Source: Hydrogenobacter sp. (GTDB lineage Bacteria > Aquificota > Aquificia > Aquificales > Aquificaceae). Taken from it: a DNA stretch of 64,000 nt. The stretch spans positions 1-64,000 of the forward strand of contig JAPYWJ010000005.1 of assembly GCA_028276405.1 (NCBI GenBank). The letters are read 5' to 3'. Below are positions 1 through 64,000 of this stretch, in pieces; positions within the stretch are counted from its first letter, which is position 1; every line of letters begins with the position of its first letter. The notes beneath the pieces are model-generated. The model saw only the letters and a list, made by a program, of their open reading frames with translations, was not told where the DNA came from and made no database searches. Position numbers and translations under genes: made by a program.

Positions 1-324
1 GCAAAGAGATTGACAGACATTCAGTTTCGGGATAGAATAACAACTAAATATGCAAGAGCCAAAAACAATCAAAAAGCCTAAGATTACGCCCGCCAAGTAT
101 AAAAAAGAAGTGGATAGCCTTGCCCTTGCCAATGTGCAGTTGCAACTTGAAAAAGCTTTCAGAAACCACTTAAAAAACCCAAAACATCTTGGATTGCCTA
201 AGTTCAAAAGAAAAAGGGGTAAAGCAGAGTGGTATGGGAGAACTTTTATTCAAGTAGATGGGTTCTTTCCATCTTCCAAGTTATGCCATTGCTGTGGCTA
301 TAAAAAACCTGTGGAGCAGTTCAC
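1..324 (+). mobile_element. Decayed IS605-type element, left part cut by window edge
   Basis: The first 49 bases match, with a few changes, the left-end leader of the intact tnpB element found in reverse orientation at 10159-10206. The element then carries a gutted tnpB and stops at an AGTTCAC right terminus (316-324), which also terminates the elements at 1151, 8927 and 35989. The terminal left-end hairpin and the TTTAAC target lie outside the window. The right-end hairpin has been lost. The permease start codon follows only 14 bases later. Confidence 0.75.
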
Positions 325-346
325 CTCTGTAATCTGGAATGTATAA
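50..346 (+). pseudogene. TnpB remnant with several internal deletions
   Basis: This 98-codon frame aligns in pieces to the intact 408-residue TnpB encoded at 8932-10158. It keeps roughly residues 1-9, 56-63, 69-106 and 307-335, then jumps to the PVEH region near the C-terminus. All RuvC catalytic residues are gone, as is the second CxxC of the zinc finger; only the first (CHCC) survives. The deletions removed about three quarters of the gene yet the frame stays open. The last codons run through the right end of the element into the permease start region. It cannot act as a nuclease; it is a non-autonomous relic. Confidence 0.8.
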
Positions 347-1103
347 CCTTTACCTTTTGTACCAGCTTGTGAAAAGAGATATAAGAATGTCCTTTGCAGG
401 GTCCATATTTGGCACTTTATGGATGTTTTTGAACCCTCTTCTCATGACAGGGGTTTTTTACCTCATATTTCAATACATAGTGAGAGCAAGGTTTCCCATT
501 GATGCTACGGAAGGTGCAAGCTATACGGTTTACCTTCTTACGGGGCTTGCCTTTTGGAACGGTTTTAGTCAGTCTCTGATCAGGGGCATGAACTCTATAA
601 CAGACAACGCCTATCTGCTAAAAAAAACTACGGTACCACCGTATCTTTTTGTGCTTGCTTCTACCACAACGGGTTTTATATACACCTTTGTTTCTTTGGG
701 ATACGCTCTTTTACTCAAGGACTTCCCATGGAGCCTGACGCACCTAATACCGCTAATTCCAGTGCTTATTATAGAGTTTTGCTTTGTTGCTGGCTTAACT
801 CTTCTTCTGGGAAGTCTGTGTGTGTATGTAAGAGATGTTTCTCAAATAGTTTCAACCTTTTTAAGTTTTGTCTTTTACTCCCTACCCATCATATACCCCG
901 TTTCTTATGTACCTGAGCCTTTCAAACCCTTCCTCCTTTTCAACCCACTTTTTTACATGCTTAGGAATGTCCAAATGGCTCTACTAAAAGGTTATATGGA
1001 CCCAAAACTGTTTCTCATTTCCTTGATGATATCTTTCGGGTTCTTGGTTTTAGGTACGCTTATTTACAAGCTTCTTAAGAGAGGTTTCTACGATGTGCTT
1101 TAA
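339..1103 (+). CDS. ABC-2 type polysaccharide export permease (Wzm/KpsM-like)
   Basis: This 254-residue inner-membrane protein has six hydrophobic segments and the family's N-terminal amphipathic stretch ([14 protein letters not shown]). It matches ABC-2 permeases that export O-antigen or capsule glycans across the inner membrane with a Wzt/KpsT ATPase. Its likely partner is the ATPase at 1131-2291, but that gene converges on it instead of sharing an operon. The start follows an IS remnant by 14 bases and has no clear ribosome binding site, so its original promoter and leader were probably displaced; expression may depend on transcription through the remnant. Its stop codon TAA is part of the TTTAAC target of the collapsed element that follows. 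Family assignment is firm; the substrate is inferred from neighbours. Confidence 0.88.
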
Positions 1104-1104
1104 C

Positions 1105-1151
1105 TCAAACCTGCAAAAAGTTTCCATCTTCTACAAGGTGGAGTAGTTCAC
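1105..1151 (+). mobile_element. Collapsed IS605-type element: left and right ends fused to one hairpin
   Basis: A TTTAAC target (1099-1104) is followed by a left-end-like stretch (CCTGCAAAAAGTTTCCATCTT). This passes directly into a right-end stretch (CTACAAGGTGGAGTAGTTCAC). The core folds as one hairpin (CCATCTT/AAGGTGG). Elements with the same outer ends occur at 8927-10254 and 35788-35989. It sits between two convergent genes and could also work as a bidirectional terminator, although no T-tract follows. Confidence 0.6.
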
Positions 1152-2291
1152 CTCTAAGCTTCCCTTTATCCTGAATATACCCAGCTCTAAAACAGACCCT
1201 TTTGGTATATCAAAGGGTAAGCTCTTCACATCGTAAATTACGCTGGCGCTTTCGTCCAAAAGATAAGCATCTGCAAAATACCTACCGTAAAGCAAAGGAA
1301 AGTCCTCAAAAGAAAACACCACATCTAAGCTCTCATTAACCACTACCTCTATACCTTCGTGCTTTGTAGAGTAAACCCCAAGCATTATGTTATCATTCCT
1401 CCTGAAGATTATAGCCAGAACCACCTTTTCTCTTTTCTTTGACCTTATCCTTACCAGAGCTTTGAGGGTATCTCCGGGTCTTATCTCCTGATGGGATAGC
1501 CTGAAGTCTTCTATGTAAGCGTGAGTTATGTTAGCCCTCTGTATCTGTATATTTGTATCTTCTTTGTCCTTTTCCCTCATATAGTCTTCGTACTCCTTGA
1601 CCACATAAAAAGGATCTCCCTCCATCTGTATCCTTCCATCCTTTAGCCATATAGCTCTATCACAAATGTTAGTTATTTGATATGTGGAATGTGTGGTAAA
1701 AATCAGCGTACCGCCTCTTTCTTTGAACTCCCTTATCTTGTCAAAGGATTTTTTCTGAAAGTGTATGTCACCAACAGATAGAGCCTCATCTATGATAAAA
1801 ATGTCAGGCTCTAAGGCTATCATAACGGAAAAGGCAAGTCTAACCACCATACCAGTGGAGTAGGTCTTTATAGGTTGATAAATGTGGTCTTCAAGCTCGG
1901 AAAAATCCCTTATAAAGTCAAGCTTTTTGTCTATATCCTTTTTGGAAAGGCCGTTCAAAGAAGCGTACATGTAAGCGTTTTCTATACCAGTAAACTCCGG
2001 ATGGAAACCCGCACCCAGCTCCAATATAGCAGACACTCTTCCTGATACTTTTACTTCTCCAAAACTGGGTTCTTGCACACCAGATATTATGGAGAGTAGC
2101 GTGCTTTTACCGGCACCGTTTTCTCCCAAAACACCAAGAGCCTCACCCTTTCTCACCTTTAGGTTTATGTTCTTTAAAGCTATTTTCTCGTGGCTGAAGC
2201 GCCTTCGGAAGAGGATCTCTTTCAGTCTGTCCGATGGTTTCTTGTAAACTCTGTAAATTTTTGACACATCTTTTAGCTCTATGACATACAT
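1131..2291 (-). CDS. Polysaccharide ABC transporter ATPase with C-terminal substrate-binding domain (Wzt-like)
   Basis: The protein has 386 residues. The nucleotide-binding domain shows Walker A GENGAGKST (56-64), signature YSTGM (144-148), Walker B IFIIDEA (164-170) and an H-loop histidine in TTH (199-201). After about residue 245 comes a beta-rich C-terminal domain of the Wzt_C kind, which in ATPases for capped O-antigens recognises the end of the glycan chain. This suggests that the exported polymer is finished in the cytoplasm and carries a terminal modification. The last six residues (VNYSTL) and the stop are encoded by the right end of the collapsed IS element, so the native C-terminus has been replaced. 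Its partner permease lies on the opposite strand. Confidence 0.9.
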   Translation of the reverse strand: MYVIELKDVSKIYRVYKKPSDRLKEILFRRRFSHEKIALKNINLKVRKGEALGVLGENGAGKSTLLSIISGVQEPSFGEVKVSGRVSAILELGAGFHPEFTGIENAYMYASLNGLSKKDIDKKLDFIRDFSELEDHIYQPIKTYSTGMVVRLAFSVMIALEPDIFIIDEALSVGDIHFQKKSFDKIREFKERGGTLIFTTHSTYQITNICDRAIWLKDGRIQMEGDPFYVVKEYEDYMREKDKEDTNIQIQRANITHAYIEDFRLSHQEIRPGDTLKALVRIRSKKREKVVLAIIFRRNDNIMLGVYSTKHEGIEVVVNESLDVVFSFEDFPLLYGRYFADAYLLDESASVIYDVKSLPFDIPKGSVLELGIFRIKGSLEVNYSTL

Positions 2292-2296
2292 GTATT

Positions 2297-4171
2297 TTAT
2301 TTTACTGTTTTGACTTGTATGCCAAGTTCTTTTACAGCCGCAAGAAACTCTTTGAACTTAAATATTCTCCTATCGCAGAGTACTATAGTACCTCTGTCTT
2401 CCTTACTCCTCATCAACCTGCCTATACCTTGCCTAAACTTTATGAGAGCCTTTCTTTTTTGATACTCAAAGGGGTTTTCACCTATGGACCTCAAAAACCT
2501 TATCCTGTGGAAGGTTATGGGATCCTCTGGACTTTCAAAGGGAAGTTTTGACATGAGAATGCCCTTCTCACCTTTTACATCCACACCAAACCACAGACTA
2601 TCAAGTCCTACCAAAGCTTTTATTTTGCCTGATCTTAGGTCCTGTACCAACTTAGAAAGATTGTCTTCTCCCTGAAAGGCCAATCCTTCTTCCCTTTCAA
2701 AAAAATTCTTGTGATCTTTGTTGGTAAGAAGTATAAGAACCTTATCGTAGAGAGTTCTCAGGTATTTGTAAGCCCTAAAAAGACAATCTTTCCAATTTTC
2801 ATCTTTTGGGTCCACCTTATAGACGAGAAAATCTACTTGGTGATAGGGAAGAGTGTGCTCCAGCTCGTAGTACTCACCTATTATACCAAGGGTTTTCTTG
2901 AGGTCCTCTGGGTCCACAGTAGCGGATGTGATGATAACCCCCTTATATCCATCAAGGTCTACAAAACCTGCGGGGAAGATTGGAAAGCACTCAAGCTTAT
3001 AATTGTAAGTACCCAGCTTTTTACTCCAACTTCTGCTTACTACAAATCCAAGCTCTTGGTTTTCCTCTTTCATGACCTTAAGGAATTCCCTTAATCTTAT
3101 TATCTTTTTGGTTAAAAGCTCGTAGGATTTTAGCTTTCTCAGAAAATCCTGCTCCTCCTGGCTGGGTTCATCGTAGGTAGACTTTATACTTATGGATTCT
3201 TCTTGGGTTATTAGGTTAGTCTTTAGAAGGTAGTCTTTTAAACTCAAACTCACAAAGAGTCTATCTTCCAGAAAACCCACTATGCGGTGGCGCACCTCTT
3301 CCTTGATGCGAAAGTAGAGGGACTCAAGGGGGTTTAATATGCGCTTTTGAAAATCCTCTGCGTACTGTTTGACCTCTTCAAGAGCAATCTGATCCTTGTC
3401 ATATTTAAAGAGCTTTTCAAAGTTGTCTATAAAAAATGTCTCCAAATCAGCATCTGCTGAAGGTAAAAACTCCCTTATCTTACCCATGATTTCTACGCGC
3501 AAGGTGTAAAGAGATATACCACTTGTTAAACTACTTGTTATATACCTGTCAAGCTCGTGAGCTTCGTCTATTACCAAAATTTTCTCCTGTGTGTCTTCAA
3601 AGTCCTTTAGAGTCAAAAGAGCGTGGTTAACAACAAGGATATCTGCAGACCTCTCTAACTTCTTTAATCTTGCCCAGTAATAACACTCGTTTTTGTACCT
3701 GCACAAGTTTCTGTAGTGAGGTGTGCAGTAGTCATCTTCAACACACAGCCTGTCTTTTATCTCCTGATCCACATTTATAAATTCAAAATCTCCGTCCCAT
3801 CCACTTTCCATAGCCATATGGACCTCAGGTATTTGGTGTTTTTCGGCGTAATACCTGTCCAAGCAAAGGTAGTTGGACCTTCCCTTTATCACAAGATAAT
3901 TAACTTGGTTGCCCAGCAGATACTCAACATAGCCTCTTAGGACTTCTATGTCTCTTCTGAGTTGTTCTTGGAGCAGTTTGGTTCCCGTTGAGATTATGGC
4001 TTTCTGCCCTCTTTCTATGATGGGTATTAGATAACCGTAAGTTTTACCTGTACCCGTTGGAGCTTGCACTATTTTTATCCCTCCCTCATCTATAACGGAA
4101 AGCACTATCTGAAAAAACCTCTCCTGGACCTTTCTCTTCTCAAGCCCTTTTTGAAGCAAAAACTCATACAA
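2297..4171 (-). CDS. DinG/XPD-family ATP-dependent DNA helicase
   Basis: A superfamily 2 helicase of about 624 residues. Visible motifs are Walker A (APTGTGKT), a cluster of four cysteines (CVEDDYC...CRYKNEC region) expected to hold the XPD/DinG 4Fe-4S cluster, the DEAH box (VIDEAHEL), and C-terminal motifs ending in a QGIGRLMRS arginine finger. DinG-type enzymes unwind 5'-overhang DNA, R-loops and related structures. Start: the frame is open to 4279, but AAGGA at 4180-4184 is best spaced for TTG at 4171. GTG 4177 and ATG 4204 are alternatives, and ATG 4204 would share a CATG with the divergent methyltransferase. It ends 5 bases before the ABC ATPase start and may be co-transcribed with it. 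Confidence 0.85.
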   Translation of the reverse strand: MYEFLLQKGLEKRKVQERFFQIVLSVIDEGGIKIVQAPTGTGKTYGYLIPIIERGQKAIISTGTKLLQEQLRRDIEVLRGYVEYLLGNQVNYLVIKGRSNYLCLDRYYAEKHQIPEVHMAMESGWDGDFEFINVDQEIKDRLCVEDDYCTPHYRNLCRYKNECYYWARLKKLERSADILVVNHALLTLKDFEDTQEKILVIDEAHELDRYITSSLTSGISLYTLRVEIMGKIREFLPSADADLETFFIDNFEKLFKYDKDQIALEEVKQYAEDFQKRILNPLESLYFRIKEEVRHRIVGFLEDRLFVSLSLKDYLLKTNLITQEESISIKSTYDEPSQEEQDFLRKLKSYELLTKKIIRLREFLKVMKEENQELGFVVSRSWSKKLGTYNYKLECFPIFPAGFVDLDGYKGVIITSATVDPEDLKKTLGIIGEYYELEHTLPYHQVDFLVYKVDPKDENWKDCLFRAYKYLRTLYDKVLILLTNKDHKNFFEREEGLAFQGEDNLSKLVQDLRSGKIKALVGLDSLWFGVDVKGEKGILMSKLPFESPEDPITFHRIRFLRSIGENPFEYQKRKALIKFRQGIGRLMRSKEDRGTIVLCDRRIFKFKEFLAAVKELGIQVKTVK

Positions 4172-4202
4172 AAGCACGATCCTTATAATAAAATAAACTT
4201 TC

Positions 4203-4862
4203 ATGGGACAGTTTGAGATATTCAAAGAGTACGAAGCGGATAGGTGGTTTGAGAGAAACAAAGAAGCTCTAAAACCCAAAGAGGATGTAATTGTATGGTT
4301 GCTTGGTCTTTATGGTCTCTTGAACAAAGACAGCAAAGTCTTAGAGGTGGGCGCATCCAACGGTTATAGGCTTGCTAAACTTTATGAAAAGTACGGATGC
4401 ACATGCGTAGCGGTGGAGCCCTCACAAAAGGCGGTAAAAGATGGCATGGATAAGTTTCCTTTCATAAAGTTTCATCAGGTCGCTGCAGAAGAGATGGGTT
4501 TTGGCGAGGAGTTTGATCTTGTCATTGTTAATGGTGTTCTGAGCTGGATAGACAGGAAGAATTTATTTAAAGTTGTGGACAACATAGATAAAGCACTCAA
4601 AAGGGGTGGGTATCTTCTTATAGGGGATTTTCAACTACCTTTTTTTGTTAAAAACCCTTACCATCATATCCAAGATGAGGCATACACTTACAAACAACCT
4701 TATAAGAACATGTTTTTAAGCTCTGGCTCTTATCTTGAATTGGCAAGCATCTGCTATAACCATGACACTAAGGATTTTGAAAACATAGACCTTGGAAACC
4801 TTTTCTGTGTGAGCCTTCTTAGAAAGCAGAGTCTCTATCTTCTACAAGATAAGGTGCTATGA
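4203..4862 (+). CDS. Class I SAM-dependent methyltransferase
   Basis: The protein has 219 residues and a Rossmann methyltransferase core. Motif I is LEVGASNGYRLAKL near residues 46-59; an acidic residue at the end of strand 2 follows (AVEPS); and there is a DLVIVNGVLSWI motif IV-like strand. It is the first gene of a four-gene cassette: its TGA overlaps the next ATG (ATGA), so they are translationally coupled. With sugar-nucleotide enzymes downstream, a role in methylating a sugar or a sugar precursor is likely, but no family-specific residue fixes the substrate. A Wzt_C-type exporter nearby fits a methyl-capped glycan; that link is inference. Confidence 0.75.
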   Translation: MGQFEIFKEYEADRWFERNKEALKPKEDVIVWLLGLYGLLNKDSKVLEVGASNGYRLAKLYEKYGCTCVAVEPSQKAVKDGMDKFPFIKFHQVAAEEMGFGEEFDLVIVNGVLSWIDRKNLFKVVDNIDKALKRGGYLLIGDFQLPFFVKNPYHHIQDEAYTYKQPYKNMFLSSGSYLELASICYNHDTKDFENIDLGNLFCVSLLRKQSLYLLQDKVL

Positions 4863-6895
4863 GAGTTGGTATTGTAGTTCAGGCACGCAATGGCTCCACA
4901 CGCTTTCCCAAGAAGATGACATCAAAGCTCTTGGAAAAGACAGTGCTTGAATGGGTGCTTCTTCGTGCAGGAAGAGCTATGGTAGATGAAAAAATCCTCG
5001 CTACCTCGACCCTTCCTGAGGATGACATCATTGAACAGACCGCTAAGTCCTTGGACTGGAAGGTTTTGAGAGGAAGTCCTACAGATGTATTGAGCAGGTA
5101 TGCGGAAGTTGTGAAGAAGTTTCATCTTGATCGTGTTGTGAGGATAACTGGAGATTGTCCGTTAATAGACCACAGGCTTATAGAACTTTCTCTTGAAAAG
5201 ATGACTAAAGAGGATGCAGATTACATAACCTTAGTAGGTATAATAGATGGCTTTGATGTAGAGATAATAAAGGGGGATTGGATCCTTATAGCGGACAAGC
5301 TTGCTAAACTTCCATCCGAAAGAGAACATGTTAGCGCCTATATAAAAAAGTCAAAGAAGGCAAAGAAGGTTTTTTTAAGGTATCACGAAGAAGACCTTTC
5401 CCACATACACCTAAGTGTGGACTATCCCGAAGACCTTGAAGTTATAGAAAGGATACTAAAGGAGTTAATGTCCGAGGATTTTACCTATCAAGATGTTGTT
5501 AGGCTTATAAAGGAAAAACCCCATCTGTTAGAAAGACGATCCCAAGTTGTTCCCAACGAAGGATACTATAAATCCCTGTGCGAAGATAGAGAATTCATCA
5601 AAGAGCTCAAGGGCAAACCTTTGAAGCTTGAGGAGAGCCTCAAACACTTTGAAAAGACCAAGAGATTGATACCCAACTGTTCACAAACCTTCAGCAAGTC
5701 TTACCTGCAGTTTTCCGTAGGTGCAAGTCCCCTTTTTGTTGAAGAGGGTAAAGGTGCTTACATTAAAGACCTTGACGGAAATCTGTACATAGACTACAGC
5801 ATGGGTTTGGGTGCATGTATTTTAGGTTACGCCTTTGAACCCATAATTGAAGTGCTTCAGAAACAGCTCAAAAAGGGAACCATCTACACTCTGCCACACA
5901 GACTTGAGCTTGAACTATCAGAGGCTCTTACTCAGATAATACCGTGCGCCCAGATGGTCAGGTTTGGAAAAAACGGTTCGGATGTCACATCTGTTGCGGT
6001 GAGGTTGGCAAGAGCTTACACAGGAAGAGATATGATAGCGTGCTGTGGATACCACGGATGGCAAGATTGGTACATAGGAACCACCACGCGTAGCAGGGGC
6101 GTTCCCAAAGCAGTAAAGAACCTTACCCTAACCTTTGAGTACAACAACATAGATAGCTTAAGAAAGCTCTTTGATGAGTATCAAAACCAGATAGCCTGCG
6201 TAATAATGGAACCGGTGGGAGTAGAAGAACCTCAAGAAGGTTTCCTACTACAGGTAAAAGAGCTCGCTCACAGAAATGGTGCTCTGCTGATTTTTGATGA
6301 AGTGGTCACCGGATTTCGCTTCTCTATTGGTGGCGCTCAGGAATTTTTCGGAGTTGTTCCAGACATTGCCTGTTTTGGAAAAGCCATGGGGAACGGCATG
6401 CCCATATCTGCCATAGTAGGGAGGCGCGATGTGATGGAGCTTCTTGAGGAAGTCTTTTTTTCCTTTACTTTTGGCGGGGAGACCTTAAGTATAGCCAGCG
6501 CGATAGCGGTTATAAACTTTATGAAAGAAGAAGGGGTAATACCCTACCTTTGGGAGAAAGGTACAAAGCTGAAGGAGGGCATAGCAAAACTCATAGAAAA
6601 TAAAGAATTAGAAGAGCTTGTAGTGGTAAAAGGATACCCGGTTAGGTTTGTAGTGGACTTTTTAGGAGATAATGCCTTAAAGCTCAAGACGCTCTTTCAG
6701 CAAGAGTGTGCCAAAAGGGGTGTGCTATTCAGCGGTTCTCACAACATCTCCTATTCTCATACAGACGCAGAAATAGAAAAAACGCTTCAGGTATACGATG
6801 AGGTTCTGGATATTGTAAAGTTTGCCCATGAGTATGGTATGATAGACCAACTATTAGAAGGTCAGGTGCTACAACCAGTTTTCAGAAAGCCGTGA
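4859..6895 (+). CDS. SpsF-like cytidylyltransferase fused to class III PLP aminotransferase
   Basis: The protein has 678 residues in two domains. Residues 1 to about 240 resemble SpsF/CMP-sugar cytidylyltransferases: an N-terminal GIVVQARNGSTRFPKK nucleotide-binding loop, then ITGDCPLID with metal-binding aspartates. From about 255 to the end it resembles glutamate-1-semialdehyde-type class III aminotransferases: FGKNGSDV, an IFDEVVTGFR motif, and the Schiff-base lysine in FGKAMGNGMP near residue 507. One polypeptide would therefore aminate a keto-sugar and activate a sugar acid with CTP. Such pairs occur as separate or fused genes in nonulosonic-acid and flagellin-glycan clusters. It overlaps both neighbours by 4 bases (ATGA before, GTGA after). 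The exact sugar is not determined by sequence. Confidence 0.85.
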   Translation: MRVGIVVQARNGSTRFPKKMTSKLLEKTVLEWVLLRAGRAMVDEKILATSTLPEDDIIEQTAKSLDWKVLRGSPTDVLSRYAEVVKKFHLDRVVRITGDCPLIDHRLIELSLEKMTKEDADYITLVGIIDGFDVEIIKGDWILIADKLAKLPSEREHVSAYIKKSKKAKKVFLRYHEEDLSHIHLSVDYPEDLEVIERILKELMSEDFTYQDVVRLIKEKPHLLERRSQVVPNEGYYKSLCEDREFIKELKGKPLKLEESLKHFEKTKRLIPNCSQTFSKSYLQFSVGASPLFVEEGKGAYIKDLDGNLYIDYSMGLGACILGYAFEPIIEVLQKQLKKGTIYTLPHRLELELSEALTQIIPCAQMVRFGKNGSDVTSVAVRLARAYTGRDMIACCGYHGWQDWYIGTTTRSRGVPKAVKNLTLTFEYNNIDSLRKLFDEYQNQIACVIMEPVGVEEPQEGFLLQVKELAHRNGALLIFDEVVTGFRFSIGGAQEFFGVVPDIACFGKAMGNGMPISAIVGRRDVMELLEEVFFSFTFGGETLSIASAIAVINFMKEEGVIPYLWEKGTKLKEGIAKLIENKELEELVVVKGYPVRFVVDFLGDNALKLKTLFQQECAKRGVLFSGSHNISYSHTDAEIEKTLQVYDEVLDIVKFAHEYGMIDQLLEGQVLQPVFRKP

Positions 6896-7965
6896 AACTG
6901 AGGCTTATAAGGAAGGAGAAAATTCTGTGTCCCGAGTATCCATGGGAAGGCATACATACATACCTTTACGGTTCTGTGATAAAACTTCAAGATGGCTACC
7001 GGATGTATTACCAAAGCTATGTGGACGGTATAGGTTTTTTTGTGTGTCTTGCGGAGTCTAAAGACGGTATAAATTGGGAAAAGCCTCTGGTAAAACCTCT
7101 GAAGGAGTCAACACCCCACATATATCCTACTGTAGAAGTGGAGGGAAAGGTTCTTGATTTTTATCACAAAACTCGTTCTCTTGAATGCTTGAGCAATGTA
7201 ATAGCAAACCATCACATACCTTCTGTGGTCTACCAACCTCAGGACCCTTATCCTTATAAGCTCTTTGGCTACACAGAAAAGGGTTATTGTGTTGCCTTTT
7301 CGGAGGATGGCATAAACTTCAAAGAGTATGAGAAAAATCCCGTCATACCTTTACTCAGGTTTCCCAACAGAAAGACTAAGAAGGTCTGGTTCAGTGATGT
7401 GGCTCCGGTTTTTTACGACGCTAGGAAAAAGGTTTATAGAGCTATGGTAAAAACTTACAAGATGGACCAAGAAGGAAGAACCAGAAGGTGTGTGGGACTA
7501 TCTACGAGCAAAGATTTTATAAACTGGACAAAACCTAAAACTGTATGGATACCTTCAGAAGATGAGGACAGACTAGCTCGTTCTTTTGGTTTTAGATGGG
7601 CTGACTTTTACGGGCTTTGTGCGTTTAATTACAAGGACTACTACTTAGGTATTTTGTGGCTTTTCTTTATAGAGTATGAGTTTGAAAGAGGAACCCACGA
7701 AGGAAAGATAGGACTTTACCTTGCTTACAGTAAAGACTGCGTAAGGTGGAAAAGGCTATCTGATGAACCGTTGATACCATGGGAAGACTGGCATGATGGT
7801 ATGATAACCACCGCCAGCCAACCCCTGATAGAAGGGAACAGACTAAAACTTTACTTTTCTGGATTTAACTTTACTCATGGATATGGTGAGTATGAAAAAC
7901 CCTTTGATGAGAACATACACAGAGCATGCGTGGGCTATGCGGAGTTTGAAATAGATGAGGATTAA
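6892..7965 (+). CDS. Five-bladed beta-propeller glycosidase-like protein
   Basis: The protein has 357 residues, starts at a GTG overlapping the upstream stop, and has no signal peptide. It carries repeated propeller strands typical of the GH43/GH32/GH130-like superfold: YRMYYQSYVDG, AESKDGINWEKP, AFSEDGINFKEY, STSKDFINWTKP and YSKDCVRWKRL are five similar 'SxDgxxW' blade motifs. Acidic residues occur in blade loops (WFSDVAPVF, WEDWHDGM). Enzymes with this fold hydrolyse or phosphorolyse glycans, and some homologues in glycan clusters have no known activity. Its place between an aminotransferase/cytidylyltransferase and a PseG-like protein points to remodelling of a cytoplasmic sugar intermediate. 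The function is unproven. Confidence 0.7.
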   Translation: MKLRLIRKEKILCPEYPWEGIHTYLYGSVIKLQDGYRMYYQSYVDGIGFFVCLAESKDGINWEKPLVKPLKESTPHIYPTVEVEGKVLDFYHKTRSLECLSNVIANHHIPSVVYQPQDPYPYKLFGYTEKGYCVAFSEDGINFKEYEKNPVIPLLRFPNRKTKKVWFSDVAPVFYDARKKVYRAMVKTYKMDQEGRTRRCVGLSTSKDFINWTKPKTVWIPSEDEDRLARSFGFRWADFYGLCAFNYKDYYLGILWLFFIEYEFERGTHEGKIGLYLAYSKDCVRWKRLSDEPLIPWEDWHDGMITTASQPLIEGNRLKLYFSGFNFTHGYGEYEKPFDENIHRACVGYAEFEIDED

Positions 7966-8947
7966 GTTCTTCACAGAAGGTGGTAAAGGGATAGGTTTTG
8001 GTCACATTAGTAGGTGTCTTTCTTTATGTCAGGCTTTTGAGGAGTTTTCCAAAGAGTGTATCTTTATCGTAAAGGGCGGAGAAGAAGTAAAAGAAGTTAT
8101 CCATGTTCCCCTAAAGCTCATGGATTGGGTAGAAAATTTAAACTCTTTTGAAAAAGAGCTAGAAGATGCACAGATAGTGATAGTAGACTCTTATCTTGCT
8201 AAGCAAGAGCATTACCAAATAGCGTGCGCTAAAGCAGAGAAGTGTCTTTTTGTAGATGACTTTAACAGACTTGAATATCCTTGTGGTTATGTGCTTAACG
8301 GAAGTGTATATGCTGGAGAGTTAAACTACCCAATAAAGAATAGTGTCTATTACCTTTTAGGAACACAGTACACGCCTTTGCGTAGGGCTTTTTGGCATGT
8401 GGAAAAAAAAGATATAGGTATGCAGATAGAAAGAATACTCATAACCTTCGGTGGAGATGATGCTCAAAATATGACATTTAGGGTAGTCAAGCATCTTGAG
8501 GATGTTTTTCCTCATATTGATAAACTGGTGGTTATAGGCTCTGGTTTTAAAAACAGAAGCCAAATACTTTCTCTGAAGTCAAATAAAGTTAGGATCTACC
8601 AAAACCTTTCAGAAGAAGATATGAAGACTCTTATGGTTTTGTGTGATATGGCAGTTAGTGCAGGTGGACAAACTACTTATGAGTTAGCAAGAGTAGGACT
8701 TCCAAGTGTGCTTGTTGCTGTAGCACAAAACCAACTCCTAAATTGCTTAAGTTGGGAGAAGGTAGGATTCGCCCTTTATGCAGGTTGGTGGGAAGATGGC
8801 ATGCTTTTGGATAAAATTGCAAAGTATATAAGGAGCCTTGAAGATGCTAACATCCGGTTAAAAATGTCAGAGGTAGGCAGACTCTTAGTTGACGGACAAG
8901 GAGCAAGAAGGGTGGCTTATAAAATGGTGAACTACCCCACCTTATAG
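7955..8947 (+). CDS. PseG-like UDP-sugar hydrolase/glycosyltransferase, 3' end altered by IS insertion
   Basis: The protein has 330 residues. The N-terminus has the PseG/GT-B signature TEGGKGIGFGHISRC with the family's catalytic histidine; the C-terminal half has the nucleotide-sugar-binding TTYELARVGLPSVLVAVAQNQ stretch. PseG removes UDP from the 2,4-diacetamido sugar before nonulosonate synthesis, which fits the cassette. It overlaps the upstream gene by 11 bases. The last residues (VNYPTL) and the TAG are encoded by the right end of the inserted tnpB element. Removing 8927-10254 restores in frame a tail ending MVKNLNY with a TAG two bases before the next gene. Only a few terminal residues are changed, so activity may survive. 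No NeuB-type synthase is present in the window. Confidence 0.8.
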   Translation: MRIKFFTEGGKGIGFGHISRCLSLCQAFEEFSKECIFIVKGGEEVKEVIHVPLKLMDWVENLNSFEKELEDAQIVIVDSYLAKQEHYQIACAKAEKCLFVDDFNRLEYPCGYVLNGSVYAGELNYPIKNSVYYLLGTQYTPLRRAFWHVEKKDIGMQIERILITFGGDDAQNMTFRVVKHLEDVFPHIDKLVVIGSGFKNRSQILSLKSNKVRIYQNLSEEDMKTLMVLCDMAVSAGGQTTYELARVGLPSVLVAVAQNQLLNCLSWEKVGFALYAGWWEDGMLLDKIAKYIRSLEDANIRLKMSEVGRLLVDGQGARRVAYKMVNYPTL

Positions 8948-9055
8948 AAGGTGGAGCTTCCTGCTTCAACGCATGATGGCTTTTTAGGTATCCCGTAAGG
9001 GATACGGTCATCCACCAGAGCATGCTCCACAGGCTTAACTTCGGGCTGTTCCATC
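8927..9055 (-). ncRNA. Predicted omegaRNA scaffold at the 3' end of tnpB
   Basis: On the minus strand the tnpB 3' end contains CCGAAGT, AAGCCTGTGGAG, GAAGCAGGAAGCTC (8954-8967), the right-end hairpin and GTAGTTCAC. The same blocks in the same order are kept in the tnpB-less remnant at 35902-35989, which suggests conservation for RNA rather than protein. omegaRNAs of IS605 elements have this position and a similar GAAGCAGGAAGC-like block. The guide would begin just outside, at 8926, reading into the PseG-like gene. The 5' limit is uncertain. Confidence 0.5.
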
Positions 9056-10158
9056 CCTACCAAGTATAGGTTTATAGACGCATTCACATCCCTGTCGTGG
9101 GCTTTCCCACATACAGGACAGACCCAAATTCTTTCATACAAAGCCAAGTCCTCTTTTTTATAGCCACACCAATGGCATAACTTGGAAGATGGGAAGAACC
9201 TCTCCACTTGAATAAAAGTTCTCCCATACCACTCTGCCTTATACCTGAGATAGGTCAAAAACTTTGACCAGCTACTGTCTAAGATGGACTTGGCAAGGTC
9301 TGTCCGCAGTAGTCCCTCTATGTTTATGTCCTCCACCACCACAACTTGGTTTTCGTCTATGATGGCTTTGGACAGTTTATGCAAAAAGTCCTTCCTTGCG
9401 TTGGATATATAAGCGTGTAGTTTAGCAAGTTTTTGCCTTGTCTTTTCGTAGTTCTTTGACCCTTTTTTCTTCCTTGATAAAGCTTTTTGAAGTTTCTTCA
9501 GTCTTTTCTCCACACGCCTTAGATGTTTGGGATGTTCTACCTTGTAAGTCCCAAAATCGTTGGTAATGGTGGCAAAGTGTTCCAGACCTAAATCTATTCC
9601 ACAGGCTTTGCTTTTGGGTTCTATAACCTTGTTTCTTGGTTCTTCTGTCTCCACCAAGATAGAAACATAATACTTTCCATCTTTTGTCTTACTCACAGTG
9701 GCAGATTTTATCTGCCCCTCAAAGGTTCTATGCAGTTCCATCTTTATCCCGTCCTTTATCTTTGGTAGATACAACAGCCCTTTTTCAAAATCTACCCTTA
9801 TGGAACCGTTCACATTGTTTGTAGTGTAAGATTGCTTATCCTTTTTTCTTTTGAACTTAGGCAATCCAAGATGTTTTGGGTTTTTCAAGTGGTTCTTGAA
9901 AGCTTTTTCAAGTTGCAACTGCACATTAGCAAGGGCAAGGCTATCCACTTCTTTGAGAAAGGGAAACTCTTCTTTATACTTGGCGGGCGTAATTCTTGGT
10001 ATGGGTTCTCCCTTTTCGTAGGCAGACAGCTTTTCTGCTAACATCTTATTCCAAACAAACCTACAACAGCCAAAGTTCTTGGCGAAGTATTCCTGCTGTT
10101 CTTTGTTTGGATAAATGCGGTATTTATAGGCTTTTTTGATTATTTTTGTCTCTTGCAT
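8932..10158 (-). CDS. tnpB: TnpB RNA-guided nuclease (IS605 OrfB family)
   Basis: An apparently intact TnpB of 408 residues. The RuvC-like nuclease is complete: RuvC-I CGIDLG with Asp189, RuvC-II VVVVEDINI with Glu276, RuvC-III DRDVNAS with Asp357. A four-cysteine zinc finger sits between II and III (C328, C331, C347, C350). TnpB enzymes cut double-stranded DNA next to the element's target motif, guided by an omegaRNA that reads from the gene's 3' end across the right end into flanking DNA; this helps retain the element. By that rule the motif here would be TTTAAC and the guide would be the last codons of the PseG-like gene. Length and all key residues are typical, so it is probably active. 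Confidence 0.92.
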   Translation of the reverse strand: MQETKIIKKAYKYRIYPNKEQQEYFAKNFGCCRFVWNKMLAEKLSAYEKGEPIPRITPAKYKEEFPFLKEVDSLALANVQLQLEKAFKNHLKNPKHLGLPKFKRKKDKQSYTTNNVNGSIRVDFEKGLLYLPKIKDGIKMELHRTFEGQIKSATVSKTKDGKYYVSILVETEEPRNKVIEPKSKACGIDLGLEHFATITNDFGTYKVEHPKHLRRVEKRLKKLQKALSRKKKGSKNYEKTRQKLAKLHAYISNARKDFLHKLSKAIIDENQVVVVEDINIEGLLRTDLAKSILDSSWSKFLTYLRYKAEWYGRTFIQVERFFPSSKLCHWCGYKKEDLALYERIWVCPVCGKAHDRDVNASINLYLVGMEQPEVKPVEHALVDDRIPYGIPKKPSCVEAGSSTFYKVG

Positions 10159-10277
10159 ATTTAGTTGTCATTCTATCCTGAAACTGAATGTCTGTCAATC
10201 TCTTTGCAATTCATCTCCACCTTACAGAAGATGGAGACTTCTTGCGGAGGGTTGGTTAAAAACTTAAATTATTAGGT

Positions 10278-10859
10278 ATGGACAGGAAAGAGAGGATAAT
10301 GGAGCTCGTAAAGGAGGGCTACAATAATGTAAAGGCGCTTTCTCAATACTTTGGAGTATCCCTTATGACCATTTACCGAGATGTCAGAGAGTTGGAGAAG
10401 GAGGGAAAATTAGTAAGAAAACACGGAGAGCTAAAGTTAAAAACCTTAGCAGATGCAAAGGAGGAAAAGGAAGGAAGGCAGACCTGTGCTTATTGCACAA
10501 AGCTAGTGGATAAAAGGCTTGAGTTTATATATCACCTCAAAGATGGAAAGATAAAAGCGTGTTGTGCTCACTGTGGTCTTTTAATTTACAAAAATATAAA
10601 AGAAGATCAAGTGGAAGCCTGCATGACTTGGGACTTTATAAGTGGTAATCCTATAAACTGCTACTCTGCATGGTATGTTATAGGGTCTTCAGCTGTACCT
10701 TGTTGTAGTCCTTCTGCAATAGCCTTTGCTAACAAAGAACATGCGGAGAACTTTGCAAAGGGTTTTGGTGGTGTGGTGGTAGATTTTGAAAAAGGCGTTG
10801 AAGCTATAAAAGAGATGATGAAAAGAGGTCAAAGGGTTGAGCTAAAGACAGAACTATGA
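10278..10859 (+). CDS. DeoR-type HTH regulator fused to a NosL-like cysteine-rich domain
   Basis: The protein has 193 residues. Residues 1-55 form a DeoR-type winged helix (VKALSQYFGVSLMTIYRDVRELEKEGKL). Residues 66-180 have nine cysteines (70, 73, 95, 96, 99, 115, 128, 142, 143) and a C-terminal pattern AWYVIGSSAVPC...AIAFANKEHAENFAKGFGGVVVDF that resembles NosL, a copper-binding chaperone of nitrous oxide reductase. A DNA-binding domain joined to a metal-binding domain suggests a metal- or redox-sensing repressor, perhaps for copper. That role is inference; no nos genes are in the window. Before the tnpB insertion it would have begun two bases after the PseG-like stop. It overlaps the next gene by 4 bases. 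Confidence 0.7.
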   Translation: MDRKERIMELVKEGYNNVKALSQYFGVSLMTIYRDVRELEKEGKLVRKHGELKLKTLADAKEEKEGRQTCAYCTKLVDKRLEFIYHLKDGKIKACCAHCGLLIYKNIKEDQVEACMTWDFISGNPINCYSAWYVIGSSAVPCCSPSAIAFANKEHAENFAKGFGGVVVDFEKGVEAIKEMMKRGQRVELKTEL

Positions 10860-11452
10860 GAAGATTACTTTTCTTTATCCTTGTATTAATTTTGGGTTGT
10901 GCTCCTACCGTAAAGTTAGTTCCTTTAGAAGATGGGCTTACTGTGGATAAGGAAAAGCTGACCGCTATTTATAAGGACAAAGATGTACAGATATTGGTCA
11001 AAACTCACGCGTGGATATACTCACCGTCGGACCTCCCTTACTATGTTCTACCCATATACTTAGAGATAAGAAACCTATCTACAAAAGACATTTACATAGA
11101 AAGGAAAGACATACACCTAATTGACGATGCAAACCATCAATACAATCCCATACCTCCCAGCGATATAACATCCATGCTGACCACTTCCATAGGGCTTTCC
11201 TTTGGAATATCTTACTACTCATCTCCTTACTGGTTTGGCTATTATCCTTACTACCCTTACTATCCTCCTTCTTATCCTGACATAGTAAATAACGCCTTTC
11301 TTTTTGGTTCAGTGGAGCCGGGGGCTATTCTTAAGGGTTTTGTATACTTTCAGAAACCTCCTAACTATCAAAAAAGAGTGATCCTAAGAGTTGAGTATAG
11401 AATAGATAACGAAACTAAAAAGGTCAGTTTTCCTTTTGAAGTTCAAAAGTGA
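10856..11452 (+). CDS. Putative outer-membrane or periplasmic lipoprotein
   Basis: The protein has 198 residues and begins with a lipoprotein signal ending in the lipobox LILGC, so Cys15 would be lipidated. The mature part is beta-rich, with a tyrosine/proline-rich low-complexity stretch (YYPYYPYYPPSYP) near residues 128-140 and a NosD/DUF4352-like beta sandwich feel (YLEIRNLSTKDIYIERKDIHLID). I do not recognise a named family. The ATGA overlap with the HTH-NosL gene suggests co-transcription, so the regulator may control this envelope protein. Confidence 0.7.
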   Translation: MRRLLFFILVLILGCAPTVKLVPLEDGLTVDKEKLTAIYKDKDVQILVKTHAWIYSPSDLPYYVLPIYLEIRNLSTKDIYIERKDIHLIDDANHQYNPIPPSDITSMLTTSIGLSFGISYYSSPYWFGYYPYYPYYPPSYPDIVNNAFLFGSVEPGAILKGFVYFQKPPNYQKRVILRVEYRIDNETKKVSFPFEVQK

Positions 11453-11469
11453 ATATAATAAAAAGGTAG

Positions 11470-11865
11470 ATGCTCACAAAGAGAAGTTTAAACACTTTAT
11501 TCCTTCTCCTATTTTGCATACTTTTCTATGTGTTTTTAAACAGGTATTACCAGCTAAGAGATGCTTACTATAAAGAATACCTAAAACACAAAGAAGTGAT
11601 GTTTCTCATGAAGAACTACAAACAGAATAAAAGGCAGGAGCCATCTGAAGACCTTTTGAAGAGCTTGATATCTCAGGTAGGAGGAGAGTTCTTTTCTATG
11701 AGACAGACAGATACAGGATACGAAGTGAAGGCAAGAAAAATTTCCGGTGCTAGCATACCCAAGCTCGTCTACTCTCTTGAAGAACGCGGCATAAAAATAG
11801 ATAAGTTCAAAGCGGTGGACAACACAGGTCAAGGACTGTTTGATGTGGAAATGGTCCTAAGATGA
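11470..11865 (+). CDS. GspM/PilO-like secretion protein
   Basis: The protein has 131 residues with one N-terminal membrane segment (about residues 8-25). A short coiled coil and a ferredoxin-like C-terminal domain (DTGYEVKARKISGASIPKLVYSLEERGIKI) follow. This size and layout match GspM/PilO, inner-membrane platform proteins of type II secretion or type IV pili. Its stop overlaps the GspK-like start by 4 bases, which supports the assignment. No GspL or GspE-like gene is seen here. Similarity is at the level of architecture, so alternative platform proteins cannot be excluded. Confidence 0.6.
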   Translation: MLTKRSLNTLFLLLFCILFYVFLNRYYQLRDAYYKEYLKHKEVMFLMKNYKQNKRQEPSEDLLKSLISQVGGEFFSMRQTDTGYEVKARKISGASIPKLVYSLEERGIKIDKFKAVDNTGQGLFDVEMVLR

Positions 11866-12716
11866 TAGTGTTTTTGGTTCTGTTATTTTTCTTATCCTCT
11901 GTGTACTATGCCGTGGACACTTACAGTAGTGTCAGGTCTTTGCGCAATATAGTAGAAGAGCTTTACTTTAAACAGCAAGCTTACCATGTGTTTATGTCAG
12001 TACTTCCTGTAGTGCTTGATATCTTAAAAAAAGACGATCCTTCAGTGGATAGTCTTCAGGACAGATGGGCTTACCCTCTAACTTTTGAAACTCAAAAAGG
12101 AGAGCTTAACATAAGCATATACGACGAGGAGAGATTCTTGAACTTAAATTATGTGGATGACAAAGCGTACGGTAAGTTCTTTGAAAGACTTCTTAAGTTG
12201 CTCCATATAGACACATCCTATGAGAGAAATCTACTTGCATGGGAAGGCAAAAGCGATGTAAGTATAGATACCAAATACCCAATAAAAAAGGCTCTCTTAG
12301 ATTCAAAAGAAGAATTAAGGTGGGCAGGATTTAAAGAAGAGGATCTTGTGGGTAAGACAGTAGGTAATGAGTTTTATCCGGGGCTTTTTAGCTTAACTAC
12401 CGTATTCTCTTCTGGAAAGATAAATATCAACACTGCCAACGCTTACATACTTATGGCTCTTGACCCAAGAATAGACCAAACATTGGCAAACAGGATCATA
12501 GACAGAAGGACCAAAGAGCCTTTCAGAAAGGTAGAGGATTTGCTCTTTGTAGATGGCTTTAATTTTGACATTCTCTACGCCATAAGAGATTTAGTTGATG
12601 TAAAAAGTAGGTACTTTCACATCGTAATGGACTTAAAGTCTGGTGAACACTTTTCCAGTTTTGAGGTTATATATGATAGGCAAGAGGATAGACTGGTTTA
12701 TAAAAAACTACTCTGA
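11862..12716 (+). CDS. Type II secretion minor pseudopilin GspK-like
   Basis: The protein has 284 residues: an N-terminal hydrophobic helix, then a domain containing the GspK hallmark KININTANAYILMALDP (about 187-203) and a helix-hairpin-helix-like segment (RIIDRRTKEPFRKVEDLL). GspK caps the pseudopilus tip together with GspI and GspJ. The prepilin leader is very short and lacks a clear charged leader, so either processing differs or the start lies a few codons away. It follows the GspM-like gene with a 4-base overlap, and the CPBP protease gene overlaps its 3' end. Confidence 0.75.
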   Translation: MIVFLVLLFFLSSVYYAVDTYSSVRSLRNIVEELYFKQQAYHVFMSVLPVVLDILKKDDPSVDSLQDRWAYPLTFETQKGELNISIYDEERFLNLNYVDDKAYGKFFERLLKLLHIDTSYERNLLAWEGKSDVSIDTKYPIKKALLDSKEELRWAGFKEEDLVGKTVGNEFYPGLFSLTTVFSSGKININTANAYILMALDPRIDQTLANRIIDRRTKEPFRKVEDLLFVDGFNFDILYAIRDLVDVKSRYFHIVMDLKSGEHFSSFEVIYDRQEDRLVYKKLL

Positions 12717-13170
12717 GGTGTTTCTCTACCTACTACTCTTGGGAAGCCTTCTGAGTAGGAAATTATTTGGACTTCCTGACTTCTCTACCTTTATACTGCT
12801 CTCTCCTTTGCTCTTCTTGGAAGATCCCTTAAGGTGGAAAAACAGATGGAACCTTTTCTTAATTACCCTCCCTGCATGCCTATTCACGGGCATAGGCATT
12901 TATACGCTCTTTTCTATGAGTTTTTCTGCTTTTGCTGAAGAGCTCTTCTTCAGGGGCTACTTGATGCGTAGATACAGTAATCTTATAGTATCTTTTATGT
13001 TTACCTTTCCCCACTTGCTTCTGTATCAAAATCTTCAGTCTGTGCTCACATTTTTCCCTTCGCTCCTTTTTGGCATTGTCTACCAAAAGACCCAATCTCT
13101 GATCTTTGTAAGCCTTTTGCACCTTTACTCTAACTTGGTATACAGGTACCTTGCTTTTCTGAAACTGTGA
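12673..13170 (+). CDS. CPBP-family intramembrane metalloprotease
   Basis: The protein has 165 residues and several membrane segments. It carries the CPBP (Abi/CAAX) motifs: EELFFRGYL (motif 1, glutamates plus arginine), a histidine in FPHLLLYQN (motif 2) and HLYSN near the end. Relatives cleave prenylated or membrane proteins; many bacterial members lack a known substrate. The ATG at 12673 is chosen because GAGG lies 6 bases before it; an earlier in-frame ATG at 12643 has no such site. The start lies inside the GspK-like gene. Its 3' end holds the promoter of tRNA-Gly. Confidence 0.75.
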   Translation: MIGKRIDWFIKNYSEVFLYLLLLGSLLSRKLFGLPDFSTFILLSPLLFLEDPLRWKNRWNLFLITLPACLFTGIGIYTLFSMSFSAFAEELFFRGYLMRRYSNLIVSFMFTFPHLLLYQNLQSVLTFFPSLLFGIVYQKTQSLIFVSLLHLYSNLVYRYLAFLKL

Positions 13171-13179
13171 TATTATACT
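13151..13179 (+). promoter_or_regulatory. Sigma70-type promoter for tRNA-Gly
   Basis: TTGCTT (13151-13156) and TATACT (13174-13179) are separated by 17 bases and end 11 bases before the tRNA. The -35 box lies inside the CPBP coding sequence. Confidence 0.6.
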
Positions 13180-13190
13180 TACTGATTAAA

Positions 13191-13262
13191 GCGGGTGTAG
13201 CTCAGCGGTGGAGCGTCTGCTTCCCAAGCAGAAGGTCGCGGGTTCAAATCCCGTCGCCCGCT
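13191..13262 (+). tRNA. tRNA-Gly (CCC)
   Basis: A full cloverleaf: acceptor GCGGGTG pairs with CGCCCGC, the D-arm contains GCTCAGCGGTGGAGC, the anticodon stem is TCTGC/GCAGA with loop TTCCCAA (anticodon CCC), and the T-arm is GCGGG-TTCAAAT-CCCGT. CCA is not encoded. The antisense strand carries the last codons of the PLD gene. Confidence 0.95.
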
Positions 13263-13789
13263 TTTTTCCACATATTTTCAAAGTACTCTTCGTATCTCTC
13301 CGCAAGCTGTGGACTGCGTATAATAAGAAGGTTTTCGTAGTTGATTTCCTCTGCACTGGCTGTCCAGTTATAACTACCCGTGATCACAGTCTTTCTATCT
13401 ATTACTGCAAACTTGTTATGCATCAACCCTTTTACGAACTTTTTACCCTCTACAGGTAGAAGTTTTACAGGTATGCCCGCCTGAACAAAGATGGGATATC
13501 TTGAAAATTTCTCCTTTGCTTGCCCTTGATCCATAACTATCCGAACCTTCACACCTCTTCTGTAAGCATCCAGTACCGCAGAGCTGAGCTCTCTTGAAGT
13601 GAAGGCAAACATAGCTATGTCAAGGCTTTTCTGCGCTTTTTGTAGTTCTTTTATGATAGCAGACTGGGCAGAGCCCTTTGGAGAAAAGTAAACTTCTATG
13701 CTTTCAAAGCTAACAGGCTTTTCTTCTTTTTTACACGAGGGGAGGATCACAAGGGAAAATAATAAGAATAGCACACTCCACTTGCGCAT
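13244..13789 (-). CDS. Phospholipase D-like lipoprotein (Nuc-type nuclease or lipase)
   Basis: The protein has 181 residues with a lipoprotein signal (LVILPSC, lipobox cysteine at 19). A single PLD domain bears one HKD motif, HNKFAVIDRKTVITGSYNWT, near residues 123-142. Single-HKD proteins of this size (Nuc/Zuc type) dimerise to build an active site and act as nucleases or phosphodiesterases. The lipid anchor puts it in the envelope, possibly for DNA scavenging. Its final codons (about AGDGI) and the stop lie within the antisense strand of tRNA-Gly, so the C-terminus is fixed by the tRNA sequence. Confidence 0.85.
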   Translation of the reverse strand: MRKWSVLFLLFSLVILPSCKKEEKPVSFESIEVYFSPKGSAQSAIIKELQKAQKSLDIAMFAFTSRELSSAVLDAYRRGVKVRIVMDQGQAKEKFSRYPIFVQAGIPVKLLPVEGKKFVKGLMHNKFAVIDRKTVITGSYNWTASAEEINYENLLIIRSPQLAERYEEYFENMWKKAGDGI

Positions 13790-13795
13790 AGTTTA

Positions 13796-14290
13796 TTACA
13801 TTTTAACACGCAAACAACCAAACTTTTCCTTAAGTTTCTCTTCCACATACGGATGGACAAGTCCTTTAAGGTCCCCACAGTAAGACGCTATGTCTCTTAC
13901 TATGGTGGAGCTTATATGTATGTAGTCTTGCGAAGGCATCATAAAGATGGTTTCAACTTTTGCAAGCTTGTAATTGTTCATGGCTATCTGAAGTTCATAT
14001 TCAAAGTCTGTGAATAACCTCACACCTCTGACTATCAACCTTATCCCTTCCTCAAGCATAAAATTTACCAAAAGCCCGTCAAAACCCTTCACCTCAACTT
14101 TATTCCCTAAACACTCCACCATCTTCTTAAACATCTCCACTCTCTCCTCCATGTTAAAAAGCAAGTGTCTTCTTGGGTTTCTTGCAACTGCTACCACTAC
14201 GCAATCAAAGACCTCACAGCTCCTCTTTACTATATCAAGGTGCCCAAGGTGTGGGGGGTCAAAGGTGCCCGGATAGACTACTTTAGTCAT
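13796..14290 (-). CDS. coaD: Phosphopantetheine adenylyltransferase
   Basis: The protein has 164 residues, the usual CoaD size. It transfers AMP from ATP to 4'-phosphopantetheine to form dephospho-CoA. The nucleotidyltransferase motif YPGTFDPPHLGHLDI (about 6-20) with the HxGH-type histidines and the later PSQDYIHISSTIVRDIA (SSTxxR motif) are both present. The start at 14290 (MTKVVYPG) is preferred over upstream in-frame ATGs because family members begin there; it overlaps the rsmD stop by 8 bases, a common rsmD-coaD arrangement. Confidence 0.95.
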   Translation of the reverse strand: MTKVVYPGTFDPPHLGHLDIVKRSCEVFDCVVVAVARNPRRHLLFNMEERVEMFKKMVECLGNKVEVKGFDGLLVNFMLEEGIRLIVRGVRLFTDFEYELQIAMNNYKLAKVETIFMMPSQDYIHISSTIVRDIASYCGDLKGLVHPYVEEKLKEKFGCLRVKM

Positions 14291-14744
14291 CTTTCTTCCT
14301 CCAAAGGGACAGTACTGTGTCTCCGTAAACTTTCTTTCTTTCTGCATCAAAATCTATCTTTTTCCCGTGTTCTAATATAAAAATTCCACCTTTTTTGAGA
14401 ACTTTTAACGAAAGTTTTATAAGTTTTTCGTAATTTTCATAGTTATAAGGTGGGTCTGCAAAGATCACATCTGCCTCTCTATCAAAGTTCACCAGAAACT
14501 TTAGTGCATCGGATACTATCACATTACTCTTTGCCTTCCTCTTAATTTCTTTGGCAAACTTGGGATTTCTCTCCACAAAAATCACCTCCGCACCTCTCTC
14601 CTCAGCCATAAGCCCCATCTGACCGGTGCCAGCATAAAGGTCTAAAAACAGAGAACCTCTTATGTCTCCTAATATGTTAAACACAGCCTGTTTGACAAGA
14701 GAAGAAGTGGGTCTAATTTCTTTTTTTCTTCTTGCTTTTTCCAT
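14283..14744 (-). CDS. rsmD: 16S rRNA (guanine966-N2)-methyltransferase
   Basis: The protein has 153 residues, shorter than E. coli RsmD (about 198) because of a trimmed N-terminus. It has motif I LDLYAGTGQMGLMAEERGA and the catalytic DPPYNY motif of N2-guanine methyltransferases, plus the RPTSSLVKQAVFNIL segment typical of RsmD. It methylates G966 of 16S rRNA late in 30S assembly. It is co-transcribed with coaD. The 94 bases between it and speH hold both divergent promoters and a short ORF. Confidence 0.92.
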   Translation of the reverse strand: MEKARRKKEIRPTSSLVKQAVFNILGDIRGSLFLDLYAGTGQMGLMAEERGAEVIFVERNPKFAKEIKRKAKSNVIVSDALKFLVNFDREADVIFADPPYNYENYEKLIKLSLKVLKKGGIFILEHGKKIDFDAERKKVYGDTVLSLWRKKDD

Positions 14745-14791
14745 GAAAAGTATTATAATTTACTATTCTGTCTTAAAGGAGGTGTTTTGTG

Positions 14792-14869
14792 ATGAGGCGT
14801 TTTGCTCTGCCCAAAAATCTTGACAAGGAGGAGAGAAAATGGCAAAGACCCTCGGACTGCATATCCTAG
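14792..14869 (+). CDS. Short upstream ORF overlapping speH (candidate leader peptide)
   Basis: An ORF of 25 codons (MRRFALPKNLDKEERKWQRP...) starts 7 bases after a very strong ribosome binding site (AAAGGAGGTG, 14775-14784). It runs into the speH coding region in another frame and ends 28 bases inside it. The speH start has its own site (AAGGAGGAGAG) inside this ORF. Such an arrangement would couple or limit speH translation, as upstream ORFs do for eukaryotic AdoMet decarboxylase. No homologue is known to me; the ORF could be non-coding leader. Confidence 0.45.
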   Translation: MRRFALPKNLDKEERKWQRPSDCIS

Positions 14870-15243
14870 CAGACCTTTACGGCGTTAACCCCGACCTTAT
14901 TGACAAGGTCGAGGACATAAGGCACTTACTTGAAAGTGCCGTTAAGGTTGCAGGTCTTACCAAGATCTCCTCTCACTACTATCAGTTCCAACCTCACGGA
15001 GCCACAGGCGTTGTCCTTCTGGCTGAAAGCCACATATCCATTCACACTTGGCCCGAACACGGACTTGCTACTGTGGATGTCTACACATGCGGAGATCCGC
15101 TAAAGGCGTACAGATCTATGGAATACATCGTGTCGGTGCTTGAACCCACAAGGGTGGATAAGCAAGTTTTTGAGAGGGGTCTGATAGAACAGTCCGAGGC
15201 TTTGGATTTGCGAAGTAAACTGCTTAATGTCTTGAGAGGATAG
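14839..15243 (+). CDS. speH: S-adenosylmethionine decarboxylase proenzyme
   Basis: The protein has 134 residues. It makes decarboxylated AdoMet for polyamine synthesis. As in Thermotoga and Bacillus class 1B enzymes, the small proenzyme cleaves itself at the Glu63-Ser64 bond in LAESHISIHTWPEHG to form the pyruvoyl group; His69 and Cys84 match the processing and proton-donor residues. Thermophiles of this group use long and branched polyamines, so the gene is expected. The start has AAGGAGGAG 6 bases upstream, and the gene overlaps a short upstream ORF that may regulate it. Confidence 0.95.
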   Translation: MAKTLGLHILADLYGVNPDLIDKVEDIRHLLESAVKVAGLTKISSHYYQFQPHGATGVVLLAESHISIHTWPEHGLATVDVYTCGDPLKAYRSMEYIVSVLEPTRVDKQVFERGLIEQSEALDLRSKLLNVLRG

Positions 15244-15272
15244 TGTCTCCATCTTTTGTTAAAATCTCTTAT

Positions 15273-15929
15273 ATGAGCCATTTATTTGTGCTTTCTGCAC
15301 CCTCGGGGACAGGCAAAACCACTGTTGCGGAAAAGCTCGTAAGGGAAGTTTATAACATAAAGAAGGTTATAACTGCTACCACAAGGCAGAAAAGGGATGG
15401 TGAGGTAGAAGGTGTAGATTACATGTTTATGACTAAAGAAGAGTTTCAAGAGGGTATAAAGAAAGAAGTTTTTCTTGAATACGCTGTCGTGTATGGCAAT
15501 TACTATGGCACTCCCAAAGAGCAAGTAGAAAAAATACTGAAGGAAGGTAAAGATGCCCTCTTGGTGATAGATGTGCAAGGTGCAAAAAGTATAAAGGAAA
15601 AGCTTCCAGAAAGCATCCTTATCTTTCTGCTACCTCCATCCCTTGAAGAGCTAAAAAGAAGGCTCATTACGAGAGGCTATAGGGATGAGAATTTATTGGA
15701 AAGGGAGCAAAAGGTAAAGACGGAGATAGCCTGTGCAAGACACTTTGACTATATAGTGGTGAATGACTTTCTTGATAAAGCGGTAGAAGCCATCAAAAAC
15801 ATAATAAACGCCCATAGATACACAAGAATAACCTTCTTTAGGAACATAGAAAATCTCGTAAAAGATGCTAATATAAAAGAGATCATGCTCAAAGGTAAGT
15901 GTGATATCTTTTTAGAGGAGATCAGATGA
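15273..15929 (+). CDS. gmk: Guanylate kinase
   Basis: The protein has 218 residues. It converts GMP to GDP with ATP. The P-loop [10 protein letters not shown] (about 7-16), the GMP-binding [17 protein letters not shown] and the lid segment [11 protein letters not shown] are present. The start at 15273 ([10 protein letters not shown]) fits family length better than an upstream in-frame start at 15243. The C-terminus is slightly extended. The stop overlaps lon by 4 bases (ATGA). Confidence 0.94.
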
Positions 15930-18310
15930 TAGGAGAGGAGCTTATAAAGATACCCCAGATTCCAGAAGGAAGTTTTGAAATTCCCACTATGCCTTTGAGG
16001 GACCTTGTGGTGTTCCCAACAATGGTGATGCCTCTGTTTGTAGGTAGGAATTTTTCCATAAGGGCGGTAGAAGAGGCACTAAAGAGAGACAGGCTCATAT
16101 TCCTCGTACTTCAGAAGGACAGAGATGTAGAAGAGCCTTCAGAAAAAGATCTCTACCAGATAGGAACCATAGCTCATCTTATTAGAACCGCACCCATAGA
16201 AGAAGGAAGACTAAAAGTCTTAGTGCAGGGTATAAAAAGAGCAAAACTTAAAAGCTACAGAAAAGATGAAGGCTACTACATGTCCTTAGTGGAGCCTATA
16301 GAAGACCAGCACATTCCCCCAGAAGAGCTCACAAAAGAGGATAAGGGTTATATGAGTTCACTCAAAGAGCTTTTGGATAGGGCGGTATCTTTGGGAAAGC
16401 AAGTAATTCCTGACCTCCTTATGATCATAAGGGACATAGAGGATCCTGGAAAACTTGCGGACCTGACAGCATCCATACTTGATATAAAGTCCAAGGAAGC
16501 ACAAGCAATACTTGAGATCATAGACCCAAGAGAAAGACTAAAGATGGTGCATCAGTACGCCCTTAACGAAGTGGGGCTTCTTGAAGTACAAAGCAAGATA
16601 AGAAACATAGCAAGGGAAAGGATGGAAAAAGAGCAAAGGGAATACTTCCTGAGACAACAGCTCAAAGCCATACAAGAAGAGTTAGGAGAAGGCGATGATA
16701 GGAAGGCAGAGATAGAGGAGTACAGAAAAAAGCTTTCTGGATTAAAGCTTGAGAAGTCCGTAAAGGCAGAGATAGAAAAGCAGATAAACAGATTGGAAAA
16801 ACTTCATCCTGATTCTGCAGAAGCAGGGGTCTTAAGAACCTGGCTTGATTGGGTATTAGATTTACCCTGGAACAAAAAGACCAAAGACAGGTACCATCTT
16901 GAAAAGGCAAAGCTTATATTAGACAGAGATCACTACAACCTTGAAAAGGTAAAGGAGAGGATCATTGAATACTTAGCTGTAAAAAAACTTACCAAAGGCA
17001 AACGGTCAGCTGTTCAGATACTGTGTTTTGTGGGTCCTCCGGGTGTGGGTAAAACATCCTTGGGAAAGTCCATAGCAGAATCTTTAGGTAGAAAATTCGT
17101 CAGGATATCTTTGGGCGGTATAAGAGATGAAGCGGAGATAAGGGGGCACAGGAGGACTTATGTAGGTGCTATGCCGGGCAGGATCATACAGGCAATAAAG
17201 CAGGTAGGCACAAAAAACCCCTTGATAGTGTTAGACGAAGTAGATAAGATATCCATATCTTTTCAAGGAGATCCAGCAGCGGCACTCTTGGAAGTTCTTG
17301 ATCCAGAACAGAATAAGAGCTTTTTGGACTTGTACATAGGTGTGCCTTTTGACCTTTCCGATGTGTTTTTCGTATGCACAGCTAACAGAATGGATACTAT
17401 CCCAAGACCTTTGCTTGACAGGATGGAGGTTATAAACCTATCTGGATACTCAGAAGAAGAGAAAGTATTTATAGCAAAACAGCATTTATTACCTAAGCTT
17501 TTACCACCTCACGGTTTCAGAGAAGGAGAAGTGATGCTCCAAGAGGATGCCATCCTTGAAATCATAAGAGGCTATACCAGGGAATCAGGTGTTAGGAACC
17601 TACAAAGATATCTGGGAAGCATTCTCAGAAAGTTAGCCATCAAAAAGCTCAAAGGAGAAAAGCCACCTTTTGAAGTAAGCGCCCAGGACATAAAAACTTA
17701 CCCTTACCTTGGCGTGCCAAAAAGATACATAGAAAAAGAAGAGCATCCTATGGTGGGTATAGCGGTGGGGCTTGCTTGGACGGAAGTGGGTGGTGAGATT
17801 ATGCTCATAGAAGCTACCAAGTTCAAGGGTAAAGGGAATTTGATACTTACAGGATCGTTAGGCGATATTATGAAGGAGTCGGCTCAAGCAGCTTTATCTT
17901 ATATAAAATCCAAAGCAGAAGATTACGGCATAGACCCTGAAGTTTTTTCTAACTTTGATGTGCATATACATGTACCAGAAGGTGCTGTTCCAAAGGATGG
18001 TCCTTCAGCAGGTATAACTATAGCTACAGCGCTTGTATCTCTGTTTATGGAAAGACCTGTCAGGATGGATGTAGCTATGACGGGGGAAGTGACCCTGCGG
18101 GGTAGAGTTCTTCCTGTGGGAGGTCTAAAGGAAAAGATACTTGCAGCAAAAAGGGCAGGCATATATGAGGTGATACTTCCAGAAAAGAACAAAGATGAGG
18201 TGCTTGAAGATTTACCTGAGTATGTAAGGGACAAAATGACCCTTAACTTTGTGAAAAATCTTGATGAGGTGTTTGACATTGCCTTGCTTGCAAAACAAAA
18301 TGTGGTATAA
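15926..18310 (+). CDS. lon: ATP-dependent protease La
   Basis: The protein has 794 residues, full length. An N-terminal LON substrate-binding domain ([20 protein letters not shown]) is followed by an AAA+ module with Walker [10 protein letters not shown] near 369-377. The C-terminal Ser-Lys protease has the catalytic serine in PKDGPSAGI near residue 693 and lysine in [14 protein letters not shown] near 734. Lon degrades damaged and regulatory proteins in the cytoplasm. It is translationally coupled to gmk; rpsU follows after 22 bases. Confidence 0.97.
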
Positions 18311-18332
18311 TAAGTCTGTGGAGGTGGTTTAG

Positions 18333-18533
18333 TTGGCAATAGTGGAAGTTGGTGAAAACGAATCTTTTGAGAAGGTGTTAAAGAAGTTTAAGAGGATCGT
18401 AGAGAAGGAAGGCATACTTACAGAGGTAAAAAGGAGGCAGTTCTACGAAAAACCCAGCGAGAAGAAAAAGAGAAAGGAAAGGGCTGCGAGAAAAAGATTG
18501 CTTAAAGCCCTAAAGAAGAAAAACCTTTTGTAA
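18333..18533 (+). CDS. rpsU: 30S ribosomal protein S21
   Basis: The protein has 66 residues and is very basic, with the S21 pattern [40 protein letters not shown] (shown here by its first residues at 5-20). It starts with TTG preceded by GGAGGTGG. S21 helps the 30S subunit bind mRNA at initiation. Confidence 0.93.
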
Positions 18534-18571
18534 TTGATCAAGGGGAGTTTTTTGCCTATTATTCTTTCTGA

Positions 18572-20839
18572 ATGAGGGAAAGAGACTTAGAAAGGTTAGA
18601 ATTTTTTAAAGTATTAGACAAAATAAAGGAGTTTGTCCACTCAAAGGCTACCGAAAGGTTTGTGGACAGCATAAGACCCATAAAAGACTCAGAACACCTA
18701 AAAAGTGAAATAAACATCACGCGGGACTTTATGAAGATAGAGGAAAATGTACCCATCTATCCTTTCGATGATGTAGAAGAACTAATAAAGAGATCTTCTA
18801 TAAAAGATGCTTTTCTGACCGTAGAGGAAGTACTATCTCTTTTAAAGGTCATTAAACTCATAAAAGAGGTAAGAAAAGCTATAGGTAGCCATGCAAACGA
18901 GTATACAAACCTTCAGGCTATAACCAAGAACCTTTATCTCTTTTCAACCCTGGAAACCCTTATTGAGTCTTCAGTAGACCCAAGAGGGTTTGTGAAGGAT
19001 TCAGCAAGCGAGGAGCTAAGTAGAATAAGACAAAGGATCAGAAGTGTAGAAAAAGAAATTATGAAAAGGCTTGAAAATTTGCTTTTAAGACCAGATGCAA
19101 GCAGCGTGTTTTCTGATAAATTTGTAGCTTTTAAGAACAACAGGTATGTCCTTCCTGTAAAAACAACAGAAGCCAAGAAGATTATAGGTATAGTTCACGG
19201 TACATCCTCCTCTGGTTTTACTACTTACATAGAGCCTCATAATGTAGTGGAGTTAAACAATCAGCTCGTAACTTTAAGAGGTGAAGAGGAAGATGAAATA
19301 AAAAGAATACTAAGAAGGATCACTTCTTACATAGGGGAGTACTCCAGCAGATTATACGATGCTTTTTTAACTCTCTTAAAAGTAGATTTTCTGAAGGCAG
19401 TAGCCAAGTTCGCCCAAGCGTCTGGTGGTAAGTTGATACAGTTAGGAGACAGCATAGAACTCAAGTCCGTTAAACATCCCCTGCTTGTGTTCTTAAAAGA
19501 GAGAGTGGTTTCCGTAGACATACTGCTTTCTGAGAGAAGAGGCTTACTTTTGACGGGTCCCAACACGGGAGGTAAGACTGTAGCTCTCAAAACATTAGGA
19601 CTTTGTGCTCTTATGTTTCAGTGCGCTTTGCCTGTGCCTGCGGAAGAAAGTAGCAAGCTACCCATCTTTGATAGCATATTCACCGATATAGGTGATGAAC
19701 AAAGCGTAGAGCAGAATCTTTCTACCTTCTCCGCCCACATATCCAACATAGTGGATTTTCTGCCTACGGTTGATGACAAGTCTTTGGTGCTTCTTGATGA
19801 ACTGGGAGCTGGCACGGATCCTTTAGAAGGCTCTGCCTTAGGCATAGGACTCTTGGAGTATCTGCGTAAGAAAGGAGCTTATGTATTTGCTACCACGCAT
19901 CACACACCTATAAAGCTCTATGCTATAAATTCGGACTACTACACACCAGCCAGCGTTTCTTTTAATAAGGAAAGCTTGGAACCTACCTACACAATAATAT
20001 ACAACACCATAAGTGAAAGCATGGCTCTTGAAATAGCAAAGCGCTACGGAATACCAGATGAGATACTAAGGATAGCACAGGAAAACCTACCAGAAGGTTC
20101 CAGGGAATATATTACCGCAAAAGAGAACTTAGAAAACTACATAAGAGAGTATCAGGAAAAACTTAAAGAGCTTGAACAGGATAGGTTAGAATTGGAAAAT
20201 CTAAAAAAACAACAGGAACTACTCCTTTATGAGCTTGAAAGACAGAAAGAACACGGATGGGAAAGTGTTTTAAAAGAAGCACAAGAATATCTCAATCAGC
20301 TTATGAAGGAGGGCGAAGAGCTCTTAAGTAGCGCAAAAGAAAGGCAAAAGCTCAGAGAGTTTGTAAAGGAAAAGAGAAAAGACATAGAAAGAAGGCTAAA
20401 GAAGGAGGAGATAAAAGTGGGGGACTGGGTAGAGCTTATGGGTTCAAGGGGAAGGGTTTTAGAGATAAAAGAAGGTAAAGCAGGCGTATCTTTCGGTGGT
20501 GTAAAGGCTTGGGTCAGTTTAAAGGATCTAAAAAAAACAGAACCACCTCCCAAAAGGGAAGAGGAAGGTTTGGCAGGTTTTGAAATAAGGAAGGGACTTC
20601 CTTCGGAAATAAGCCTCATAGGTATGTCTGTAGATGAAGCACTTCGTAAGTTAGAGTTATTTTTGGAAGAAGCGTACAGGATGGGTATAAAAAGCGTAAA
20701 AGTTATACATGGGCATGGTGTTCTTAAAAGGACCGTTGAAGGGTACCTTTCATCCTCTAAATTGGTTATATTTCACAGGGAAGGCTATCCAAAGGAAGGA
20801 GGTGCGGGCACCTCCATAGTTTATTTGAGTAGGGATTAG
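18572..20839 (+). CDS. mutS2: Endonuclease MutS2
   Basis: The protein has 755 residues. A MutS-like core with clamp and ATPase (Walker A GPNTGGKT near residue 332; Walker B LLDELGAGTDP) is followed by a long coiled coil (about 510-620), a KOW-like segment, and a C-terminal Smr nuclease domain (VKVIHGHGVLKRTVEGYL). There is no mismatch-recognition domain. MutS2 suppresses recombination in several bacteria and in Bacillus rescues collided ribosomes. No strong ribosome binding site precedes the ATG. Its stop overlaps the stop of sqr on the other strand. Confidence 0.95.
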   Translation: MRERDLERLEFFKVLDKIKEFVHSKATERFVDSIRPIKDSEHLKSEINITRDFMKIEENVPIYPFDDVEELIKRSSIKDAFLTVEEVLSLLKVIKLIKEVRKAIGSHANEYTNLQAITKNLYLFSTLETLIESSVDPRGFVKDSASEELSRIRQRIRSVEKEIMKRLENLLLRPDASSVFSDKFVAFKNNRYVLPVKTTEAKKIIGIVHGTSSSGFTTYIEPHNVVELNNQLVTLRGEEEDEIKRILRRITSYIGEYSSRLYDAFLTLLKVDFLKAVAKFAQASGGKLIQLGDSIELKSVKHPLLVFLKERVVSVDILLSERRGLLLTGPNTGGKTVALKTLGLCALMFQCALPVPAEESSKLPIFDSIFTDIGDEQSVEQNLSTFSAHISNIVDFLPTVDDKSLVLLDELGAGTDPLEGSALGIGLLEYLRKKGAYVFATTHHTPIKLYAINSDYYTPASVSFNKESLEPTYTIIYNTISESMALEIAKRYGIPDEILRIAQENLPEGSREYITAKENLENYIREYQEKLKELEQDRLELENLKKQQELLLYELERQKEHGWESVLKEAQEYLNQLMKEGEELLSSAKERQKLREFVKEKRKDIERRLKKEEIKVGDWVELMGSRGRVLEIKEGKAGVSFGGVKAWVSLKDLKKTEPPPKREEEGLAGFEIRKGLPSEISLIGMSVDEALRKLELFLEEAYRMGIKSVKVIHGHGVLKRTVEGYLSSSKLVIFHREGYPKEGGAGTSIVYLSRD

Positions 20840-22128
20840 CAAGCAGAACCCGGAGAACCCGCACAGTCCTTACAGATGTGTATAGGATGAGCACCAAACA
20901 TGAACTTCAGCGCTGTTTCCTCAAAGAAGGGTGCAACATCACCCGTTTTTACTTTCCACATAAAGTACTTTTCAAAGGCAGACTTTATCCAGTGCATCCA
21001 TACGGCTTTCTTATACTTCACAACAGACCTCGGTGGAAGAACAGGAGATGCGTAAAATCCCATAGCATCACTACCCATATCCGCTATGCATATAGCAGAA
21101 AGCTCTGGTGCATATCTATCTGCTGAGTTTCTTATATCGCTTACTATGTTGTGAGCAACCGCTAAGGCCATCTGTTCTATCATCATGCCTGTCTTTGGTG
21201 CCCCCGTAGGTATAGGCGTTTGCTCCACAGGTGGTATAGCTGTTACTACACCTACACCAAATATGTTTTTGTATGTGGGATTCTGGAAGCACCTGTTTAC
21301 TATGACCATCTTGTTGGCAGGGTTTGCCACTTTATCCCCTGCGGATGCCACCACTTCCGGTCCCATAAACCTTGGCATGATCATGGAAAGCTTGCAAGGA
21401 GCTTCGTAAGTCTTTCCTTCAAGATCCTCATAAATTACTTTATCAGGTTCCACTTTGGTTATCTTGACATTAGCTATATATTTTATACTTCTCTCTGCCA
21501 TAGTGTCTTCCATCAGCCTACGGGAAGGTCCTACACCACCCAAACCCAGGTGCCCCACATAAGGCTCAGAGGTAATGTAAGTTATGGGTACTTTGTGTCT
21601 TAAACCCCTCTTTTTTAGCTCGTGGTGAAGCATAAAGGCAAATTCGTACGCAGGACCAAAACAACTAACTCCAGGTATGGCACCAACTACTACAGGTCCT
21701 GGGTTTTTGTAAAAATCTTCTAATCTCTTGTTGAGTTCCATAGCGTGTTCTGCAGTACATACAGATGTGGAGTACTGCTCTTGACCCTCCGCACCAAAAA
21801 CAAGCTTTGGTCCTGTAGCTATTACTAAATAGTCATACTGTATTTCCTTACCCCCTGCAGTTTTAAGCTTGTTTGCATCTGGGTCTATGCTCTCGCCGTT
21901 TTCGTTGACAAACTCTATACCGTGCTTTGAGAGCAGAGGTGCTAAAGGCATGGTGATATCATCAAATTTCCTCCAACCAAGAGCCAAATGAGGATAAGCT
22001 GGTGTAAAGCCAAAGTAAGGTCTTCCAGATACAACCGTAATGCGCAGGTTCTTGTCTAACTTCCTCAAGTTATAAGCGGTGGCTATACCTCCTATTCCAC
22101 CACCCAGTACTACCACATGCTTGCTCAT
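20836..22128 (-). CDS. sqr: Sulfide:quinone oxidoreductase (type I)
   Basis: The protein has 430 residues. This membrane-associated flavoprotein oxidises sulfide to polysulfur and reduces quinone. It has the FAD-binding GGGIGGIATAYNLRK near the N-terminus. With the start at 22128, the catalytic cysteines fall at 124 (TSVCTAEH), 156 (GVSCFGPA) and 347 (SAICIADMG), identical to the numbering in Aquifex aeolicus SQR, and the C-terminal CKDCAGSPGSAC is also shared with that enzyme. AGGAGG lies 7 bases upstream of the start. It is divergent from petABC; in Aquifex the SQR and bc1 complex form one sulfide-to-oxygen chain. Confidence 0.96.
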   Translation of the reverse strand: MSKHVVVLGGGIGGIATAYNLRKLDKNLRITVVSGRPYFGFTPAYPHLALGWRKFDDITMPLAPLLSKHGIEFVNENGESIDPDANKLKTAGGKEIQYDYLVIATGPKLVFGAEGQEQYSTSVCTAEHAMELNKRLEDFYKNPGPVVVGAIPGVSCFGPAYEFAFMLHHELKKRGLRHKVPITYITSEPYVGHLGLGGVGPSRRLMEDTMAERSIKYIANVKITKVEPDKVIYEDLEGKTYEAPCKLSMIMPRFMGPEVVASAGDKVANPANKMVIVNRCFQNPTYKNIFGVGVVTAIPPVEQTPIPTGAPKTGMMIEQMALAVAHNIVSDIRNSADRYAPELSAICIADMGSDAMGFYASPVLPPRSVVKYKKAVWMHWIKSAFEKYFMWKVKTGDVAPFFEETALKFMFGAHPIHICKDCAGSPGSAC

Positions 22129-22140
22129 AACTAAACCTCC

Positions 22141-22167
22141 TAAGAGCATTAATAATGACAGCTCTTA
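22141..22167. promoter_or_regulatory. Inverted repeat before the sqr ribosome binding site
   Basis: A perfect 7-bp inverted repeat (TAAGAGC ... GCTCTTA, 13-base spacer) touches the sqr AGGAGG site. It could be an operator or form an mRNA hairpin that controls access to the ribosome binding site. Confidence 0.4.
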
Positions 22168-22169
22168 TA

Positions 22170-22175
22170 ATTATA
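22170..22175 (-). promoter_or_regulatory. Putative -10 box for sqr
   Basis: TATAAT on the minus strand within an AT-rich run, about 42 bases before the sqr ATG. No clear -35 box was identified. Confidence 0.35.
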
Positions 22176-22248
22176 TATATAAGAACTTTTATAGCAAATA
22201 ACAAGTATTAAAAAGTCTTTTTATCCCTTTTGTTTTGTTCTTTGGTGA

Positions 22249-22254
22249 TATAAT
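22249..22254 (+). promoter_or_regulatory. Putative -10 box for petABC
   Basis: TATAAT lies 34 bases before the petA ATG; AGGAGG follows at 22276-22281. T-rich sequence upstream offers only a weak -35 element. Confidence 0.4.
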
Positions 22255-22288
22255 TAATCTGTTATGAATACGCTCAGGAGGTAATGCT

Positions 22289-22807
22289 ATGGAAGCCTCA
22301 AGAAGAGATTTCATGGGTCTTGCCATAGGTGGGCTGGGAGTGGTTGGGGTTGTGGGAGTGCTTTATCCCATAATAAAGACCCTCGCTCCCAGCGCTGCAT
22401 CCTTAGCAGGAGCTAAGGTAGAAGTGGACATATCCCAGATACCCGAGGGTAATGTAAGGGTGGTCTCTTGGAAAGGTAAGCCAGTTTTTGTTGTGCATCT
22501 GCCGGCAAACTTTCAGTGGAACGGCACTACCAAAGAGGATAAAAACAGGAAACTTCTTGAGGGGCATAATGCTTATGCTCTTATAGCAGTCTGCACGCAC
22601 CTTGGCTGTATACCTCTTTGGAAACCACAGGGAGAAGCAGAGTATAAATATCCTGTATTTCACTGTCCATGTCATGGTGGTTTTTACTCGCCTTGGGGTG
22701 ATAACATAGCCGGTCCTCCGCCTATGCCTTTACACATACCTCCTCAAAACCTTCAAGGGAACAAACTCGTGATAGGTGAGCCAGGTTTTATTAAAGAACA
22801 AACTTAA
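22289..22807 (+). CDS. petA: Rieske iron-sulfur subunit of cytochrome bc1
   Basis: The protein has 172 residues. A twin-arginine-type N-terminus (SRRDFMG) and membrane anchor precede a Rieske domain with CTHLGC (Cys102, His104, Cys107) and CPCHGG (Cys126, Cys128, His129). These ligate the 2Fe-2S cluster and form the disulfide. It moves electrons from quinol to cytochrome c1. First gene of petABC; petB begins 13 bases later after AGGAGG. Confidence 0.96.
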   Translation: MEASRRDFMGLAIGGLGVVGVVGVLYPIIKTLAPSAASLAGAKVEVDISQIPEGNVRVVSWKGKPVFVVHLPANFQWNGTTKEDKNRKLLEGHNAYALIAVCTHLGCIPLWKPQGEAEYKYPVFHCPCHGGFYSPWGDNIAGPPPMPLHIPPQNLQGNKLVIGEPGFIKEQT

Positions 22808-22820
22808 AGGAGGTTAAGAA

Positions 22821-24011
22821 ATGCTGGGAAGAATAGGAAGGTGGATAGATGAAAGGGCACACATAAGTGAGCTTTGGCAATCCCAGATGGTTGATTATAA
22901 AGTACCCAAAAACTTAACCTTTCCTTACGCTTTTGGAATTATGGCCCTTGTAGCCTTTGCCATACAGATCATCTCTGGCATATTTCTCACCATGTACTAC
23001 CAGCCTAATGTTCATACCGCCTTTGACAGTGCCAACTACACCATAATGAAAGAAGTACCTTTTATGTGGCTAATAAGACAAGTTCACGCAGCGGGAGCAA
23101 ACTTTTTCTTGGCGATAGTTTACTTACACATATTTACTGGCATCTACTACAACGCTTACAAAAAGCCCAGAGAGCTTACCTGGATAGTGGGATTTTTCAT
23201 ATACTTTGTACTTCTGATGACTGCACTATCTGGCTACCTACTACCTTGGGGTCAGCTCTCCTACTGGGGTATGGTGGTCACTACGGAGATACCAACAGCC
23301 ATTCCCGGAGCTTTAGGTGAGACCATATCTGTTTGGATGAAAGGTGGATATGAACTTGGGCAGATAACTCTTGGGAGGTTTTTCGGGCTCCACATATGGC
23401 TTTTACCCCTTATACTCTTAGGTTTAGTAGGTTTTCACCTTTACCTAGTTAGAGCTGCAGGCATATCTAATCCAGAGGGCGTAGAGATAGACAAGAAGAA
23501 GGAAGGAGTTCCTTTCCACCCTTACATAACGCTGAAAGAAGGTGCTTATGTAATGGGATACTTAGCGGTATTTTTCTTCTTTGTGTTTTTCTACATGCAT
23601 CATTTCTTACCACCCGATAACTTTGAACCTGCAAACCCTTTTAAAACTCCTCCTCACATAGCGCCCGAGTGGTATCTTTTGGCTTTTTACACCATATTTA
23701 GGTCCATTCCTAGCAAATTCTTAGGTTTTATCGCCTTCAGCTTAGCCTTATTGCTACTTCTTTTGCTTCCCTTCCTTGACTTCTCTCCGTATAAGAGCGC
23801 CAGGAGAAGACCACTGTTTTTTGTCATGTACATAGTTTTAATCATATCTGCCATGGCTCTGACCATTTTGGGCACTATGCCTCCTACACCTACAAACGCC
23901 ATGTTGGGTTTGGTTTTTACTGCGGGACTCTTCTCCTTCTTCCTATCATTACCCATAATATCCATTGTAGAGTGGGGCTGGTACAAAGCGAGAGGAGGTG
24001 ACAAAACATGA
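22821..24011 (+). CDS. petB: Cytochrome b subunit of cytochrome bc1
   Basis: The protein has 396 residues and is a single-chain cytochrome b with eight or more membrane helices, not split as in b6f. The heme-ligand histidines lie in RQVHAAGANFF and GLHIWLLPLI / LVGFHLYLVRA helices, and the quinol-site motif is the variant APEWYLLAFY in place of PPEW. It carries the two b hemes of the Q cycle. It overlaps petC by 4 bases (ATGA). Confidence 0.96.
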   Translation: MLGRIGRWIDERAHISELWQSQMVDYKVPKNLTFPYAFGIMALVAFAIQIISGIFLTMYYQPNVHTAFDSANYTIMKEVPFMWLIRQVHAAGANFFLAIVYLHIFTGIYYNAYKKPRELTWIVGFFIYFVLLMTALSGYLLPWGQLSYWGMVVTTEIPTAIPGALGETISVWMKGGYELGQITLGRFFGLHIWLLPLILLGLVGFHLYLVRAAGISNPEGVEIDKKKEGVPFHPYITLKEGAYVMGYLAVFFFFVFFYMHHFLPPDNFEPANPFKTPPHIAPEWYLLAFYTIFRSIPSKFLGFIAFSLALLLLLLLPFLDFSPYKSARRRPLFFVMYIVLIISAMALTILGTMPPTPTNAMLGLVFTAGLFSFFLSLPIISIVEWGWYKARGGDKT

Positions 24012-24637
24012 TAAAGGTTGTATTTTTCACGCTTTTAGCTCTTATTTTCTTTTACATAATATGGGTAAATAATATATTTGCACCTCACGAGACCTACGAA
24101 ATGCCAATACAGTACAAGAAGATAGTAGAAGATGAGAGATATGTCAAGGAAGGTAAACAGCTATTTGAACAGAACTGTCAAGCGTGCCATTCGGTGAGAT
24201 ATGACGCAGTTTATCCATCCGCAGTACAAGCAAACCCTAATCTGAAAGCGCTTCAAGAGCAGTATGGAAAAGTACTACCCAAAGATGTATATGAAAGTAC
24301 CTTCTATACAGAGCTTTCTCAATTAAAAGAATCCTTTGGTAAGGTACCGCCAGACCTTTCTACCATGTACATTGCAAGAGGTAAAGAGTATCTTTTTAAC
24401 TTTATCCTTGAACCCCAAAAAGTTATACCGGGCACATCTATGCCACCTGTTATGACAGGAAGGCCAGAAGATACAGCTAAGATAATTTCCTACCTGAGGT
24501 CCGTGTCAGAACCACCGCCTTCCGAAAAGGCAAAGAGAACTCTCATGGGAATTGTCACTATCGCTTACTTGATAATTATGGGTATACTCTTATGGGTGTG
24601 GAGAGGAAAAATACTCAAAAGGATGGGCTTACACTGA
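24008..24637 (+). CDS. petC: Cytochrome c1 subunit of cytochrome bc1
   Basis: The protein has 209 residues, with an N-terminal signal/anchor helix, a heme-binding CQACHS (57-62), a methionine ligand in GTSMPPVM near 144 and a C-terminal membrane anchor (ITMGIVTIAYLIIMGILLWVW region). It is smaller than mitochondrial c1 and closer to a class I c-type domain, as in epsilonproteobacteria and Aquifex. The last 23 bases overlap, tail to tail, the DNA glycosylase gene on the other strand. Confidence 0.94.
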   Translation: MIKVVFFTLLALIFFYIIWVNNIFAPHETYEMPIQYKKIVEDERYVKEGKQLFEQNCQACHSVRYDAVYPSAVQANPNLKALQEQYGKVLPKDVYESTFYTELSQLKESFGKVPPDLSTMYIARGKEYLFNFILEPQKVIPGTSMPPVMTGRPEDTAKIISYLRSVSEPPPSEKAKRTLMGIVTIAYLIIMGILLWVWRGKILKRMGLH

Positions 24638-25277
24638 TACACATATCTTTTATGGGGCAGTCCTTACAAAGAGGACTGCTCCTACAGTATTTTTTTGCGT
24701 GTTCATCTACTAAAGCATGAAATTCTTTGTAAATTTTTATGTCTTTAGGTAAATTCTCTTCAAAGAAACTCCTTAGGTGCTCATAATTGTCCTTAAGTCC
24801 GTAAAACCTTTCCATAAAACGCTGAGTGTACTTGTCTACTACAAAATGTAGCCTTTCTCCTGCGTAGAGTAAAATTACATCCGCGGTTTCTTTGCCTATG
24901 CCTTTTACTTTTAAGAGCTCTTGGCGTTTTACATGTTTTATTTTATCTATGGGATTTAGGAAAATTGCCACCTCTTTTAGTCTCTGTGCCTTGATCCTGT
25001 AAAAACCAGCAGGTCTTATAAGCTCCTGTATAGTCTTTTCATCGAAACTTCTTACAAACTCAAGAGATAAGACCCCGTATCTTTTTATATTTTCAAGAGC
25101 TTTTTCTACATTTTTCCAAGCTGTGTTTTGGGTAAGCACTGCAGATATGACTACCTCTTCCCTTGGGTCTGTACCCATGACCTTATGATATTCATGGTCA
25201 ACAGGCCACCAATTTTGGTATCCGTAAAGCTCAAGAAGGGTTTGGTAGACGCGTAGTAAGGACTTTTTGTAACTCAT
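24615..25277 (-). CDS. HhH-GPD DNA glycosylase, MagIII/endonuclease III type
   Basis: The protein is about 220 residues. The helix-hairpin-helix LLKVKGIGKETADVILLYAG is followed by the catalytic aspartate in HFVVDKYTQR. The N-terminal LTQNTAWKNVEKAL is characteristic of the MagIII branch (3-methyladenine glycosylase of Helicobacter) more than of EndoIII. Unlike Helicobacter MagIII, it keeps a C-terminal 4Fe-4S cysteine set (CRSSPLCKDCPIKDMC). Substrate is therefore unclear between alkylated purines and oxidised pyrimidines. ATG 25277 is chosen since AGAAGG lies upstream; a GTG at 25286 is possible. It overlaps the upstream kinase gene by about 47 bases, and petC at its end. Confidence 0.85.
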   Translation of the reverse strand: MSYKKSLLRVYQTLLELYGYQNWWPVDHEYHKVMGTDPREEVVISAVLTQNTAWKNVEKALENIKRYGVLSLEFVRSFDEKTIQELIRPAGFYRIKAQRLKEVAIFLNPIDKIKHVKRQELLKVKGIGKETADVILLYAGERLHFVVDKYTQRFMERFYGLKDNYEHLRSFFEENLPKDIKIYKEFHALVDEHAKKYCRSSPLCKDCPIKDMCISVSPSF

Positions 25278-25833
25278 GAAACACACCTTCTGGGTTTTCT
25301 TTATAAGACCTACCGAGTTCTATAGCTTTGTGTATGGGTAAGTAGCCTTCTCTGACAAAGAGTTGTATCAGTTGAGGTAGGTTTGTTTTTCTTCTGCACG
25401 AAATTTTGCCTCTTTCAAAGTCAATAAGATAAACATGTCCATCTTCACCTATAAGCAGGTTTTTATCAAGCTTTTGAAATTCATCCTTTGATATACACAT
25501 ACGGTCAAGAAAGTAGGCAAGTTCAAGAATTCTTAAAAATATTTTTATCTTCTCTGTTTCGTCTAAAGTGCATTTTTCAAAAGGAGTACCCTTTATAAAC
25601 TCGTACATGAAAAAATCTTCTCCTTTCATAAGTATCTGCGGAAAGCTCTCTATACCTTTTAATCTCTGTAAGATGTCTGCCTCTTTCCTTATAGCTTCTT
25701 GTAAGTGCTTATCTTTGGCTACTTTTATAGCAACCTCTTTATCACCGTAAAGAGCTCTGTATACATAACTTCTCCATCCTTTGCCGATGAGCTCCAGACC
25801 TTTAAGGTGTTTTTTTAACTCTTCAAACCTCAC
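25231..25833 (-). CDS. Small protein kinase-like protein (RIO/LPS-kinase type)
   Basis: The protein has 200 residues and a minimal kinase fold: glycine-rich loop LIGKGWRSYVYRA (16-28), the ATP lysine in EVAIKVAKD, the catalytic loop represented by LDKNLLI and the metal-binding DFERGKIS. It resembles small RIO-like or KdkA-type kinases that act on proteins or lipid A sugars; the usual HxD of Ser/Thr kinases is replaced by KLDKN. It lies in an operon of overlapping genes with MobA-HMA before it (11-base overlap) and the glycosylase after it. Function is not predictable from the context. Confidence 0.7.
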   Translation of the reverse strand: MRFEELKKHLKGLELIGKGWRSYVYRALYGDKEVAIKVAKDKHLQEAIRKEADILQRLKGIESFPQILMKGEDFFMYEFIKGTPFEKCTLDETEKIKIFLRILELAYFLDRMCISKDEFQKLDKNLLIGEDGHVYLIDFERGKISCRRKTNLPQLIQLFVREGYLPIHKAIELGRSYKENPEGVFHELQKVLTTRLPNPS

Positions 25834-26608
25834 CCACGACCTTGTATCCCCATTCTTCTACTGCGTTTTTTAGGTTTTCAAGGGGTACATCTTTGTAGGT
25901 GACCACTTCAGCTTCGCCTTTTTCAAGGCTAACCTTAGCGTCTTCTACACCTTCCACCGACAGAAGGGCTTTTCTCACTGTGCTTGCGCAGTGTTCACAA
26001 ATCATTCCGCTCACTTTCAACTTTATCTTGCTCATGATCTTTAATATAGTTTGTAGGTCTTCCTTTGTGTTCATGTTTATAAAGGATTGAAGTTCAGGGT
26101 CAAACTGCAAAACCTCTCCTTCTGTTATGCAGTGATAGCCTACTTTTTTGATGAATTCTATCACCTTTTTATTTCCTGTTTGGATGTACACCTCAAGGTC
26201 TTTCAAAACACTACGAGCATACACGCCAAAAAGGGGGTAGAGTTTTCCTTTTACGCAGTATACGGTGATGGGTTCTCTGTAGTTATCAAGAAGATGTCTT
26301 ACAACGGGTGGCTTTATCAAGGGCATGTCAGCACCTACCACGAGAATCCTGTCAGTTTTAGCACTTCTCAGAGCAGTATATATGCCGATCAGAGCACCTT
26401 GTTCTGCAAATGCATCTTTTACAAACTTAACACCTTTTAATGAGAAGTACTTTGAAGGATCTTTTCCCACCAAAAACACCTCATCACATACACATTTTAG
26501 CGCATCAACAACATACTCTACGCATCTCTTTCCTTTTATGGGAAATAAGGTTTTGTCTTCACCAAACCTTCTGCTTTCACCACCAACCAACACGAAACAC
26601 TCAATCAT
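25823..26608 (-). CDS. MobA-like molybdenum cofactor nucleotidyltransferase fused to HMA metal-binding domain
   Basis: The protein has 261 residues. Residues 1 to about 185 match MobA: FVLVGGESRRFGEDKTLFPIKG nucleotide-binding loop (first 20 residues) and VVGADMPLI metal-binding motif; MobA attaches GMP to molybdopterin. Residues 193-261 form a heavy-metal-associated domain with the copper motif GMICEHCAS and KVSLEKGEAEVV. No stop separates them and there is no good ribosome binding site before the internal MSKIK methionine, so this is probably one fused protein. An HMA tail on MobA could deliver or sense copper during cofactor insertion; that is inference. Start taken at MIECF, where MobA proteins begin; another ATG is 15 bases upstream. 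Confidence 0.8.
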   Translation of the reverse strand: MIECFVLVGGESRRFGEDKTLFPIKGKRCVEYVVDALKCVCDEVFLVGKDPSKYFSLKGVKFVKDAFAEQGALIGIYTALRSAKTDRILVVGADMPLIKPPVVRHLLDNYREPITVYCVKGKLYPLFGVYARSVLKDLEVYIQTGNKKVIEFIKKVGYHCITEGEVLQFDPELQSFINMNTKEDLQTILKIMSKIKLKVSGMICEHCASTVRKALLSVEGVEDAKVSLEKGEAEVVTYKDVPLENLKNAVEEWGYKVVGEV

Positions 26609-27506
26609 GCTTTTTCTTAACAAGAGACGCCAGTATAGAAAGGAGTATGGAGCTTACTATAAGCAGAAGGGATACAAAAACGGGTATGTGGTAGAAATCC
26701 GATATTAACATCTTTACACCGATAAATCCCAGTATAAAAGCAAGTCCATAGTGTAGATAGTGAAAGAGGCTTAGGACTGCAGACGCAGCAAAGTACAGAG
26801 ACCTAAGACCCAATATGGCAAAGATGTTGGAAGTGTAAACCACAAAGGGATCTTTGGAGATGGAGAGTATAGCAGGTACAGAGTCAATAGCAAACATTAC
26901 ATCTGAACTTTCCACAAAGAGCAATGCCAAAAACATGGGTGTGGCGTATATTTTTCTATCTTCCTTGATAAAAAAGCTTCCCCCTTGAAGGTCTGGTCGC
27001 ATGGGTAGAAGCCTTTTGGCTATTTTGTAAACTAAGGTGTCCTCTGGGTTAAACGCTTTGTCTTCGGTGGATAGAAGCTTTACTGCAGATACTATAAGAA
27101 TAAGTCCGAATATGTAGGTTATCCAATCAAAGCGCTCTACCAACTTTATTCCCGCAAATATGAATATGGCTCGCATAATTATAGCTCCGAAAACTCCCCA
27201 AAAAAGCACCTTATGTCTGTATTTTTCCGGGATCTGAAAGTAGGAAAAGATTAGGATAAAAACAAAGATGTTATCCAAACTGAGAGCTTTTTCTAAGAGA
27301 TAGCCTGTAATGTATTCCGTGAGAGCTTTCTCTCCCTTTGCGTACCATACATAAACACCAAACCCTAAACCTATAATTACCCAAAAGGCAGAAAAAAGTA
27401 GGGATTCCTTTACGGATACCTTGTGAGGCTTTCTGTGAAATACAAAAAGATCAAGGAAAAGGGCAAGAAAAACTAAAGAACCAAAGATTAGCCACTGGAT
27501 CTCCAT
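26601..27506 (-). CDS. TerC/Alx-family membrane protein (probable manganese exporter)
   Basis: The protein has 301 residues with about nine membrane helices. The acidic membrane motifs of the family are present: SLDNIFVFILIFSYFQIP and FVESSDVMFAIDSVPAIL. Alx/MntP-like TerC proteins export Mn2+ and are often controlled by pH- or Mn-sensing riboswitches in other bacteria; none is seen upstream here, where only 11 bases separate it from the PGI/PMI gene. It overlaps the start of MobA-HMA, so the operon groups metal-related functions. Confidence 0.9.
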   Translation of the reverse strand: MEIQWLIFGSLVFLALFLDLFVFHRKPHKVSVKESLLFSAFWVIIGLGFGVYVWYAKGEKALTEYITGYLLEKALSLDNIFVFILIFSYFQIPEKYRHKVLFWGVFGAIIMRAIFIFAGIKLVERFDWITYIFGLILIVSAVKLLSTEDKAFNPEDTLVYKIAKRLLPMRPDLQGGSFFIKEDRKIYATPMFLALLFVESSDVMFAIDSVPAILSISKDPFVVYTSNIFAILGLRSLYFAASAVLSLFHYLHYGLAFILGFIGVKMLISDFYHIPVFVSLLLIVSSILLSILASLVKKKHD

Positions 27507-27517
27507 AATGCAAAGAA

Positions 27518-28471
27518 TTATACACTCAGCTTGTTTTTAATAATGTCTATGGTTTTTACTGGCAGTGGGTCGTACTTATAAAGCTCTGAAAGGTACAGAC
27601 TCACCCAATCCCCAAGATGTACAAGGTATAAAATCCTCTGCAGGAAACTCTCACCCTCTGCCTTTATGACTCTGGGCGCAACTCCAAAATCTCTTAGAAG
27701 TTCTTCCGTTATTTGAACCCTCTTTATAACTCTTGGGTGGTCTTCTGGGTCAAACATTAACAGAAAACTGCACACATTTCTGGTTATGGGGTTATCAAGT
27801 CCTACTACCTCGTTGTGATGTAGCTCTGGAAGAACTGCAGTGTAGCAAAGGGTCTTTGCATTTTCGTTTATCTGAGTCTTCCACCTGAAAGCTACTGATT
27901 CAAGCAACTGCGTGGCATAAACTACGGGTATATATCCTTCAAAATAATGTGCTATCTTCTTTGCTTCCTCCTTTATAGCTTCTTTTTTTTCTTTCAAAAA
28001 GGAACTACAGCTTTCAAGAGTATTCTTTATACCCAAAAGGGAAAGCACTAAGGACAACATGTGACCTAAAGCGTATCTAGGAGGGTAGCCTTCGGGCAAA
28101 GAGAAGTGAGGTAGATTTTCTTTTTGAGCAAGCTCAGCAAGTCTTCCACCAGAACTTATGCACACAGGCTTTATGTTTCTTTCTAATGCTGATTGAGCCA
28201 CGCTTAGGGTCTCTTCTGTGTTTCCGCTGTAGCTAATACAGAAAACCAACCAACCTTCTTCTACATAGGGTGGAAGGCTATAACCTCTTAGGGACACTAC
28301 GGGTACATGTATGTTGTGTTTTTCTAGCAATGTTTTTGCCAAGTCTCCCACTATGCCAGAGCCACCCATACCGCTAAAGGCTATGCCTTTATAAATTTCT
28401 ATGTTCAAGCTTTCAATGTTTGCACCTCTTATCTGCATGGGAAACTCTTCAAGCATTACCCAAGGGTTCAT
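27518..28471 (-). CDS. Bifunctional phosphoglucose/phosphomannose isomerase
   Basis: The protein has 317 residues. Two SIS domains include SGMGGSGIVGDLAKTL, the sugar-phosphate loop SYSGNTEETLSVAQ and the catalytic histidine region LPELHHNEVVGLD. This crenarchaeal-type PGI/PMI interconverts glucose-6-P or mannose-6-P with fructose-6-P and is used by Aquifex in place of classical PGI. It overlaps the obg stop by 23 bases. Confidence 0.9.
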   Translation of the reverse strand: MNPWVMLEEFPMQIRGANIESLNIEIYKGIAFSGMGGSGIVGDLAKTLLEKHNIHVPVVSLRGYSLPPYVEEGWLVFCISYSGNTEETLSVAQSALERNIKPVCISSGGRLAELAQKENLPHFSLPEGYPPRYALGHMLSLVLSLLGIKNTLESCSSFLKEKKEAIKEEAKKIAHYFEGYIPVVYATQLLESVAFRWKTQINENAKTLCYTAVLPELHHNEVVGLDNPITRNVCSFLLMFDPEDHPRVIKRVQITEELLRDFGVAPRVIKAEGESFLQRILYLVHLGDWVSLYLSELYKYDPLPVKTIDIIKNKLSV

Positions 28472-29471
28472 CTTTCCCTCCTTTGATTTGTTCTATTATA
28501 ACCTTTTTTAAGGTGTCCATACCTTCACCCGTGATAGAAGATACAGGGATAAACATGTAGCCCATCTTTGCAAATTCTTTTTTGAGCTCATTGAGTATTT
28601 TCCTATCAGAAAGAATGTCTATCTTGGTGCCAACTACTATCTGTTTTTTCCTTAAAAGCTTGGGATTGTATTTTTCCATTTCTGAATTGACTATTTGAAA
28701 GGCTTCCAGAGGTTCTATTTGTCTTTGGTCCGATACATCCAGTAAGTGTAGCAAAAGCTTTGTTCTTTCTATGTGCCTTAGAAACTCAAGTCCCAACCCT
28801 TTCCCTTGGGATGCACCTTCTATAAGACCGGGTATATCTGCCAACGCTATTCTGTTTGTATCTTCAAGCTCCATAACGCCCAACACGGGAGATAGTGTGG
28901 TAAATGGGTAGTCTGCTATCTTGGGTTTTGCTTTGGTTAATTTGGATATGAGTGTAGACTTTCCGGCGTTGGGAAGTCCTATTATGCCTACATCTGCTAT
29001 GAGCTTGAGTTCCAGCAACAGCCATCTTTCTTCTCCCTTTTGCCCTTTCTCTGCATATTTGGGTGCTTGGTTTGTGGGTGTGGCAAAATGCGCGTTGCCT
29101 CTGCCACCCTTTCCCCCTTTTGCTACTACGCACATCTGCCCTTCTTGTGTAAGATCACAGATGACTTGACCGCTTTCTGCATCTATCACAACAGTCCCTA
29201 TGGGAACTTCCAGTGTAAGGTCTTGAGCATCTTTCCCATGCTGGTTTTTTCCCCTTCCCCTTTCCCCATTGGGAGCTCTAAAGTGCCTTTTGTATTTGAA
29301 GTCGTACAGTGTGAGCTTTTTAGATGTAGCCATTAAGATAACATCACCTCCTTTTCCGCCATCACCTCCTGCCGGTCCTCCGTAAGGTTTGTATTTTTCC
29401 CTCAGAAAAGCTACAGCACCGTCACCCCCGTCTCCCGCCTTAACATAGATCTTGACCTTATCCACAAACAT
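28449..29471 (-). CDS. obg: Obg-family GTPase
   Basis: The protein has 340 residues. A glycine-rich Obg fold (GDGGDGAVAFLREKYKPYGG and following repeats) occupies residues 1-155. The G domain has G1 GLPNAGKSTLI near 165, G2/G3 TLSPVLGV...DIPGLIEGAS and G4 GTKIDIL. It lacks the variable C-terminal OCT domain, a common shortening. Obg assists 50S assembly and stress responses. It is divergent from the DNA ligase with 31 bases between. Confidence 0.96.
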   Translation of the reverse strand: MFVDKVKIYVKAGDGGDGAVAFLREKYKPYGGPAGGDGGKGGDVILMATSKKLTLYDFKYKRHFRAPNGERGRGKNQHGKDAQDLTLEVPIGTVVIDAESGQVICDLTQEGQMCVVAKGGKGGRGNAHFATPTNQAPKYAEKGQKGEERWLLLELKLIADVGIIGLPNAGKSTLISKLTKAKPKIADYPFTTLSPVLGVMELEDTNRIALADIPGLIEGASQGKGLGLEFLRHIERTKLLLHLLDVSDQRQIEPLEAFQIVNSEMEKYNPKLLRKKQIVVGTKIDILSDRKILNELKKEFAKMGYMFIPVSSITGEGMDTLKKVIIEQIKGGKDEPLGNA

Positions 29472-29502
29472 GTGCTACGAGATCTAATTATAATGTTTTT
29501 AG

Positions 29503-31221
29503 ATGAAGTTCTTAGAACTTTCTCAGTACTTTCAGATGCTTGAAAATACCACAAGCAGGTTAGAGATGTCTAACATACTGGCGCATATGTTTAGCAAAGC
29601 CACTAACGAAGACATAGACAAGATGGTTTATCTGACGCTTGGTGAGATACTTCCACCCTTCAAAGGTGTTCAAATGGGGGTTTCAGAAAAGTTGATGATA
29701 GAAGCCCTCTCTAAGACATGTGGTGTAAGAGCATCTCAAGTGGAGACTCTCTATAAGTCAAAAGGAGATATGGGGGAGACCGCCTTTGAACTTATAAAGT
29801 GGGAAGGTAAAGGGCTAAGTGTAAAGCAAGTTTATGATGAACTTTTGGACATAGCAACGACCAGAGGCACAAAGGATAAAGTCCTTAGAATAATGAGTCT
29901 TCTGAAAGGTCTTTCAAACCTTGAAGCCAAGTATACTGCGAGGATCATCGTGGGAAGGCTAAGGCTGGGTGTAGGAGATGCTACCCTCATAGAAGCCTTA
30001 GCGGGTCTTATTGGAGGCAAGGACTATAAAGGAGACATAGAAAGGGCATATAACCTCTGCTCTGACCTGGGGCTTGTTGCAAAGATGCTTGCACAAAAAG
30101 GGATAGAGGGTGTCAGAAACTTCAGGGTGCAAGTGGGTTATCCCATCAGAATGGCTTTAGCAGAAAGAGTTGCCAGCGCGGAGGAGATCATAAAGCGTAT
30201 GGGTAAGTGTGCAGTAGAAGCTAAATATGATGGTTTTAGACTTCAAGTGCATAAAAAAGGTAAAGACATAGAGATATACTCAAGGAACTTAGAAAGAATG
30301 ACGGAAATGTTCCCAGACCTTAAACAGGCTATATGGGAAAACATAAAGCAAGACGAGGTGATAATAGAAGGAGAAGCTATAACTTACAACGAAGAGACAG
30401 GTGAGTTCTATCCCTTTCAGGTTACTATACAAAGAAAAAGGAAGCACGACGTTTATGAGTACGCAAAGGAGTTTCCCCTCAAGCTCTTTACTTTTGACCT
30501 GCTTTACATAGAGGGTGAAGACTACACACAAAAGCCTTTCATAGAGCGTAGGAAAAAGCTAGAAGAAATACTATCTGAAAATTCTGTCCTTTTTAAGTCA
30601 GAAATGTTCATAACGGACAGTGCCAAAGAGATAGAGAGATTTTTTGAGGATGTTGTGGCAAGAGGCTTGGAAGGAATAATGGCAAAAAGACTTGATGCGC
30701 CTTACACTGCCGGTTCAAGGAACTTTAATTGGATAAAGCTAAAGCGAAGCTACAGGGGCTCTTTGGCGGATACCATAGATGTGGTTATAGTGGGCTACTT
30801 TTACGGAAAAGGTGCAAGAGCAAAACTCGGCATAGGTGCGTTGCTAACCGCCGTATATGACCCTAAGACAGACACCTTCAAAACCATAAGTAAAGTGGGT
30901 TCAGGTTTTACAGAGGATGAATGGATGAGATTGAAAGCACTACTGGACCAAATAAAACTGCCCCACAGACATGCGAGGGTTGACTCCCTGCTTGACCCCG
31001 ATGTCTGGGTAGAACCTAAGTATGTGATAACTTTGACCGCTGACGAAATAACAAGGTCTCCACTACACACTGCAGGAAGAACTCCAGAAGAACCAGGCTT
31101 TGCCCTAAGGTTTCCAAGAGCGGTGGGTTTTATAAGGACTGACAAAAAACCAGAAGACGCTAACACAGTAGAGGAGATCATGAACCTGTACCATATGCAA
31201 AAGAAAATAAGCGTAGACTAA
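29503..31221 (+). CDS. lig: ATP-dependent DNA ligase, archaeal type
   Basis: The protein has 572 residues. An N-terminal DNA-binding domain is followed by the adenylation domain with the AMP-linked Lys241 in VEAKYDGFRLQ, and an OB domain with KLKRSYR (motif V). This replicative archaeal/eukaryotic-like ligase is known from Aquificales and reflects ancient transfer from archaea; most bacteria rely on NAD-dependent LigA. TATAAT at 29489-29494 stands 8 bases before the ATG, suggesting a leaderless mRNA. The stop codon directly abuts the 3' end of the convergent tRNA gene. Confidence 0.95.
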   Translation: MKFLELSQYFQMLENTTSRLEMSNILAHMFSKATNEDIDKMVYLTLGEILPPFKGVQMGVSEKLMIEALSKTCGVRASQVETLYKSKGDMGETAFELIKWEGKGLSVKQVYDELLDIATTRGTKDKVLRIMSLLKGLSNLEAKYTARIIVGRLRLGVGDATLIEALAGLIGGKDYKGDIERAYNLCSDLGLVAKMLAQKGIEGVRNFRVQVGYPIRMALAERVASAEEIIKRMGKCAVEAKYDGFRLQVHKKGKDIEIYSRNLERMTEMFPDLKQAIWENIKQDEVIIEGEAITYNEETGEFYPFQVTIQRKRKHDVYEYAKEFPLKLFTFDLLYIEGEDYTQKPFIERRKKLEEILSENSVLFKSEMFITDSAKEIERFFEDVVARGLEGIMAKRLDAPYTAGSRNFNWIKLKRSYRGSLADTIDVVIVGYFYGKGARAKLGIGALLTAVYDPKTDTFKTISKVGSGFTEDEWMRLKALLDQIKLPHRHARVDSLLDPDVWVEPKYVITLTADEITRSPLHTAGRTPEEPGFALRFPRAVGFIRTDKKPEDANTVEEIMNLYHMQKKISVD

Positions 31222-31295
31222 TGGCGGTGGGAGGACTCGAACCTCCGACCTGAGACTTATGAGATCTCCGCTCTAACCAGCTGAGCTACACCGCC
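31222..31295 (-). tRNA. tRNA with CAT anticodon (elongator Met or Ile2)
   Basis: A cloverleaf on the minus strand: acceptor GGCGGTG/CACCGCC, D-arm GCTCAGCTGGTTAGAGC, anticodon stem GAGAT/GTCTC with loop CTCATAA, T-arm GGAGG-TTCGAGT-CCTCC, discriminator A. The paired G1-C72 rules out the initiator. Met and lysidine-modified Ile2 cannot be told apart by eye with certainty. A TATAAT lies 10 bases upstream (31306-31311). Confidence 0.93.
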
Positions 31296-31330
31296 TGTTA
31301 AATATATTATAACGCAAATTTTTAAATCCT

Positions 31331-31612
31331 ATGGCTAAGTTTGGACAGAACGAGTGTAGCCTTTGTAAATGCATTGAGCCACCCCCCATAAAGCAATGTA
31401 ATCTACCATGCAGTAGGGAGAACTATGATAAACGAAAAGGAAGCTTCTGTAGTTTAGGCTGCGCCCTTTCTTCTTTGGTTTCAGTGATGCAATACTTAGG
31501 TTGTAATGTGGATCCGTGTGTTGTAAATAGATGTAATGAATGCTTTGATAATAATGGTAATACGTCGGGTGAGAAATTCAGAAAAGCTGACATCTCAATC
31601 TCACTCTCATAA
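31331..31612 (+). CDS. Cysteine-rich hypothetical protein, possibly truncated
   Basis: The 93 residues include 11 cysteines. The centre (SFCSLGCALSSLVSVMQYLG) resembles the catalytic-Cys helix of C39-like peptidases (GCALTSxxMVLxYxG), and the following DPCVVN also fits, but the His and Asp parts of that domain are absent. Thus it could be a 5' fragment of a C39-like protein. It starts 35 bases after the tRNA gene on the opposite strand and has no strong ribosome binding site. The following sequence looks decayed. Real expression is uncertain. Confidence 0.4.
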   Translation: MAKFGQNECSLCKCIEPPPIKQCNLPCSRENYDKRKGSFCSLGCALSSLVSVMQYLGCNVDPCVVNRCNECFDNNGNTSGEKFRKADISISLS

Positions 31613-31851
31613 TGTCCTCCAGTTTCCACTGCAGTTATTATCCTTCGTCCATTCTCATCTACCACCATTATTACTTCAAGTCTAACATGAGCTTGAACAG
31701 TTCTTAAAGGAAGTGTCTAACTAAAGTGTAAAGCTTTTTTAGGAGCAATTTACTTTTCCGCACAAAATCTAAAATTATCTCTCGCCCACCCCATTGTGTA
31801 ATATGATATAAATCATGCTTAAGGGAGCGTAAAACAGAGCATAATAGTAGT
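31613..31851. other. Intergenic stretch with possible gene debris
   Basis: No intact gene is visible. On the minus strand, 31600-31710 reads as a protein-like fragment (VIMVVDENGRRIITAVETGG) with no start, which may be the remains of a gene that once faced the Cys-rich ORF. The rest is AT-rich and contains a palindrome at 31803-31816. Confidence 0.4.
31803..31816. promoter_or_regulatory. FNR/CRP-like palindrome
   Basis: ATGAT-ATAA-ATCAT differs from the FNR consensus TTGAT-N4-ATCAA only at the outer bases. It lies 36 bases before the periplasmic protein gene at 31852 and could bind a CRP/FNR-family regulator. Chance occurrence is possible. Confidence 0.3.
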
Positions 31852-32223
31852 GTGGGCTTTTTACTGTTGGTTCTTTCTGTGATGGGTTTTTCTTTGGCAG
31901 ATGAGGTGGAAAGCATAATGAAGAAGGATGTTTTTCCAAGCCTTTCAAAAAGCACAAAAGGACAGCAGAAAGAGATTGTAGGCTATGTGAAGGTGGGACA
32001 TAAAGGTTATGTGTTTTACGAAGATGGTGGGAAGCTAAAGCGAGAACCTTTTCACAACATATTAAATATAAAAAGAGGCAAGATGTACATAAGAGAAGAT
32101 AGAAAAGTTAAAGTAGAAGAGTTTAAGTTTGCCAGAAGGTCAAGCACCGATAAGCCACAGCCACAGATACCTAAAAACATCCCACCTTTGAAGGAACTGC
32201 TTGAAGGAAACCAAAACAAGTGA
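31852..32223 (+). CDS. Hypothetical periplasmic protein
   Basis: The protein has 123 residues. It starts with GTG, though the start is uncertain because no ribosome binding site is obvious. A hydrophobic signal ([16 protein letters not shown]) suggests export with cleavage near Ala16. The mature part is basic and short, with a small beta-rich segment ([19 protein letters not shown]) and a proline-rich tail. I do not recognise the family. Its stop overlaps the start of endonuclease V, so the two are probably co-transcribed. Confidence 0.6.
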
Positions 32224-32876
32224 TGGACCTTGATGAGTTAAAGAGGATACAGCAAGAGTGTGCAAAAAAGGTATTACAGAAAGATGATTTTCAGGAAATC
32301 CGCACAGTAGGAGGCATAGACCTTACCTTTCAAGATATAAGGAATAACCCTACAAAAGCTTGGGCCAGTTTGGTTGTTATAGACATAAACACACTAAAAC
32401 CCATTTATGAAGATGTGGTTGAGGGTATAGTGGATTTCCCTTACATACCTACCTTTTTAGCTTTTAGAGAGCTTCCTCTGATGCTGAGCTTACACCAAAG
32501 GGTAAAAAAGAAACCCGATGTCTACTTTATAGATGGACAAGGTGTAGCTCATCCAAGAGGATGTGGTATAGCTTCACACTTTGGGGTGATTACACAGAGT
32601 GTAAGCGTTGGTGTTGCAAAGACTAAGCTTTTTGGTTACTACAAGGAGCCAGACACAAAAAGGGGGAGTTGGTCTTACTTAACATACAGAGGAAACATTT
32701 TGGGGGCGGTCCTCAGGACAAGAGATAACACAGAACCCATTTATGTGTCTGTAGGACATAGAATAAGCCTAAAGACCACCATTGAGCTTGTACTTAAAAC
32801 CTGCCTTTACCGAATACCAGAGCCCACAAGGCTCGCTCACAATCTTTTGCAAAAAGTCAGAAAAAAAATTTCCTAA
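32223..32876 (+). CDS. nfi: Endonuclease V
   Basis: The protein has 217 residues. It cleaves DNA next to deaminated adenine (inosine). The catalytic aspartate is in GGIDLTF (about 32-38), a second acidic site is in [19 protein letters not shown], and [16 protein letters not shown] is typical of the family. Heat speeds base deamination, which makes the enzyme useful in a thermophile. The start is ATG 32223 or the GTG one codon earlier. It meets gpsA tail to tail with a 4-base overlap. Confidence 0.93.
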
Positions 32877-33853
32877 AGGTTTTCAAACTCCTCTTTTGGC
32901 GGTCTCAAAAGGAGGGATCTTACTACCTTATGAAGGTCTTGACCCTCAACCACCAATTGGTATACCGCTGAACATATGGGAGTGTATACACCCAACTCTT
33001 CTGACAGTTTTTTTACGGCTTTTACAGTATCTGCACCTTCTACCACCTGTCCTATTTGCATAAAAGCGTCTTGAGGTTTTACGCCTTTACCCATCAAAAA
33101 GCCAAAGGTTCTGTTTCTCGATTGGCTTGAACTTGCTGTGAGGAAAAGGTCTCCCATACCAGAAAGCCCGTAGAAAGTCTCCCTTTTTGCTCCTAAGCTT
33201 ATGCCTATTCTTACCATCTCCGCAAGACCTCTCGTCATAAGTGCCGCCCTTGCGTTCTCACCATAACCTAATCCGTCAGATATACCGCACGCTATGGCAA
33301 TTACATTTTTTAGTGCTCCACCCAGCTCTACACCTATAAGGTCTGTAGAAAGATAAACCCTGAAGTTCTCAGAAAAGAAAAGGTCTCTTACTTCCTTCAT
33401 CTGTTTTCCATACTCTCCTGCCAGCACCAAAGCTGTGGGCAGACCTTTTGACACCTCTGACGCAAAGGAAGGTCCAGAAAGAGAAAATACCGTAGCAGAA
33501 CCGTGAACTTCTTTAACTATTTGGGACACTCTTTTGTAAGTGTCTATTTCCAACCCCTTTGATGCGGATATAACCACCTTTTTAGAAAGGTCCATACTCT
33601 TGATGACTTCTCTGATGGCTTGTACAGGCAGAGCTATTACCAAATAATCTGAATAGCTTTCTGCATCTTTTAGATGCTGTGTAGCTGATACATTGCTGAG
33701 TGTTATATTCTGCATGTAAGGATGTTTGCCTTCGTTGATCTTTCTTACTACATCCTGATTTCTTTCGTAAACCAAAACTTCATGACCTAACCTTCCTAAA
33801 TGCGTAGCAAGTGCAGTTCCCCACCTACCACCACCAAGCACAGAGACTTTCAT
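32873..33853 (-). CDS. gpsA: NAD(P)-dependent glycerol-3-phosphate dehydrogenase
   Basis: The protein has 326 residues. It reduces dihydroxyacetone phosphate to sn-glycerol-3-phosphate for lipid synthesis. The dinucleotide loop [13 protein letters not shown] is at the N-terminus; SGPSFASEV, the catalytic lysine in [14 protein letters not shown], and [11 protein letters not shown] are conserved family motifs. It is divergent from the HepT-like gene with 24 bases between starts. Confidence 0.95.
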
Positions 33854-33877
33854 AGAACTTAGCGTATATTATAAATC

Positions 33878-34753
33878 ATGAAAAAGAGCCCTAAAATAAG
33901 CCTCATATTAGAGAGTTTTCAAAACCTTGAAAAAGCCTATGTGGACCTTAAAAAGAATCTTTCCATTCCAAAGGAAGAGTTTGTAAGCAATAAGCTAGTC
34001 CTTGACAAAGTGCGCGTGGACTTTAACTTAGCCTTCGAGAGTTGTATGCGGCCCTGCAGACACCTCTCTACCCTCTATGGGCTTAAAACTACATCTAAAG
34101 ACTGCCTTGTTAAGTTGTCTCAGCACATAGGTATGCAGGACATACAGGCACTCCAGAGGTTTACCGAGTTTTACTTTAAGTATAGGGATCTCAAAGACGC
34201 CATATTACCAGAAGAACTTTACGACTTTCTAAAGGAAAACCTCGTTGTGTTTAAAAATTACGCTCAGGCTGTGGTAGACCACATAAAAAAAACTACGGGT
34301 AACTATCTTCTTATAGATTTTGACCTCCTTAACGAAAAGGCAAAGCATATAAAGGACTCTGTAAAAAAGATAGAATTTGTCTTATCTCAGGGTATACAGG
34401 AATTTAGGGAAAAACCCATGTATTACGATAGAGTCAAGTATTTTTATCAGGTTGCTTACGATAGCCTCTTTGACATATGTAAGCATCTTGCTCCTAAGTT
34501 TGGTGTGAAAAAGTTTGGAGATGACTGCCTTTCTAAACTTGTGCAGGTAGATGTGATACCTCAGGAGTATTATACGGATGTGTTCAAGATGACACAACTC
34601 AAAAATAAGCTCATAAGCACTTGGGAAGTATCTCCCGATGAACTTTATGCATCTCTTTTTGAACTAAAAGACAAGTTTGAACCCGTCATGAAAGAAATAG
34701 CGAAAAGCCTAAAGAAGTTGCTTGAAGAAAAATCAAAGAGCCTGGTAAAATAA
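33878..34753 (+). CDS. Tandem HepT-like (DUF86) protein lacking the RNase motif
   Basis: The protein has 291 residues made of two similar all-alpha domains, about 8-125 and 140-270. Each has the HepT order: 'ILESFQNLEKAYVDL' / 'KDSVKKIEFVLSQ', then RVDFNLAFESCMRPCRHLST / KYFYQVAYDSLFDICKHLA, then a G-L-K-x6-C-L segment, then an ELY end. HepT toxins pair with MntA nucleotidyltransferase antitoxins and use an R-x4-6-H-x-Y RNase motif; here the corresponding sites read KYRDLKDAI and LKNKLISTW with no histidine, and no MntA gene is adjacent. So this is likely an inactive, duplicated relative with another role. A TATTATA box just before the ATG suggests a leaderless mRNA. Confidence 0.7.
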   Translation: MKKSPKISLILESFQNLEKAYVDLKKNLSIPKEEFVSNKLVLDKVRVDFNLAFESCMRPCRHLSTLYGLKTTSKDCLVKLSQHIGMQDIQALQRFTEFYFKYRDLKDAILPEELYDFLKENLVVFKNYAQAVVDHIKKTTGNYLLIDFDLLNEKAKHIKDSVKKIEFVLSQGIQEFREKPMYYDRVKYFYQVAYDSLFDICKHLAPKFGVKKFGDDCLSKLVQVDVIPQEYYTDVFKMTQLKNKLISTWEVSPDELYASLFELKDKFEPVMKEIAKSLKKLLEEKSKSLVK

Positions 34754-34757
34754 CATT

Positions 34758-35786
34758 ATGAAAGCAGTATTGCTTAAAGCCTTTGGCGGAGTAGAGCATC
34801 TTGAGTATGTAGAGGACTTTCCCAAGCCAGAAATAAAAGAAGACGAGGTGCTCATCAAGGTAAAAGCGGTAGCTCTAAACCATCTTGACATTTGGGTTAG
34901 AAAGGGAGCTTTAGCCATAAAGCCTGAGCTTCCTCACATATTGGGTTCTGATATTAGCGGTGTGGTGGAAAAAGTGGGAAGTTTGGTAAGAAATGTAAAG
35001 GAGGGAGATGAGGTTGTGGTCTCTCCTGGGCTTTCCTGTGGGGTTTGTCATGAGTGCCTCTCTGGTAGGGATAACTTGTGTAGGTATTACGATATATTAG
35101 GTCTTAAGGCAAAGGGTGGTTATGCGGGGTATGTAAAAGTGCCGTCAAAAAATGTCATCCCAAAACCTAAAAACCTGAGCTTTGAGGAATCTGCAAGCTA
35201 TCCTCTTACCTTCCTAACTGTCTGGAATGCTCTTGTGAGAAAAGGGCAGATAAAACCTTACAGCAAAGTGCTCATATGGGCTGGGTCTTCGGGTGTAGGT
35301 GTGGCAGGCATACAGATAGCCAAGCTGATGGGCGCTTTTGTTATAGCTACAGCAGGAAGCGAAGAGAAGGCAAACAGGTGCAAGCAGTTGGGTGCTGACT
35401 TGGTAATAAATCACTATCAGGAGAATGTACCCAAAAGGGTAAGAGAGATCTTCAAGGAAGGTGTTGATGTAGTGATGGACCATGTGGGTGAGCAGACTTT
35501 CTTAAAAAGCATAGAATGCCTTAGGAAAGGTGGCAAGTTAGTGTTCTTTGGAACCACTACGGGAAGCAACGCAAGCATAGACATAAGGTACTTGTTTGTA
35601 AGAGAGATAGAGCTCATAGGCACTTACATGGGACCATCTGCTGACCTTTTGAAAATATCAGAGCTTTTTGAAAGGGGACTTTTAAAGCCTATAGTAGACA
35701 AGGTGTTTCATCTTTCGCAAGCTCAAGAAGCGCACGAGTATTTAGAAGCATCCAAACACTTTGGCAAGGTTATACTTAAAGTTTAA
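34758..35786 (+). CDS. Zinc-dependent alcohol dehydrogenase (MDR family)
   Basis: The protein has 342 residues. A GroES-like catalytic domain contains NHLDIWVRKG, the GSDISGVVEKVG loop and a structural zinc site CGVCHECLSGRDNLC. The Rossmann domain has WAGSSGVGVAGIQIAK. Substrate cannot be told; many Aquificales homologues are annotated as alcohol dehydrogenase. It starts 4 bases after the HepT-like gene and is probably in one operon. Its TAA stop lies in the TTTAAC target of the following IS remnant. Confidence 0.88.
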   Translation: MKAVLLKAFGGVEHLEYVEDFPKPEIKEDEVLIKVKAVALNHLDIWVRKGALAIKPELPHILGSDISGVVEKVGSLVRNVKEGDEVVVSPGLSCGVCHECLSGRDNLCRYYDILGLKAKGGYAGYVKVPSKNVIPKPKNLSFEESASYPLTFLTVWNALVRKGQIKPYSKVLIWAGSSGVGVAGIQIAKLMGAFVIATAGSEEKANRCKQLGADLVINHYQENVPKRVREIFKEGVDVVMDHVGEQTFLKSIECLRKGGKLVFFGTTTGSNASIDIRYLFVREIELIGTYMGPSADLLKISELFERGLLKPIVDKVFHLSQAQEAHEYLEASKHFGKVILKV

Positions 35787-35787
35787 C

Positions 35788-35989
35788 CCAACTCCGCAAG
35801 AAGTCTCCATCTTACAGAAGGTGGAGATGAATTGCGAAAGACTTGACAGGGTTCTTATTTTGGACTATAGTAATAGATGTCCCGATAATCAAGGGACCTA
35901 GGGTTGGAACGACCCGAAGTAAAGCCTGTGGAGAGGTGGAACCTCTGTGAAGCAGGAAGCTCTATCTTATAGAAGGTGGAGTAGTTCAC
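35788..35989 (+). mobile_element. tnpB-less miniature IS605-type element
   Basis: The element follows TTTAAC (35782-35787). Its left end (CTCCGCAAGAAGTCTCCATC...) has the same hairpin as the intact element, with the loop inverted (ACAG instead of CTGT). Its right end has the hairpin CTATCTT/AAGGTGG and ends at GTAGTTCAC. All of tnpB is missing, but the 3' omegaRNA-like part is kept. Both ends look competent, so TnpA in trans could still move it. Confidence 0.8.
35870..35989 (+). ncRNA. Orphan omegaRNA-like segment
   Basis: Three compact hairpins occur in order: GTCCC/GGGAC (35879-35897), GGGT/ACCC (35901-35915) and AGAGGT/ACCTCT (35932-35946). They are followed by GAAGCAGGAAGCTC, the right-end hairpin and GTAGTTCAC. 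The same sequence blocks follow tnpB in the intact element at 8927-9055. The guide would start at 35990 in the cusA remnant. Whether it is transcribed is unknown; transcription could run on from the alcohol dehydrogenase operon. Confidence 0.55.
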
Positions 35990-36540
35990 TTGCGATGCTT
36001 GAAACTATAAAGTGCTGGCAGGATAAAGAGGGCAGTTAAAAAAGCAGAAACCACACCACCCAACATGGGCAAGGCTATGCGGGATATAACCTCAGCCCCC
36101 ACACCTTTTAGGTATATAGCCGGTAGCAAACCTGCCACAATAGCCAGCATTGTCATAGCTTTAGGTCTTATCCTCTTTACAGCACCTTCGTATATGGCTT
36201 CTTCAAAGCTTTTGTCTTTACCTTCCTCCAAGGATTTCATTATGTAAACCACCATCACTATACCCATCTCCGCTGCGATCCCAAGAAGAGCTAAAAAACC
36301 AGCCACACTTGCCAAGGAAAGCTTATAGTCCAAAAGATACATGAGCAAAAAGCCACCAAGCAAAGAGGATGGAAGGGTAAGAAGCACCAAAAAGGTCTCA
36401 AATAGCTTACCAAGGCTTAGATAAACAAGGACAACTATTAAAAGCAACACAAGGGGCACTATTATTCTAAGGTCCTGCATGGCCTTTTGGTAGTATTCAA
36501 ATTGCCCACTCCACTGATAATAGTATCCTGTGGGTAAATT
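35986..36540 (-). pseudogene. CusA/CzcA RND efflux pump, C-terminal fragment
   Basis: About 180 codons remain of a protein that is normally over 1000 residues long. The readable frame begins with LPTGYYYQWSGQFEYYQKA near 36535, a conserved CusA segment, and continues through the last five membrane helices (VPLVLLLIVVLVYLSLG, GIAAEMGIVMVVYIMKS, RIRPKAMTMLAIVAGLLP). The 5' nine tenths are gone. The first ATG is at 36480. The stop TGA is supplied by the right end of the IS remnant. A functional pump is not possible. Confidence 0.88.
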
Positions 36541-37546
36541 TATTCATAAGCTTCCGCGTAAGTTCCAAAAGTTCCCTGTTCTTTTCATACTCTACCTCCA
36601 GGTCTTTAAGCTGTCTTTTTAGTTCAAGCTGTAATTCTCTTATTTCTTGTTCCTTTGCTTTAATCTCCTCCTGCTTTTCCAAAACCATCATGTTTTCCTT
36701 TTGGGACCTCCACAAGGGTATGGTAAAGCCAACCCTTAGACTGAACAGATGACTCATGGAAGGTCTTGCCATATACTCAACCATGACCTCTATGTACGGT
36801 AGGTATTCTACCTTTCTCTTGCTCAGCTCCAACTTTAAACTCTCCAGCTGGGTATGCTTTTCCCTAAGGTATGGGCTCTTGCTTATGTCTACTCCTTCAA
36901 AGTTAAGATTTCTCCACTCTACTTCTTCGCCCTTCAGTTCAAAGCTCTTTCCCACCAAGTAATCTATACGATTTTTGTAAAGTTCCCTCTGATAATACAG
37001 GTCCGTTATCTCCTTCCTCAGCCTAATTTTGTCTGCCTCCACAGAAAGGATGTCTGCAAGGTTAGCTTTCTGATACTTGTAGTTCTCCTCTGCAATCCTT
37101 TTTAGGTTATTTAGCTCCTTTTCTATGGACTTACGGATCTCTTCCTTTTTGAAGGTATACACCCACTCAAGATAGGCAACTTTTATGTCCCTTACTAGTT
37201 CCCTTTTGATAACTTCTACGCTTTTTTCTATCTCCACAATTTTGTTTTTTGACAGCAAAACTTCCACATCCCTCTTTACAGGCAAAATGTGGGTTTGAGA
37301 AAATCCTACCACGAAACCGCTCATGGGTTCTGCGGAGTTGGGATAGGGCTTGTTTAAAGGCAAGTTGTTAAACCCTGCGTATACGCTTGGGTTGGGGAGA
37401 GTTTTTGAATACCTCTCCTTGTACCTCATACTTTCTTTTAATTTTTCGTATTGCTTTATTTTCGGTGAGTTTTCAAGGGCATAAGATATCAGGTTATCTA
37501 ACTCTCCTCCCCAAGAGAAGGCTAAAAGCAAGAGAAGCAGAAGCAT
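36497..37546 (-). pseudogene. CusC/TolC-type outer-membrane efflux protein, 3' truncated
   Basis: The frame has 349 codons with a signal peptide and two OEP repeats rich in coiled coil. True homology stops near residue 333 (LTRKLMNKF); the last residues (THRILLSVEWAI) are out-of-frame cusA sequence, so a deletion removed the end of this gene, the expected cusB, and most of cusA. Without the C-terminal helix the barrel-tunnel may not assemble. The loss ended a Cu/Ag or Co/Zn/Cd efflux system of the Cus/Czc type. It lies downstream of ftsZ in the same direction. Confidence 0.82.
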
Positions 37547-37586
37547 GAAAAAAAATTAAAGCTATTGAAATTTATATTGAAGACTT

Positions 37587-37862
37587 TTATTTAACTTTGT
37601 TTTTGTACACAAATAACACCACTTTTTTATTAATTTTATCTTCTCTTATCACACATACATGGGTGATGCTCTCACAGAAGTGAGGAAGAAGCTCACCTGT
37701 CTGTCTGTTTATGTAGTATATTCTGTCCTCTTTGTGCTGGTCCTCAGAAAAGCTCTTTAGGTCTTTTACAGAAAGTTCTACCGCAGGAGCATTTCTATAG
37801 CCATAGACTAAACCCAAGACAAAGGACAAAGCTTTATTCCCTTTTGTTTCTACCCTTCTCAT
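37587..37862 (-). CDS. Hypothetical protein following ftsZ
   Basis: The protein has 91 residues, basic, and starts with an ATGA overlap on the ftsZ stop, so it is translationally coupled to ftsZ. It has no membrane segment. A central EDRIYYINRQTGELLPHFC stretch and beta-strands at the end (HVCVIREDKINKKVVLFVYKN) are the only visible features. I do not recognise the family; conservation next to ftsZ in related genomes would suggest a cell-division link. Confidence 0.65.
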   Translation of the reverse strand: MRRVETKGNKALSFVLGLVYGYRNAPAVELSVKDLKSFSEDQHKEDRIYYINRQTGELLPHFCESITHVCVIREDKINKKVVLFVYKNKVK

Positions 37863-38941
37863 AGCTTTCTCTTTCTTCTTAGATATGCGGGTATGTCCTC
37901 TATCTCTGGCTGTACTGGTTCTATAACGGTTTCTGGAACTACCTTTTTTATTTCCTTAGGTTCGGGTTTTTTAACCACCTTAAGATGCGTGTGAGATTGT
38001 GCTTCCTCAAAATCTGTCGCAACTACTGCAATACGCATAAAGTTTTCTTTTGTATCTTCCACTACTGCACCGAATATGATGAGAGCATCCTCATGAGCTG
38101 ACTCTCTTATCCTGCTTATAGTTTCTTCCACATCCCTAAAAGGTATATCTTCGCTCACCCACAGAGTGATGAGGAGCCTTCTGGCACCTTCAACACTGTT
38201 GCCTTCAAGGAGAGGGCTTGTTATGGCTTGCTCTACGGCATAATCCTTCCTGCCATCACCTTTTCCTTCTCCCATACCGATGAGGGCAAGCCCTCCTTTT
38301 TCCATAACAGTTCTCACATCTGCAAAGTCTACATTTATAAGAGCAGGCGTCACCACTATGCTGGTTATACCTCTAACTGCCTTTGAAAGCACATCGTCCA
38401 CCATCTTGAAGGCATCTTTTATGCTAAAGTTTCTATCTGCCATCTCTGCAAGCTTCTGATTGTTTATAACTATGTAAGTGTCTACCATGTCCTTTAACCT
38501 TTCAAGACCCTCTAAAGCGACTTGCATCCTTTTTGGACCTTCAAAGGAAAAGGGTTTGGTAGCTACTGCTACTGTAAGAATACCCATCTCCTTGGCAGTT
38601 TCTGCGATCACTGGTGCTGCACCCGTTCCTGTGCCACCACCTAAGCCCACCGCCAGAAAGAGCATATCTGTGCCTCTGAGAACCTCCCTTATCTTGTCTA
38701 TGTCCTCAAGAGCTGCCTGTTCCCCTATCTGAGGTTTGGCTCCCGCACCTAATCCTTTTGTGACTTTTTCTCCTATCTGTATTTTGTTGGGGACACTCAG
38801 TGAGGTTAAATGCTGTATGTCAGTATTTATCGCAAAAAGTTCCACACCTTCTATTCCATCAAGGTGCATACGGTTTACAGCATTTGAACCACCTCCACCC
38901 ACACCGAACACTTTTATGCGTGTAGGATTAACGCTCTCCAT
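37859..38941 (-). CDS. ftsZ: Cell division GTPase FtsZ
   Basis: The protein has 360 residues and is the tubulin-like GTPase that forms the Z ring. It has the GTP-binding signature GGGTGTGAAPV (about 104-114), an N-terminal VFGVGGGGSNAVNRM and the T7 loop NVDFADVRTVM. The C-terminal tail EDIPAYLRRKRK is the peptide that binds FtsA and other partners. It is at the end of the murB-ddl-ftsQ-ftsA-ftsZ cluster, 18 bases after ftsA. Confidence 0.97.
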   Translation of the reverse strand: MESVNPTRIKVFGVGGGGSNAVNRMHLDGIEGVELFAINTDIQHLTSLSVPNKIQIGEKVTKGLGAGAKPQIGEQAALEDIDKIREVLRGTDMLFLAVGLGGGTGTGAAPVIAETAKEMGILTVAVATKPFSFEGPKRMQVALEGLERLKDMVDTYIVINNQKLAEMADRNFSIKDAFKMVDDVLSKAVRGITSIVVTPALINVDFADVRTVMEKGGLALIGMGEGKGDGRKDYAVEQAITSPLLEGNSVEGARRLLITLWVSEDIPFRDVEETISRIRESAHEDALIIFGAVVEDTKENFMRIAVVATDFEEAQSHTHLKVVKKPEPKEIKKVVPETVIEPVQPEIEDIPAYLRRKRKL

Positions 38942-38959
38942 AGCTTTTTACCTCCTATC

Positions 38960-40216
38960 CTATATTACATCCTTAAAAAAATCCTTTATCCTGATAAAAA
39001 GAGACTTAACATCCACTTTTCCTTTTACTACGCTATTTTCTTGAGAATTCCGCAAGAGCTCCTTTTTACCTGAAAACTGTTCTTGGTAAGCAAGCTTGAG
39101 AAGACCCACACCTGTAGAAAAGGATGGATCTTGAATCTTTTCCTTTAGACCTATCACACCCGTAGGATATCCTAGCCTTACGGGCATGTCAAAGTACCTC
39201 TCAAGGAACTCCCTAATACCAGCAAGTTTGGCACAGCCCCCTGTGATCACCACACCTGCGTTTATCGAGTCAAGCTTTATCCCCTGTGCATTTATTAGCT
39301 CTAAAACTTTATCCATAATTTCCTCAAGTCTTATCTGTATAACTTCTGCCAGCTGTCTTTTACTTATCATAGCTTCCTTTTCCTCTCCTCTGGGTTTTAT
39401 TTTAATTCTTTCTGTCTCGTTCACAAGGTCCGCTATGGCAAAACCTTGCTCCATTTTTATCCTCTCTGCCTGTTCACTTGTGATCTTCATAAAGTGTGCT
39501 ATGTCCTTTGTTATGTTTATGCCTCCCATAGGAACGCTCCCCGTTATGATGGGTGAGCCTTCGGCATAAAGCACAAAATCAGTAAGCCCTGCACCCATGT
39601 CCAGAAGAAGCACACCTTCTTCTTTTTCTTCCAATGTAAGCACCGCTTCGGAAGAAGCCATAGAAGATAGAAATCTGCTTGATATCCTTAGACCACTTGA
39701 AGCAATAGCTTTTTCCAGGTTTCTCAGCATGCTACTGCCTACTTTAACCACATGCACCTCCGCGGAAATCCTTGAGCCCAAAAGCCCCACTGGGTCTATA
39801 ACCCCTTCTTGGTCATCCAAAACAAACCTCCTAGGAATGGCGCTTATCACCTCGTATCCGTCTTCCTTAGCTCTGGTTATAGCTCTTTCTATCAGTCTGT
39901 CTATGTGCAGATGGTCTATTTCTACTGGTTGTGGTGATACACTTATGGTGTCTTTTTCGTTCTGACTTTTTATGTTAGGACCAGAAATGCCTATAACAAC
40001 AGTGTCTATGCGCACACCAGACATTTCTTGGGCTTCTTTTAGAGCGCTCAGTATGGTATGGACAGCAAGATCCAACCTTGTTATGTACCCCCTATCTATA
40101 CCTTTTGATGGTGCCTCTCCTACACCTACTATGTGTATATCCCCATAACTGTCCACCTCACCCACTAATAGAGCGACCTTACTTGTACCCACATCTAATG
40201 AAGTTATCAGCTTCAT
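38960..40216 (-). CDS. ftsA: Cell division protein FtsA
   Basis: The protein has 418 residues with an actin-like fold: phosphate loops SLDVGTSKVALLVGE and LLDMGAGLTDFVLY, the adenosine motif ITGGCAKLAGI, and the FtsA-specific 1C domain. The C-terminal amphipathic helix (SLFIRIKDFFKDVI) ties the Z ring to the membrane. It begins 2 bases after ftsQ. Confidence 0.97.
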   Translation of the reverse strand: MKLITSLDVGTSKVALLVGEVDSYGDIHIVGVGEAPSKGIDRGYITRLDLAVHTILSALKEAQEMSGVRIDTVVIGISGPNIKSQNEKDTISVSPQPVEIDHLHIDRLIERAITRAKEDGYEVISAIPRRFVLDDQEGVIDPVGLLGSRISAEVHVVKVGSSMLRNLEKAIASSGLRISSRFLSSMASSEAVLTLEEKEEGVLLLDMGAGLTDFVLYAEGSPIITGSVPMGGINITKDIAHFMKITSEQAERIKMEQGFAIADLVNETERIKIKPRGEEKEAMISKRQLAEVIQIRLEEIMDKVLELINAQGIKLDSINAGVVITGGCAKLAGIREFLERYFDMPVRLGYPTGVIGLKEKIQDPSFSTGVGLLKLAYQEQFSGKKELLRNSQENSVVKGKVDVKSLFIRIKDFFKDVI

Positions 40217-40218
40217 AA

Positions 40219-40944
40219 TTACTGCCCACCTTTTATTATTGCCATACCTTGTGTTGTTAGGTCAATCTCTTTTGCTTTCATACTTATATTATAGATACGC
40301 TCTAATCTTTTTAAGCTGTCCTGGTCTATTTGCTCTAAAGGAGGAAGAAGTATCTTGGTGTTATCAGTTGTGTAAACAAAAGTACTTACATCGCTCAGAT
40401 AAATGTCCCTTAAAGGTAGATGATTTTCACACACTTCTACTAAGTTTTTTAATACAGAAAAGTTGTCTTTTACGAGTTTTACACTGCGCGTGTATATGTA
40501 AGGTTTCTTTCCTGGTAGGTATTTAGAAAAAAAAGGTACACCCTTATCATCAAAAAATACCGTCTTTTCTCCTTCAAAAACAGTTAGAAAAGGTTTCCTT
40601 TCCTTTATGTGCAGCTTTAGAAAAACACCTTCCTTATGAAAAACCCTATCTATTCTCACATCTTCTACGGAATTACCCGTAAGGGTGTTAAGAACATCTA
40701 AGAGCCTGCCTTCGTTTATAAAAAGCCAGTTATTTTTTAGCTCTCCTACTGCCTGGGAAAATACATAGGTTGGTATGGTGGTGTTGCCTTCTACCTGAAT
40801 GGCTTTTATTTTAAAGTAGGGTAGCGTATCCACAAAAACGGGTAAGAAAAAACCTCCTAAAGCCATAGAAGATATCCAAACTATCGCCAAGACATAGCTT
40901 ATCCCAGTATACTTGCTCCCCGTGCTCTTCCCCTCTTTTTTCAT
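40219..40944 (-). CDS. ftsQ: Cell division protein FtsQ
   Basis: The protein has 241 residues. A basic N-terminal tail, one membrane segment (about 15-35) and a POTRA domain (FKIKAIQVEGNTTIPTYVFSQ) lead into the FtsQ beta domain. It links early and late divisome proteins in the periplasm. Its place between ddl and ftsA supports the assignment more than sequence alone. Confidence 0.88.
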   Translation of the reverse strand: MKKEGKSTGSKYTGISYVLAIVWISSMALGGFFLPVFVDTLPYFKIKAIQVEGNTTIPTYVFSQAVGELKNNWLFINEGRLLDVLNTLTGNSVEDVRIDRVFHKEGVFLKLHIKERKPFLTVFEGEKTVFFDDKGVPFFSKYLPGKKPYIYTRSVKLVKDNFSVLKNLVEVCENHLPLRDIYLSDVSTFVYTTDNTKILLPPLEQIDQDSLKRLERIYNISMKAKEIDLTTQGMAIIKGGQ

Positions 40945-40947
40945 AGC

Positions 40948-41814
40948 TTAAAATAATAACATATGTACCATTTTTTTAAAATCAATACCTTTTTTTATGC
41001 ACATCATGGGAAAAAGGCTCAGCTCTGTCATACCGGGTATGGTATTGGCTTCCAACACATACGGAGTACCGTCCTTTGAGAGTCTAAAATCTATCCTTGA
41101 TATGTCTCTGAGTTCTAAATATTTGTGCACTTTTAAAGCCATATCCTGAAGCTTTTTTATCAGTTCATCGTCTTCTAAAAATACATATTCAGACATGCCT
41201 TTTGTATACTTGCTCTCATAGTCATAAATGTTTCTTTTTGGGCGCACCTCCAAAGGTGGTAGAGCTTGATCTTTGAGTATACCTACCGTTATGTCCCTCC
41301 CTTCTATATACTCCTCTATAAGTACCTTCTGAGAAATGTCAAAGATTTTCCTGATTGCTGAGGTTAGCTCTTCTCTTTCCTTTACTAAGTAGAGCCCCAC
41401 GCTTGAACCTTGGTCTGCTGGCTTTACTATAGCCGGAAACTTATCCCAGTTTACTTCTTCACCTCTACGAACACACACACCGTTAGGCACTGGTATGCGG
41501 TGATAGGTAAGTATCTTTTTGGTTATCTCCTTGTCCATAGCCAGAGAGCTACCGAGAACTCCCGAACCTGTGTAGGGAATACCCAGGATGTCAAGAAGTC
41601 CTTGCACTCTTCCATCCTCTCCATAGGTGCCATGAAGTGCTATAAACACCTTATCAGGTTTTAGCTCGAGAAGTTTTTGGCAGAGATTTTCGTCTAAGTC
41701 AAGGGGGATAGCTTCGTGTCCCAACTCTCTCAAAGCTTTCAAGATGGCGTTTCCTGTTTTTATGGAGATTTCCCTCTCTTGGGACCTACCTCCCATAAGC
41801 ACCACAACTCTCAA
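40948..41814 (-). CDS. ddl: D-alanine--D-alanine ligase
   Basis: The protein has 288 residues. This ATP-grasp enzyme makes D-Ala-D-Ala for peptidoglycan. Family motifs are MGGRSQEREISIKTG at the N-terminus, HGTYGEDGRVQGLLD, and EANTIPGMTELSLFP. The start overlaps the end of murB by 29 bases, which points to coupled translation. Confidence 0.95.
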   Translation of the reverse strand: MRVVVLMGGRSQEREISIKTGNAILKALRELGHEAIPLDLDENLCQKLLELKPDKVFIALHGTYGEDGRVQGLLDILGIPYTGSGVLGSSLAMDKEITKKILTYHRIPVPNGVCVRRGEEVNWDKFPAIVKPADQGSSVGLYLVKEREELTSAIRKIFDISQKVLIEEYIEGRDITVGILKDQALPPLEVRPKRNIYDYESKYTKGMSEYVFLEDDELIKKLQDMALKVHKYLELRDISRIDFRLSKDGTPYVLEANTIPGMTELSLFPMMCIKKGIDFKKMVHMLLF

Positions 41815-42664
41815 CTATCCTTACCTCCTCTTCAAGCTCTATGCCAAATTCTTCGTAAACCCTCTTCTTGGCTTCTTGCAGTACTTTGATCACCTCTGTA
41901 AATTTACCCCTTCCCAAGTTTACCAAAAAGTTGGCATGCAGGTCAGAAAGAGCGGTATCACCTACCCTATAACCCTTCATACCCACTTTTTCAAGAAGTT
42001 GTCCTGCGTAAGTACCTGGGGGATTTTTAAAAGTAGAACCTGAGGTGGGCATGTTTATAGGTTGTGTGCGTTTTCGCCTTTCCTTTATAAGTTGGTACTC
42101 TTTTTTTACATCAAAATCTGCCATTGCAAACTCAAAATCCGCTCTTAACACTATTCCCATCTGCGGAAATGGTGAGGACCTATATCCAAAGCTAAGTTCT
42201 TCAGCGGAGAGCCTTTCTATAGTGCCATCCCAGGTCATCACCAAAAGGCTCCTTATGTATTGAGATGTTTCACAGCCGAAGGCTCCTGCGTTCATAGCAA
42301 CAGCACCCCCTACGGTGGCAGGAAAGCCCACAAGCCTGTAGATACCCCTCAGGTTCATATTTACCGCAAGTTTAACGAGCTCTGAGAGGGGCACACCACA
42401 TTCTGCAGACACAAAGACCTTATTCCCCTTTCGTCTGACCTTTATTTCTTTGAACTCCCGCGTCATTATAACTACACCTTTGTAGTCTCCAAATATGGTA
42501 TTAGAACCCCTTCCGAGAAAGAACACAGGAAGACCCTTATCCTGAGCCATTCTTACAGCGTGAAATATCTCTTCATAGGTAGCAGGAAAACAAAGGAAAC
42601 TTGCTTTTCCACCTATCTTTATAGTTGTGTAGTTTCTTAAGTCTGCCTCCTTTTCTACGCGCAT
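41786..42664 (-). CDS. murB: UDP-N-acetylenolpyruvoylglucosamine reductase
   Basis: The protein has 292 residues. This flavoenzyme completes UDP-MurNAc synthesis. FAD-binding motifs FFLGRGSNTIFGDYKGVVI and IPATVGGA-like GFPATVGGAVAMNAGAFGCE are seen, as are the catalytic serine in MPTSGSTFKNP and the final glutamate region. It is the type IIb form common in non-enterics. First gene of the division cluster, divergent from tRNA-Phe. Confidence 0.94.
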   Translation of the reverse strand: MRVEKEADLRNYTTIKIGGKASFLCFPATYEEIFHAVRMAQDKGLPVFFLGRGSNTIFGDYKGVVIMTREFKEIKVRRKGNKVFVSAECGVPLSELVKLAVNMNLRGIYRLVGFPATVGGAVAMNAGAFGCETSQYIRSLLVMTWDGTIERLSAEELSFGYRSSPFPQMGIVLRADFEFAMADFDVKKEYQLIKERRKRTQPINMPTSGSTFKNPPGTYAGQLLEKVGMKGYRVGDTALSDLHANFLVNLGRGKFTEVIKVLQEAKKRVYEEFGIELEEEVRIVESCGAYGR

Positions 42665-42680
42665 CCTTTGAAAAATTTAT

Positions 42681-42686
42681 TATAAT
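42681..42686 (+). promoter_or_regulatory. -10 box for tRNA-Phe
   Basis: TATAAT ends 12 bases before the tRNA. No well-spaced -35 box is seen, since the upstream bases belong to the start of murB. Confidence 0.45.
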
Positions 42687-42698
42687 GTTTTCTTATAA

Positions 42699-42771
42699 GG
42701 CCCGGTAGCTCAGTTGGTAGAGCACCCGGCTGAAAACCGGGGTGTCGGCGGTTCGATTCCGCCCTGGGCCA
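42699..42771 (+). tRNA. tRNA-Phe (GAA)
   Basis: The acceptor GGCCCGG pairs with CTGGGCC. The D-arm is GCTCAGTTGGTAGAGC, the anticodon stem CCCGG/CCGGG has loop CTGAAAA (anticodon GAA), and the T-arm is GGCGG-TTCGATT-CCGCC. CCA is not encoded. Its antisense strand carries the 3' end of mnmD. Confidence 0.96.
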
Positions 42772-43687
42772 CTTTGAGAAGTTCCACATTTACCCTATAG
42801 TTTATGAGTATCTCAAGAGGCTGTGCTTTTAGTGTTTCATCCCTAAAGGGTATGGCGTAAGGTGATGTGCTTAGCTTTTTTAATTCCTCTGTACTTAGAA
42901 GATCCCTTAAGGTAAGAGATGCTACGGTGCCTCCTTTTTTTCTCCCTACACTTTGTGAAGTTGCAATGCCAAAGCCTAACATTTTTAGAGCTTTGCGCAC
43001 CGCTAAAGAAGAGGTGTAGGATACCCAAATACCTTCCAAAGATACGCGTAGCCTTATTTCTCTTAAAAACTCGTAGGTCCATAACTCTGGATTCCTGTAA
43101 GGAGAAAATCCATCGTGAAACACTGCATCAGCAATAAACTCACTTACTTGCTTTATTGTCTTCCTAGCATCTCCCAAAAGAAGCCTAAAACTTATCCCAT
43201 CTTTGCAAAACTCAGGAAGTCCGTCAAGCAAAAGCTTTTGATAACCTTTATAAGGTTCAGGTAAAAGGGGTATGATTTCTGGAAGCTCCTTTTCAAAGGA
43301 TAAGATCTGTACCTCAGCATAAGGGTTTGCCCTTTTAATACGCTCTAAGGCGATCGCAATGTTATAACCTAAACCAAATCCCACATCTATTATTCTTACT
43401 TTTCCCTTTTGTGCCTTTTTGACTACTTGAGAAGGCTCTATAAACTTTAAAAGACATTCCCTTATAGCTCCAGAGGTCAAACTGTGATAAGGCTCCCCGT
43501 ATTTGTCGCTTATGAGGGTCAAACTACCATCTTGCGTGGCTCTAATGCCCTTCCCCTCTACAGAAGGTTTAAGCCAAACTTTTACATCTCTGATTATATT
43601 ATTTATACTTTTTTCGCCAAGAATAAGTCCTCTCTCCGAAAGACATCTTTCAAGTGTTGAAAAAATCAGGTAATTCAAGCTTTCCAT
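42710..43687 (-). CDS. mnmD: tRNA 5-(aminomethyl)-2-thiouridine methyltransferase (MnmD/MnmC2 type)
   Basis: The protein has 325 residues. The SAM motif VRIIDVGFGLGYNIAIALE and the family signature FHDGFSPYRNPELWTYEFL are present. It is the stand-alone methyltransferase half of MnmC, without the FAD oxidase domain; the Aquifex DUF752 protein has this form and makes mnm5-modified wobble uridine from nm5U. The last 20 or so residues (VAQGGIEPPTPRF...) are read from the antisense strand of tRNA-Phe, so the true C-terminus is fixed by the tRNA. Its start shares CATG with the divergent TPR gene. Confidence 0.92.
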   Translation of the reverse strand: MESLNYLIFSTLERCLSERGLILGEKSINNIIRDVKVWLKPSVEGKGIRATQDGSLTLISDKYGEPYHSLTSGAIRECLLKFIEPSQVVKKAQKGKVRIIDVGFGLGYNIAIALERIKRANPYAEVQILSFEKELPEIIPLLPEPYKGYQKLLLDGLPEFCKDGISFRLLLGDARKTIKQVSEFIADAVFHDGFSPYRNPELWTYEFLREIRLRVSLEGIWVSYTSSLAVRKALKMLGFGIATSQSVGRKKGGTVASLTLRDLLSTEELKKLSTSPYAIPFRDETLKAQPLEILINYRVNVELLKVAQGGIEPPTPRFSAGCSTN

Positions 43688-44612
43688 GATACAATTTTAT
43701 CCTGTGAAAAGGGTCATAAACAAGGTCTTTTTTCTGCCTTTTGTGTTTTTAGCGTCGTGTGGACAGGCAGTTTTCTATCCAGAAGAGTGTCAGAATTACA
43801 TAAAAGCGGGGAACTACCAAAAAGCTATAGAAATAAGCAAGACTGCCATACAAGCTTACCCTAGAAATACAGAACCTTACTTATGCCTGAGTACAGCATA
43901 CCTTCATAAAGGAAAGCTTGATGATGCCATAAACACTATGAAAAAAGCAGAGCAAGTAGCACCTTCTTACGAAGATCTCGCACTTATCTACAACCGCTTA
44001 GGCTTTATGTATCACCTGAAGGGAGACTTGAACACCGCACTTGAATATCACCAAAAGCATCTTTCTGTAAGCCGTGAGGTAGGCGATACGAAAGGTCAGT
44101 TTATTGCCAATGTAAACATAGCAGATATATATCAGAGTAAGGGAGAATATACAAAAGCCATAGAGTATTACCAAAGGTCTGCGCAGTTCCTTTTAGACCC
44201 AAGAGATGGAGTTTTAGTTTATAAAAACATAGCTCAAACCTACATTAAACAGGGAAAATACAGGGATGCTGTTGAGAATTACAAAATAGCTTATGAGTAT
44301 GCAGAAAAGACAGGTGATAAAAAACTTCTTGGAGCTGTGCTTATAGATTTGGGGGATGCTTACAGATTAAATAGAGATTTCAAGAATGCTTTTGAAAGTC
44401 TCATAAAAGGCTTGGAAATAGCCAAAGCGCAGAAAGACAATCAACTCAAAGGGTACGCATACTTAAAATTAGGTCTTTTTTACAAAGATAAAGGAGACCT
44501 TAGCTCTGCAAAAGAGTTTCTCAAAAGAGCTTACGAAATCTACATCTCCATGAACGACAAAAAGGGCGCTCAAGAGGTACTTGAGCATATGAAGAGGATA
44601 GAAAAAAGATAA
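43686..44612 (+). CDS. TPR-repeat lipoprotein
   Basis: The protein has up to 308 residues. A hydrophobic signal ends in LASC, so it is a probable lipoprotein. About six to seven tetratricopeptide repeats follow (for example NYQKAIEISKTAIQAYPRNTEPY, given here to 20: NYQKAIEISKTAIQAYPRNT; and GEYTKAIEYYQRSAQFL; GKYRDAVENYKIAYEYA). It likely scaffolds an envelope complex; PilF/BamD-like roles are possible but not specific. Start is either ATG 43686, overlapping the mnmD start, or GTG 43704. Confidence 0.75.
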   Translation: MIQFYPVKRVINKVFFLPFVFLASCGQAVFYPEECQNYIKAGNYQKAIEISKTAIQAYPRNTEPYLCLSTAYLHKGKLDDAINTMKKAEQVAPSYEDLALIYNRLGFMYHLKGDLNTALEYHQKHLSVSREVGDTKGQFIANVNIADIYQSKGEYTKAIEYYQRSAQFLLDPRDGVLVYKNIAQTYIKQGKYRDAVENYKIAYEYAEKTGDKKLLGAVLIDLGDAYRLNRDFKNAFESLIKGLEIAKAQKDNQLKGYAYLKLGLFYKDKGDLSSAKEFLKRAYEIYISMNDKKGAQEVLEHMKRIEKR

Positions 44613-44613
44613 A

Positions 44614-45579
44614 CTACTCTAAACATCTCTCTACCAGTTTTTCACATAGCTTAAGAGCGTTCAAAGAAGATGAGACATCTGCTATACCTTTCCATGCTAT
44701 GTCGTAGGCGGTTCCGTGATCCGGAGATGTTCTCACAAAAGGTATACCAAGAGTTAAGTTCACACCCTCATTAAAGGCAAGCATCTTAAAGGGGATAAGC
44801 CCTTGGTCGTGATACATACACAAAAACACATCAAAAGCACCAGGCTTTAGGAACGCACTATCCGGAGAGAGAGGTCCTTCTACCTTGAAACCTTCACCTT
44901 TTAGCTTTTCCACAGCCGGTAGGATCTCTTCCATGTCCTCTTTACCTATCTGTCCCATCTCTCCCGCGTGAGGGTTTAAGCCAAGAACACCCACAGATGG
45001 CTCGTAGCCAAAGAGCCTTTTAAACTCTCGCACTATAAGCCTTACCTTCTGCTCTATCTTTTCCTTTTTCACATGCTCTATTGCTTTACTAAGGGGTAAG
45101 TGTGTAGAAAGAAGGAGCACTTTTATGCTTTGTGAATACATGAGCATAGCATAATCTCTTGTGCTGAAAGCCTGAGCAAGAAACTCCGTTTGACCTTCGT
45201 AGGAAAATCCAGCAAGCTTAGCCCAGAACTTGTTTATGGGCATGGTCAAAAGCCCATGTATTTTACGGTAAACAGCATCTACCACAGCCCTTCCTAAGTA
45301 AGCAACAGCAACTTTACCAGAGGTTAAAGAAGGCAGTGGTCTTTCTGTTTCGCATATATCAAGGTCTGCTATATAGATACCTGGAGCTTTTACATCATCG
45401 ATGGTATATATCTCCTTCATGTCTGCGTTTTTTTTCAAAAGGTCCTGTGCGTGTTTTATTATCTTCTTCTCCCCATACACTATGTAAGCTTTCTGGGGAT
45501 CCAAGTGATCTAAGAGCTTTACGATGAGCTCCGGACCAACTCCTGCGGGATCTCCTATGGTTATACCTATCCTTATCAT
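44614..45579 (-). CDS. pdxA: 4-hydroxythreonine-4-phosphate dehydrogenase
   Basis: The protein has 321 residues. It oxidises 4-phosphohydroxy-L-threonine in DXP-dependent vitamin B6 synthesis. It shows GITIGDPAGVGPELIVKLL at the start, the metal-binding MYHDQGLIPFKML and the C-terminal RTSPDHGTAYDIA. Start 45579 (MIRIGITIG) matches the family; an upstream in-frame extension belongs to the inserted tnpB region. The tnpB stop lies 13 bases upstream, so the native promoter may have been replaced by IS sequence. Confidence 0.94.
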   Translation of the reverse strand: MIRIGITIGDPAGVGPELIVKLLDHLDPQKAYIVYGEKKIIKHAQDLLKKNADMKEIYTIDDVKAPGIYIADLDICETERPLPSLTSGKVAVAYLGRAVVDAVYRKIHGLLTMPINKFWAKLAGFSYEGQTEFLAQAFSTRDYAMLMYSQSIKVLLLSTHLPLSKAIEHVKKEKIEQKVRLIVREFKRLFGYEPSVGVLGLNPHAGEMGQIGKEDMEEILPAVEKLKGEGFKVEGPLSPDSAFLKPGAFDVFLCMYHDQGLIPFKMLAFNEGVNLTLGIPFVRTSPDHGTAYDIAWKGIADVSSSLNALKLCEKLVERCLE

Positions 45580-45592
45580 AGGTAGTACCAGG

Positions 45593-47233
45593 TCACTCAA
45601 ACTGTATAGAACCGCAATTACTTGCAGTCGTCCCCTGACCTGGAAGGGAGGGACTAACACACTTTGCCACTCCTACCCAATCCCCTAAGAGGATCACCCT
45701 CTTTAAGGGAGAGAAGTCCCTAAAACTCTCAAGGCAGGAGAAGGCAAGGGCTGTGGAAAGAACTTGCCAGCTTTTTTGTAGGAACTTTGTCCCACCCCTC
45801 ATCGGTTTCTTCTCACGATTGACCGCTTGTTGGGTAGCTGGCTCACTCCTTCCGCTGTCCCGTGTATAGGAAAGCAATAACTCAAGATATCTCCTCAACC
45901 GCTTGACCCTTTCCTTGAGGGCGTTCCTCTTGTATTCATTCTTCTCCTTCTTTAACTCACTCTTCAGCTCATTAATCCGCTCATCCACCTTAGCAATAGC
46001 ATACGCTAAAAACTCTTTGTCTTTGAGTAGCTCCCTGTAATTCTTAGGTACTTCTTCCTCAAACCCAAGCCCACGCCTACCAATTACATAAGCACCAGCT
46101 ACATCCTTGTCTATGTTGTATATGGGTGCATACTTTAGCTTGCCTATGATTGATGTGTATGCAGGATTTACCTTAATCAACTGAACTCCCAGCCTCCTTG
46201 CATAGACCTCAATTTTCTCTAATATTGATTTATACACCCATTTATGGAGTTTTCTTCTTAATTTAGCCAAGCCGTCTCCTCTTTTGCCTTTAGGGACTTT
46301 TTGCAAATCTTCCACAACAACAGCCTTTCCACTCTCTAACGCCCTTTCTACCACTTGCCTTCCTATACGCCATGCTATATGTTCTCGCTGATTTTTGGTT
46401 TTGTCCTCCATCTCCCTTAAATCTATGTGTTCAAACTTTTCTAAATTCCCGTCCGTTGATACATAAGCTAAAGCTAAATGAAAGGGATAAGCGTTGATAT
46501 CTACACCCATAACTCCGTAAGCTTTATTAATAACAGGTTCTACAATCTTTTCTTCCCAACTCACTTGTGCATAGAATTTGTCATTTCTTACTTTCAACCG
46601 CACATTATACGCAAACCACTCACCCAATCTTTCCGCTTCCAATAGTTTCCATGTAAAGTCAATCCATTTGTCGCCCTTTCTCTTTGCATCCCTTATAACC
46701 TTAGCCCATACATACTCACCGCTTCCTAAGTTAATCCTAAGATACCATTGGTTATTCAAATTCACAAACCTAAGGTTTAGGTTGCCGTTTTTGGACTTTT
46801 CTCCTCTTGAGTAGAGGTAGTAGTATCTCCTTTCTTCCCACCTTTGGCGTAGCTTTTCTCTACGCTTGCCCGTTAGATGTTTATTCTTTAGCTTTTCAAA
46901 CAGTTCCCTTGAACCAAACACAAGCTTTTTAGGGTTTTGTCCTCTTTCTATGCACGACTTTAGCACTTGCTTTGCTATTAAGACAGCATCCTTTACATAC
47001 CTTGCGTTTAGCTTGTGTTTTTCTGCTACTCTTTTTTCCATCTCTTTATCTGCTATTCCCTCTAACAGCCTTTTATACGCATATCTTGTTGCGGAAGAAA
47101 ACCTACGCATTAAAGCTAATACTCTTTCTTTTTCTTCTTCCTTTTCAAACTCCAGCATACATTCCAGAGTTATGTAGAGTTTATGGGTTTTTTCTTCGCT
47201 ACAGTTTTTACTACTTGCTATGCTTAGCCCCAT
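45593..47233 (-). CDS. TnpB-like protein, second type, without zinc finger
   Basis: The protein has 546 residues, longer than typical TnpB. The RuvC-like residues are Asp245 in GVMGVDINAYPFH, Glu308 in VVVEDLQKV, and Asp375/377 in YNIDKDVAGAYVIGRRG; no CxxC pairs are present. It is a divergent IS605 OrfB type found in thermophiles, unrelated in detail to the 408-residue copy. The final 90 or so residues (after LLLSYTRDSGRSEPATQQ) lack a recognisable fold and may reflect an omegaRNA-encoding 3' end. No TnpA is adjacent. Element ends were not resolved; it sits just upstream of pdxA and downstream of the rhomboid gene. Confidence 0.85.
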   Translation of the reverse strand: MGLSIASSKNCSEEKTHKLYITLECMLEFEKEEEKERVLALMRRFSSATRYAYKRLLEGIADKEMEKRVAEKHKLNARYVKDAVLIAKQVLKSCIERGQNPKKLVFGSRELFEKLKNKHLTGKRREKLRQRWEERRYYYLYSRGEKSKNGNLNLRFVNLNNQWYLRINLGSGEYVWAKVIRDAKRKGDKWIDFTWKLLEAERLGEWFAYNVRLKVRNDKFYAQVSWEEKIVEPVINKAYGVMGVDINAYPFHLALAYVSTDGNLEKFEHIDLREMEDKTKNQREHIAWRIGRQVVERALESGKAVVVEDLQKVPKGKRGDGLAKLRRKLHKWVYKSILEKIEVYARRLGVQLIKVNPAYTSIIGKLKYAPIYNIDKDVAGAYVIGRRGLGFEEEVPKNYRELLKDKEFLAYAIAKVDERINELKSELKKEKNEYKRNALKERVKRLRRYLELLLSYTRDSGRSEPATQQAVNREKKPMRGGTKFLQKSWQVLSTALAFSCLESFRDFSPLKRVILLGDWVGVAKCVSPSLPGQGTTASNCGSIQFE

Positions 47234-47280
47234 GCTACACTAAAATTTTACGCTTTTGAACGGAAAATGGCAACTGTTGG

Positions 47281-47931
47281 CTACCACCCTTTTCGGTAAA
47301 AGAACCTAACAAGAGAATACCCTACTCCAAATCCGCCTATGTGAGCAAACCACGCTACACCACCTCCATGTGCAAAAGGAAGAGTGAGAATTCCATTAAG
47401 CACTTGGATAAGCACCCACAGACCTATGAAAAGTATTGCAGGCACTTCTACAAAAGTTAAAAAAATAAATATGGGAACCAAAGCCAATATTCTGGCATGG
47501 GGAAAGAGCCACAAATAAGCGCCTAGCACTCCACTTATGGCACCGCTTGCTCCTACCATAGGAACATCAGCTCCACCAAATAAGAAGCTTACTATAGTTT
47601 GCAAAATTGCAGCACCTACGCCCGATAATACATAAAAAACAAAATACCTGAACCTCCCAAGTCTATCCTCCACATTATCCCCAAAAACCCACAAAAACCA
47701 CATATTGCCTATAATGTGTAACCAGCTTCCGTGTAGGAACATGTGAGTAATCAGAGTGTAGGGTCTATAAAATATATCCGCGGGTACCAGCCCATAGTAG
47801 TATATAAAAAGGTTCATTTCCTCATCGTTAAGACTAACCTGATACAGCCAAACAACAGAACAGATCAGTATGATCAAAGAATTCACCAAAGGGAAATTTC
47901 TGCTCCTATTGATATCCTTTATAGGAAACAT
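47281..47931 (-). CDS. Rhomboid-family intramembrane serine protease
   Basis: The protein has 216 residues with six or so membrane helices. The catalytic serine is in GASGAISGVLGAY and the histidine in AHIGGFGVGY, with HGSWLHIIGNMWFLWVFG (the conserved HxxxN helix) earlier. It cuts single-span membrane proteins. Next to the TnpB element on one side and divergent from the membrane coiled-coil gene on the other, with 29 bases between. Confidence 0.93.
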   Translation of the reverse strand: MFPIKDINRSRNFPLVNSLIILICSVVWLYQVSLNDEEMNLFIYYYGLVPADIFYRPYTLITHMFLHGSWLHIIGNMWFLWVFGDNVEDRLGRFRYFVFYVLSGVGAAILQTIVSFLFGGADVPMVGASGAISGVLGAYLWLFPHARILALVPIFIFLTFVEVPAILFIGLWVLIQVLNGILTLPFAHGGGVAWFAHIGGFGVGYSLVRFFYRKGW

Positions 47932-47960
47932 TCTATTAAGTATAACTTAAATTTTTATGT

Positions 47961-49130
47961 ATGAAGGAAAGCTTAAAGATTCTCTTCTTGATAGTGGCTT
48001 ATAACTTTATCCTTGAGTACATCTCAGAGAAACTGCCAATAAAACTGTTTCCTGATAACCTTCAGAGCTTTGTGATGTTAATGTCTTTTGACTCTGCCCT
48101 TTACCTTGCATGGCTTTTTGGTTATAGGTACAGCACCTTACTTTGGTTTTCTTACCTCTTTTTCTTTCAAATACTAGGTATGTCTCTAATTACCCAGAGC
48201 TTTTACCCAATAACCCACTTCACACCATCTTTTCTGATCACGCTTATATTCCTGTCCTTATCTGAATCGCCAACAGAAAAGCACACAAAAAAAATCCTTG
48301 AGGAGAAGTATAGACTTGAAAAAGAGTTAGAAGATACAAAGGAACAGGTAAAATTAGCTCAAGATCTGCTGAACCTTCTGAAAAGAGAAAAGGAACAAGT
48401 GGAGATAAAACTCAGTCAGCTTGAGGAGAGCCAAACCATAGAAACACAGAGGCTTTTAAAAGAAAAGGAAGAGCTTATACAGATGATAAGCCAAGCACAG
48501 ATGCATCTGAACGAATACCAAAGTAGGCTTGAAAGGCTCACAGAAGCCAACAGAAAGCTCTTTGAAGTGATCGATTTATTACAAAGGCAAGAAGAGAAAA
48601 ACCAAAAGGGAGAGATAGCACAGTTAAGAAGGGAAAGAAAAAAATTGGTAAAGGAACTTTTACAGTTGGAGTCCACCTTAGAAGACTGCAGAAGACAGAA
48701 CGCAGAGCTGAAACTTGAACTTTCTGAGTTTGAAAGCATCAAAAGGGAAAGAGAAATTTTGGCTATAGAACTGCAAGATTTAAAGAAGAAGCAAAAAACA
48801 AAGGGTGATATATACAAAGAAGTGTTGAACTTCCTTCTTGAAAACATAGAGATGGAAGACAGAGCTATAAGCGAGTTTATACACCTACCAATAGAGAAAA
48901 AGCGCGAGTTTGTCAAAGAACTTCTGATTCTCAACATGAAGGAAAGAGGAGAATCTTTAGAAAATATGAAGGGGCTCAAAAATGTTTTTAAGCTAAAACC
49001 AAGGGGTGGGAGGATATACTTTACCTTTGGAGAAAACAGAAGATGGAAAGTGTTAGGGCTTATAGCCTCTGAAGATGACAAAGACAAAGAAAAATACGCA
49101 AAGGAGATTTTGATAAAATATATGCAGTAG
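47961..49130 (+). CDS. Membrane-anchored coiled-coil protein with RelE/ParE-like C-terminal domain
   Basis: The protein has 389 residues. Residues 1 to about 110 hold three or four membrane segments. Residues 115-280 form a long coiled coil (heptads rich in K, E, L). The end (about 305-389) reads LKNVFKLKPRGGRIYFTFGE, then a WKVLGLIASEDDKDK segment, which follows the RelE/ParE pattern G-L..v.kLR.g.yRi.F....…ilgi..hkdk.y. RelE-type domains bind ribosomes and cut mRNA; the catalytic state here is unknown. It is followed after 20 bases by a baeRF gene and then a NYN RNase gene, suggesting a shared translation- or RNA-related task. I know of no described protein with this layout. Confidence 0.6.
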   Translation: MKESLKILFLIVAYNFILEYISEKLPIKLFPDNLQSFVMLMSFDSALYLAWLFGYRYSTLLWFSYLFFFQILGMSLITQSFYPITHFTPSFLITLIFLSLSESPTEKHTKKILEEKYRLEKELEDTKEQVKLAQDLLNLLKREKEQVEIKLSQLEESQTIETQRLLKEKEELIQMISQAQMHLNEYQSRLERLTEANRKLFEVIDLLQRQEEKNQKGEIAQLRRERKKLVKELLQLESTLEDCRRQNAELKLELSEFESIKREREILAIELQDLKKKQKTKGDIYKEVLNFLLENIEMEDRAISEFIHLPIEKKREFVKELLILNMKERGESLENMKGLKNVFKLKPRGGRIYFTFGENRRWKVLGLIASEDDKDKEKYAKEILIKYMQ

Positions 49131-49150
49131 AACTCAAGCGGAGGTAGAGT

Positions 49151-50371
49151 ATGAAAAGCTTAAAAGAGTCCCTTGATGTGCTAACATCCTTTAAGCCAAA
49201 CAAATACATGGTTACAAGTCTCTATCTGAGGCTCATGCCTGAGGACAGAACAGATAGAAAGTATCTTTTAAACTTTAAAAACATGGTAAAAGAGCAAAAG
49301 GAGTATCTTTCAAAGAGAAATTTAGAAAAAGAGGTGGTGGAATCACTAAACGAAGATTTTGCAAAAATGGAGTCTTATCTATCCCAGTTGGAAAATTTAA
49401 AAGGGTCAAGGGGTATAGCTATATTCTCATCAAGTGCCAAAGGGCTCTTTGAGGTAATAAAGCTTCCTTATGTTTATAGGAACAGACTTATGGTATCTCA
49501 GAATCCAAAAATCAGGGAAATAGCAGCTATAGACGAAGAGTTAGGACTGGTAGGTGTTTTGCTAATAGACAGAAAGCATGTAAAGTTCTACATGATGGAT
49601 ATGGAAGGTATTTACGAAATGGTGGATTTTCTTGAGCCTTTAGCGACAAGATCCCACAAATTTCACAGTGGTGGTGGGCTTCTTAAAGGTGCACAGAGTG
49701 TTATGAGGTACACCATGCCTGCGAGGGCAGGAGCTCCCAACATGGTACAGCATTCCTACGGGGAATACAGATTTCACATGAGGATAAGAGAAGAAAAGCA
49801 CAGGCTTTTTAAGATAGCAAACGATGCACTTATGGAAGCTTGGAAGGAACACAAGTTTGATAAACTCGTGATAGGTAGCGATAGGGAAGACATAAAGGAA
49901 ATAGAGCATCACCTACACCCATACCTTTTGAATAGGCTTTTAGGATATGCTCGTGCAAACCCAAGTGGGGTCACAGATAAAGAGCTTATGTCTTCGGTTA
50001 TAGACCTGCTTTGGCAGAAAGATAGAGAACAGGAAAAAGAGCTTTTGAAAGAGCTTGAAGAATTAAAGGGTAAAGGGCTTGCTGTAAATGGAACCAGTCA
50101 AGTGCTGGAACAGTTAGCTATGGGAAATGTGAAGCTACTTTTGGTGCCAGAAGACTTTGAGAAGCCCGGATACTTATGCTCTGAATCTAACCTTCCCACG
50201 CTCAAGCCAGAGTGTCCTATACAAGGCGAGGTAGCGTATGAAGTCCCTGATATAGTAGACGAAGCAATAGAGCTTGCCTTAGAAGAAAAAGCGTTGGTAG
50301 AAGTAATAATGGACCCACAAGCACAGAAAAAGATAGATGGGCTCTCTGCTTTTCTAAGATTTGCAATATGA
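49151..50371 (+). CDS. Bacterial archaeo-eukaryotic release factor-like protein (baeRF)
   Basis: The protein has 406 residues. It resembles the bacterial eRF1/Vms1-like family: an N-terminal domain, a central eRF1 domain 2-like region (ELGLVGVLLIDRKHVKFYMM, then KFHSGGGLLKGAQS at the place of the GGQ loop) and a domain 3-like C-terminal part (FDKLVIGSDREDIKEIEHHL, LVPEDFEKPGYLCSES). Eukaryotic Vms1 and related proteins release nascent chains from stalled ribosomes. The strict GGQ is absent; GGG-x5-GAQ may replace it. AGCGGAGG precedes the start. It overlaps the NYN gene by 4 bases. Confidence 0.72.
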   Translation: MKSLKESLDVLTSFKPNKYMVTSLYLRLMPEDRTDRKYLLNFKNMVKEQKEYLSKRNLEKEVVESLNEDFAKMESYLSQLENLKGSRGIAIFSSSAKGLFEVIKLPYVYRNRLMVSQNPKIREIAAIDEELGLVGVLLIDRKHVKFYMMDMEGIYEMVDFLEPLATRSHKFHSGGGLLKGAQSVMRYTMPARAGAPNMVQHSYGEYRFHMRIREEKHRLFKIANDALMEAWKEHKFDKLVIGSDREDIKEIEHHLHPYLLNRLLGYARANPSGVTDKELMSSVIDLLWQKDREQEKELLKELEELKGKGLAVNGTSQVLEQLAMGNVKLLLVPEDFEKPGYLCSESNLPTLKPECPIQGEVAYEVPDIVDEAIELALEEKALVEVIMDPQAQKKIDGLSAFLRFAI

Positions 50372-50964
50372 TCGATGAGAGGGTAACTCTTTTCATAGAT
50401 GGTTCCAACCTCTTCCACGCTATAAGGTATTTAAACATAAAGATAGACTATCAAAAGCTCGTAGAGTTTTTAACAGAAAGCAGAAGGCTTATCAGAGCTT
50501 ATTTTTATGGTGCTATACCTCAGGAGAAGGATGTGAAAAAAAACACTCCTGAATGGGAAAGTCTCATGAGGCAGAGGAGATTTTTAGAAGAGCTTTCCCT
50601 CGCAGGCATAAAGGTTAAGATGGCACACCTTAGAAAACTACCTTCCGGTGAATATGTGGAAAAAGAGGTAGATATTATGTTAGCTACTGACATGCTTAGC
50701 ATGGCATACATGGATGCTTATGACACTGCAGTACTTGTAAGTGGAGATAGTGATTTTTCTTATACAGTTGAAGAGGTACAAAGGATAGGAAAAAGGGTAG
50801 AGAACGCATCTTTTAAAAAAACAAGTTCTTATCAGTTGAGAAAAGTGTGCGACAGGTTTATACTGCTTGATGACTACATTGATAGGTTTGTAGTAGAGGA
50901 GAAGCCCATTATTACGCAAGAGGTAAGCTTTTGGGAGAAGATAGCAAAGCTTTGGAAGAGATGA
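50368..50964 (+). CDS. NYN-domain ribonuclease (LabA/DUF88)
   Basis: The protein has 198 residues with a PIN-like NYN fold. Acidic residues are in LFIDGSNLFHA (first strand), KEVDIMLATDM and LVSGDSDFSYTVEEV. These form a metal-dependent RNase site. The short C-terminal tail is basic and aromatic. It is translationally coupled to the baeRF gene before and ribF after (both 4-base overlaps). With a RelE-like and an eRF1-like partner, RNA cleavage at or after ribosome stalling is a reasonable but unproven idea. Confidence 0.85.
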   Translation: MIDERVTLFIDGSNLFHAIRYLNIKIDYQKLVEFLTESRRLIRAYFYGAIPQEKDVKKNTPEWESLMRQRRFLEELSLAGIKVKMAHLRKLPSGEYVEKEVDIMLATDMLSMAYMDAYDTAVLVSGDSDFSYTVEEVQRIGKRVENASFKKTSSYQLRKVCDRFILLDDYIDRFVVEEKPIITQEVSFWEKIAKLWKR

Positions 50965-51899
50965 AAGTACTCTCTTTAAAATGGAACGGAGAATGCATAA
51001 AAAAACTTGAGTGTGTGGAAGAAATCTTAGACCCTTGTGCTATAACTGTTGGAAATTTTGACGGCGTCCATCTTGGACATATGTTTCTCATCGATAAACT
51101 CAAAAAAGAAGCTGTAGCAAGAAATCTAAAAACTCTTGTGCTTTCCTTTTATCCACATCCTCTTAAAGTGCTTGCTCCAAAACAGCTTCCCTGTGAACTT
51201 ACGAGTCTTGAAGAAAGGACACAGCTGATGGCTACCTTAGGAATAGATTACACAGTATTTTTGAGGTTTGACGAAAGATTCTCCCTTATGAGAGCAGAGA
51301 ACTTTCTAATGGACATACTTTATAACAGATTAAAAGTAAGGTTTTTGCTCGTTGGGTACGATTGGAGATTTGGCTACAAGAGAGAAGGGGAAATAGAACT
51401 GGCAAAGGAGGTAGGGCAAAGATTGGGTTTTGATGTCCTTTCGGTAGAGCCTTTCAAACTGGGCCAACATGTGGTGAGTAGTACTTTGATAAGAAGATTA
51501 CTTCGCGAAGGTAGATTAGAAGAAGCACACACTTATCTTGGAAGACCTTACTGGATAAGAAGGAAGGTGGTAAAGGGGGATGGTAGGGGCGCTTCCATAG
51601 GTATTCCCACGGCAAATTTAGAGGGTACAGAAAATTTATGTTTGAAAGAAGGTGTGTATGCTGTGCTGGTTGAAGACCATCTTATAGGTGTTGCCAACTA
51701 TGGATACAGGCCTACCTTTAACGGTAGGAAAAAAGTGCTGGAGGTACATATCCTTGACTTTAAAGGAGATTTGAAAAACAAAAAGATAAAGGTAGAGTTT
51801 GTAAAGTTTCTAAGGGGAGAGAGGAAATTTGGCTCTGTGCATGAACTCGTCCAGCAGATACACCAAGATATAGCATTAGTTAGAAGCCTCTTGAAATAG
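50961..51899 (+). CDS. ribF: Bifunctional riboflavin kinase/FAD synthetase
   Basis: The protein has 312 residues. The N-terminal FAD synthetase domain has TVGNFDGVHLGHMFLIDKLK and SSTLIRRLLREG; the C-terminal riboflavin kinase has VVKGDGRGASIGIPTANLE. It makes FMN and FAD from riboflavin. The start at 50961 (ATGA overlap with the NYN gene) is preferred over an in-frame ATG 30 bases upstream. The 3' end overlaps a hypothetical gene on the other strand by 24 bases. Confidence 0.94.
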   Translation: MKVLSLKWNGECIKKLECVEEILDPCAITVGNFDGVHLGHMFLIDKLKKEAVARNLKTLVLSFYPHPLKVLAPKQLPCELTSLEERTQLMATLGIDYTVFLRFDERFSLMRAENFLMDILYNRLKVRFLLVGYDWRFGYKREGEIELAKEVGQRLGFDVLSVEPFKLGQHVVSSTLIRRLLREGRLEEAHTYLGRPYWIRRKVVKGDGRGASIGIPTANLEGTENLCLKEGVYAVLVEDHLIGVANYGYRPTFNGRKKVLEVHILDFKGDLKNKKIKVEFVKFLRGERKFGSVHELVQQIHQDIALVRSLLK

Positions 51900-52169
51900 G
51901 TAAGCTACATACCTTATCTCACCATTTCTCAAAAGGGCAAAGCCTTTTTCCATCCTGTCTTTTAATCCCTTCTTGTTTTCTAAAAAGTCGCGTAGCGTCT
52001 TGGGTTCCCCGTGAGCTTTTAACATACACTCCCTTTTCTCACCGTTGTCAAAATGTATGATCACAGGAAGACAGTAAAACTTAGAGCTGGACCCTTCTTT
52101 GCACCTGTGGATCTCTCCTACTACCTGTATGCTTACGCTTCTGGCAATTATATCTTCCTCTCGCACCAT
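51876..52169 (-). CDS. Hypothetical protein, 97 residues
   Basis: A soluble small protein with a beta-rich first half (SVSIQVVGEIHRCKEGSSSK, VIIHFDNGEKRECML) and a helical second half. No family is recognised. It is convergent with ribF (24-base overlap) and lies 16 bases after purH in the same direction, so it is likely co-transcribed with purH. Confidence 0.6.
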   Translation of the reverse strand: MVREEDIIARSVSIQVVGEIHRCKEGSSSKFYCLPVIIHFDNGEKRECMLKAHGEPKTLRDFLENKKGLKDRMEKGFALLRNGEIRYVAYLFQEASN

Positions 52170-52185
52170 TTGAGTAATTATTATA

Positions 52186-53703
52186 TCAGTGTCTGAAGTG
52201 TCTTGTGTGTGTAAAAACCATACACATACTGTGCTCGTTTACCGCTTGGATGACCTCCTTGTCCCTTATAGACCCTCCAGGTTGTATTACAGCACTAATG
52301 CCCACAGTGTTAGCAAGGTCTATACTGTCCCGAAAGGGAAAAAACGCTTCTGATGCCAACACACTACCTTTGAGGTCAAAGCCCTGCCGGACAGCTCTTG
52401 ATATAGCACACCTTAGACTATCCACGCGGGAAACATTGCCTGAGCCTATACCCAAGGTTCTGCCTTCTTTTGCTATGACTACTGCGTTGGATTTAACATA
52501 TTTACAAACTTTCCAAGCAAAAAGCATATCTTCCATCTCTTCGTGCGTAGGATGTCTTTGGGAAACTACCTCTAACTTCTGATAGTCTATAGTGTCTTCT
52601 TCTTGAAGAAGGTATCCTCCGCTCACTTTCTTTATGTCAAAGGCATAAGAATATCCAAGAAACTGTATTAGTCTTAGATTTTTCTTTTTTGAGAGCACAT
52701 CAAGAGCATCCTGGGAGTATTCTGGAGCTACCACTACCTCAAGGAACATATCTGCGAGCTTACCTGCCAAAGTTTTATCCACTCTATCGTTGAAACCTAC
52801 TACCCCACCAAAAGAAGATTCTGGGTCTGTACTTATGGCTTTTTCAAAGGCAGAGGTCAAATTTTCTTCCAAGGCTACACCACACGGATTGCCATGCTTG
52901 ATTATAACGCACGCAGGTTTTTGAAACTCGCTTACCAATTTGGCACATGCATCCGCATCAAGGTAGTTGTTAAAAGACATTTCTTTTCCTTGAAGTACCT
53001 TTGATCTGATAATACCGAGGTTTTCTAAGGGATTTAGTAAGAGCCATCCCTTTTGATGAGGATTCTCTCCGTACCTTAAGGCATTTGCCAACCTGAAAGG
53101 AAGGGCAAAGTGTTCTGGAATTTGATTTATATCAAATATGGATGAAAAAGCTCTTGATATTAGAGCGTCGTAATAAGCGGTAAGAGAAAAAGCCTTGTAA
53201 GCTAAATACTTTCTGTCTTGAAAGCTCAAGTTTCCACTTTTGAGTTTGTCTGCCACCCATGAGTAGTCCTTAGGATCACAGACCACCACTACCCTGTAGA
53301 AGTTCTTAGCGGAAGCTCTAAGAAGCGTTGGTCCACCTATATCTATAAACTCCATAAGTTCCTGTTCTGTAAAATCTTGGTTTAGCTTATCTTCGAAGGG
53401 ATAAAGATTTACAACTACTACATCTATAGGCTTTATATTAAACTCGTCCATTTGAAGTGTATCTCCTTCTACCCAATCCCTGTAAAGTATGCCTGCGTGT
53501 ATGACTGGATGTAGAGTTTTTACCCTCCCACCCAATATTTCGGGAAAGCCTGTAAGTTCCTCCACCTTTGTAACTTTAAGCCCATGCTTAGCAAGAAGCT
53601 CGGCAGTACCGCCTGTTGATATAAGCTCGTAGCCAAGATCATCAAGCACTTTGGCAAACTCAAGAATACCCTCTTTGTTGTATACCGAGATCAAGGCTCT
53701 CAT
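52186..53703 (-). CDS. purH: Bifunctional AICAR formyltransferase/IMP cyclohydrolase
   Basis: The protein has 505 residues. It carries out the last two steps of IMP synthesis. The cyclohydrolase domain has LISTGGTAELLAKHG and GGRVKTLHPVIHAGIL; the transformylase domain has IKHGNPCGVAL and GSGNVSRVDSLRCAI and the C-terminal GGSIRDKEVI. Full length. It starts 4 bases after yajC and is probably in one operon with it. Confidence 0.96.
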   Translation of the reverse strand: MRALISVYNKEGILEFAKVLDDLGYELISTGGTAELLAKHGLKVTKVEELTGFPEILGGRVKTLHPVIHAGILYRDWVEGDTLQMDEFNIKPIDVVVVNLYPFEDKLNQDFTEQELMEFIDIGGPTLLRASAKNFYRVVVVCDPKDYSWVADKLKSGNLSFQDRKYLAYKAFSLTAYYDALISRAFSSIFDINQIPEHFALPFRLANALRYGENPHQKGWLLLNPLENLGIIRSKVLQGKEMSFNNYLDADACAKLVSEFQKPACVIIKHGNPCGVALEENLTSAFEKAISTDPESSFGGVVGFNDRVDKTLAGKLADMFLEVVVAPEYSQDALDVLSKKKNLRLIQFLGYSYAFDIKKVSGGYLLQEEDTIDYQKLEVVSQRHPTHEEMEDMLFAWKVCKYVKSNAVVIAKEGRTLGIGSGNVSRVDSLRCAISRAVRQGFDLKGSVLASEAFFPFRDSIDLANTVGISAVIQPGGSIRDKEVIQAVNEHSMCMVFTHTRHFRH

Positions 53704-53707
53704 ATCA

Positions 53708-54040
53708 CTATTTTTCTGTATTTTCCTCCTTGACTTTAGGTTGGTAGCTGACTATGGCATCCTTGGTGAAGGTGATTTTGGTGTTGGCATCCACTTTTAA
53801 AGTGATGGTGTCTTCTCCTATATCTACCACGGTGCCCCATATACCCCCGCTTGTTATCACCTTATCACCTTTTTTTAGCTGAGCAAGGAACTCTTGATGC
53901 TTTTTTCTTGCTTTCTGCTGGGGTCTTATTATAAGAAAGTAAAAAATAGCAAAGATGCCTATGAGAAATATGAGCTGAACAAAAAATGCCCCTGCAGGTC
54001 CTCCTTGTGCTGGTTGCTGTGCGTAAGCTATATCTATCAT
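53708..54040 (-). CDS. yajC: Preprotein translocase subunit YajC
   Basis: The protein has 110-113 residues with one membrane helix (FFVQLIFLIGIFAIFYFLII), the family motif RPQQKARKKHQEFLAQLKKG and GGIWGTVVDI. It works with SecDF at the translocon. ATG 54040 is used; another ATG is 9 bases upstream. Divergent from accD. Confidence 0.92.
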   Translation of the reverse strand: MIDIAYAQQPAQGGPAGAFFVQLIFLIGIFAIFYFLIIRPQQKARKKHQEFLAQLKKGDKVITSGGIWGTVVDIGEDTITLKVDANTKITFTKDAIVSYQPKVKEENTEK

Positions 54041-54082
54041 GTTATCCATTATAGCACAGCTAATGGTAAAATTAAGTTCTGT

Positions 54083-54931
54083 ATGGGAATACTTGACAGG
54101 TTCTTCAAGAAAAAAAAGGAAGAAAAGGAAAGCCTGTGGACCAAATGCCCTGAGTGTAAGACTATACTTTATATGCCGGAACTATCTGCAAACCTAAAGG
54201 TGTGTCCCAAATGTAACTACCACTTTCCCATGAGCGCAAAAGAACGCGTAGAATCCCTCTTAGATGAAAACGCACAACTACTCTTTGAGAACATCCTTCC
54301 TAAAGATCCACTGCGCTTTAAAGATACAAAACCTTACAAAGATAGGCTAAAACAGGCGCAAGAAGATACAGGTCTCAGTGAAGCCCTAGTGGTAGTGCGT
54401 GGAAATTTAAAAGACATACATGTGGTCCTTGCGGTTATGGACTTTAACTTCATAGGAGGGAGCATGGGTTCTGTAGTAGGAGAGCGTTTTTATAGAGCTT
54501 GCAAGCTGTGTGCCAACGAAGAATTACCCCTTATATCCGTGATCACTTCCGGTGGTGCAAGAATGCAAGAAGGTATCCTATCTCTCATGCAGATGGCTAA
54601 GACCTCCATAGGTGTAGGTTTTCTCAGAGAGAAGGGCGTTCCTTACATAACGGTGCTTACAGACCCTACCATGGGTGGTGTTTCCGCAAGTTTTGCTTTC
54701 TTAGGCGATGTTATCATGGCAGAGCCCAAGTCCCTCATAGGTTTTGCAGGTCCAAGGGTTATAGAACAAACTATAAAACAACAGCTTCCTGAGGGCTTTC
54801 AAAGGGCAGAATTTCTGTTAGAAAAGGGCATGATTGACATAGTAGTTCATAGAAAGGAGCTTAAAGACACCCTTTACAAGCTTTTGAGTATGGCAACCTA
54901 TTGGAAAAGGTTTAATCTGACGGCGCTTTAA
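54083..54931 (+). CDS. accD: Acetyl-CoA carboxylase carboxyltransferase subunit beta
   Basis: The protein has 282 residues. A four-cysteine zinc ribbon (CPECKTILY...CPKCNYHFP) near 22-44 and the carboxyltransferase core SGGARMQEGILSLMQMAKT and GGVSASFAFLGD are typical. It catalyses malonyl-CoA formation with AccA. The start at 54083 (MGILDRFFKK) is the family's; a longer in-frame extension overlaps yajC. It is convergent with the TetR gene (20-base overlap). Confidence 0.95.
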   Translation: MGILDRFFKKKKEEKESLWTKCPECKTILYMPELSANLKVCPKCNYHFPMSAKERVESLLDENAQLLFENILPKDPLRFKDTKPYKDRLKQAQEDTGLSEALVVVRGNLKDIHVVLAVMDFNFIGGSMGSVVGERFYRACKLCANEELPLISVITSGGARMQEGILSLMQMAKTSIGVGFLREKGVPYITVLTDPTMGGVSASFAFLGDVIMAEPKSLIGFAGPRVIEQTIKQQLPEGFQRAEFLLEKGMIDIVVHRKELKDTLYKLLSMATYWKRFNLTAL

Positions 54932-55520
54932 GAGCGTTCCATATGTTTTCTGCAACTTCCTCTAAGTATTCCATAAGAGGCTTGTCCAAAAGTCCTTCGT
55001 TGTGTAGAAATACCATTCCCCCTAAGGGACCCATTATGGTGGTAAAAGCAGGGAAAAAGCTTTGGTTTCTAAGCTGACCTTTTTCTACTCCATCGGAAAG
55101 AAGAACCATAACTTCAGTTATCACTTCACCTACACATGTAAAACCCTCACACCCTTCTTTGAACACCTTCCTGTTTACAAGAAAAACCCTTAAAAAGTAG
55201 TTTATCAGCTCAGGTTCAGTAAGTGCTATTTCAAAGAAAGCCTTAGTAAATTCGTAAATCTTCTCTTTAACTGGTATCTCCTTCTCGTTTACCTTTTTAA
55301 GTCTTTCTGCAACCCACCCAGATACAGTACTCATGATCTCCTTAGCCAACTCTTCCTTAGATTCAAAGTAGTTGTACAGATTTCCCACACTCATGCCAAG
55401 GGCTTGCGCAATGTCTGGTATGGTCGTGTTGTAATATCCCTTTTCAGAGAAGAGCTTGCAAGCAATCCTTATGATCTCAAGCCTCTTTTTCTCCTTAAGT
55501 ACGGCTTTACGCATCATCAT
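54912..55520 (-). CDS. TetR-family transcriptional regulator
   Basis: The protein has 202 residues. The N-terminal HTH (TTIPDIAQALGMSVGNLYNYFESKEEL, of which IAQALGMSVGNLYNYF is the core) is preceded by RIACKLFSEKGYY. The all-helical ligand domain follows. It is divergent from a dienelactone hydrolase gene with 27 bases between starts, so it probably regulates that gene and itself. Two more methionines at the start leave the exact start open by up to 2 codons. Confidence 0.9.
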   Translation of the reverse strand: MMMRKAVLKEKKRLEIIRIACKLFSEKGYYNTTIPDIAQALGMSVGNLYNYFESKEELAKEIMSTVSGWVAERLKKVNEKEIPVKEKIYEFTKAFFEIALTEPELINYFLRVFLVNRKVFKEGCEGFTCVGEVITEVMVLLSDGVEKGQLRNQSFFPAFTTIMGPLGGMVFLHNEGLLDKPLMEYLEEVAENIWNALKAPSD

Positions 55521-55526
55521 TATAAT
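55521..55526 (+). promoter_or_regulatory. -10 box for the dienelactone hydrolase operon
   Basis: TATAAT lies 21 bases before the ATG, next to the start of the TetR gene; GGAGGTGG follows at 55537-55544. TetR binding here would block both genes. Confidence 0.4.
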
Positions 55527-55547
55527 ATATGCTTAGGAGGTGGAAAG

Positions 55548-56252
55548 ATGGGCAGAGAGTTAACATTTACTAAAGATGGTGTTGAGGTAAGGGGATATCT
55601 TGCGGAACCTGAGCTTGTTAAAGGTCCTTTAGTTATAGTGATACACGAGTGGTGGGGACTTGTACCTCACATAAAAGATGTGTGCGACAGGTACGCGCAT
55701 GAAGGCTTTTTTGCCTTTGGTATAGACCTATACAGAGGGAAAACCGCGAACAATCCAGAAGACGCAGGAAAGCTTATGCAAGAGTTGTTTAAAGAGAGAT
55801 TTTCTGAAGCTTCTGCCATGATAAAGGCTTCTTTAGATTACTTTAAAGAGAATGACATAGGTTTTGTAGGAAGAGTGCAGGATTACAGGATAGGCATGAC
55901 AGGTTTTTGTTGTGGTGGGACATGCACTTGGTACTTTGGAGCACAGTTTCCAGAAGAGTTTCATGCCCTTGCTCCTTACTACGGACTTTATTCCATCGTA
56001 CCTATAGATTTTTCCAAAATTAAGGCACATGTCCTTGCAGTGCATGCAGGTAAAGATGCCTTTGTACCTATGAGCGAGGTGGTAAATGCTATAGAGGAGT
56101 GCAACAAACACCATGTTAAAGCTCAATTTCTCATTTACTGCGGTGTGGACCATGCCTTCTTTAACGATACGAGACCAGAGGTCTATCACGAAGAGTACGC
56201 AGTAGATGTGTGGAACAAAACAGTTGAATTCATGAAGAGATACCTAACATGA
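55548..56252 (+). CDS. Dienelactone hydrolase-family protein
   Basis: The protein has 234 residues with an alpha/beta hydrolase fold. The nucleophile elbow is GMTGFCCGGT with a cysteine nucleophile, the acid is in HAGKDAFVP and the histidine in GVDHAFFND. Dienelactone hydrolases open lactones in aromatic degradation; in autotrophs the natural substrate is unknown. Start fixed by GGAGGTGG 4-11 bases upstream. It overlaps cstA by 4 bases, which suggests linked regulation by the TetR protein. Confidence 0.88.
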   Translation: MGRELTFTKDGVEVRGYLAEPELVKGPLVIVIHEWWGLVPHIKDVCDRYAHEGFFAFGIDLYRGKTANNPEDAGKLMQELFKERFSEASAMIKASLDYFKENDIGFVGRVQDYRIGMTGFCCGGTCTWYFGAQFPEEFHALAPYYGLYSIVPIDFSKIKAHVLAVHAGKDAFVPMSEVVNAIEECNKHHVKAQFLIYCGVDHAFFNDTRPEVYHEEYAVDVWNKTVEFMKRYLT

Positions 56253-58270
56253 AGCTTAAAGATTATCTGCTGCTAGCTTTAGTTTCTCTTGCAGGTTCTT
56301 TTGCCTTCGGTGTTATTGCTCTGAGCAGGGGTGAGCGCATAGGAGCTTTGTGGATACTGATAGCTGCCTTTTGCATATACTTCATAGGTTATAGGTTTTA
56401 CAGCTATTTCATAGCTTACAAAGTTTTTGAGATAAACGACCAGAACATAACTCCTGCTCACAGATACTACAACAAATTGGACTATGTGCCCACAAACAGG
56501 TGGGTGCTTTTTGGACATCACTTTGCATCCATATCAGGTGCCGGACCTTTGATAGGACCCGTGCTCGCTGCGCAGATGGGATATTTGCCAGGGACCCTGT
56601 GGATTCTCATAGGTGCAGTGCTTGCAGGATGCGTTCAGGATATGGTGATACTCATAATCTCCATGCGCAAAGGCGGTAGGAGTTTGGGTAGTATAGTTAG
56701 AGAAGAGCTTGGCAACATGGGTGGCATAGTTTCCCTTGTAGTCATATACACTATCCTTACCATACTGCTTGCGGTTTTAGCCCTTGTTGTGGTCAAAGCC
56801 CTTGCCCAAAGCCCATGGGGAACTTTTTCCGTTTTTATGACCATACCCATAGCTACACTTATGGGTGTGTACATGTGGCACATAAAACCCGGCGCTGTAA
56901 TTCAAGCTTCTGTATTTGGGGTGGTAGCTCTTTTACTTTCCCTTTATGTGGGAAGGATTATCGCTCTAAACCCATCTACAGCTAAGTTCTTTACCCTCTC
57001 TGAACCTCAGCTTGCTGTAGCTCTTATGATTTACGGATTTTTTGCATCAGTCCTTCCCGTATGGCTGCTCTTAGCACCAAGAGATTATCTGAGCACCTTT
57101 TTAAAACTTGGCACTGTGCTGTTTATAGCTTTTGGCGTACTTGCAGTAAACCCTGAGATAAAGATGCCAGCCATAACTCATTTTGCCCTCACCGGTTCGG
57201 GACCAGTACTCAAGGGGGATCTTTTTCCCTTTCTCTTCATAACCATAGCGTGTGGTGCTGTCTCTGGCTTTCATTCTCTTATATCTTCAGGCACATCTCC
57301 CAAGCTTATAGACAAGGAAAGTCATGTGCGACTTGTAGGTTATGGTAGTATGATTGGTGAGTCTCTTGTTGCCATCATGGCTATGATAGCAGCTGTTTCT
57401 ATGGATCCGGGCATATACTTTGCTATAAATAGCCCGGCTGCTGAGATAGGAAAAACAGTTTTTTCTGCAGCTCAGAAGATATCCTCATGGGGTTTTTACA
57501 TAACACCTCAAGAACTTGAAAACTTGGCACACATGGTAGAAGAGAAGAGCATACTCTCAAGAACAGGTGGTGCACCTGCTTTTGCCATCGGCATGGCTCT
57601 TATCTTTGCCCAAATTACTGGAAATGCTCTTCTATCCTTTTGGTACCACTTTGCCATACTCTTTGAAGCGGTATTTATCCTTACTACAATAGATGCAGGG
57701 ACAAGGGTAGGAAGGTACATACTGCAGGATCTTCTTGGAACTTTTTCATCTTACTTTAGGAACTACGGAAACCTAAAGGTTAACTTGCTCACAAGTTTGC
57801 TGACGGTGGCAAGTTGGGGATACTTTCTGTATGCAGGTGTTATAGATCCGTACGGAGGTATAAAAACCCTCTGGCCCCTTTTTGGTATAGCAAACCAGCT
57901 ACTTGCTACCTTGGCGCTCACCGTTGCAACTGTTTATCTTGTGAACTCAGGAAAGGCAAAATACATGTGGGTTACAGGTCTTCCCGCTCTTGTTGTGTCC
58001 ATAAACACCATAACCGCTGGTCTGCAAAAGGTGTTTCATCCAGATAAAGACATAGGTTTTTTGGCACACGCCCAGTGGCTTTCGGAAAAATTAAAGCAAG
58101 GTGTTCTTCCATCTTCCATACCTTCAACTGAGGTGGCTCAAAGAGTTATATGGGGGGACTATCTAAACGCAGGTCTTGCAAGCTTATACATAGTGTTGGT
58201 GTCCCTCATAATACTTAACTCTGTGTATGTAATGTTTAAAAGGGTAAAATACAGAGAGGTTCCAGTTTGA
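56249..58270 (+). CDS. cstA: Carbon starvation protein A (peptide/pyruvate transporter)
   Basis: The protein has 673 residues with about 16-18 membrane helices. The CstA motifs GHHFASISGAGPLIGPVLAA and SGFHSLISSGTSPKLI are clear. CstA and BtsT-type carriers take up pyruvate or peptides. In a chemolithoautotroph it may scavenge organic acids. It is coupled to the hydrolase upstream and to hisG downstream by 4-base overlaps. Confidence 0.94.
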   Translation: MKLKDYLLLALVSLAGSFAFGVIALSRGERIGALWILIAAFCIYFIGYRFYSYFIAYKVFEINDQNITPAHRYYNKLDYVPTNRWVLFGHHFASISGAGPLIGPVLAAQMGYLPGTLWILIGAVLAGCVQDMVILIISMRKGGRSLGSIVREELGNMGGIVSLVVIYTILTILLAVLALVVVKALAQSPWGTFSVFMTIPIATLMGVYMWHIKPGAVIQASVFGVVALLLSLYVGRIIALNPSTAKFFTLSEPQLAVALMIYGFFASVLPVWLLLAPRDYLSTFLKLGTVLFIAFGVLAVNPEIKMPAITHFALTGSGPVLKGDLFPFLFITIACGAVSGFHSLISSGTSPKLIDKESHVRLVGYGSMIGESLVAIMAMIAAVSMDPGIYFAINSPAAEIGKTVFSAAQKISSWGFYITPQELENLAHMVEEKSILSRTGGAPAFAIGMALIFAQITGNALLSFWYHFAILFEAVFILTTIDAGTRVGRYILQDLLGTFSSYFRNYGNLKVNLLTSLLTVASWGYFLYAGVIDPYGGIKTLWPLFGIANQLLATLALTVATVYLVNSGKAKYMWVTGLPALVVSINTITAGLQKVFHPDKDIGFLAHAQWLSEKLKQGVLPSSIPSTEVAQRVIWGDYLNAGLASLYIVLVSLIILNSVYVMFKRVKYREVPV

Positions 58271-58875
58271 GTCTTACCATAGCCCTTCCAAAAGGCAGAC
58301 TTTTTGAGGAAAGTGTGGAGCTTTTATTAAAAAAGGGGATTATCTCAAAACCCATCAAAGAGGGGAGAAAGCTTCTTGTGGAATGCCATCCTTTTAAATT
58401 TCTTCTCGTAAAACCCGCAGATGTGCCCGTTTATGTGGAAAATGGTGTAGCAGACCTTGGAATAGCAGGCTACGATGTGCTGTTAGAAAGAGAACCTAAC
58501 CTTTACACTCTTCTTGATTTGGGTATAGGCTTTTGTAGAATAGTTGTGGCAGGCAAAGAAGAAAGTAAAGATAAATATTTCAAAGAAACTTACATAAAAG
58601 TTGCTACTAAGTATCCCAGAATTGCCCAAAGTTTTTTCTCTAAAATGGGTATAAAGAGTAAAATTCTATACCTAAGTGGGTCTGTAGAACTTGCTCCCAC
58701 CATAGGGCTTGCAGATTATATTCTTGACATAGTTCAAACGGGGAGAACCCTCAAAGAAAACAACTTAGTAATCATAGAAGAAGTAGCTAATTCCACCGCA
58801 AGGCTTGTGTGCAATAAAGCCAGCTACAGGAACAAACACAAACAAGTTTTAGAGTTTTTCAACAAATTAAAGTAG
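58267..58875 (+). CDS. hisG: ATP phosphoribosyltransferase, short form
   Basis: The protein has 202 residues; TTG start overlapping the cstA stop (TTGA). First step of histidine synthesis. ALPKGRLFEESVELL and GIAGYDVLLERE at the start, and the PRPP loop DYILDIVQTGRTLKEN, are visible. The short form lacks the C-terminal regulatory domain and normally needs HisZ, not seen here. The 3' end overlaps the 214-residue hypothetical gene by 17 bases. Confidence 0.94.
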   Translation: MSLTIALPKGRLFEESVELLLKKGIISKPIKEGRKLLVECHPFKFLLVKPADVPVYVENGVADLGIAGYDVLLEREPNLYTLLDLGIGFCRIVVAGKEESKDKYFKETYIKVATKYPRIAQSFFSKMGIKSKILYLSGSVELAPTIGLADYILDIVQTGRTLKENNLVIIEEVANSTARLVCNKASYRNKHKQVLEFFNKLK

Positions 58876-59503
58876 GCTTATCTACGGGAGGTAATAACAG
58901 ATCACCGTCTTTTAGTTTGATGGGTTTGGTAATAAGCTCCTGTATAAACCTCAGCTTGTCCTCAAGATTTTGTAGATTAACACCGCAAGTTTGTGCCAAC
59001 TGTTCCATATCTGGTGCATAACCTTTTACCTTAGCTATCTCTCTAGTTATAACATAAAGCTTGCTATCCACTTCAGGATATATGTCCTTTATGTATGTAA
59101 CCACATCGTAAGAATAAACCACTATCCTTGGATACTTAGCCATTTCCTTTACCATGTTTTCAAGATGTAGATGGTCAAATACGACTGGGTTAGAATCTTT
59201 TGGTAGAAGTCCCGCAAAAAGCTTATCATCTTCAAATTGTGCATGATAGATAACATAGTTTTCTGGTATCACTTCCCATCCATACTCCATGGCATTGCTC
59301 AAAAAGGCTCCCATGGCTTCCTCTTTGCTCTGAAATATACCCACAAGTTTTTGGAAATCTTCATCTGGAACCTCCACAACCGCTATGTAGCAATTTTCGT
59401 AAGGCATCACCTTGGTAGTATATGTAAGTTCTTCCCAATTTTTGAAAAACTCCAGCTTTTGAGCATTTTCTTCTGGCTTTTGCAAAACTGTCTGTATCTT
59501 CAT
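58859..59503 (-). CDS. Hypothetical protein, 214 residues
   Basis: A soluble acidic protein. An N-terminal alpha/beta part (YENCYIAVVEVPDEDFQKLV) is followed by a helix-rich C-terminal half ending in KLKDGDLLLPPVDKPTLIC. No motif or known family is recognised. Its start overlaps the holB stop by 4 bases (ATGA), so it is translationally coupled to a clamp-loader gene. Conserved linkage would be needed to infer a replication role. Confidence 0.6.
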   Translation of the reverse strand: MKIQTVLQKPEENAQKLEFFKNWEELTYTTKVMPYENCYIAVVEVPDEDFQKLVGIFQSKEEAMGAFLSNAMEYGWEVIPENYVIYHAQFEDDKLFAGLLPKDSNPVVFDHLHLENMVKEMAKYPRIVVYSYDVVTYIKDIYPEVDSKLYVITREIAKVKGYAPDMEQLAQTCGVNLQNLEDKLRFIQELITKPIKLKDGDLLLPPVDKPTLIC

Positions 59504-60438
59504 TTTTTAACCTCCGTTAAAGATATGTTCACACAAAAGAGAAACAAGCTCAGCTTCACACCTCTCTTTAAATTATCTAGTACAAAAGCGATCCTGTCAA
59601 TAATAGGCTCATAAAATTCCCACTTTTCCTTGTCTTGTAATAGCTTTTTATGTAGCATGGTCCCAAGTACTTCAAGGAAGAGCTTCTGGTCATCATAATC
59701 CATCTTTTCCACCTGAGAAGATGCACTGTAAAGTTCAAGAGCTGAACCAGAAAGCACCAACTTTGCCAACTTTATAATGTGTGTCTTGTGCAAAAGCTCA
59801 CTAGCCTTTGTGATGCTACCTTCACAAAGCTCAAGTATCTCTTCGTCCCTTATACCTGTTATGTTCTTTATATCTTCCCTTGAAAGTTCCCTAAACTCCA
59901 CCAGATAGCAACGCGACCTTACTGTGGACAGTATATTATCAAGATTGTTAGCAACTAAAATAAAGTGCGTGTCTTGAGGTGGCTCTTCTAAGGTTTTAAG
60001 TAAGGCATTCTGAGAGTAAGGGTTCATACTTTCTGCTGGTGCAATCAGAACAACTTTCTTATTTGACAAAGCAGGTTTTAGGTTCAAAAAGTCTCTAACT
60101 CCCCTTACCTGATCTATCTTTATCTCATCCTTTTCGGGCCGAAGGTATATAAAGTCCGGATGCTCTCCCTGAAGATAAAGGAAAACTTTCTTACCAGCTT
60201 CCTTGTCTGAATACACTTGTAATTGTTCTACGGGAGTTTGGTTAAACTGATTCATACGGTTGCAAGATGGACATGTATTACACGCAGGGAAAGTGCCTTT
60301 CAGACACAGCAGGGCTTTAGCCAAATCGAAGGCTTTTGTTTTTTTCCCTATACCTTCCTTGCCGTAAAACAAAAGAGCTTGTGGGACCCTTTTGAGCCTG
60401 TACATGCGTTCAAGAAGCGTATTTATTTTGTCATGCAT
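59500..60438 (-). CDS. holB: DNA polymerase III delta' subunit (clamp loader)
   Basis: The protein has 312 residues of the AAA+ clamp-loader type. The degenerate P-loop FYGKEGIGKKTKAFDLAKAL, a zinc module CNTCPSC, the sensor-like ALLKTLEEPPQDTHFILVAN and the SRC motif (VRSRCYLVEF) are characteristic. It could be called a gamma/tau relative, but the altered P-loop and length fit delta'. It is preceded by smpB (19 bases). Confidence 0.85.
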   Translation of the reverse strand: MHDKINTLLERMYRLKRVPQALLFYGKEGIGKKTKAFDLAKALLCLKGTFPACNTCPSCNRMNQFNQTPVEQLQVYSDKEAGKKVFLYLQGEHPDFIYLRPEKDEIKIDQVRGVRDFLNLKPALSNKKVVLIAPAESMNPYSQNALLKTLEEPPQDTHFILVANNLDNILSTVRSRCYLVEFRELSREDIKNITGIRDEEILELCEGSITKASELLHKTHIIKLAKLVLSGSALELYSASSQVEKMDYDDQKLFLEVLGTMLHKKLLQDKEKWEFYEPIIDRIAFVLDNLKRGVKLSLFLFCVNISLTEVKK

Positions 60439-60457
60439 AGATCTATATTGTAAAAGG

Positions 60458-60928
60458 TCAGAGCTTGAGCTTTCCGCTTTTTAGCTCCCTCTCTAACTGT
60501 CTTCTGAGGTCCTTTTCTCTGAGTTCTTGTCTTCTATCGTATGACTTTTTACCTTTGGCTAAGGCTATTTCTACTTTGACTTTGTTGTTTTTAAAGTATA
60601 TGGATAAAGGTATGAGAGTGTATCCTTTCTCTTGGACTTTTCCCATAAGCCTGAGTATCTCCCGCTTGTGAAGTAAAAGTTTTCTCTTCCTGGATGGGTC
60701 TGGAGGTTTTATAGTGGCGTGTTTGTATGATGCTATATACAGATTGTAAAGCCAAGCTTCTCCTTTCTCTATCCTTATGAAACTGTCTTTAAAGGAAACA
60801 GTTTGTTTGTTCCTTAAAGCTTTTACCTCTGAACCTTCAAGCACTATACCCGCTTCGTAAGATTCTATTATCTCATAATCTGCCTTTGCCTCTTTATTTA
60901 CCGCTATTGTGTATTTACCACCTGACAT
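60458..60928 (-). CDS. smpB: SsrA-binding protein
   Basis: The protein has 156 residues. It binds tmRNA and brings it to stalled ribosomes. The EAGIVLEGSEVKALRNKQTV and LLLHKREILRLMGKVQEKGY segments are diagnostic; the basic tail (RRQLERELKSGKLKL) enters the mRNA channel. No tmRNA gene is seen in the window. Confidence 0.95.
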   Translation of the reverse strand: MSGGKYTIAVNKEAKADYEIIESYEAGIVLEGSEVKALRNKQTVSFKDSFIRIEKGEAWLYNLYIASYKHATIKPPDPSRKRKLLLHKREILRLMGKVQEKGYTLIPLSIYFKNNKVKVEIALAKGKKSYDRRQELREKDLRRQLERELKSGKLKL

Positions 60929-60935
60929 TTCAGCA

Positions 60936-61076
60936 CTACAATAAATATAATACCTTCTTTTTTCTGGAGAGGAATAAAAAAGGTGTTTGGAGATACTCCT
61001 CTGCCTTTACAACTCCACCGTATTTTTCTCTGTATGCTTCTAACTCTTTTAGCTTACACGAGAAGTCTTTCGTCAA
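60936..61076 (-). CDS. Possible small ORF between comM and smpB
   Basis: From a TTG inside the comM 3' end, a 46-codon frame (LTKDFSCKLKELEAYREKYG...) continues to a TAG just before smpB. It is rich in K and E, like a short helix pair, and fills the only gap between two closely packed genes. There is no good ribosome binding site, and the start codon is a guess. It may be a real small protein or only chance. Confidence 0.25.
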   Translation of the reverse strand: MTKDFSCKLKELEAYREKYGGVVKAEEYLQTPFLFLSRKKKVLYLL

Positions 61077-62571
61077 CTCTGAACTGCAAAGCTTGAGACA
61101 GATGATGCGCCCTTATAATCTCTTCTCCTTCTAAATCAGCTACCGTTCTTGAAACCTTTAGAATTTTCATATAGGACCTACCAGTAATATGTAGTCTGTC
61201 CATAGCGTGCTCTAAAAGTCTTTTGGCTTCGCTATCCAGAACACAGTACTTTTCTATCTCCTTTTCCTTCATCATACCGTTGAAGAATGTGGAACTACCT
61301 TTGAATCTTTCCCTCTGTATTTGGAAGGCTCTTTCTACCCTTTTTCTGACCTCTGAAGAGTTTTCTCCCTTCCTTGTGCCTAAAAGTTCTTCTTTCTCTA
61401 CTGGTTCTACCCAAACCTTCATATCTATACGATCAAGGATAGGTCCTGAGAGCTTGGATTGATAGTTTTTTATCTGGGCAGGACTACAAGTACAGGCTTT
61501 GTAGGGATTTGAATAGTTTCCGCATGGACAGGGGTTTATGGCACCTACTAAAAGAAACTCAGATGGAAATCTAACTTTTGCGTTAGCTCTTGTTATGTTT
61601 ACATATCCGTCCTCCAAGGGTTGTCTTAGTGCCTCAAGGGTTTTTTTGCTAAACTCCGTCATCTCATCAAGGAAGAGGATACCTCTGTGGGCTAAGCTTA
61701 TCTCACCCGGTATAGGTACCGTCCCCCCACCTATAAGAGATACATCAGATGCAGTGTGATGTGGGGATCTAAAGGGTCTTGTTCTTATGATGTGGTCCGA
61801 AAGCAAACCTGCAACGCTGTAGATTCTAGTTACCTCAACAGCCTCTTCAAAAGTAAGGGATGGCATTATGGTTATCATTCTTTTCGCAAGCATGCTCTTA
61901 CCTACCCCTGGTGGTCCAATAAGTAACAAGTGGTGCATTCCGCTACAGCTTATCTCTATAGCCCTTTTGGCAAGCTCCTGTCCGTAAATGTCACTCAGGT
62001 CTATATCAAAATCCTTGTTCTCTTTTAAAAGCGTTTCTACATTTACTTCCACAGGAGACTTTAAGATCTCGCCTTTTAGATACTCCACAAGCTCCTGCAG
62101 AGTGCTAAAACCGTAAACCTTCGCTCCTTTTACTATTGCACCCTCAAAAGCGTTGCCTTCTGGTACAAAAAACCTCTTATAGCCTTTTTCTTTTAAAGAT
62201 AGCACTATGGGTAAAACACCGCTTACCTTGTTTATCTTTCCATCAAGAGACAGCTCACCTAAGATGACAGTATCTTCTGATACCTTTATCACTCCTTGTG
62301 TTTGCAGTATGCCTACCGCTATAGGAAGGTCGTAAAGAGTTCCTTGTTTCTTCAAATAAGATGGTGATAGGTTTACTGTTATCTTCTTCGCAGGCATGTT
62401 GTAGCCCATGTTTTTGAGAGCAGACCTAACTCTGTCTTTGGCTTCGTTTATGGCTTTATCGGGAAGCCCCACTATGTTAAACTGGGGAATGCCCAGAGAT
62501 ACATCCACCTCTACATCTACTTCAAAACCATCTATCCCGAGCACTCCACCGCTCTTTATCCTACAGAACAT
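61054..62571 (-). CDS. comM: YifB/ComM family AAA+ Mg-chelatase-like helicase
   Basis: The protein has 505 residues. An N-terminal S5/Lon-like domain (NIVGLPDKAINEAKDRVRSAL) is followed by an AAA+ module with Walker A GPPGVGKSMLAKR near 220 and Walker B LFLDEMTEF. A C-terminal Mg-chelatase segment ends in ALQFRVDERLLV. ComM is a hexameric branch-migration helicase in natural transformation. It begins 16 bases after thiC. Confidence 0.94.
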   Translation of the reverse strand: MFCRIKSGGVLGIDGFEVDVEVDVSLGIPQFNIVGLPDKAINEAKDRVRSALKNMGYNMPAKKITVNLSPSYLKKQGTLYDLPIAVGILQTQGVIKVSEDTVILGELSLDGKINKVSGVLPIVLSLKEKGYKRFFVPEGNAFEGAIVKGAKVYGFSTLQELVEYLKGEILKSPVEVNVETLLKENKDFDIDLSDIYGQELAKRAIEISCSGMHHLLLIGPPGVGKSMLAKRMITIMPSLTFEEAVEVTRIYSVAGLLSDHIIRTRPFRSPHHTASDVSLIGGGTVPIPGEISLAHRGILFLDEMTEFSKKTLEALRQPLEDGYVNITRANAKVRFPSEFLLVGAINPCPCGNYSNPYKACTCSPAQIKNYQSKLSGPILDRIDMKVWVEPVEKEELLGTRKGENSSEVRKRVERAFQIQRERFKGSSTFFNGMMKEKEIEKYCVLDSEAKRLLEHAMDRLHITGRSYMKILKVSRTVADLEGEEIIRAHHLSQALQFRVDERLLV

Positions 62572-62587
62572 TTAGTTAAATTATAAG

Positions 62588-63958
<1,371 letters not shown>

Positions 63959-64000
63959 TTACCTCCTTAAGAAAATGATTTTATAAATATCTTTCTTAGG

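Follow-up and report, generated by a model that had tools for sequence, protein, structure and literature searches.

Background: guide RNAs of IS200/IS605 elements

Non-autonomous members of the IS200/IS605 family (MITEs, PATEs) are short, possess both terminal hairpins but no gene, and are presumably moved by TnpA in trans. Standalone omegaRNAs, for which we know of no intragenic hairpin, reportedly occur in IscB systems, where according to Altae-Tran et al. in 2021 the guide RNA gene is located away from the nuclease gene.

TnpB makes its omegaRNA from its own mRNA, as described in the RNA processing part of the study on AmaTnpB (Nety et al. 2023, PMC10278001). The corresponding passages also assign an inhibitory effect on cleavage in vitro to nucleotides 825-875 of the AmaTnpB mRNA, adjacent to RuvC-II, and ask about the conservation of this region. 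In the sections of the ISDra2 structure paper dealing with the omegaRNA (PMC10097598), the 5' region of this RNA was found to be dispensable and the functional parts of gene and RNA are argued to hardly overlap. Our literature search, whose incomplete coverage does not prove absence, returned no publication that deals with TnpB guide RNA elements devoid of tnpB or with a conserved hairpin within tnpB.

Architecture and insertion of the mini-element

The locus compared here lies in a stretch of 64,000 nt from Hydrogenobacter sp. (the window) and comprises the following features:

35788-35989, + strand: tnpB-less mini-element of the IS200/IS605 type, 202 bp (precise insertion relative to the empty site; copies in the same genome)
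35782-35787, + strand: TTTAAC insertion target, TAM-like, in the left flank (sequence; TCTAAC at the empty site of two congeners)
35805-35826, + strand: left-end (LE) hairpin (direct repeat of the RE hairpin; matches the LE of other copies)
35843-35871, + strand: predicted sigma-70-like promoter TTGACA-17-TATAGT (11 of 12 consensus positions; same geometry in relatives)
35879-35897, + strand: 5' hairpin GTCCC-GATAATCAA-GGGAC at the predicted transcript start (fold; covariation among orphans; counterpart in the tnpB coding sequence)
35898-35989, + strand: omegaRNA scaffold ending in TTCAC (covariance-model match; fold; covariation over 15 orphans)
35901-35915, + strand: scaffold helix H1
35925-35929/35952-35956, + strand: scaffold helix H2
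35932-35946, + strand: scaffold helix H3
35959-35982, + strand: right-end (RE) hairpin, part of the scaffold
35990-36009, + strand: predicted guide, the first ~16-20 nt of the right flank (position relative to the RE)

In contrast to MITEs and PATEs, the interior of the mini-element consists of a promoter and a covarying omegaRNA instead of filler. Its separation from the nuclease gene resembles that of the standalone IscB omegaRNAs, which are however of the IscB and not of the TnpB type. As in the omegaRNA (reRNA) of ISDra2 and AmaTnpB, in the parts of the two studies that describe it (PMC10097598, PMC10278001), the scaffold ends at the RE hairpin with the guide in the flank, and the RNA is encoded together with the transposon ends, with a TAM-like site at the LE. 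Whereas the RNA described there is the 3' part of the tnpB mRNA and is processed by TnpB, the mini-element has a predicted promoter of its own and no tnpB. Also unlike the ISDra2 and AmaTnpB omegaRNA, its 5' hairpin lies directly at the scaffold, the counterpart in tnpB being ~300 nt away.

The observation behind the original prediction, which was made from the sequence of the window, is real and its reading mostly right. The coordinates given for a miniature IS605 element with both end hairpins and a TTTAAC target are exact. The terminal sequence of the element is TAGTTCAC. Its LE and RE hairpins (35805-35826 and 35960-35981) form a 91% direct repeat, and the hairpins at both ends match those of a tnpB-bearing copy, as is characteristic of non-autonomous IS200/IS605 elements. 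With the joined flanks as query, the empty site was detected in two congeners (G002 and G001) as ...ATCTAAC followed without interruption by TGCGGTG. The 202-bp unit therefore came in whole and precisely in the IS200/IS605 fashion, 3' of a fixed target and without target duplication.

The GAAGCAGGAAGCTC block that had been noticed along with the ordered small hairpins is located at 35949-35962. The minimum free energy fold of the RNA from position 35876 comprises five helices at -41 kcal/mol (z = -3.78; equal stability in 1 of 200 shuffles). The retained omegaRNA-like segment corresponds to the scaffold model match at 35898-35989, and the search against Rfam returned no matching family for the mini-element. 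That the guide would be drawn from 35990 onwards agrees with the sequence geometry, the guide being located directly 3' of the RE. A perfect 16-nt match to this guide occurs in the genome only at its own locus, while matches with two to three mismatches are at the level of the reversed-pattern control (19 versus 21 in total) and reveal no second genomic target.

The statement that all tnpB coding sequence is gone needs correction. No gene is present inside the mini-element since its longest internal open reading frame encodes only 44 aa. The scaffold, however, matches DNA overlapping the tnpB 3' end in the intact copy, and the 5' hairpin, too, has a counterpart within the tnpB reading frame. 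A loss of tnpB by simple deletion of the intact copy in the window is rejected in view of the separate promoter sequence and the 5' hairpin of the unit and of its close copies in other genomes; instead it belongs to a widespread tnpB-less lineage. This lineage of guide RNA transposons and the conserved hairpin in tnpB go beyond what had been predicted.

Taken together with the comparative data below, the mini-element is probably a guide-only mobile element, that is, a non-autonomous IS200/IS605-type transposon whose cargo would be one standalone omegaRNA gene using TnpB in trans, with a functional 5' hairpin.

The intact TnpB and further copies in the same genome

The intact tnpB to which the original prediction attributed the same scaffold blocks is located on the opposite strand:

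8932-10158, - strand: intact TnpB of 408 aa, candidate trans partner (Pfam OrfB_IS605, TNB and HTH)
8927-9060, - strand: scaffold of the omegaRNA belonging to the intact copy; overlaps tnpB at its 3' end (covariance-model match, 77.8 bits)
9343-9357, - strand: intragenic hairpin GAC-GAAAACCAA-GTT in tnpB, ~294 nt upstream of the scaffold

The shared scaffold was recovered with 77.8 bits although the intact copy is absent from the 19 model sequences, while the 97.9 bits of the mini-element arise partly by construction because it is one of them. The TnpB frame is open, and the RuvC D/E/D residues and the zinc ribbon are in place in the alignment to the ISDra2-type TnpB. The protein aligns to ISDra2 TnpB at ~1e-77, its closest PDB chains being ISDra2 TnpB and an AI-designed relative.

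A blastn search with the mini-element returned 18 matches in the same genome, including two copies of nearly full length (91% and 83% identical) and three incomplete ones, of which two are 5'-cut, their left part being cut by another IS end, and one of 138 bp is devoid of the promoter. Y1 TnpA (PF01797) was not found in the 55-contig source assembly, from which it could be lost or fall into a gap, and was found in 12 of 64 genomes of the family. Present mobility in the source strain is therefore doubtful.

Two copies (L004:1501-1740, L007:1440-1560 and L005) appear to be split by another IS with the end GAGGCTGTTCTAAAAATAATGCC, possibly with an 8-bp duplication GAAAGACT; the halves are located on different contigs. 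Window 1075-1151 (+) and L016:1500-1540 represent scars without scaffold in which a single hairpin combines the LE with the RE hairpin, which looks like the recombination of two terminal repeats in the fashion of solo LTRs. An internally deleted tnpB remnant at window 74-337 (+), in which residues ~53-108 and 305-345 are fused into an open frame of 101 aa, is preceded by a normal-looking LE promoter and has an RE-like end.

Distribution of tnpB-linked and orphan scaffolds

The scaffold covariance model was built from 19 sequences (15 tnpB-less and four tnpB-linked) and gave 114 matches in 32 of the 64 family genomes searched. After removal of 16 matches below 35 bits, the linkage of the remaining 98 to tnpB was assessed by tblastn with 18 TnpBs in up to 1250 nt upstream of each match. 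This resulted in 51 orphans without tnpB, 39 linked copies and eight matches at contig ends that stayed undecided. For the other families of the phylum (136 genomes searched) the figures were 24 linked, 13 orphan and three undecided, which is no estimate of the orphan share since these 40 matches (20 from f5, 20 from f2 and f3) were hand-picked.

Over all 138 classified matches, 63 have tnpB upstream, 64 do not and 11 are undecided. Orphans are present in 26 of the 54 genomes of the classified set, 15 of which also hold a classified linked copy. Those relatives that are named are MAGs of the Aquificaceae and Aquificales. Some orphans of the family, such as L180, L202 and L220, are decayed. In the 96% complete genome G085 the orphan is well paired, but the TNB domain search gave nothing over the cut-off. 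G004, whose genome is a single contig, has two scaffold matches, both of them orphans. Together with the rarity of TnpA these cases are compatible with active copies existing side by side with dying ones. If the guide-only interpretation is right, separate, mobile and self-promoted TnpB guide RNA genes would be about as common in the family as tnpB-linked ones.

Three near-identical class I orphans (see below for the classes) occur at different sites in the single-contig genome G122 of another family (L241, L242, L243), their RNA being longer between the 5' hairpin and the scaffold.

Structural constraint on the orphan scaffold

In the 15 orphans taken by themselves, 98.6% of the cells in the scaffold helices are paired as against 86.1% after shuffling, and the covariation score is 0.447 as against 0.193, with neither value being reached in any of 500 shuffles. 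Two other measures are not extreme, namely pairs changed on both sides (reached in 39 of 500 shuffles) and further pair types (101 of 500). The covariation is similar when the four linked copies are joined to the orphans. The scaffold of the tnpB-less units is under RNA structural constraint through compensatory changes; such changes had been set as the point on which the original prediction could fail, and the result (0 of 500 shuffles) came out in its favour.

These data bear on the rather unlikely alternative that the units are relics, meaning internally deleted IS copies moved by TnpA in trans, in which the omegaRNA would be an unused passenger and its pairing inherited from the linked copies. 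The decayed state of several orphans, the undetected cognate TnpB in G085 and G004 and the existence of the super-short fused-hairpin scars without scaffold would fit such an origin. However, the orphans vary and covary among themselves, the promoter and the hairpin stand in a fixed register across separate lineages, and two TnpB subfamilies each retained their own intragenic element and shed the remainder, all of which speaks against relics.

5' elements and predicted promoters of the orphan units

According to their 5' elements the 64 orphans were assigned to class I (31, including the window copy), class II (12), class III (5) or none (16). In class I a hairpin with the loop GATARYCAA or a close variant follows the promoter-like region. 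Among the scaffold matches of the family, 26 of 51 orphans versus none of the 39 linked copies have the loop hairpin near the scaffold. The stems differ between lineages (GTCCC/GGGAC, GCTTAGC/GCTAAGC, GATAGCC/GGCTATC, GGC/GCC).

Hairpins were anchored by the loop or by the protein motif, and two of the five covariation measures are non-extreme in each hairpin test. With the loop as sole anchor, 22 distinct class I sequences have 80.7% of their cells paired compared to 65.8% in shuffles, and the covariation is 0.398 compared to 0.187 (0 of 500 shuffles), the two non-extreme ones being counting measures (300 and 301 of 500 shuffles). The 5' hairpin came out misplaced when entire orphans were aligned with MAFFT, and this alignment was left out of the counts.

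Of 31 units examined for promoters (30 orphans and the copy L005), 27 have a promoter-like hexamer pair matching at least eight of 12 positions, where shuffles gave a mean of 8.05 and a maximum of 15; at the same place of tnpB, eight of 21 segments have one. At the stricter level of nine of 12 the numbers are ten of 31 and 1.87 in shuffles. The best-scoring -10 hexamer adjoins the hairpin; in all but one of the 31 rows its end and the loop are 8-17 nt apart.

Several class II orphans (L198, L206, L208, L209, L211, L188, L190) show a TTGCAY-17-TAAAAT-like promoter. The class also has a conserved 5' domain, GGTGGAGAGCTANANGGGTGTGATGCCAGCCTCCACC, within 150 nt upstream of the scaffold, for which the search of its L061-type tnpB yielded only weak fuzzy matches that were rejected, so that no counterpart was found there.

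An RNA hairpin within the tnpB reading frame

The counterpart of the class I hairpin in tnpB lies next to RuvC-II and precedes the scaffold by ~300 nt. GATAACCAA occurs 16 times in the 68,156 nt inspected ahead of linked scaffolds, in all 16 cases at 250-380 nt from the scaffold. This sequence encodes x-D/E-N-Q-y, as in HKLSKQII-G-DNQ-A-VIVED. The AI-designed nuclease near ISDra2, which ranks first among the PDB relatives of the window TnpB, is without the ENQ phrase.

Codons x and y on its two sides are often reverse-complementary to one another (GGC/GCC, GAC/GTC, AAC/GTT, CAC/GTG, CGC/GCG, CGT/ACG). After the addition of 80 TnpB relatives from viral contigs, retained out of 538, 31 non-redundant tnpB were anchored by the protein motif alone. 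The outer codon pair forms in 27 of them versus 17.7 expected when y codons are shuffled only between sequences that share the y amino acid, and none of 20,000 permutations reached this value. Six control position pairs gave no signal in the same 31 genes (P 0.32 to 1.0), and a possible fourth stem pair showed no excess pairing (20 of 31, P 0.34). The hairpin is not universal among TnpBs: the viral set contains 58 motif instances, of which 23 have a loop-like sequence, 20 of these with a stem of at least three pairs.

Three TnpBs of another family (G088, G090, G098) contain the same loop with the stem CTGC/GCAG in another reading frame (A-I-T-K-Q), and viral L330 likewise holds loop and stem in another frame. 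The protein motif is therefore no explanation for the hairpin. Class III orphans begin with GGGGAATAACTGCA[GGGG..CCCC]TGCGACC, and tnpB of the corresponding subfamily contains GGGGGAATAACTGCA[AGG..CCT]TGCGACC in frame, ~234-260 nt upstream of the scaffold, its outer stem varying in step at third codon positions as read by eye. Considering the patterns of classes I and III, at least two TnpB subfamilies therefore hold an intragenic RNA element, and the class III units, like those of class I, kept this element and the scaffold and lost the remaining tnpB.

The codon data indicate that the intragenic hairpin in tnpB is kept as RNA. As tnpB-less units retain it while the surrounding coding sequence was dropped, the hairpin most likely has a function in the guide RNA itself or in how this RNA is handled and is not a protein-coding accident. 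Weighing against this are the 16 orphans with none of the three 5' elements, the class II domain without a counterpart in tnpB, the lack of excess at the fourth stem pair and the dispensable 5' region in ISDra2. It seems improbable that the hairpin merely stabilises the 5' end of the standalone transcript after a chance recruitment from tnpB. Its location in class I, where the transcript is predicted to begin, would suit such a role, which is however difficult to reconcile with the conserved loop sequence and with compensatory codon changes in tnpB mRNAs, where the hairpin is distant from the 5' ends. A single-stranded DNA element acting in transposition (TnpA or excision) instead of an RNA is very improbable: IS200/IS605 ends do use DNA hairpins, but known TnpA sites are terminal, the stem contains G-U pairs and in the orphans the hairpin is located behind the promoter.

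The hairpin resembles the AmaTnpB inhibitory region, in the passages of PMC10278001 describing it, in being an RNA element close to RuvC-II within the coding sequence of tnpB; that region is a biochemical finding on one enzyme, whereas the hairpin is conserved and covarying and lies at another offset. The orphan RNA could accordingly be imagined as a decoy or brake on TnpB, with the hairpin being akin to the inhibitory mRNA region, a role we regard as doubtful at best. The reported inhibition by nucleotides 825-875 in that part of the study and the position of the class I element beside RuvC-II and joined to the scaffold would be in line with it. By comparison of positions only, however, the class I element precedes the Glu codon of RuvC-II by ~20-35 nt and the class III element lies further downstream, so the offsets differ, and the RE and guide junction is intact, which would be superfluous for a pure decoy. 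With the hairpin taken as a functional part of the guide RNA, tnpB would carry an overlapping RNA code beside a catalytic motif, a reason why recoding of tnpB could alter activity, and a concrete place to study omegaRNA biogenesis and the reported self-inhibition.

Proposed mode of action

At the level of sequence a mobile unit of fixed architecture, a paired RNA, the guide geometry and the intragenic RNA hairpin are established. A guide-only element of this kind would be moved by TnpA supplied elsewhere, and its internal promoter would transcribe the omegaRNA from a start at the 5' hairpin, the guide presumably being taken from the flank at each landing site. TnpB from another copy, as the original prediction had suggested for the intact one in the window, may bind the orphan RNA and cut sites of TTTAAC plus guide without the element, which would favour its retention or homing. 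The 5' hairpin might contribute to recognition by TnpB, to definition or processing of the 5' end or to damping of activity. Any such insertion could then re-program TnpB in trans.

More tentatively, the guide RNA of this clade may consist of two parts, the in-frame hairpin and the 3' scaffold, both of which the guide-only transposons would have distilled while moving between bacteria and phages and programming the host TnpB in trans; this wider scheme is possible, though we do not expect it to hold in full. If host TnpB is programmed in this way, a carrier phage could turn it on relatives without the unit, similar to homing endonucleases.

Copies in viral contigs

Units of the window type (LE, promoter, hairpin and scaffold) were detected by the orphan pattern search in four IMG/VR contigs (L365-L368). 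The copy in L367 is located between the tape-measure and the major tail protein genes, that in L368 at the 3' end of the terminase large subunit gene, and that in L365 adjoins a Gp23-like capsid gene. Being carried by phages, such copies are suggestive of homing in a protein-free form. A TNB domain is present in three of the four records, which may be fragments; the matches comprise a tnpB with its 5' part unmatched (L489), a frame-interrupted copy of another subfamily (L490) and one partial match. The GAAAACCAA orphan pattern gave no match in the viral contigs, and a promoter-plus-loop pattern was disregarded as too loose (at least 120 matches).

The RE sequence provides the stop codon of a convergent neighbour gene in the window (35986-36480, -), in L365 (3497-4663) and in L368 (1315-2625), and the mini-element insertions seem to be placed at gene 3' ends in the window and two viral copies. 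Of the AcrB/RND family, the open reading frame at 35986-36480 matches no more than the final 157 positions, corresponding to a fragment or a split gene, and adjoins a gene for an outer-membrane efflux protein.

Follow-up and report, generated by a model that had tools for sequence, protein, structure and literature searches.

The window analysed in this study is a 64,000-nucleotide stretch of DNA from Hydrogenobacter sp., and the locus of interest comprises three genes followed by ribF:

47961–49130, forward strand: gene 1, an open reading frame encoding 389 aa with a membrane anchor, a coiled coil, and a RelE-fold domain
49140–49144, forward strand: Shine-Dalgarno-like GGAGG preceding gene 2, read from the sequence
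49151–50371, forward strand: gene 2, encoding 406 aa (baeRF family 12, Balon-like, aeRF1 superfamily)
50368–50964, forward strand: gene 3, encoding a 198-aa NYN (PIN-like) protein (PF01936, 3.1e-33)
50961–51899, forward strand: ribF (Pfam FAD_syn, 1.5e-50), a housekeeping neighbour for which no functional role is claimed

The original prediction described three adjacent, packed genes running into ribF, and the open reading frames confirmed this arrangement. A gap of 20 nt (49131–49150) separates gene 1 from gene 2, gene 2 overlaps gene 3 by an ATGA (50368–50371), and a second 4-nt ATGA overlap joins the NYN gene to ribF (50961–50964). This spacing fits a single transcript that would cover genes 1–3 and ribF. 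Scanning the locus for promoters and terminators yielded fewer matches than scanning shuffled sequences and was uninformative, and no Rfam match was obtained between positions 44000 and 53000. A rhomboid protease gene (47281–47931, reverse strand; Pfam 4.7e-36) is divergent from gene 1, and in locus L065 a rhomboid gene is likewise found upstream of gene 1. A 546-aa transposase-like, TnpB-like open reading frame (45593–47233, reverse strand; PHROG transposase 1.1e-10, with a weak match of 0.0097 to a Cas12f1-like TNB family) overlaps the 5' end of a pdxA-like gene (44614–45660).

The C-terminal domain of the gene 1 protein is homologous to RelE

The gene 1 protein is divided into the following parts:

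47961–48269, forward strand: residues 1–103, predicted membrane anchor, with Kyte-Doolittle peaks near residues 4–22, 36–55, 58–79, and 82–102
48270–48806, forward strand: residues 104–282, a long charged coiled coil (~180 residues) with profile matches to many unrelated coiled coils
48807–49127, forward strand: residues 283–389, RelE-fold (BECR) domain, identified by profile search, AlphaFold model, Foldseek, and profile-profile comparison
48987–49019, forward strand: residues 343–353, core motif FKLKPRGGRIY, in which K344, K346, and R351 are the counterparts of RelE K52, K54, and R61
49071–49097, forward strand: residues 371–379, conserved EDDKDKEKY, with E371 and K376 invariant and Y379 the likely counterpart of RelE Y87

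Hydropathy and the coiled-coil profile matches supported the predicted layout of a membrane-anchored coiled-coil protein. The Kyte-Doolittle profile suggests that the anchor probably consists of about four transmembrane helices, and both of its ends are probably cytoplasmic, as judged by the positive-inside rule rather than by a dedicated topology program. The coiled coil carries equal numbers of acidic and basic residues. When the full-length profile was searched against the PDB, coiled-coil matches dominated and the search was uninformative.

The family libraries did not recognise RelE in gene 1; the C-terminal domain gave nothing significant in Pfam or NCBIfam, with two rows weakly matching Gp49. 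The RelE assignment therefore needed profile and fold evidence. A profile built from 26 C-terminal domain sequences gave four PDB matches below E = 0.01, all of which were RelE (E about 0.0047–0.0092), and the next match followed at E = 0.25. With a more diverse profile, RelE chains again ranked first and one unrelated chain came next at 0.048. The AlphaFold (AF2) model of the domain was confident (pLDDT 89.8, pTM 0.84), and its predicted order is a leading helix and then strand-helix-helix-strand-strand-strand-helix. In the Foldseek comparison with the PDB, the best matches were RelE 4fxe_E and the ribosome-bound 4v7j_Ay (TM 0.63/0.70), E values were about 1e-3 and probabilities near 1.00, and the upper ranks were occupied nearly entirely by RelE/ParE-type toxins, together with Cami1 (8phb). 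An hhalign comparison with 18 RelE/ParE sequences from Aquificota class-mates yielded a probability of 94% (E 1e-7), and a local profile-profile rerun scored 38.7, whereas 100 shuffles of the columns gave no score above 9.66 and the reversed profile gave 2.36. Profile search, predicted fold, and shuffle-controlled profile-profile comparison thus establish the homology of this domain to the RelE superfamily: it has the RelE/ParE (BECR) fold, its closest structural similarity is to RelE, and its sequence homology is detectable. The RelE/ParE-like C-terminus was the least certain point of the original prediction, and it is now the best-supported new fact.

We then compared the domain with the RelE active site. 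The core of 24 diverse sequences follows the pattern [FY]-K-x-[KR]-x-x-GGR-x-Y, in which K344, G349, G350, R351, and Y353 are invariant and position 346 is always Lys or Arg. Position 379 is Tyr in most of these relatives and Phe, His, or Val in some, and Y379 is the probable counterpart of Y87. No counterpart of R81 could be placed in the gene 1 domain, where the loop before position 379 is acidic (E-[DE]-x-[KRA]-x-K) and offers no suitable Arg. As read from the alignment, the RelE-type set would therefore comprise invariant R61 and K52 counterparts, Lys or Arg for K54, a mostly aromatic residue for Y87, and an unplaced R81. R61A is among three single mutations, with R81A and Y87A, that clearly lower cleavage by RelE; K52A and K54A do not, and little activity is left in R81A/Y87F (PMC2807027). 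Because the catalytic set is kept in part, cutting by the gene 1 domain is possible but not assured. The mean net charge per 100 aa was +3.2 for the gene 1 domain, compared with +11.0 for Aquificota RelE/ParE toxins, and a domain less basic than free RelE weakens the case for A-site docking.

The gene 1 domain resembles RelE of E. coli, a ribosome-dependent mRNA interferase, in its fold, in the counterparts of K52, K54, and R61, and probably in that of Y87; however, it ends a membrane coiled-coil protein, lacks an antitoxin and R81, and is much less basic. Cami1, a CARF-RelE type III CRISPR effector, likewise has its RelE domain inside a larger protein and matches in fold (8phb), but gene 1 carries a membrane anchor instead of a CARF domain, and the loci inspected had no CRISPR context. 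In ToxM (Gerdes 2025, PMC11980606), a BECR-fold domain is also joined to a membrane part; in ToxM, however, the BECR domain is N-terminal, the C-terminal domain is extracytoplasmic, and the antitoxin is ToxR, whereas the BECR domain of gene 1 is C-terminal and follows a coiled coil. Gene 1 therefore has neither the N-terminal BECR domain nor the ToxR partner that define ToxM, and it has no adjacent antitoxin gene of the type II kind. Keyword searches, which were noisy and covered part of the literature, found no earlier description of transmembrane helices, coiled coil, and RelE fold in one protein. The layout appears undescribed, its nearest relatives being Cami1 and ToxM, both clearly different.

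Gene 2 belongs with Balon relatives and gene 3 with NYN proteins

Two regions of gene 2 are of particular relevance:

49658–49696, forward strand: residues 170–182 (KFHSGGGLLKGAQ), part of the middle-domain loop that is the site of GGQ in aeRF1; GGQ is absent
50030–50368, forward strand: residues 294–406, eRF1 domain 3, a pelota-type C-terminal domain (Pfam PF03465, 1.1e-5)

Gene 2 was predicted to encode an eRF1/Vms1-like protein. Its place in the eRF1 superfamily was upheld by Pfam (baeRF_family12, 2.7e-18) and by a profile search against the PDB, which matched archaeal aRF1, the Balon homologue Msmeg1130, and, weakly, Rv2629. The Vms1 part of the prediction was not upheld; judged by its sequence, the protein is assigned to the baeRF/Balon branch and not to the Vms1 (VLRF1) branch. 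Similar to Balon, Msmeg1130, and baeRF family 12, it is of the aeRF1 type, combines a baeRF family 12 middle domain with eRF1 domain 3, and lacks GGQ. It differs in falling below the curated cut-offs of the Balon-family NCBI models (2e-18 to 3e-18). Balon hibernation factors are characterised by an HP motif in the N-domain and by A-site binding with EF-Tu; no HP motif is evident in gene 2, where a weak alignment puts the invariant R122-E123 at its position. The AlphaFold model of gene 2 was poor (pLDDT 54).

The middle-domain loop has no GGQ and reads HKFHSGG..LKGA[QE]. The window protein has Q182, but most relatives have Glu at this position; Gln is not conserved, and the catalytic Gln expected of Vms1/VLRF1 or aeRF1 release factors is missing. 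The ribosome-hibernation factor Balon binds the ribosomal A site and lacks GGQ (PMC10901736), and baeRF families without the Gln are thought to be inactive as hydrolases (PMC6514570). The absence of GGQ thus fits Balon and most baeRF proteins rather than a release factor (PMC10901736, PMC6514570), and the proposal that gene 2 releases peptides is not sustained. No link between gene 2 and raiA emerged: a raiA-family gene was present in 39 of 41 genomes regardless of gene 2, and it lies on a separate contig in the genome of the window.

The prediction of an NYN domain in the third protein was correct (PF01936, 115.8 bits against a cut-off of 24.2), and the nearest PDB chain was 2qip (VPA0982). 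Gene 3 resembles NYN proteins of the LabA/VPA0982 kind and shows nothing unusual. NYN genes were found in 127 of the 136 genomes of the class, with or without genes 1 and 2, a count that includes some matches to a more distant paralogue. The window's genome (G000) itself has two NYN genes, the second of which is 37% identical to gene 3 and unlinked to it (L139/C33 and L140/C54). Gene 3 was also considered as HARP, the RNase P of Aquificaceae, which is of the PIN_5 family (PMC10941002); this was rejected, since gene 3 matches NYN and not PIN_5 and a separate PIN_5 gene lies on contig C45. Gene 3 is an ordinary NYN protein of a general RNase type that shares the operon.

Distribution, descent, and linkage of the genes

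Orthologs of gene 1 were identified in 60 of the 136 genomes of the class and in 11 of 30 genera, with one copy each (two drafts in which the gene is split over contig ends were counted once per genome). Almost every good Aquificaceae genome has the gene, genus g4 excepted, and it also occurs in family f3. A genome-wide GTDB scan recovered 25 gene 1 loci, of which 24 were labelled Aquificota and one, in a MAG, was labelled Acidobacteria, probably through mislabelling. In the gene 1 tree, the tested genera and family f3 were recovered as clades, and g1 and g6 formed clades in both the gene 1 and gene 2 trees. At the thresholds used, phages, plasmids, and viral contigs contained no homologs of gene 1. 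No antitoxin gene adjoins it; its neighbours are rhomboid, baeRF, NYN, and ribF genes in the window and metabolic genes elsewhere. Gene 1 is therefore a vertically inherited single-copy core gene of the heat-loving Aquificaceae and one sister family, and is not mobile. In family f3 (L090, L092, and L104), gene 1 is separated from both gene 2 and NYN, and the adjoining genes encode a large membrane protein and a peptidase-like protein, judged by eye to be STT3-like and M23-like, respectively.

Among 88 good genomes, 39 had both gene 1 and gene 2, three had gene 1 only, two had gene 2 only, and 44 had neither, although few evolutionary events lie behind these counts. Both genes were absent from genus g4 and from family f2, except for gene 2 in one incomplete genome (G103). 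The gene 2 protein of this genome (L054) is 64% identical to that of the window, and because the assembly is 82% complete, contamination or transfer is possible.

The original prediction had made its three-gene module depend on the genes being kept together in other Aquificales. This was true of six genera, in which genes 1 and 2 are adjacent (g1, g2, g3, g6, g9, and one g8 genome, G050), and untrue of g7, most of g8, g10, g11, and family f3, in which they are apart, in some cases on draft contigs; in G052, a single contig, the distance is about 900 kb. Gene 2 and NYN are adjacent throughout family f1 wherever both are whole on one contig, and apart in f3. Six assemblies (G012, G014, G019, G034, G043, and G047) lack gene 2 altogether, and in them 2–100 nt separate the end of gene 1 from NYN. 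Loci with a clean absence of gene 2 between the two include L071 (9194–9211), L066 (1515–1613), and L085 (905–930). G043 is 99% complete, so at least that loss is real, and the retention of gene 1 beside NYN after loss of gene 2 indicates that gene 1 does not need gene 2. Support for the proposed three-gene module is weak and partial: genes 1 and 2 co-occur, but in several genera they are not linked. For genes 1 and 2 the data are suggestive of a link, and their association with NYN looks like operon sharing.

Possible roles at the ribosome

Taking up the observed fold, conservation, architecture, distribution, and synteny, we assign a probability of approximately 40% to the reading that gene 1 encodes a membrane-tethered ribosomal A-site factor, perhaps an attenuated mRNase, which acts alongside a Balon-like factor. 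The topology, ribosome binding, cutting, and handover between the two proteins would be as follows. The gene 1 protein would sit in the cytoplasmic membrane and present its RelE-fold domain to ribosomes on the coiled-coil arm. The domain would dock in the A site near the membrane and handle the mRNA there, either by slow or on-demand cutting, as an attenuated and antitoxin-free RelE, or by merely holding the site. The gene 2 protein, provided that it acts like Balon, would bind under stress to this A site, on ribosomes that are idle or translating, without releasing peptides, and the two proteins would either be competitors at the site or use it one after the other. Gene 1 usually adjoins the gene for the Balon relative, and both proteins may therefore act at the same ribosomal site; if so, they would work on idle or stalled ribosomes.

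The RelE homology of the domain and the match of invariant K344 and R351 and of Lys/Arg 346 to RelE K52, R61, and K54 count in favour of the A-site factor. So does the precedent of Cami1, in which a RelE domain within a larger regulated protein cuts A-site mRNA (PMC11229360), together with the fold match to 8phb. The Balon-family matches of gene 2, the co-occurrence of genes 1 and 2, their adjacency in six genera, and the recovery of g1 and g6 as clades in both trees point the same way. Against it stand the absent R81 counterpart, Phe at 379 in several relatives, and the low charge, as well as the repeated loss of gene 2, the unlinked genes outside most Aquificaceae genera, and the few events.

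A rival explanation is that the genes share synteny only. Gene 1 would then act outside translation, for example in a structural or envelope role in which the RelE fold makes contact with proteins or RNA, and neither gene 2 nor NYN would depend on it. The placement of gene 1 apart from gene 2 amid ordinary metabolic genes in several genera, the repeated loss of gene 2 alone, and the near universality of NYN in the class agree with this, but the 39/3/2/44 distribution with joint absence from g4 and nearly all of f2 does not, and conservation extends from the fold to the RelE-type residues. We consider this explanation possible but doubtful.

The residue pattern also bears on a non-catalytic tether, in which the RelE fold would have lost its cutting activity and would plug the A site of idle ribosomes, parking them at the membrane. 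The missing R81 counterpart and the Phe that some relatives have at 379 would suit such a protein, an antitoxin-less, long-kept single-copy core gene would be odd for an active toxin, and the literature discusses ribosome-hibernation proteins linked to the membrane, such as YqjD. Nevertheless, the R61 counterpart is invariant, though tethering alone would not obviously need it, and the low net positive charge of the domain counts against this reading. We regard the tether as rather unlikely.

Improbable, in our estimate, is a membrane translation-control pathway in which a tethered RelE-type endonuclease would cut the A-site mRNA of ribosomes that are stalled or engaged with a translocon, after which the Balon-like factor would hold the emptied A site. 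If true, it would be a bacterial counterpart of Cue2/Dom34 no-go decay logic, built on a toxin fold that has been tamed and retained in a core gene.

The membrane-linked rescue or defence module of the original prediction is mostly unsupported. A toxin-antitoxin or anti-phage system with gene 1 as its effector would accord with the RelE/ParE fold, the described transmembrane BECR toxin ToxM (PMC11980606), and the matches of NYN to two PADLOC models; it is nonetheless highly improbable, since gene 1 is single-copy, descends vertically genus by genus, is present in almost every good Aquificaceae genome except those of g4, has no antitoxin gene, and is without a match in phages, plasmids, or viral contigs. 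Equally hard to credit is rescue by peptide release, in which gene 1 would cut mRNA and gene 2 would then hydrolyse peptidyl-tRNA. Dom34, a Pelota-type rescue factor of yeast, and the aeRF1 superfamily membership of gene 2 speak for it. Yeast Cue2, which cuts A-site mRNA on stalled ribosomes (PMC6598757), does so as well, but gene 2 has no GGQ, its Gln is not conserved, and Gln-less baeRF families are thought inactive (PMC6514570).

Most known RelE-fold domains are mobile toxins that antitoxins keep in check. In this deep-branching bacterial family, such a domain appears to have been built into a membrane protein whose single-copy gene is inherited vertically, and residues typical of the toxins are still conserved. 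Should gene 1 act on ribosomes, it would bring together hibernation, occupancy of the A site, and a location at the membrane.
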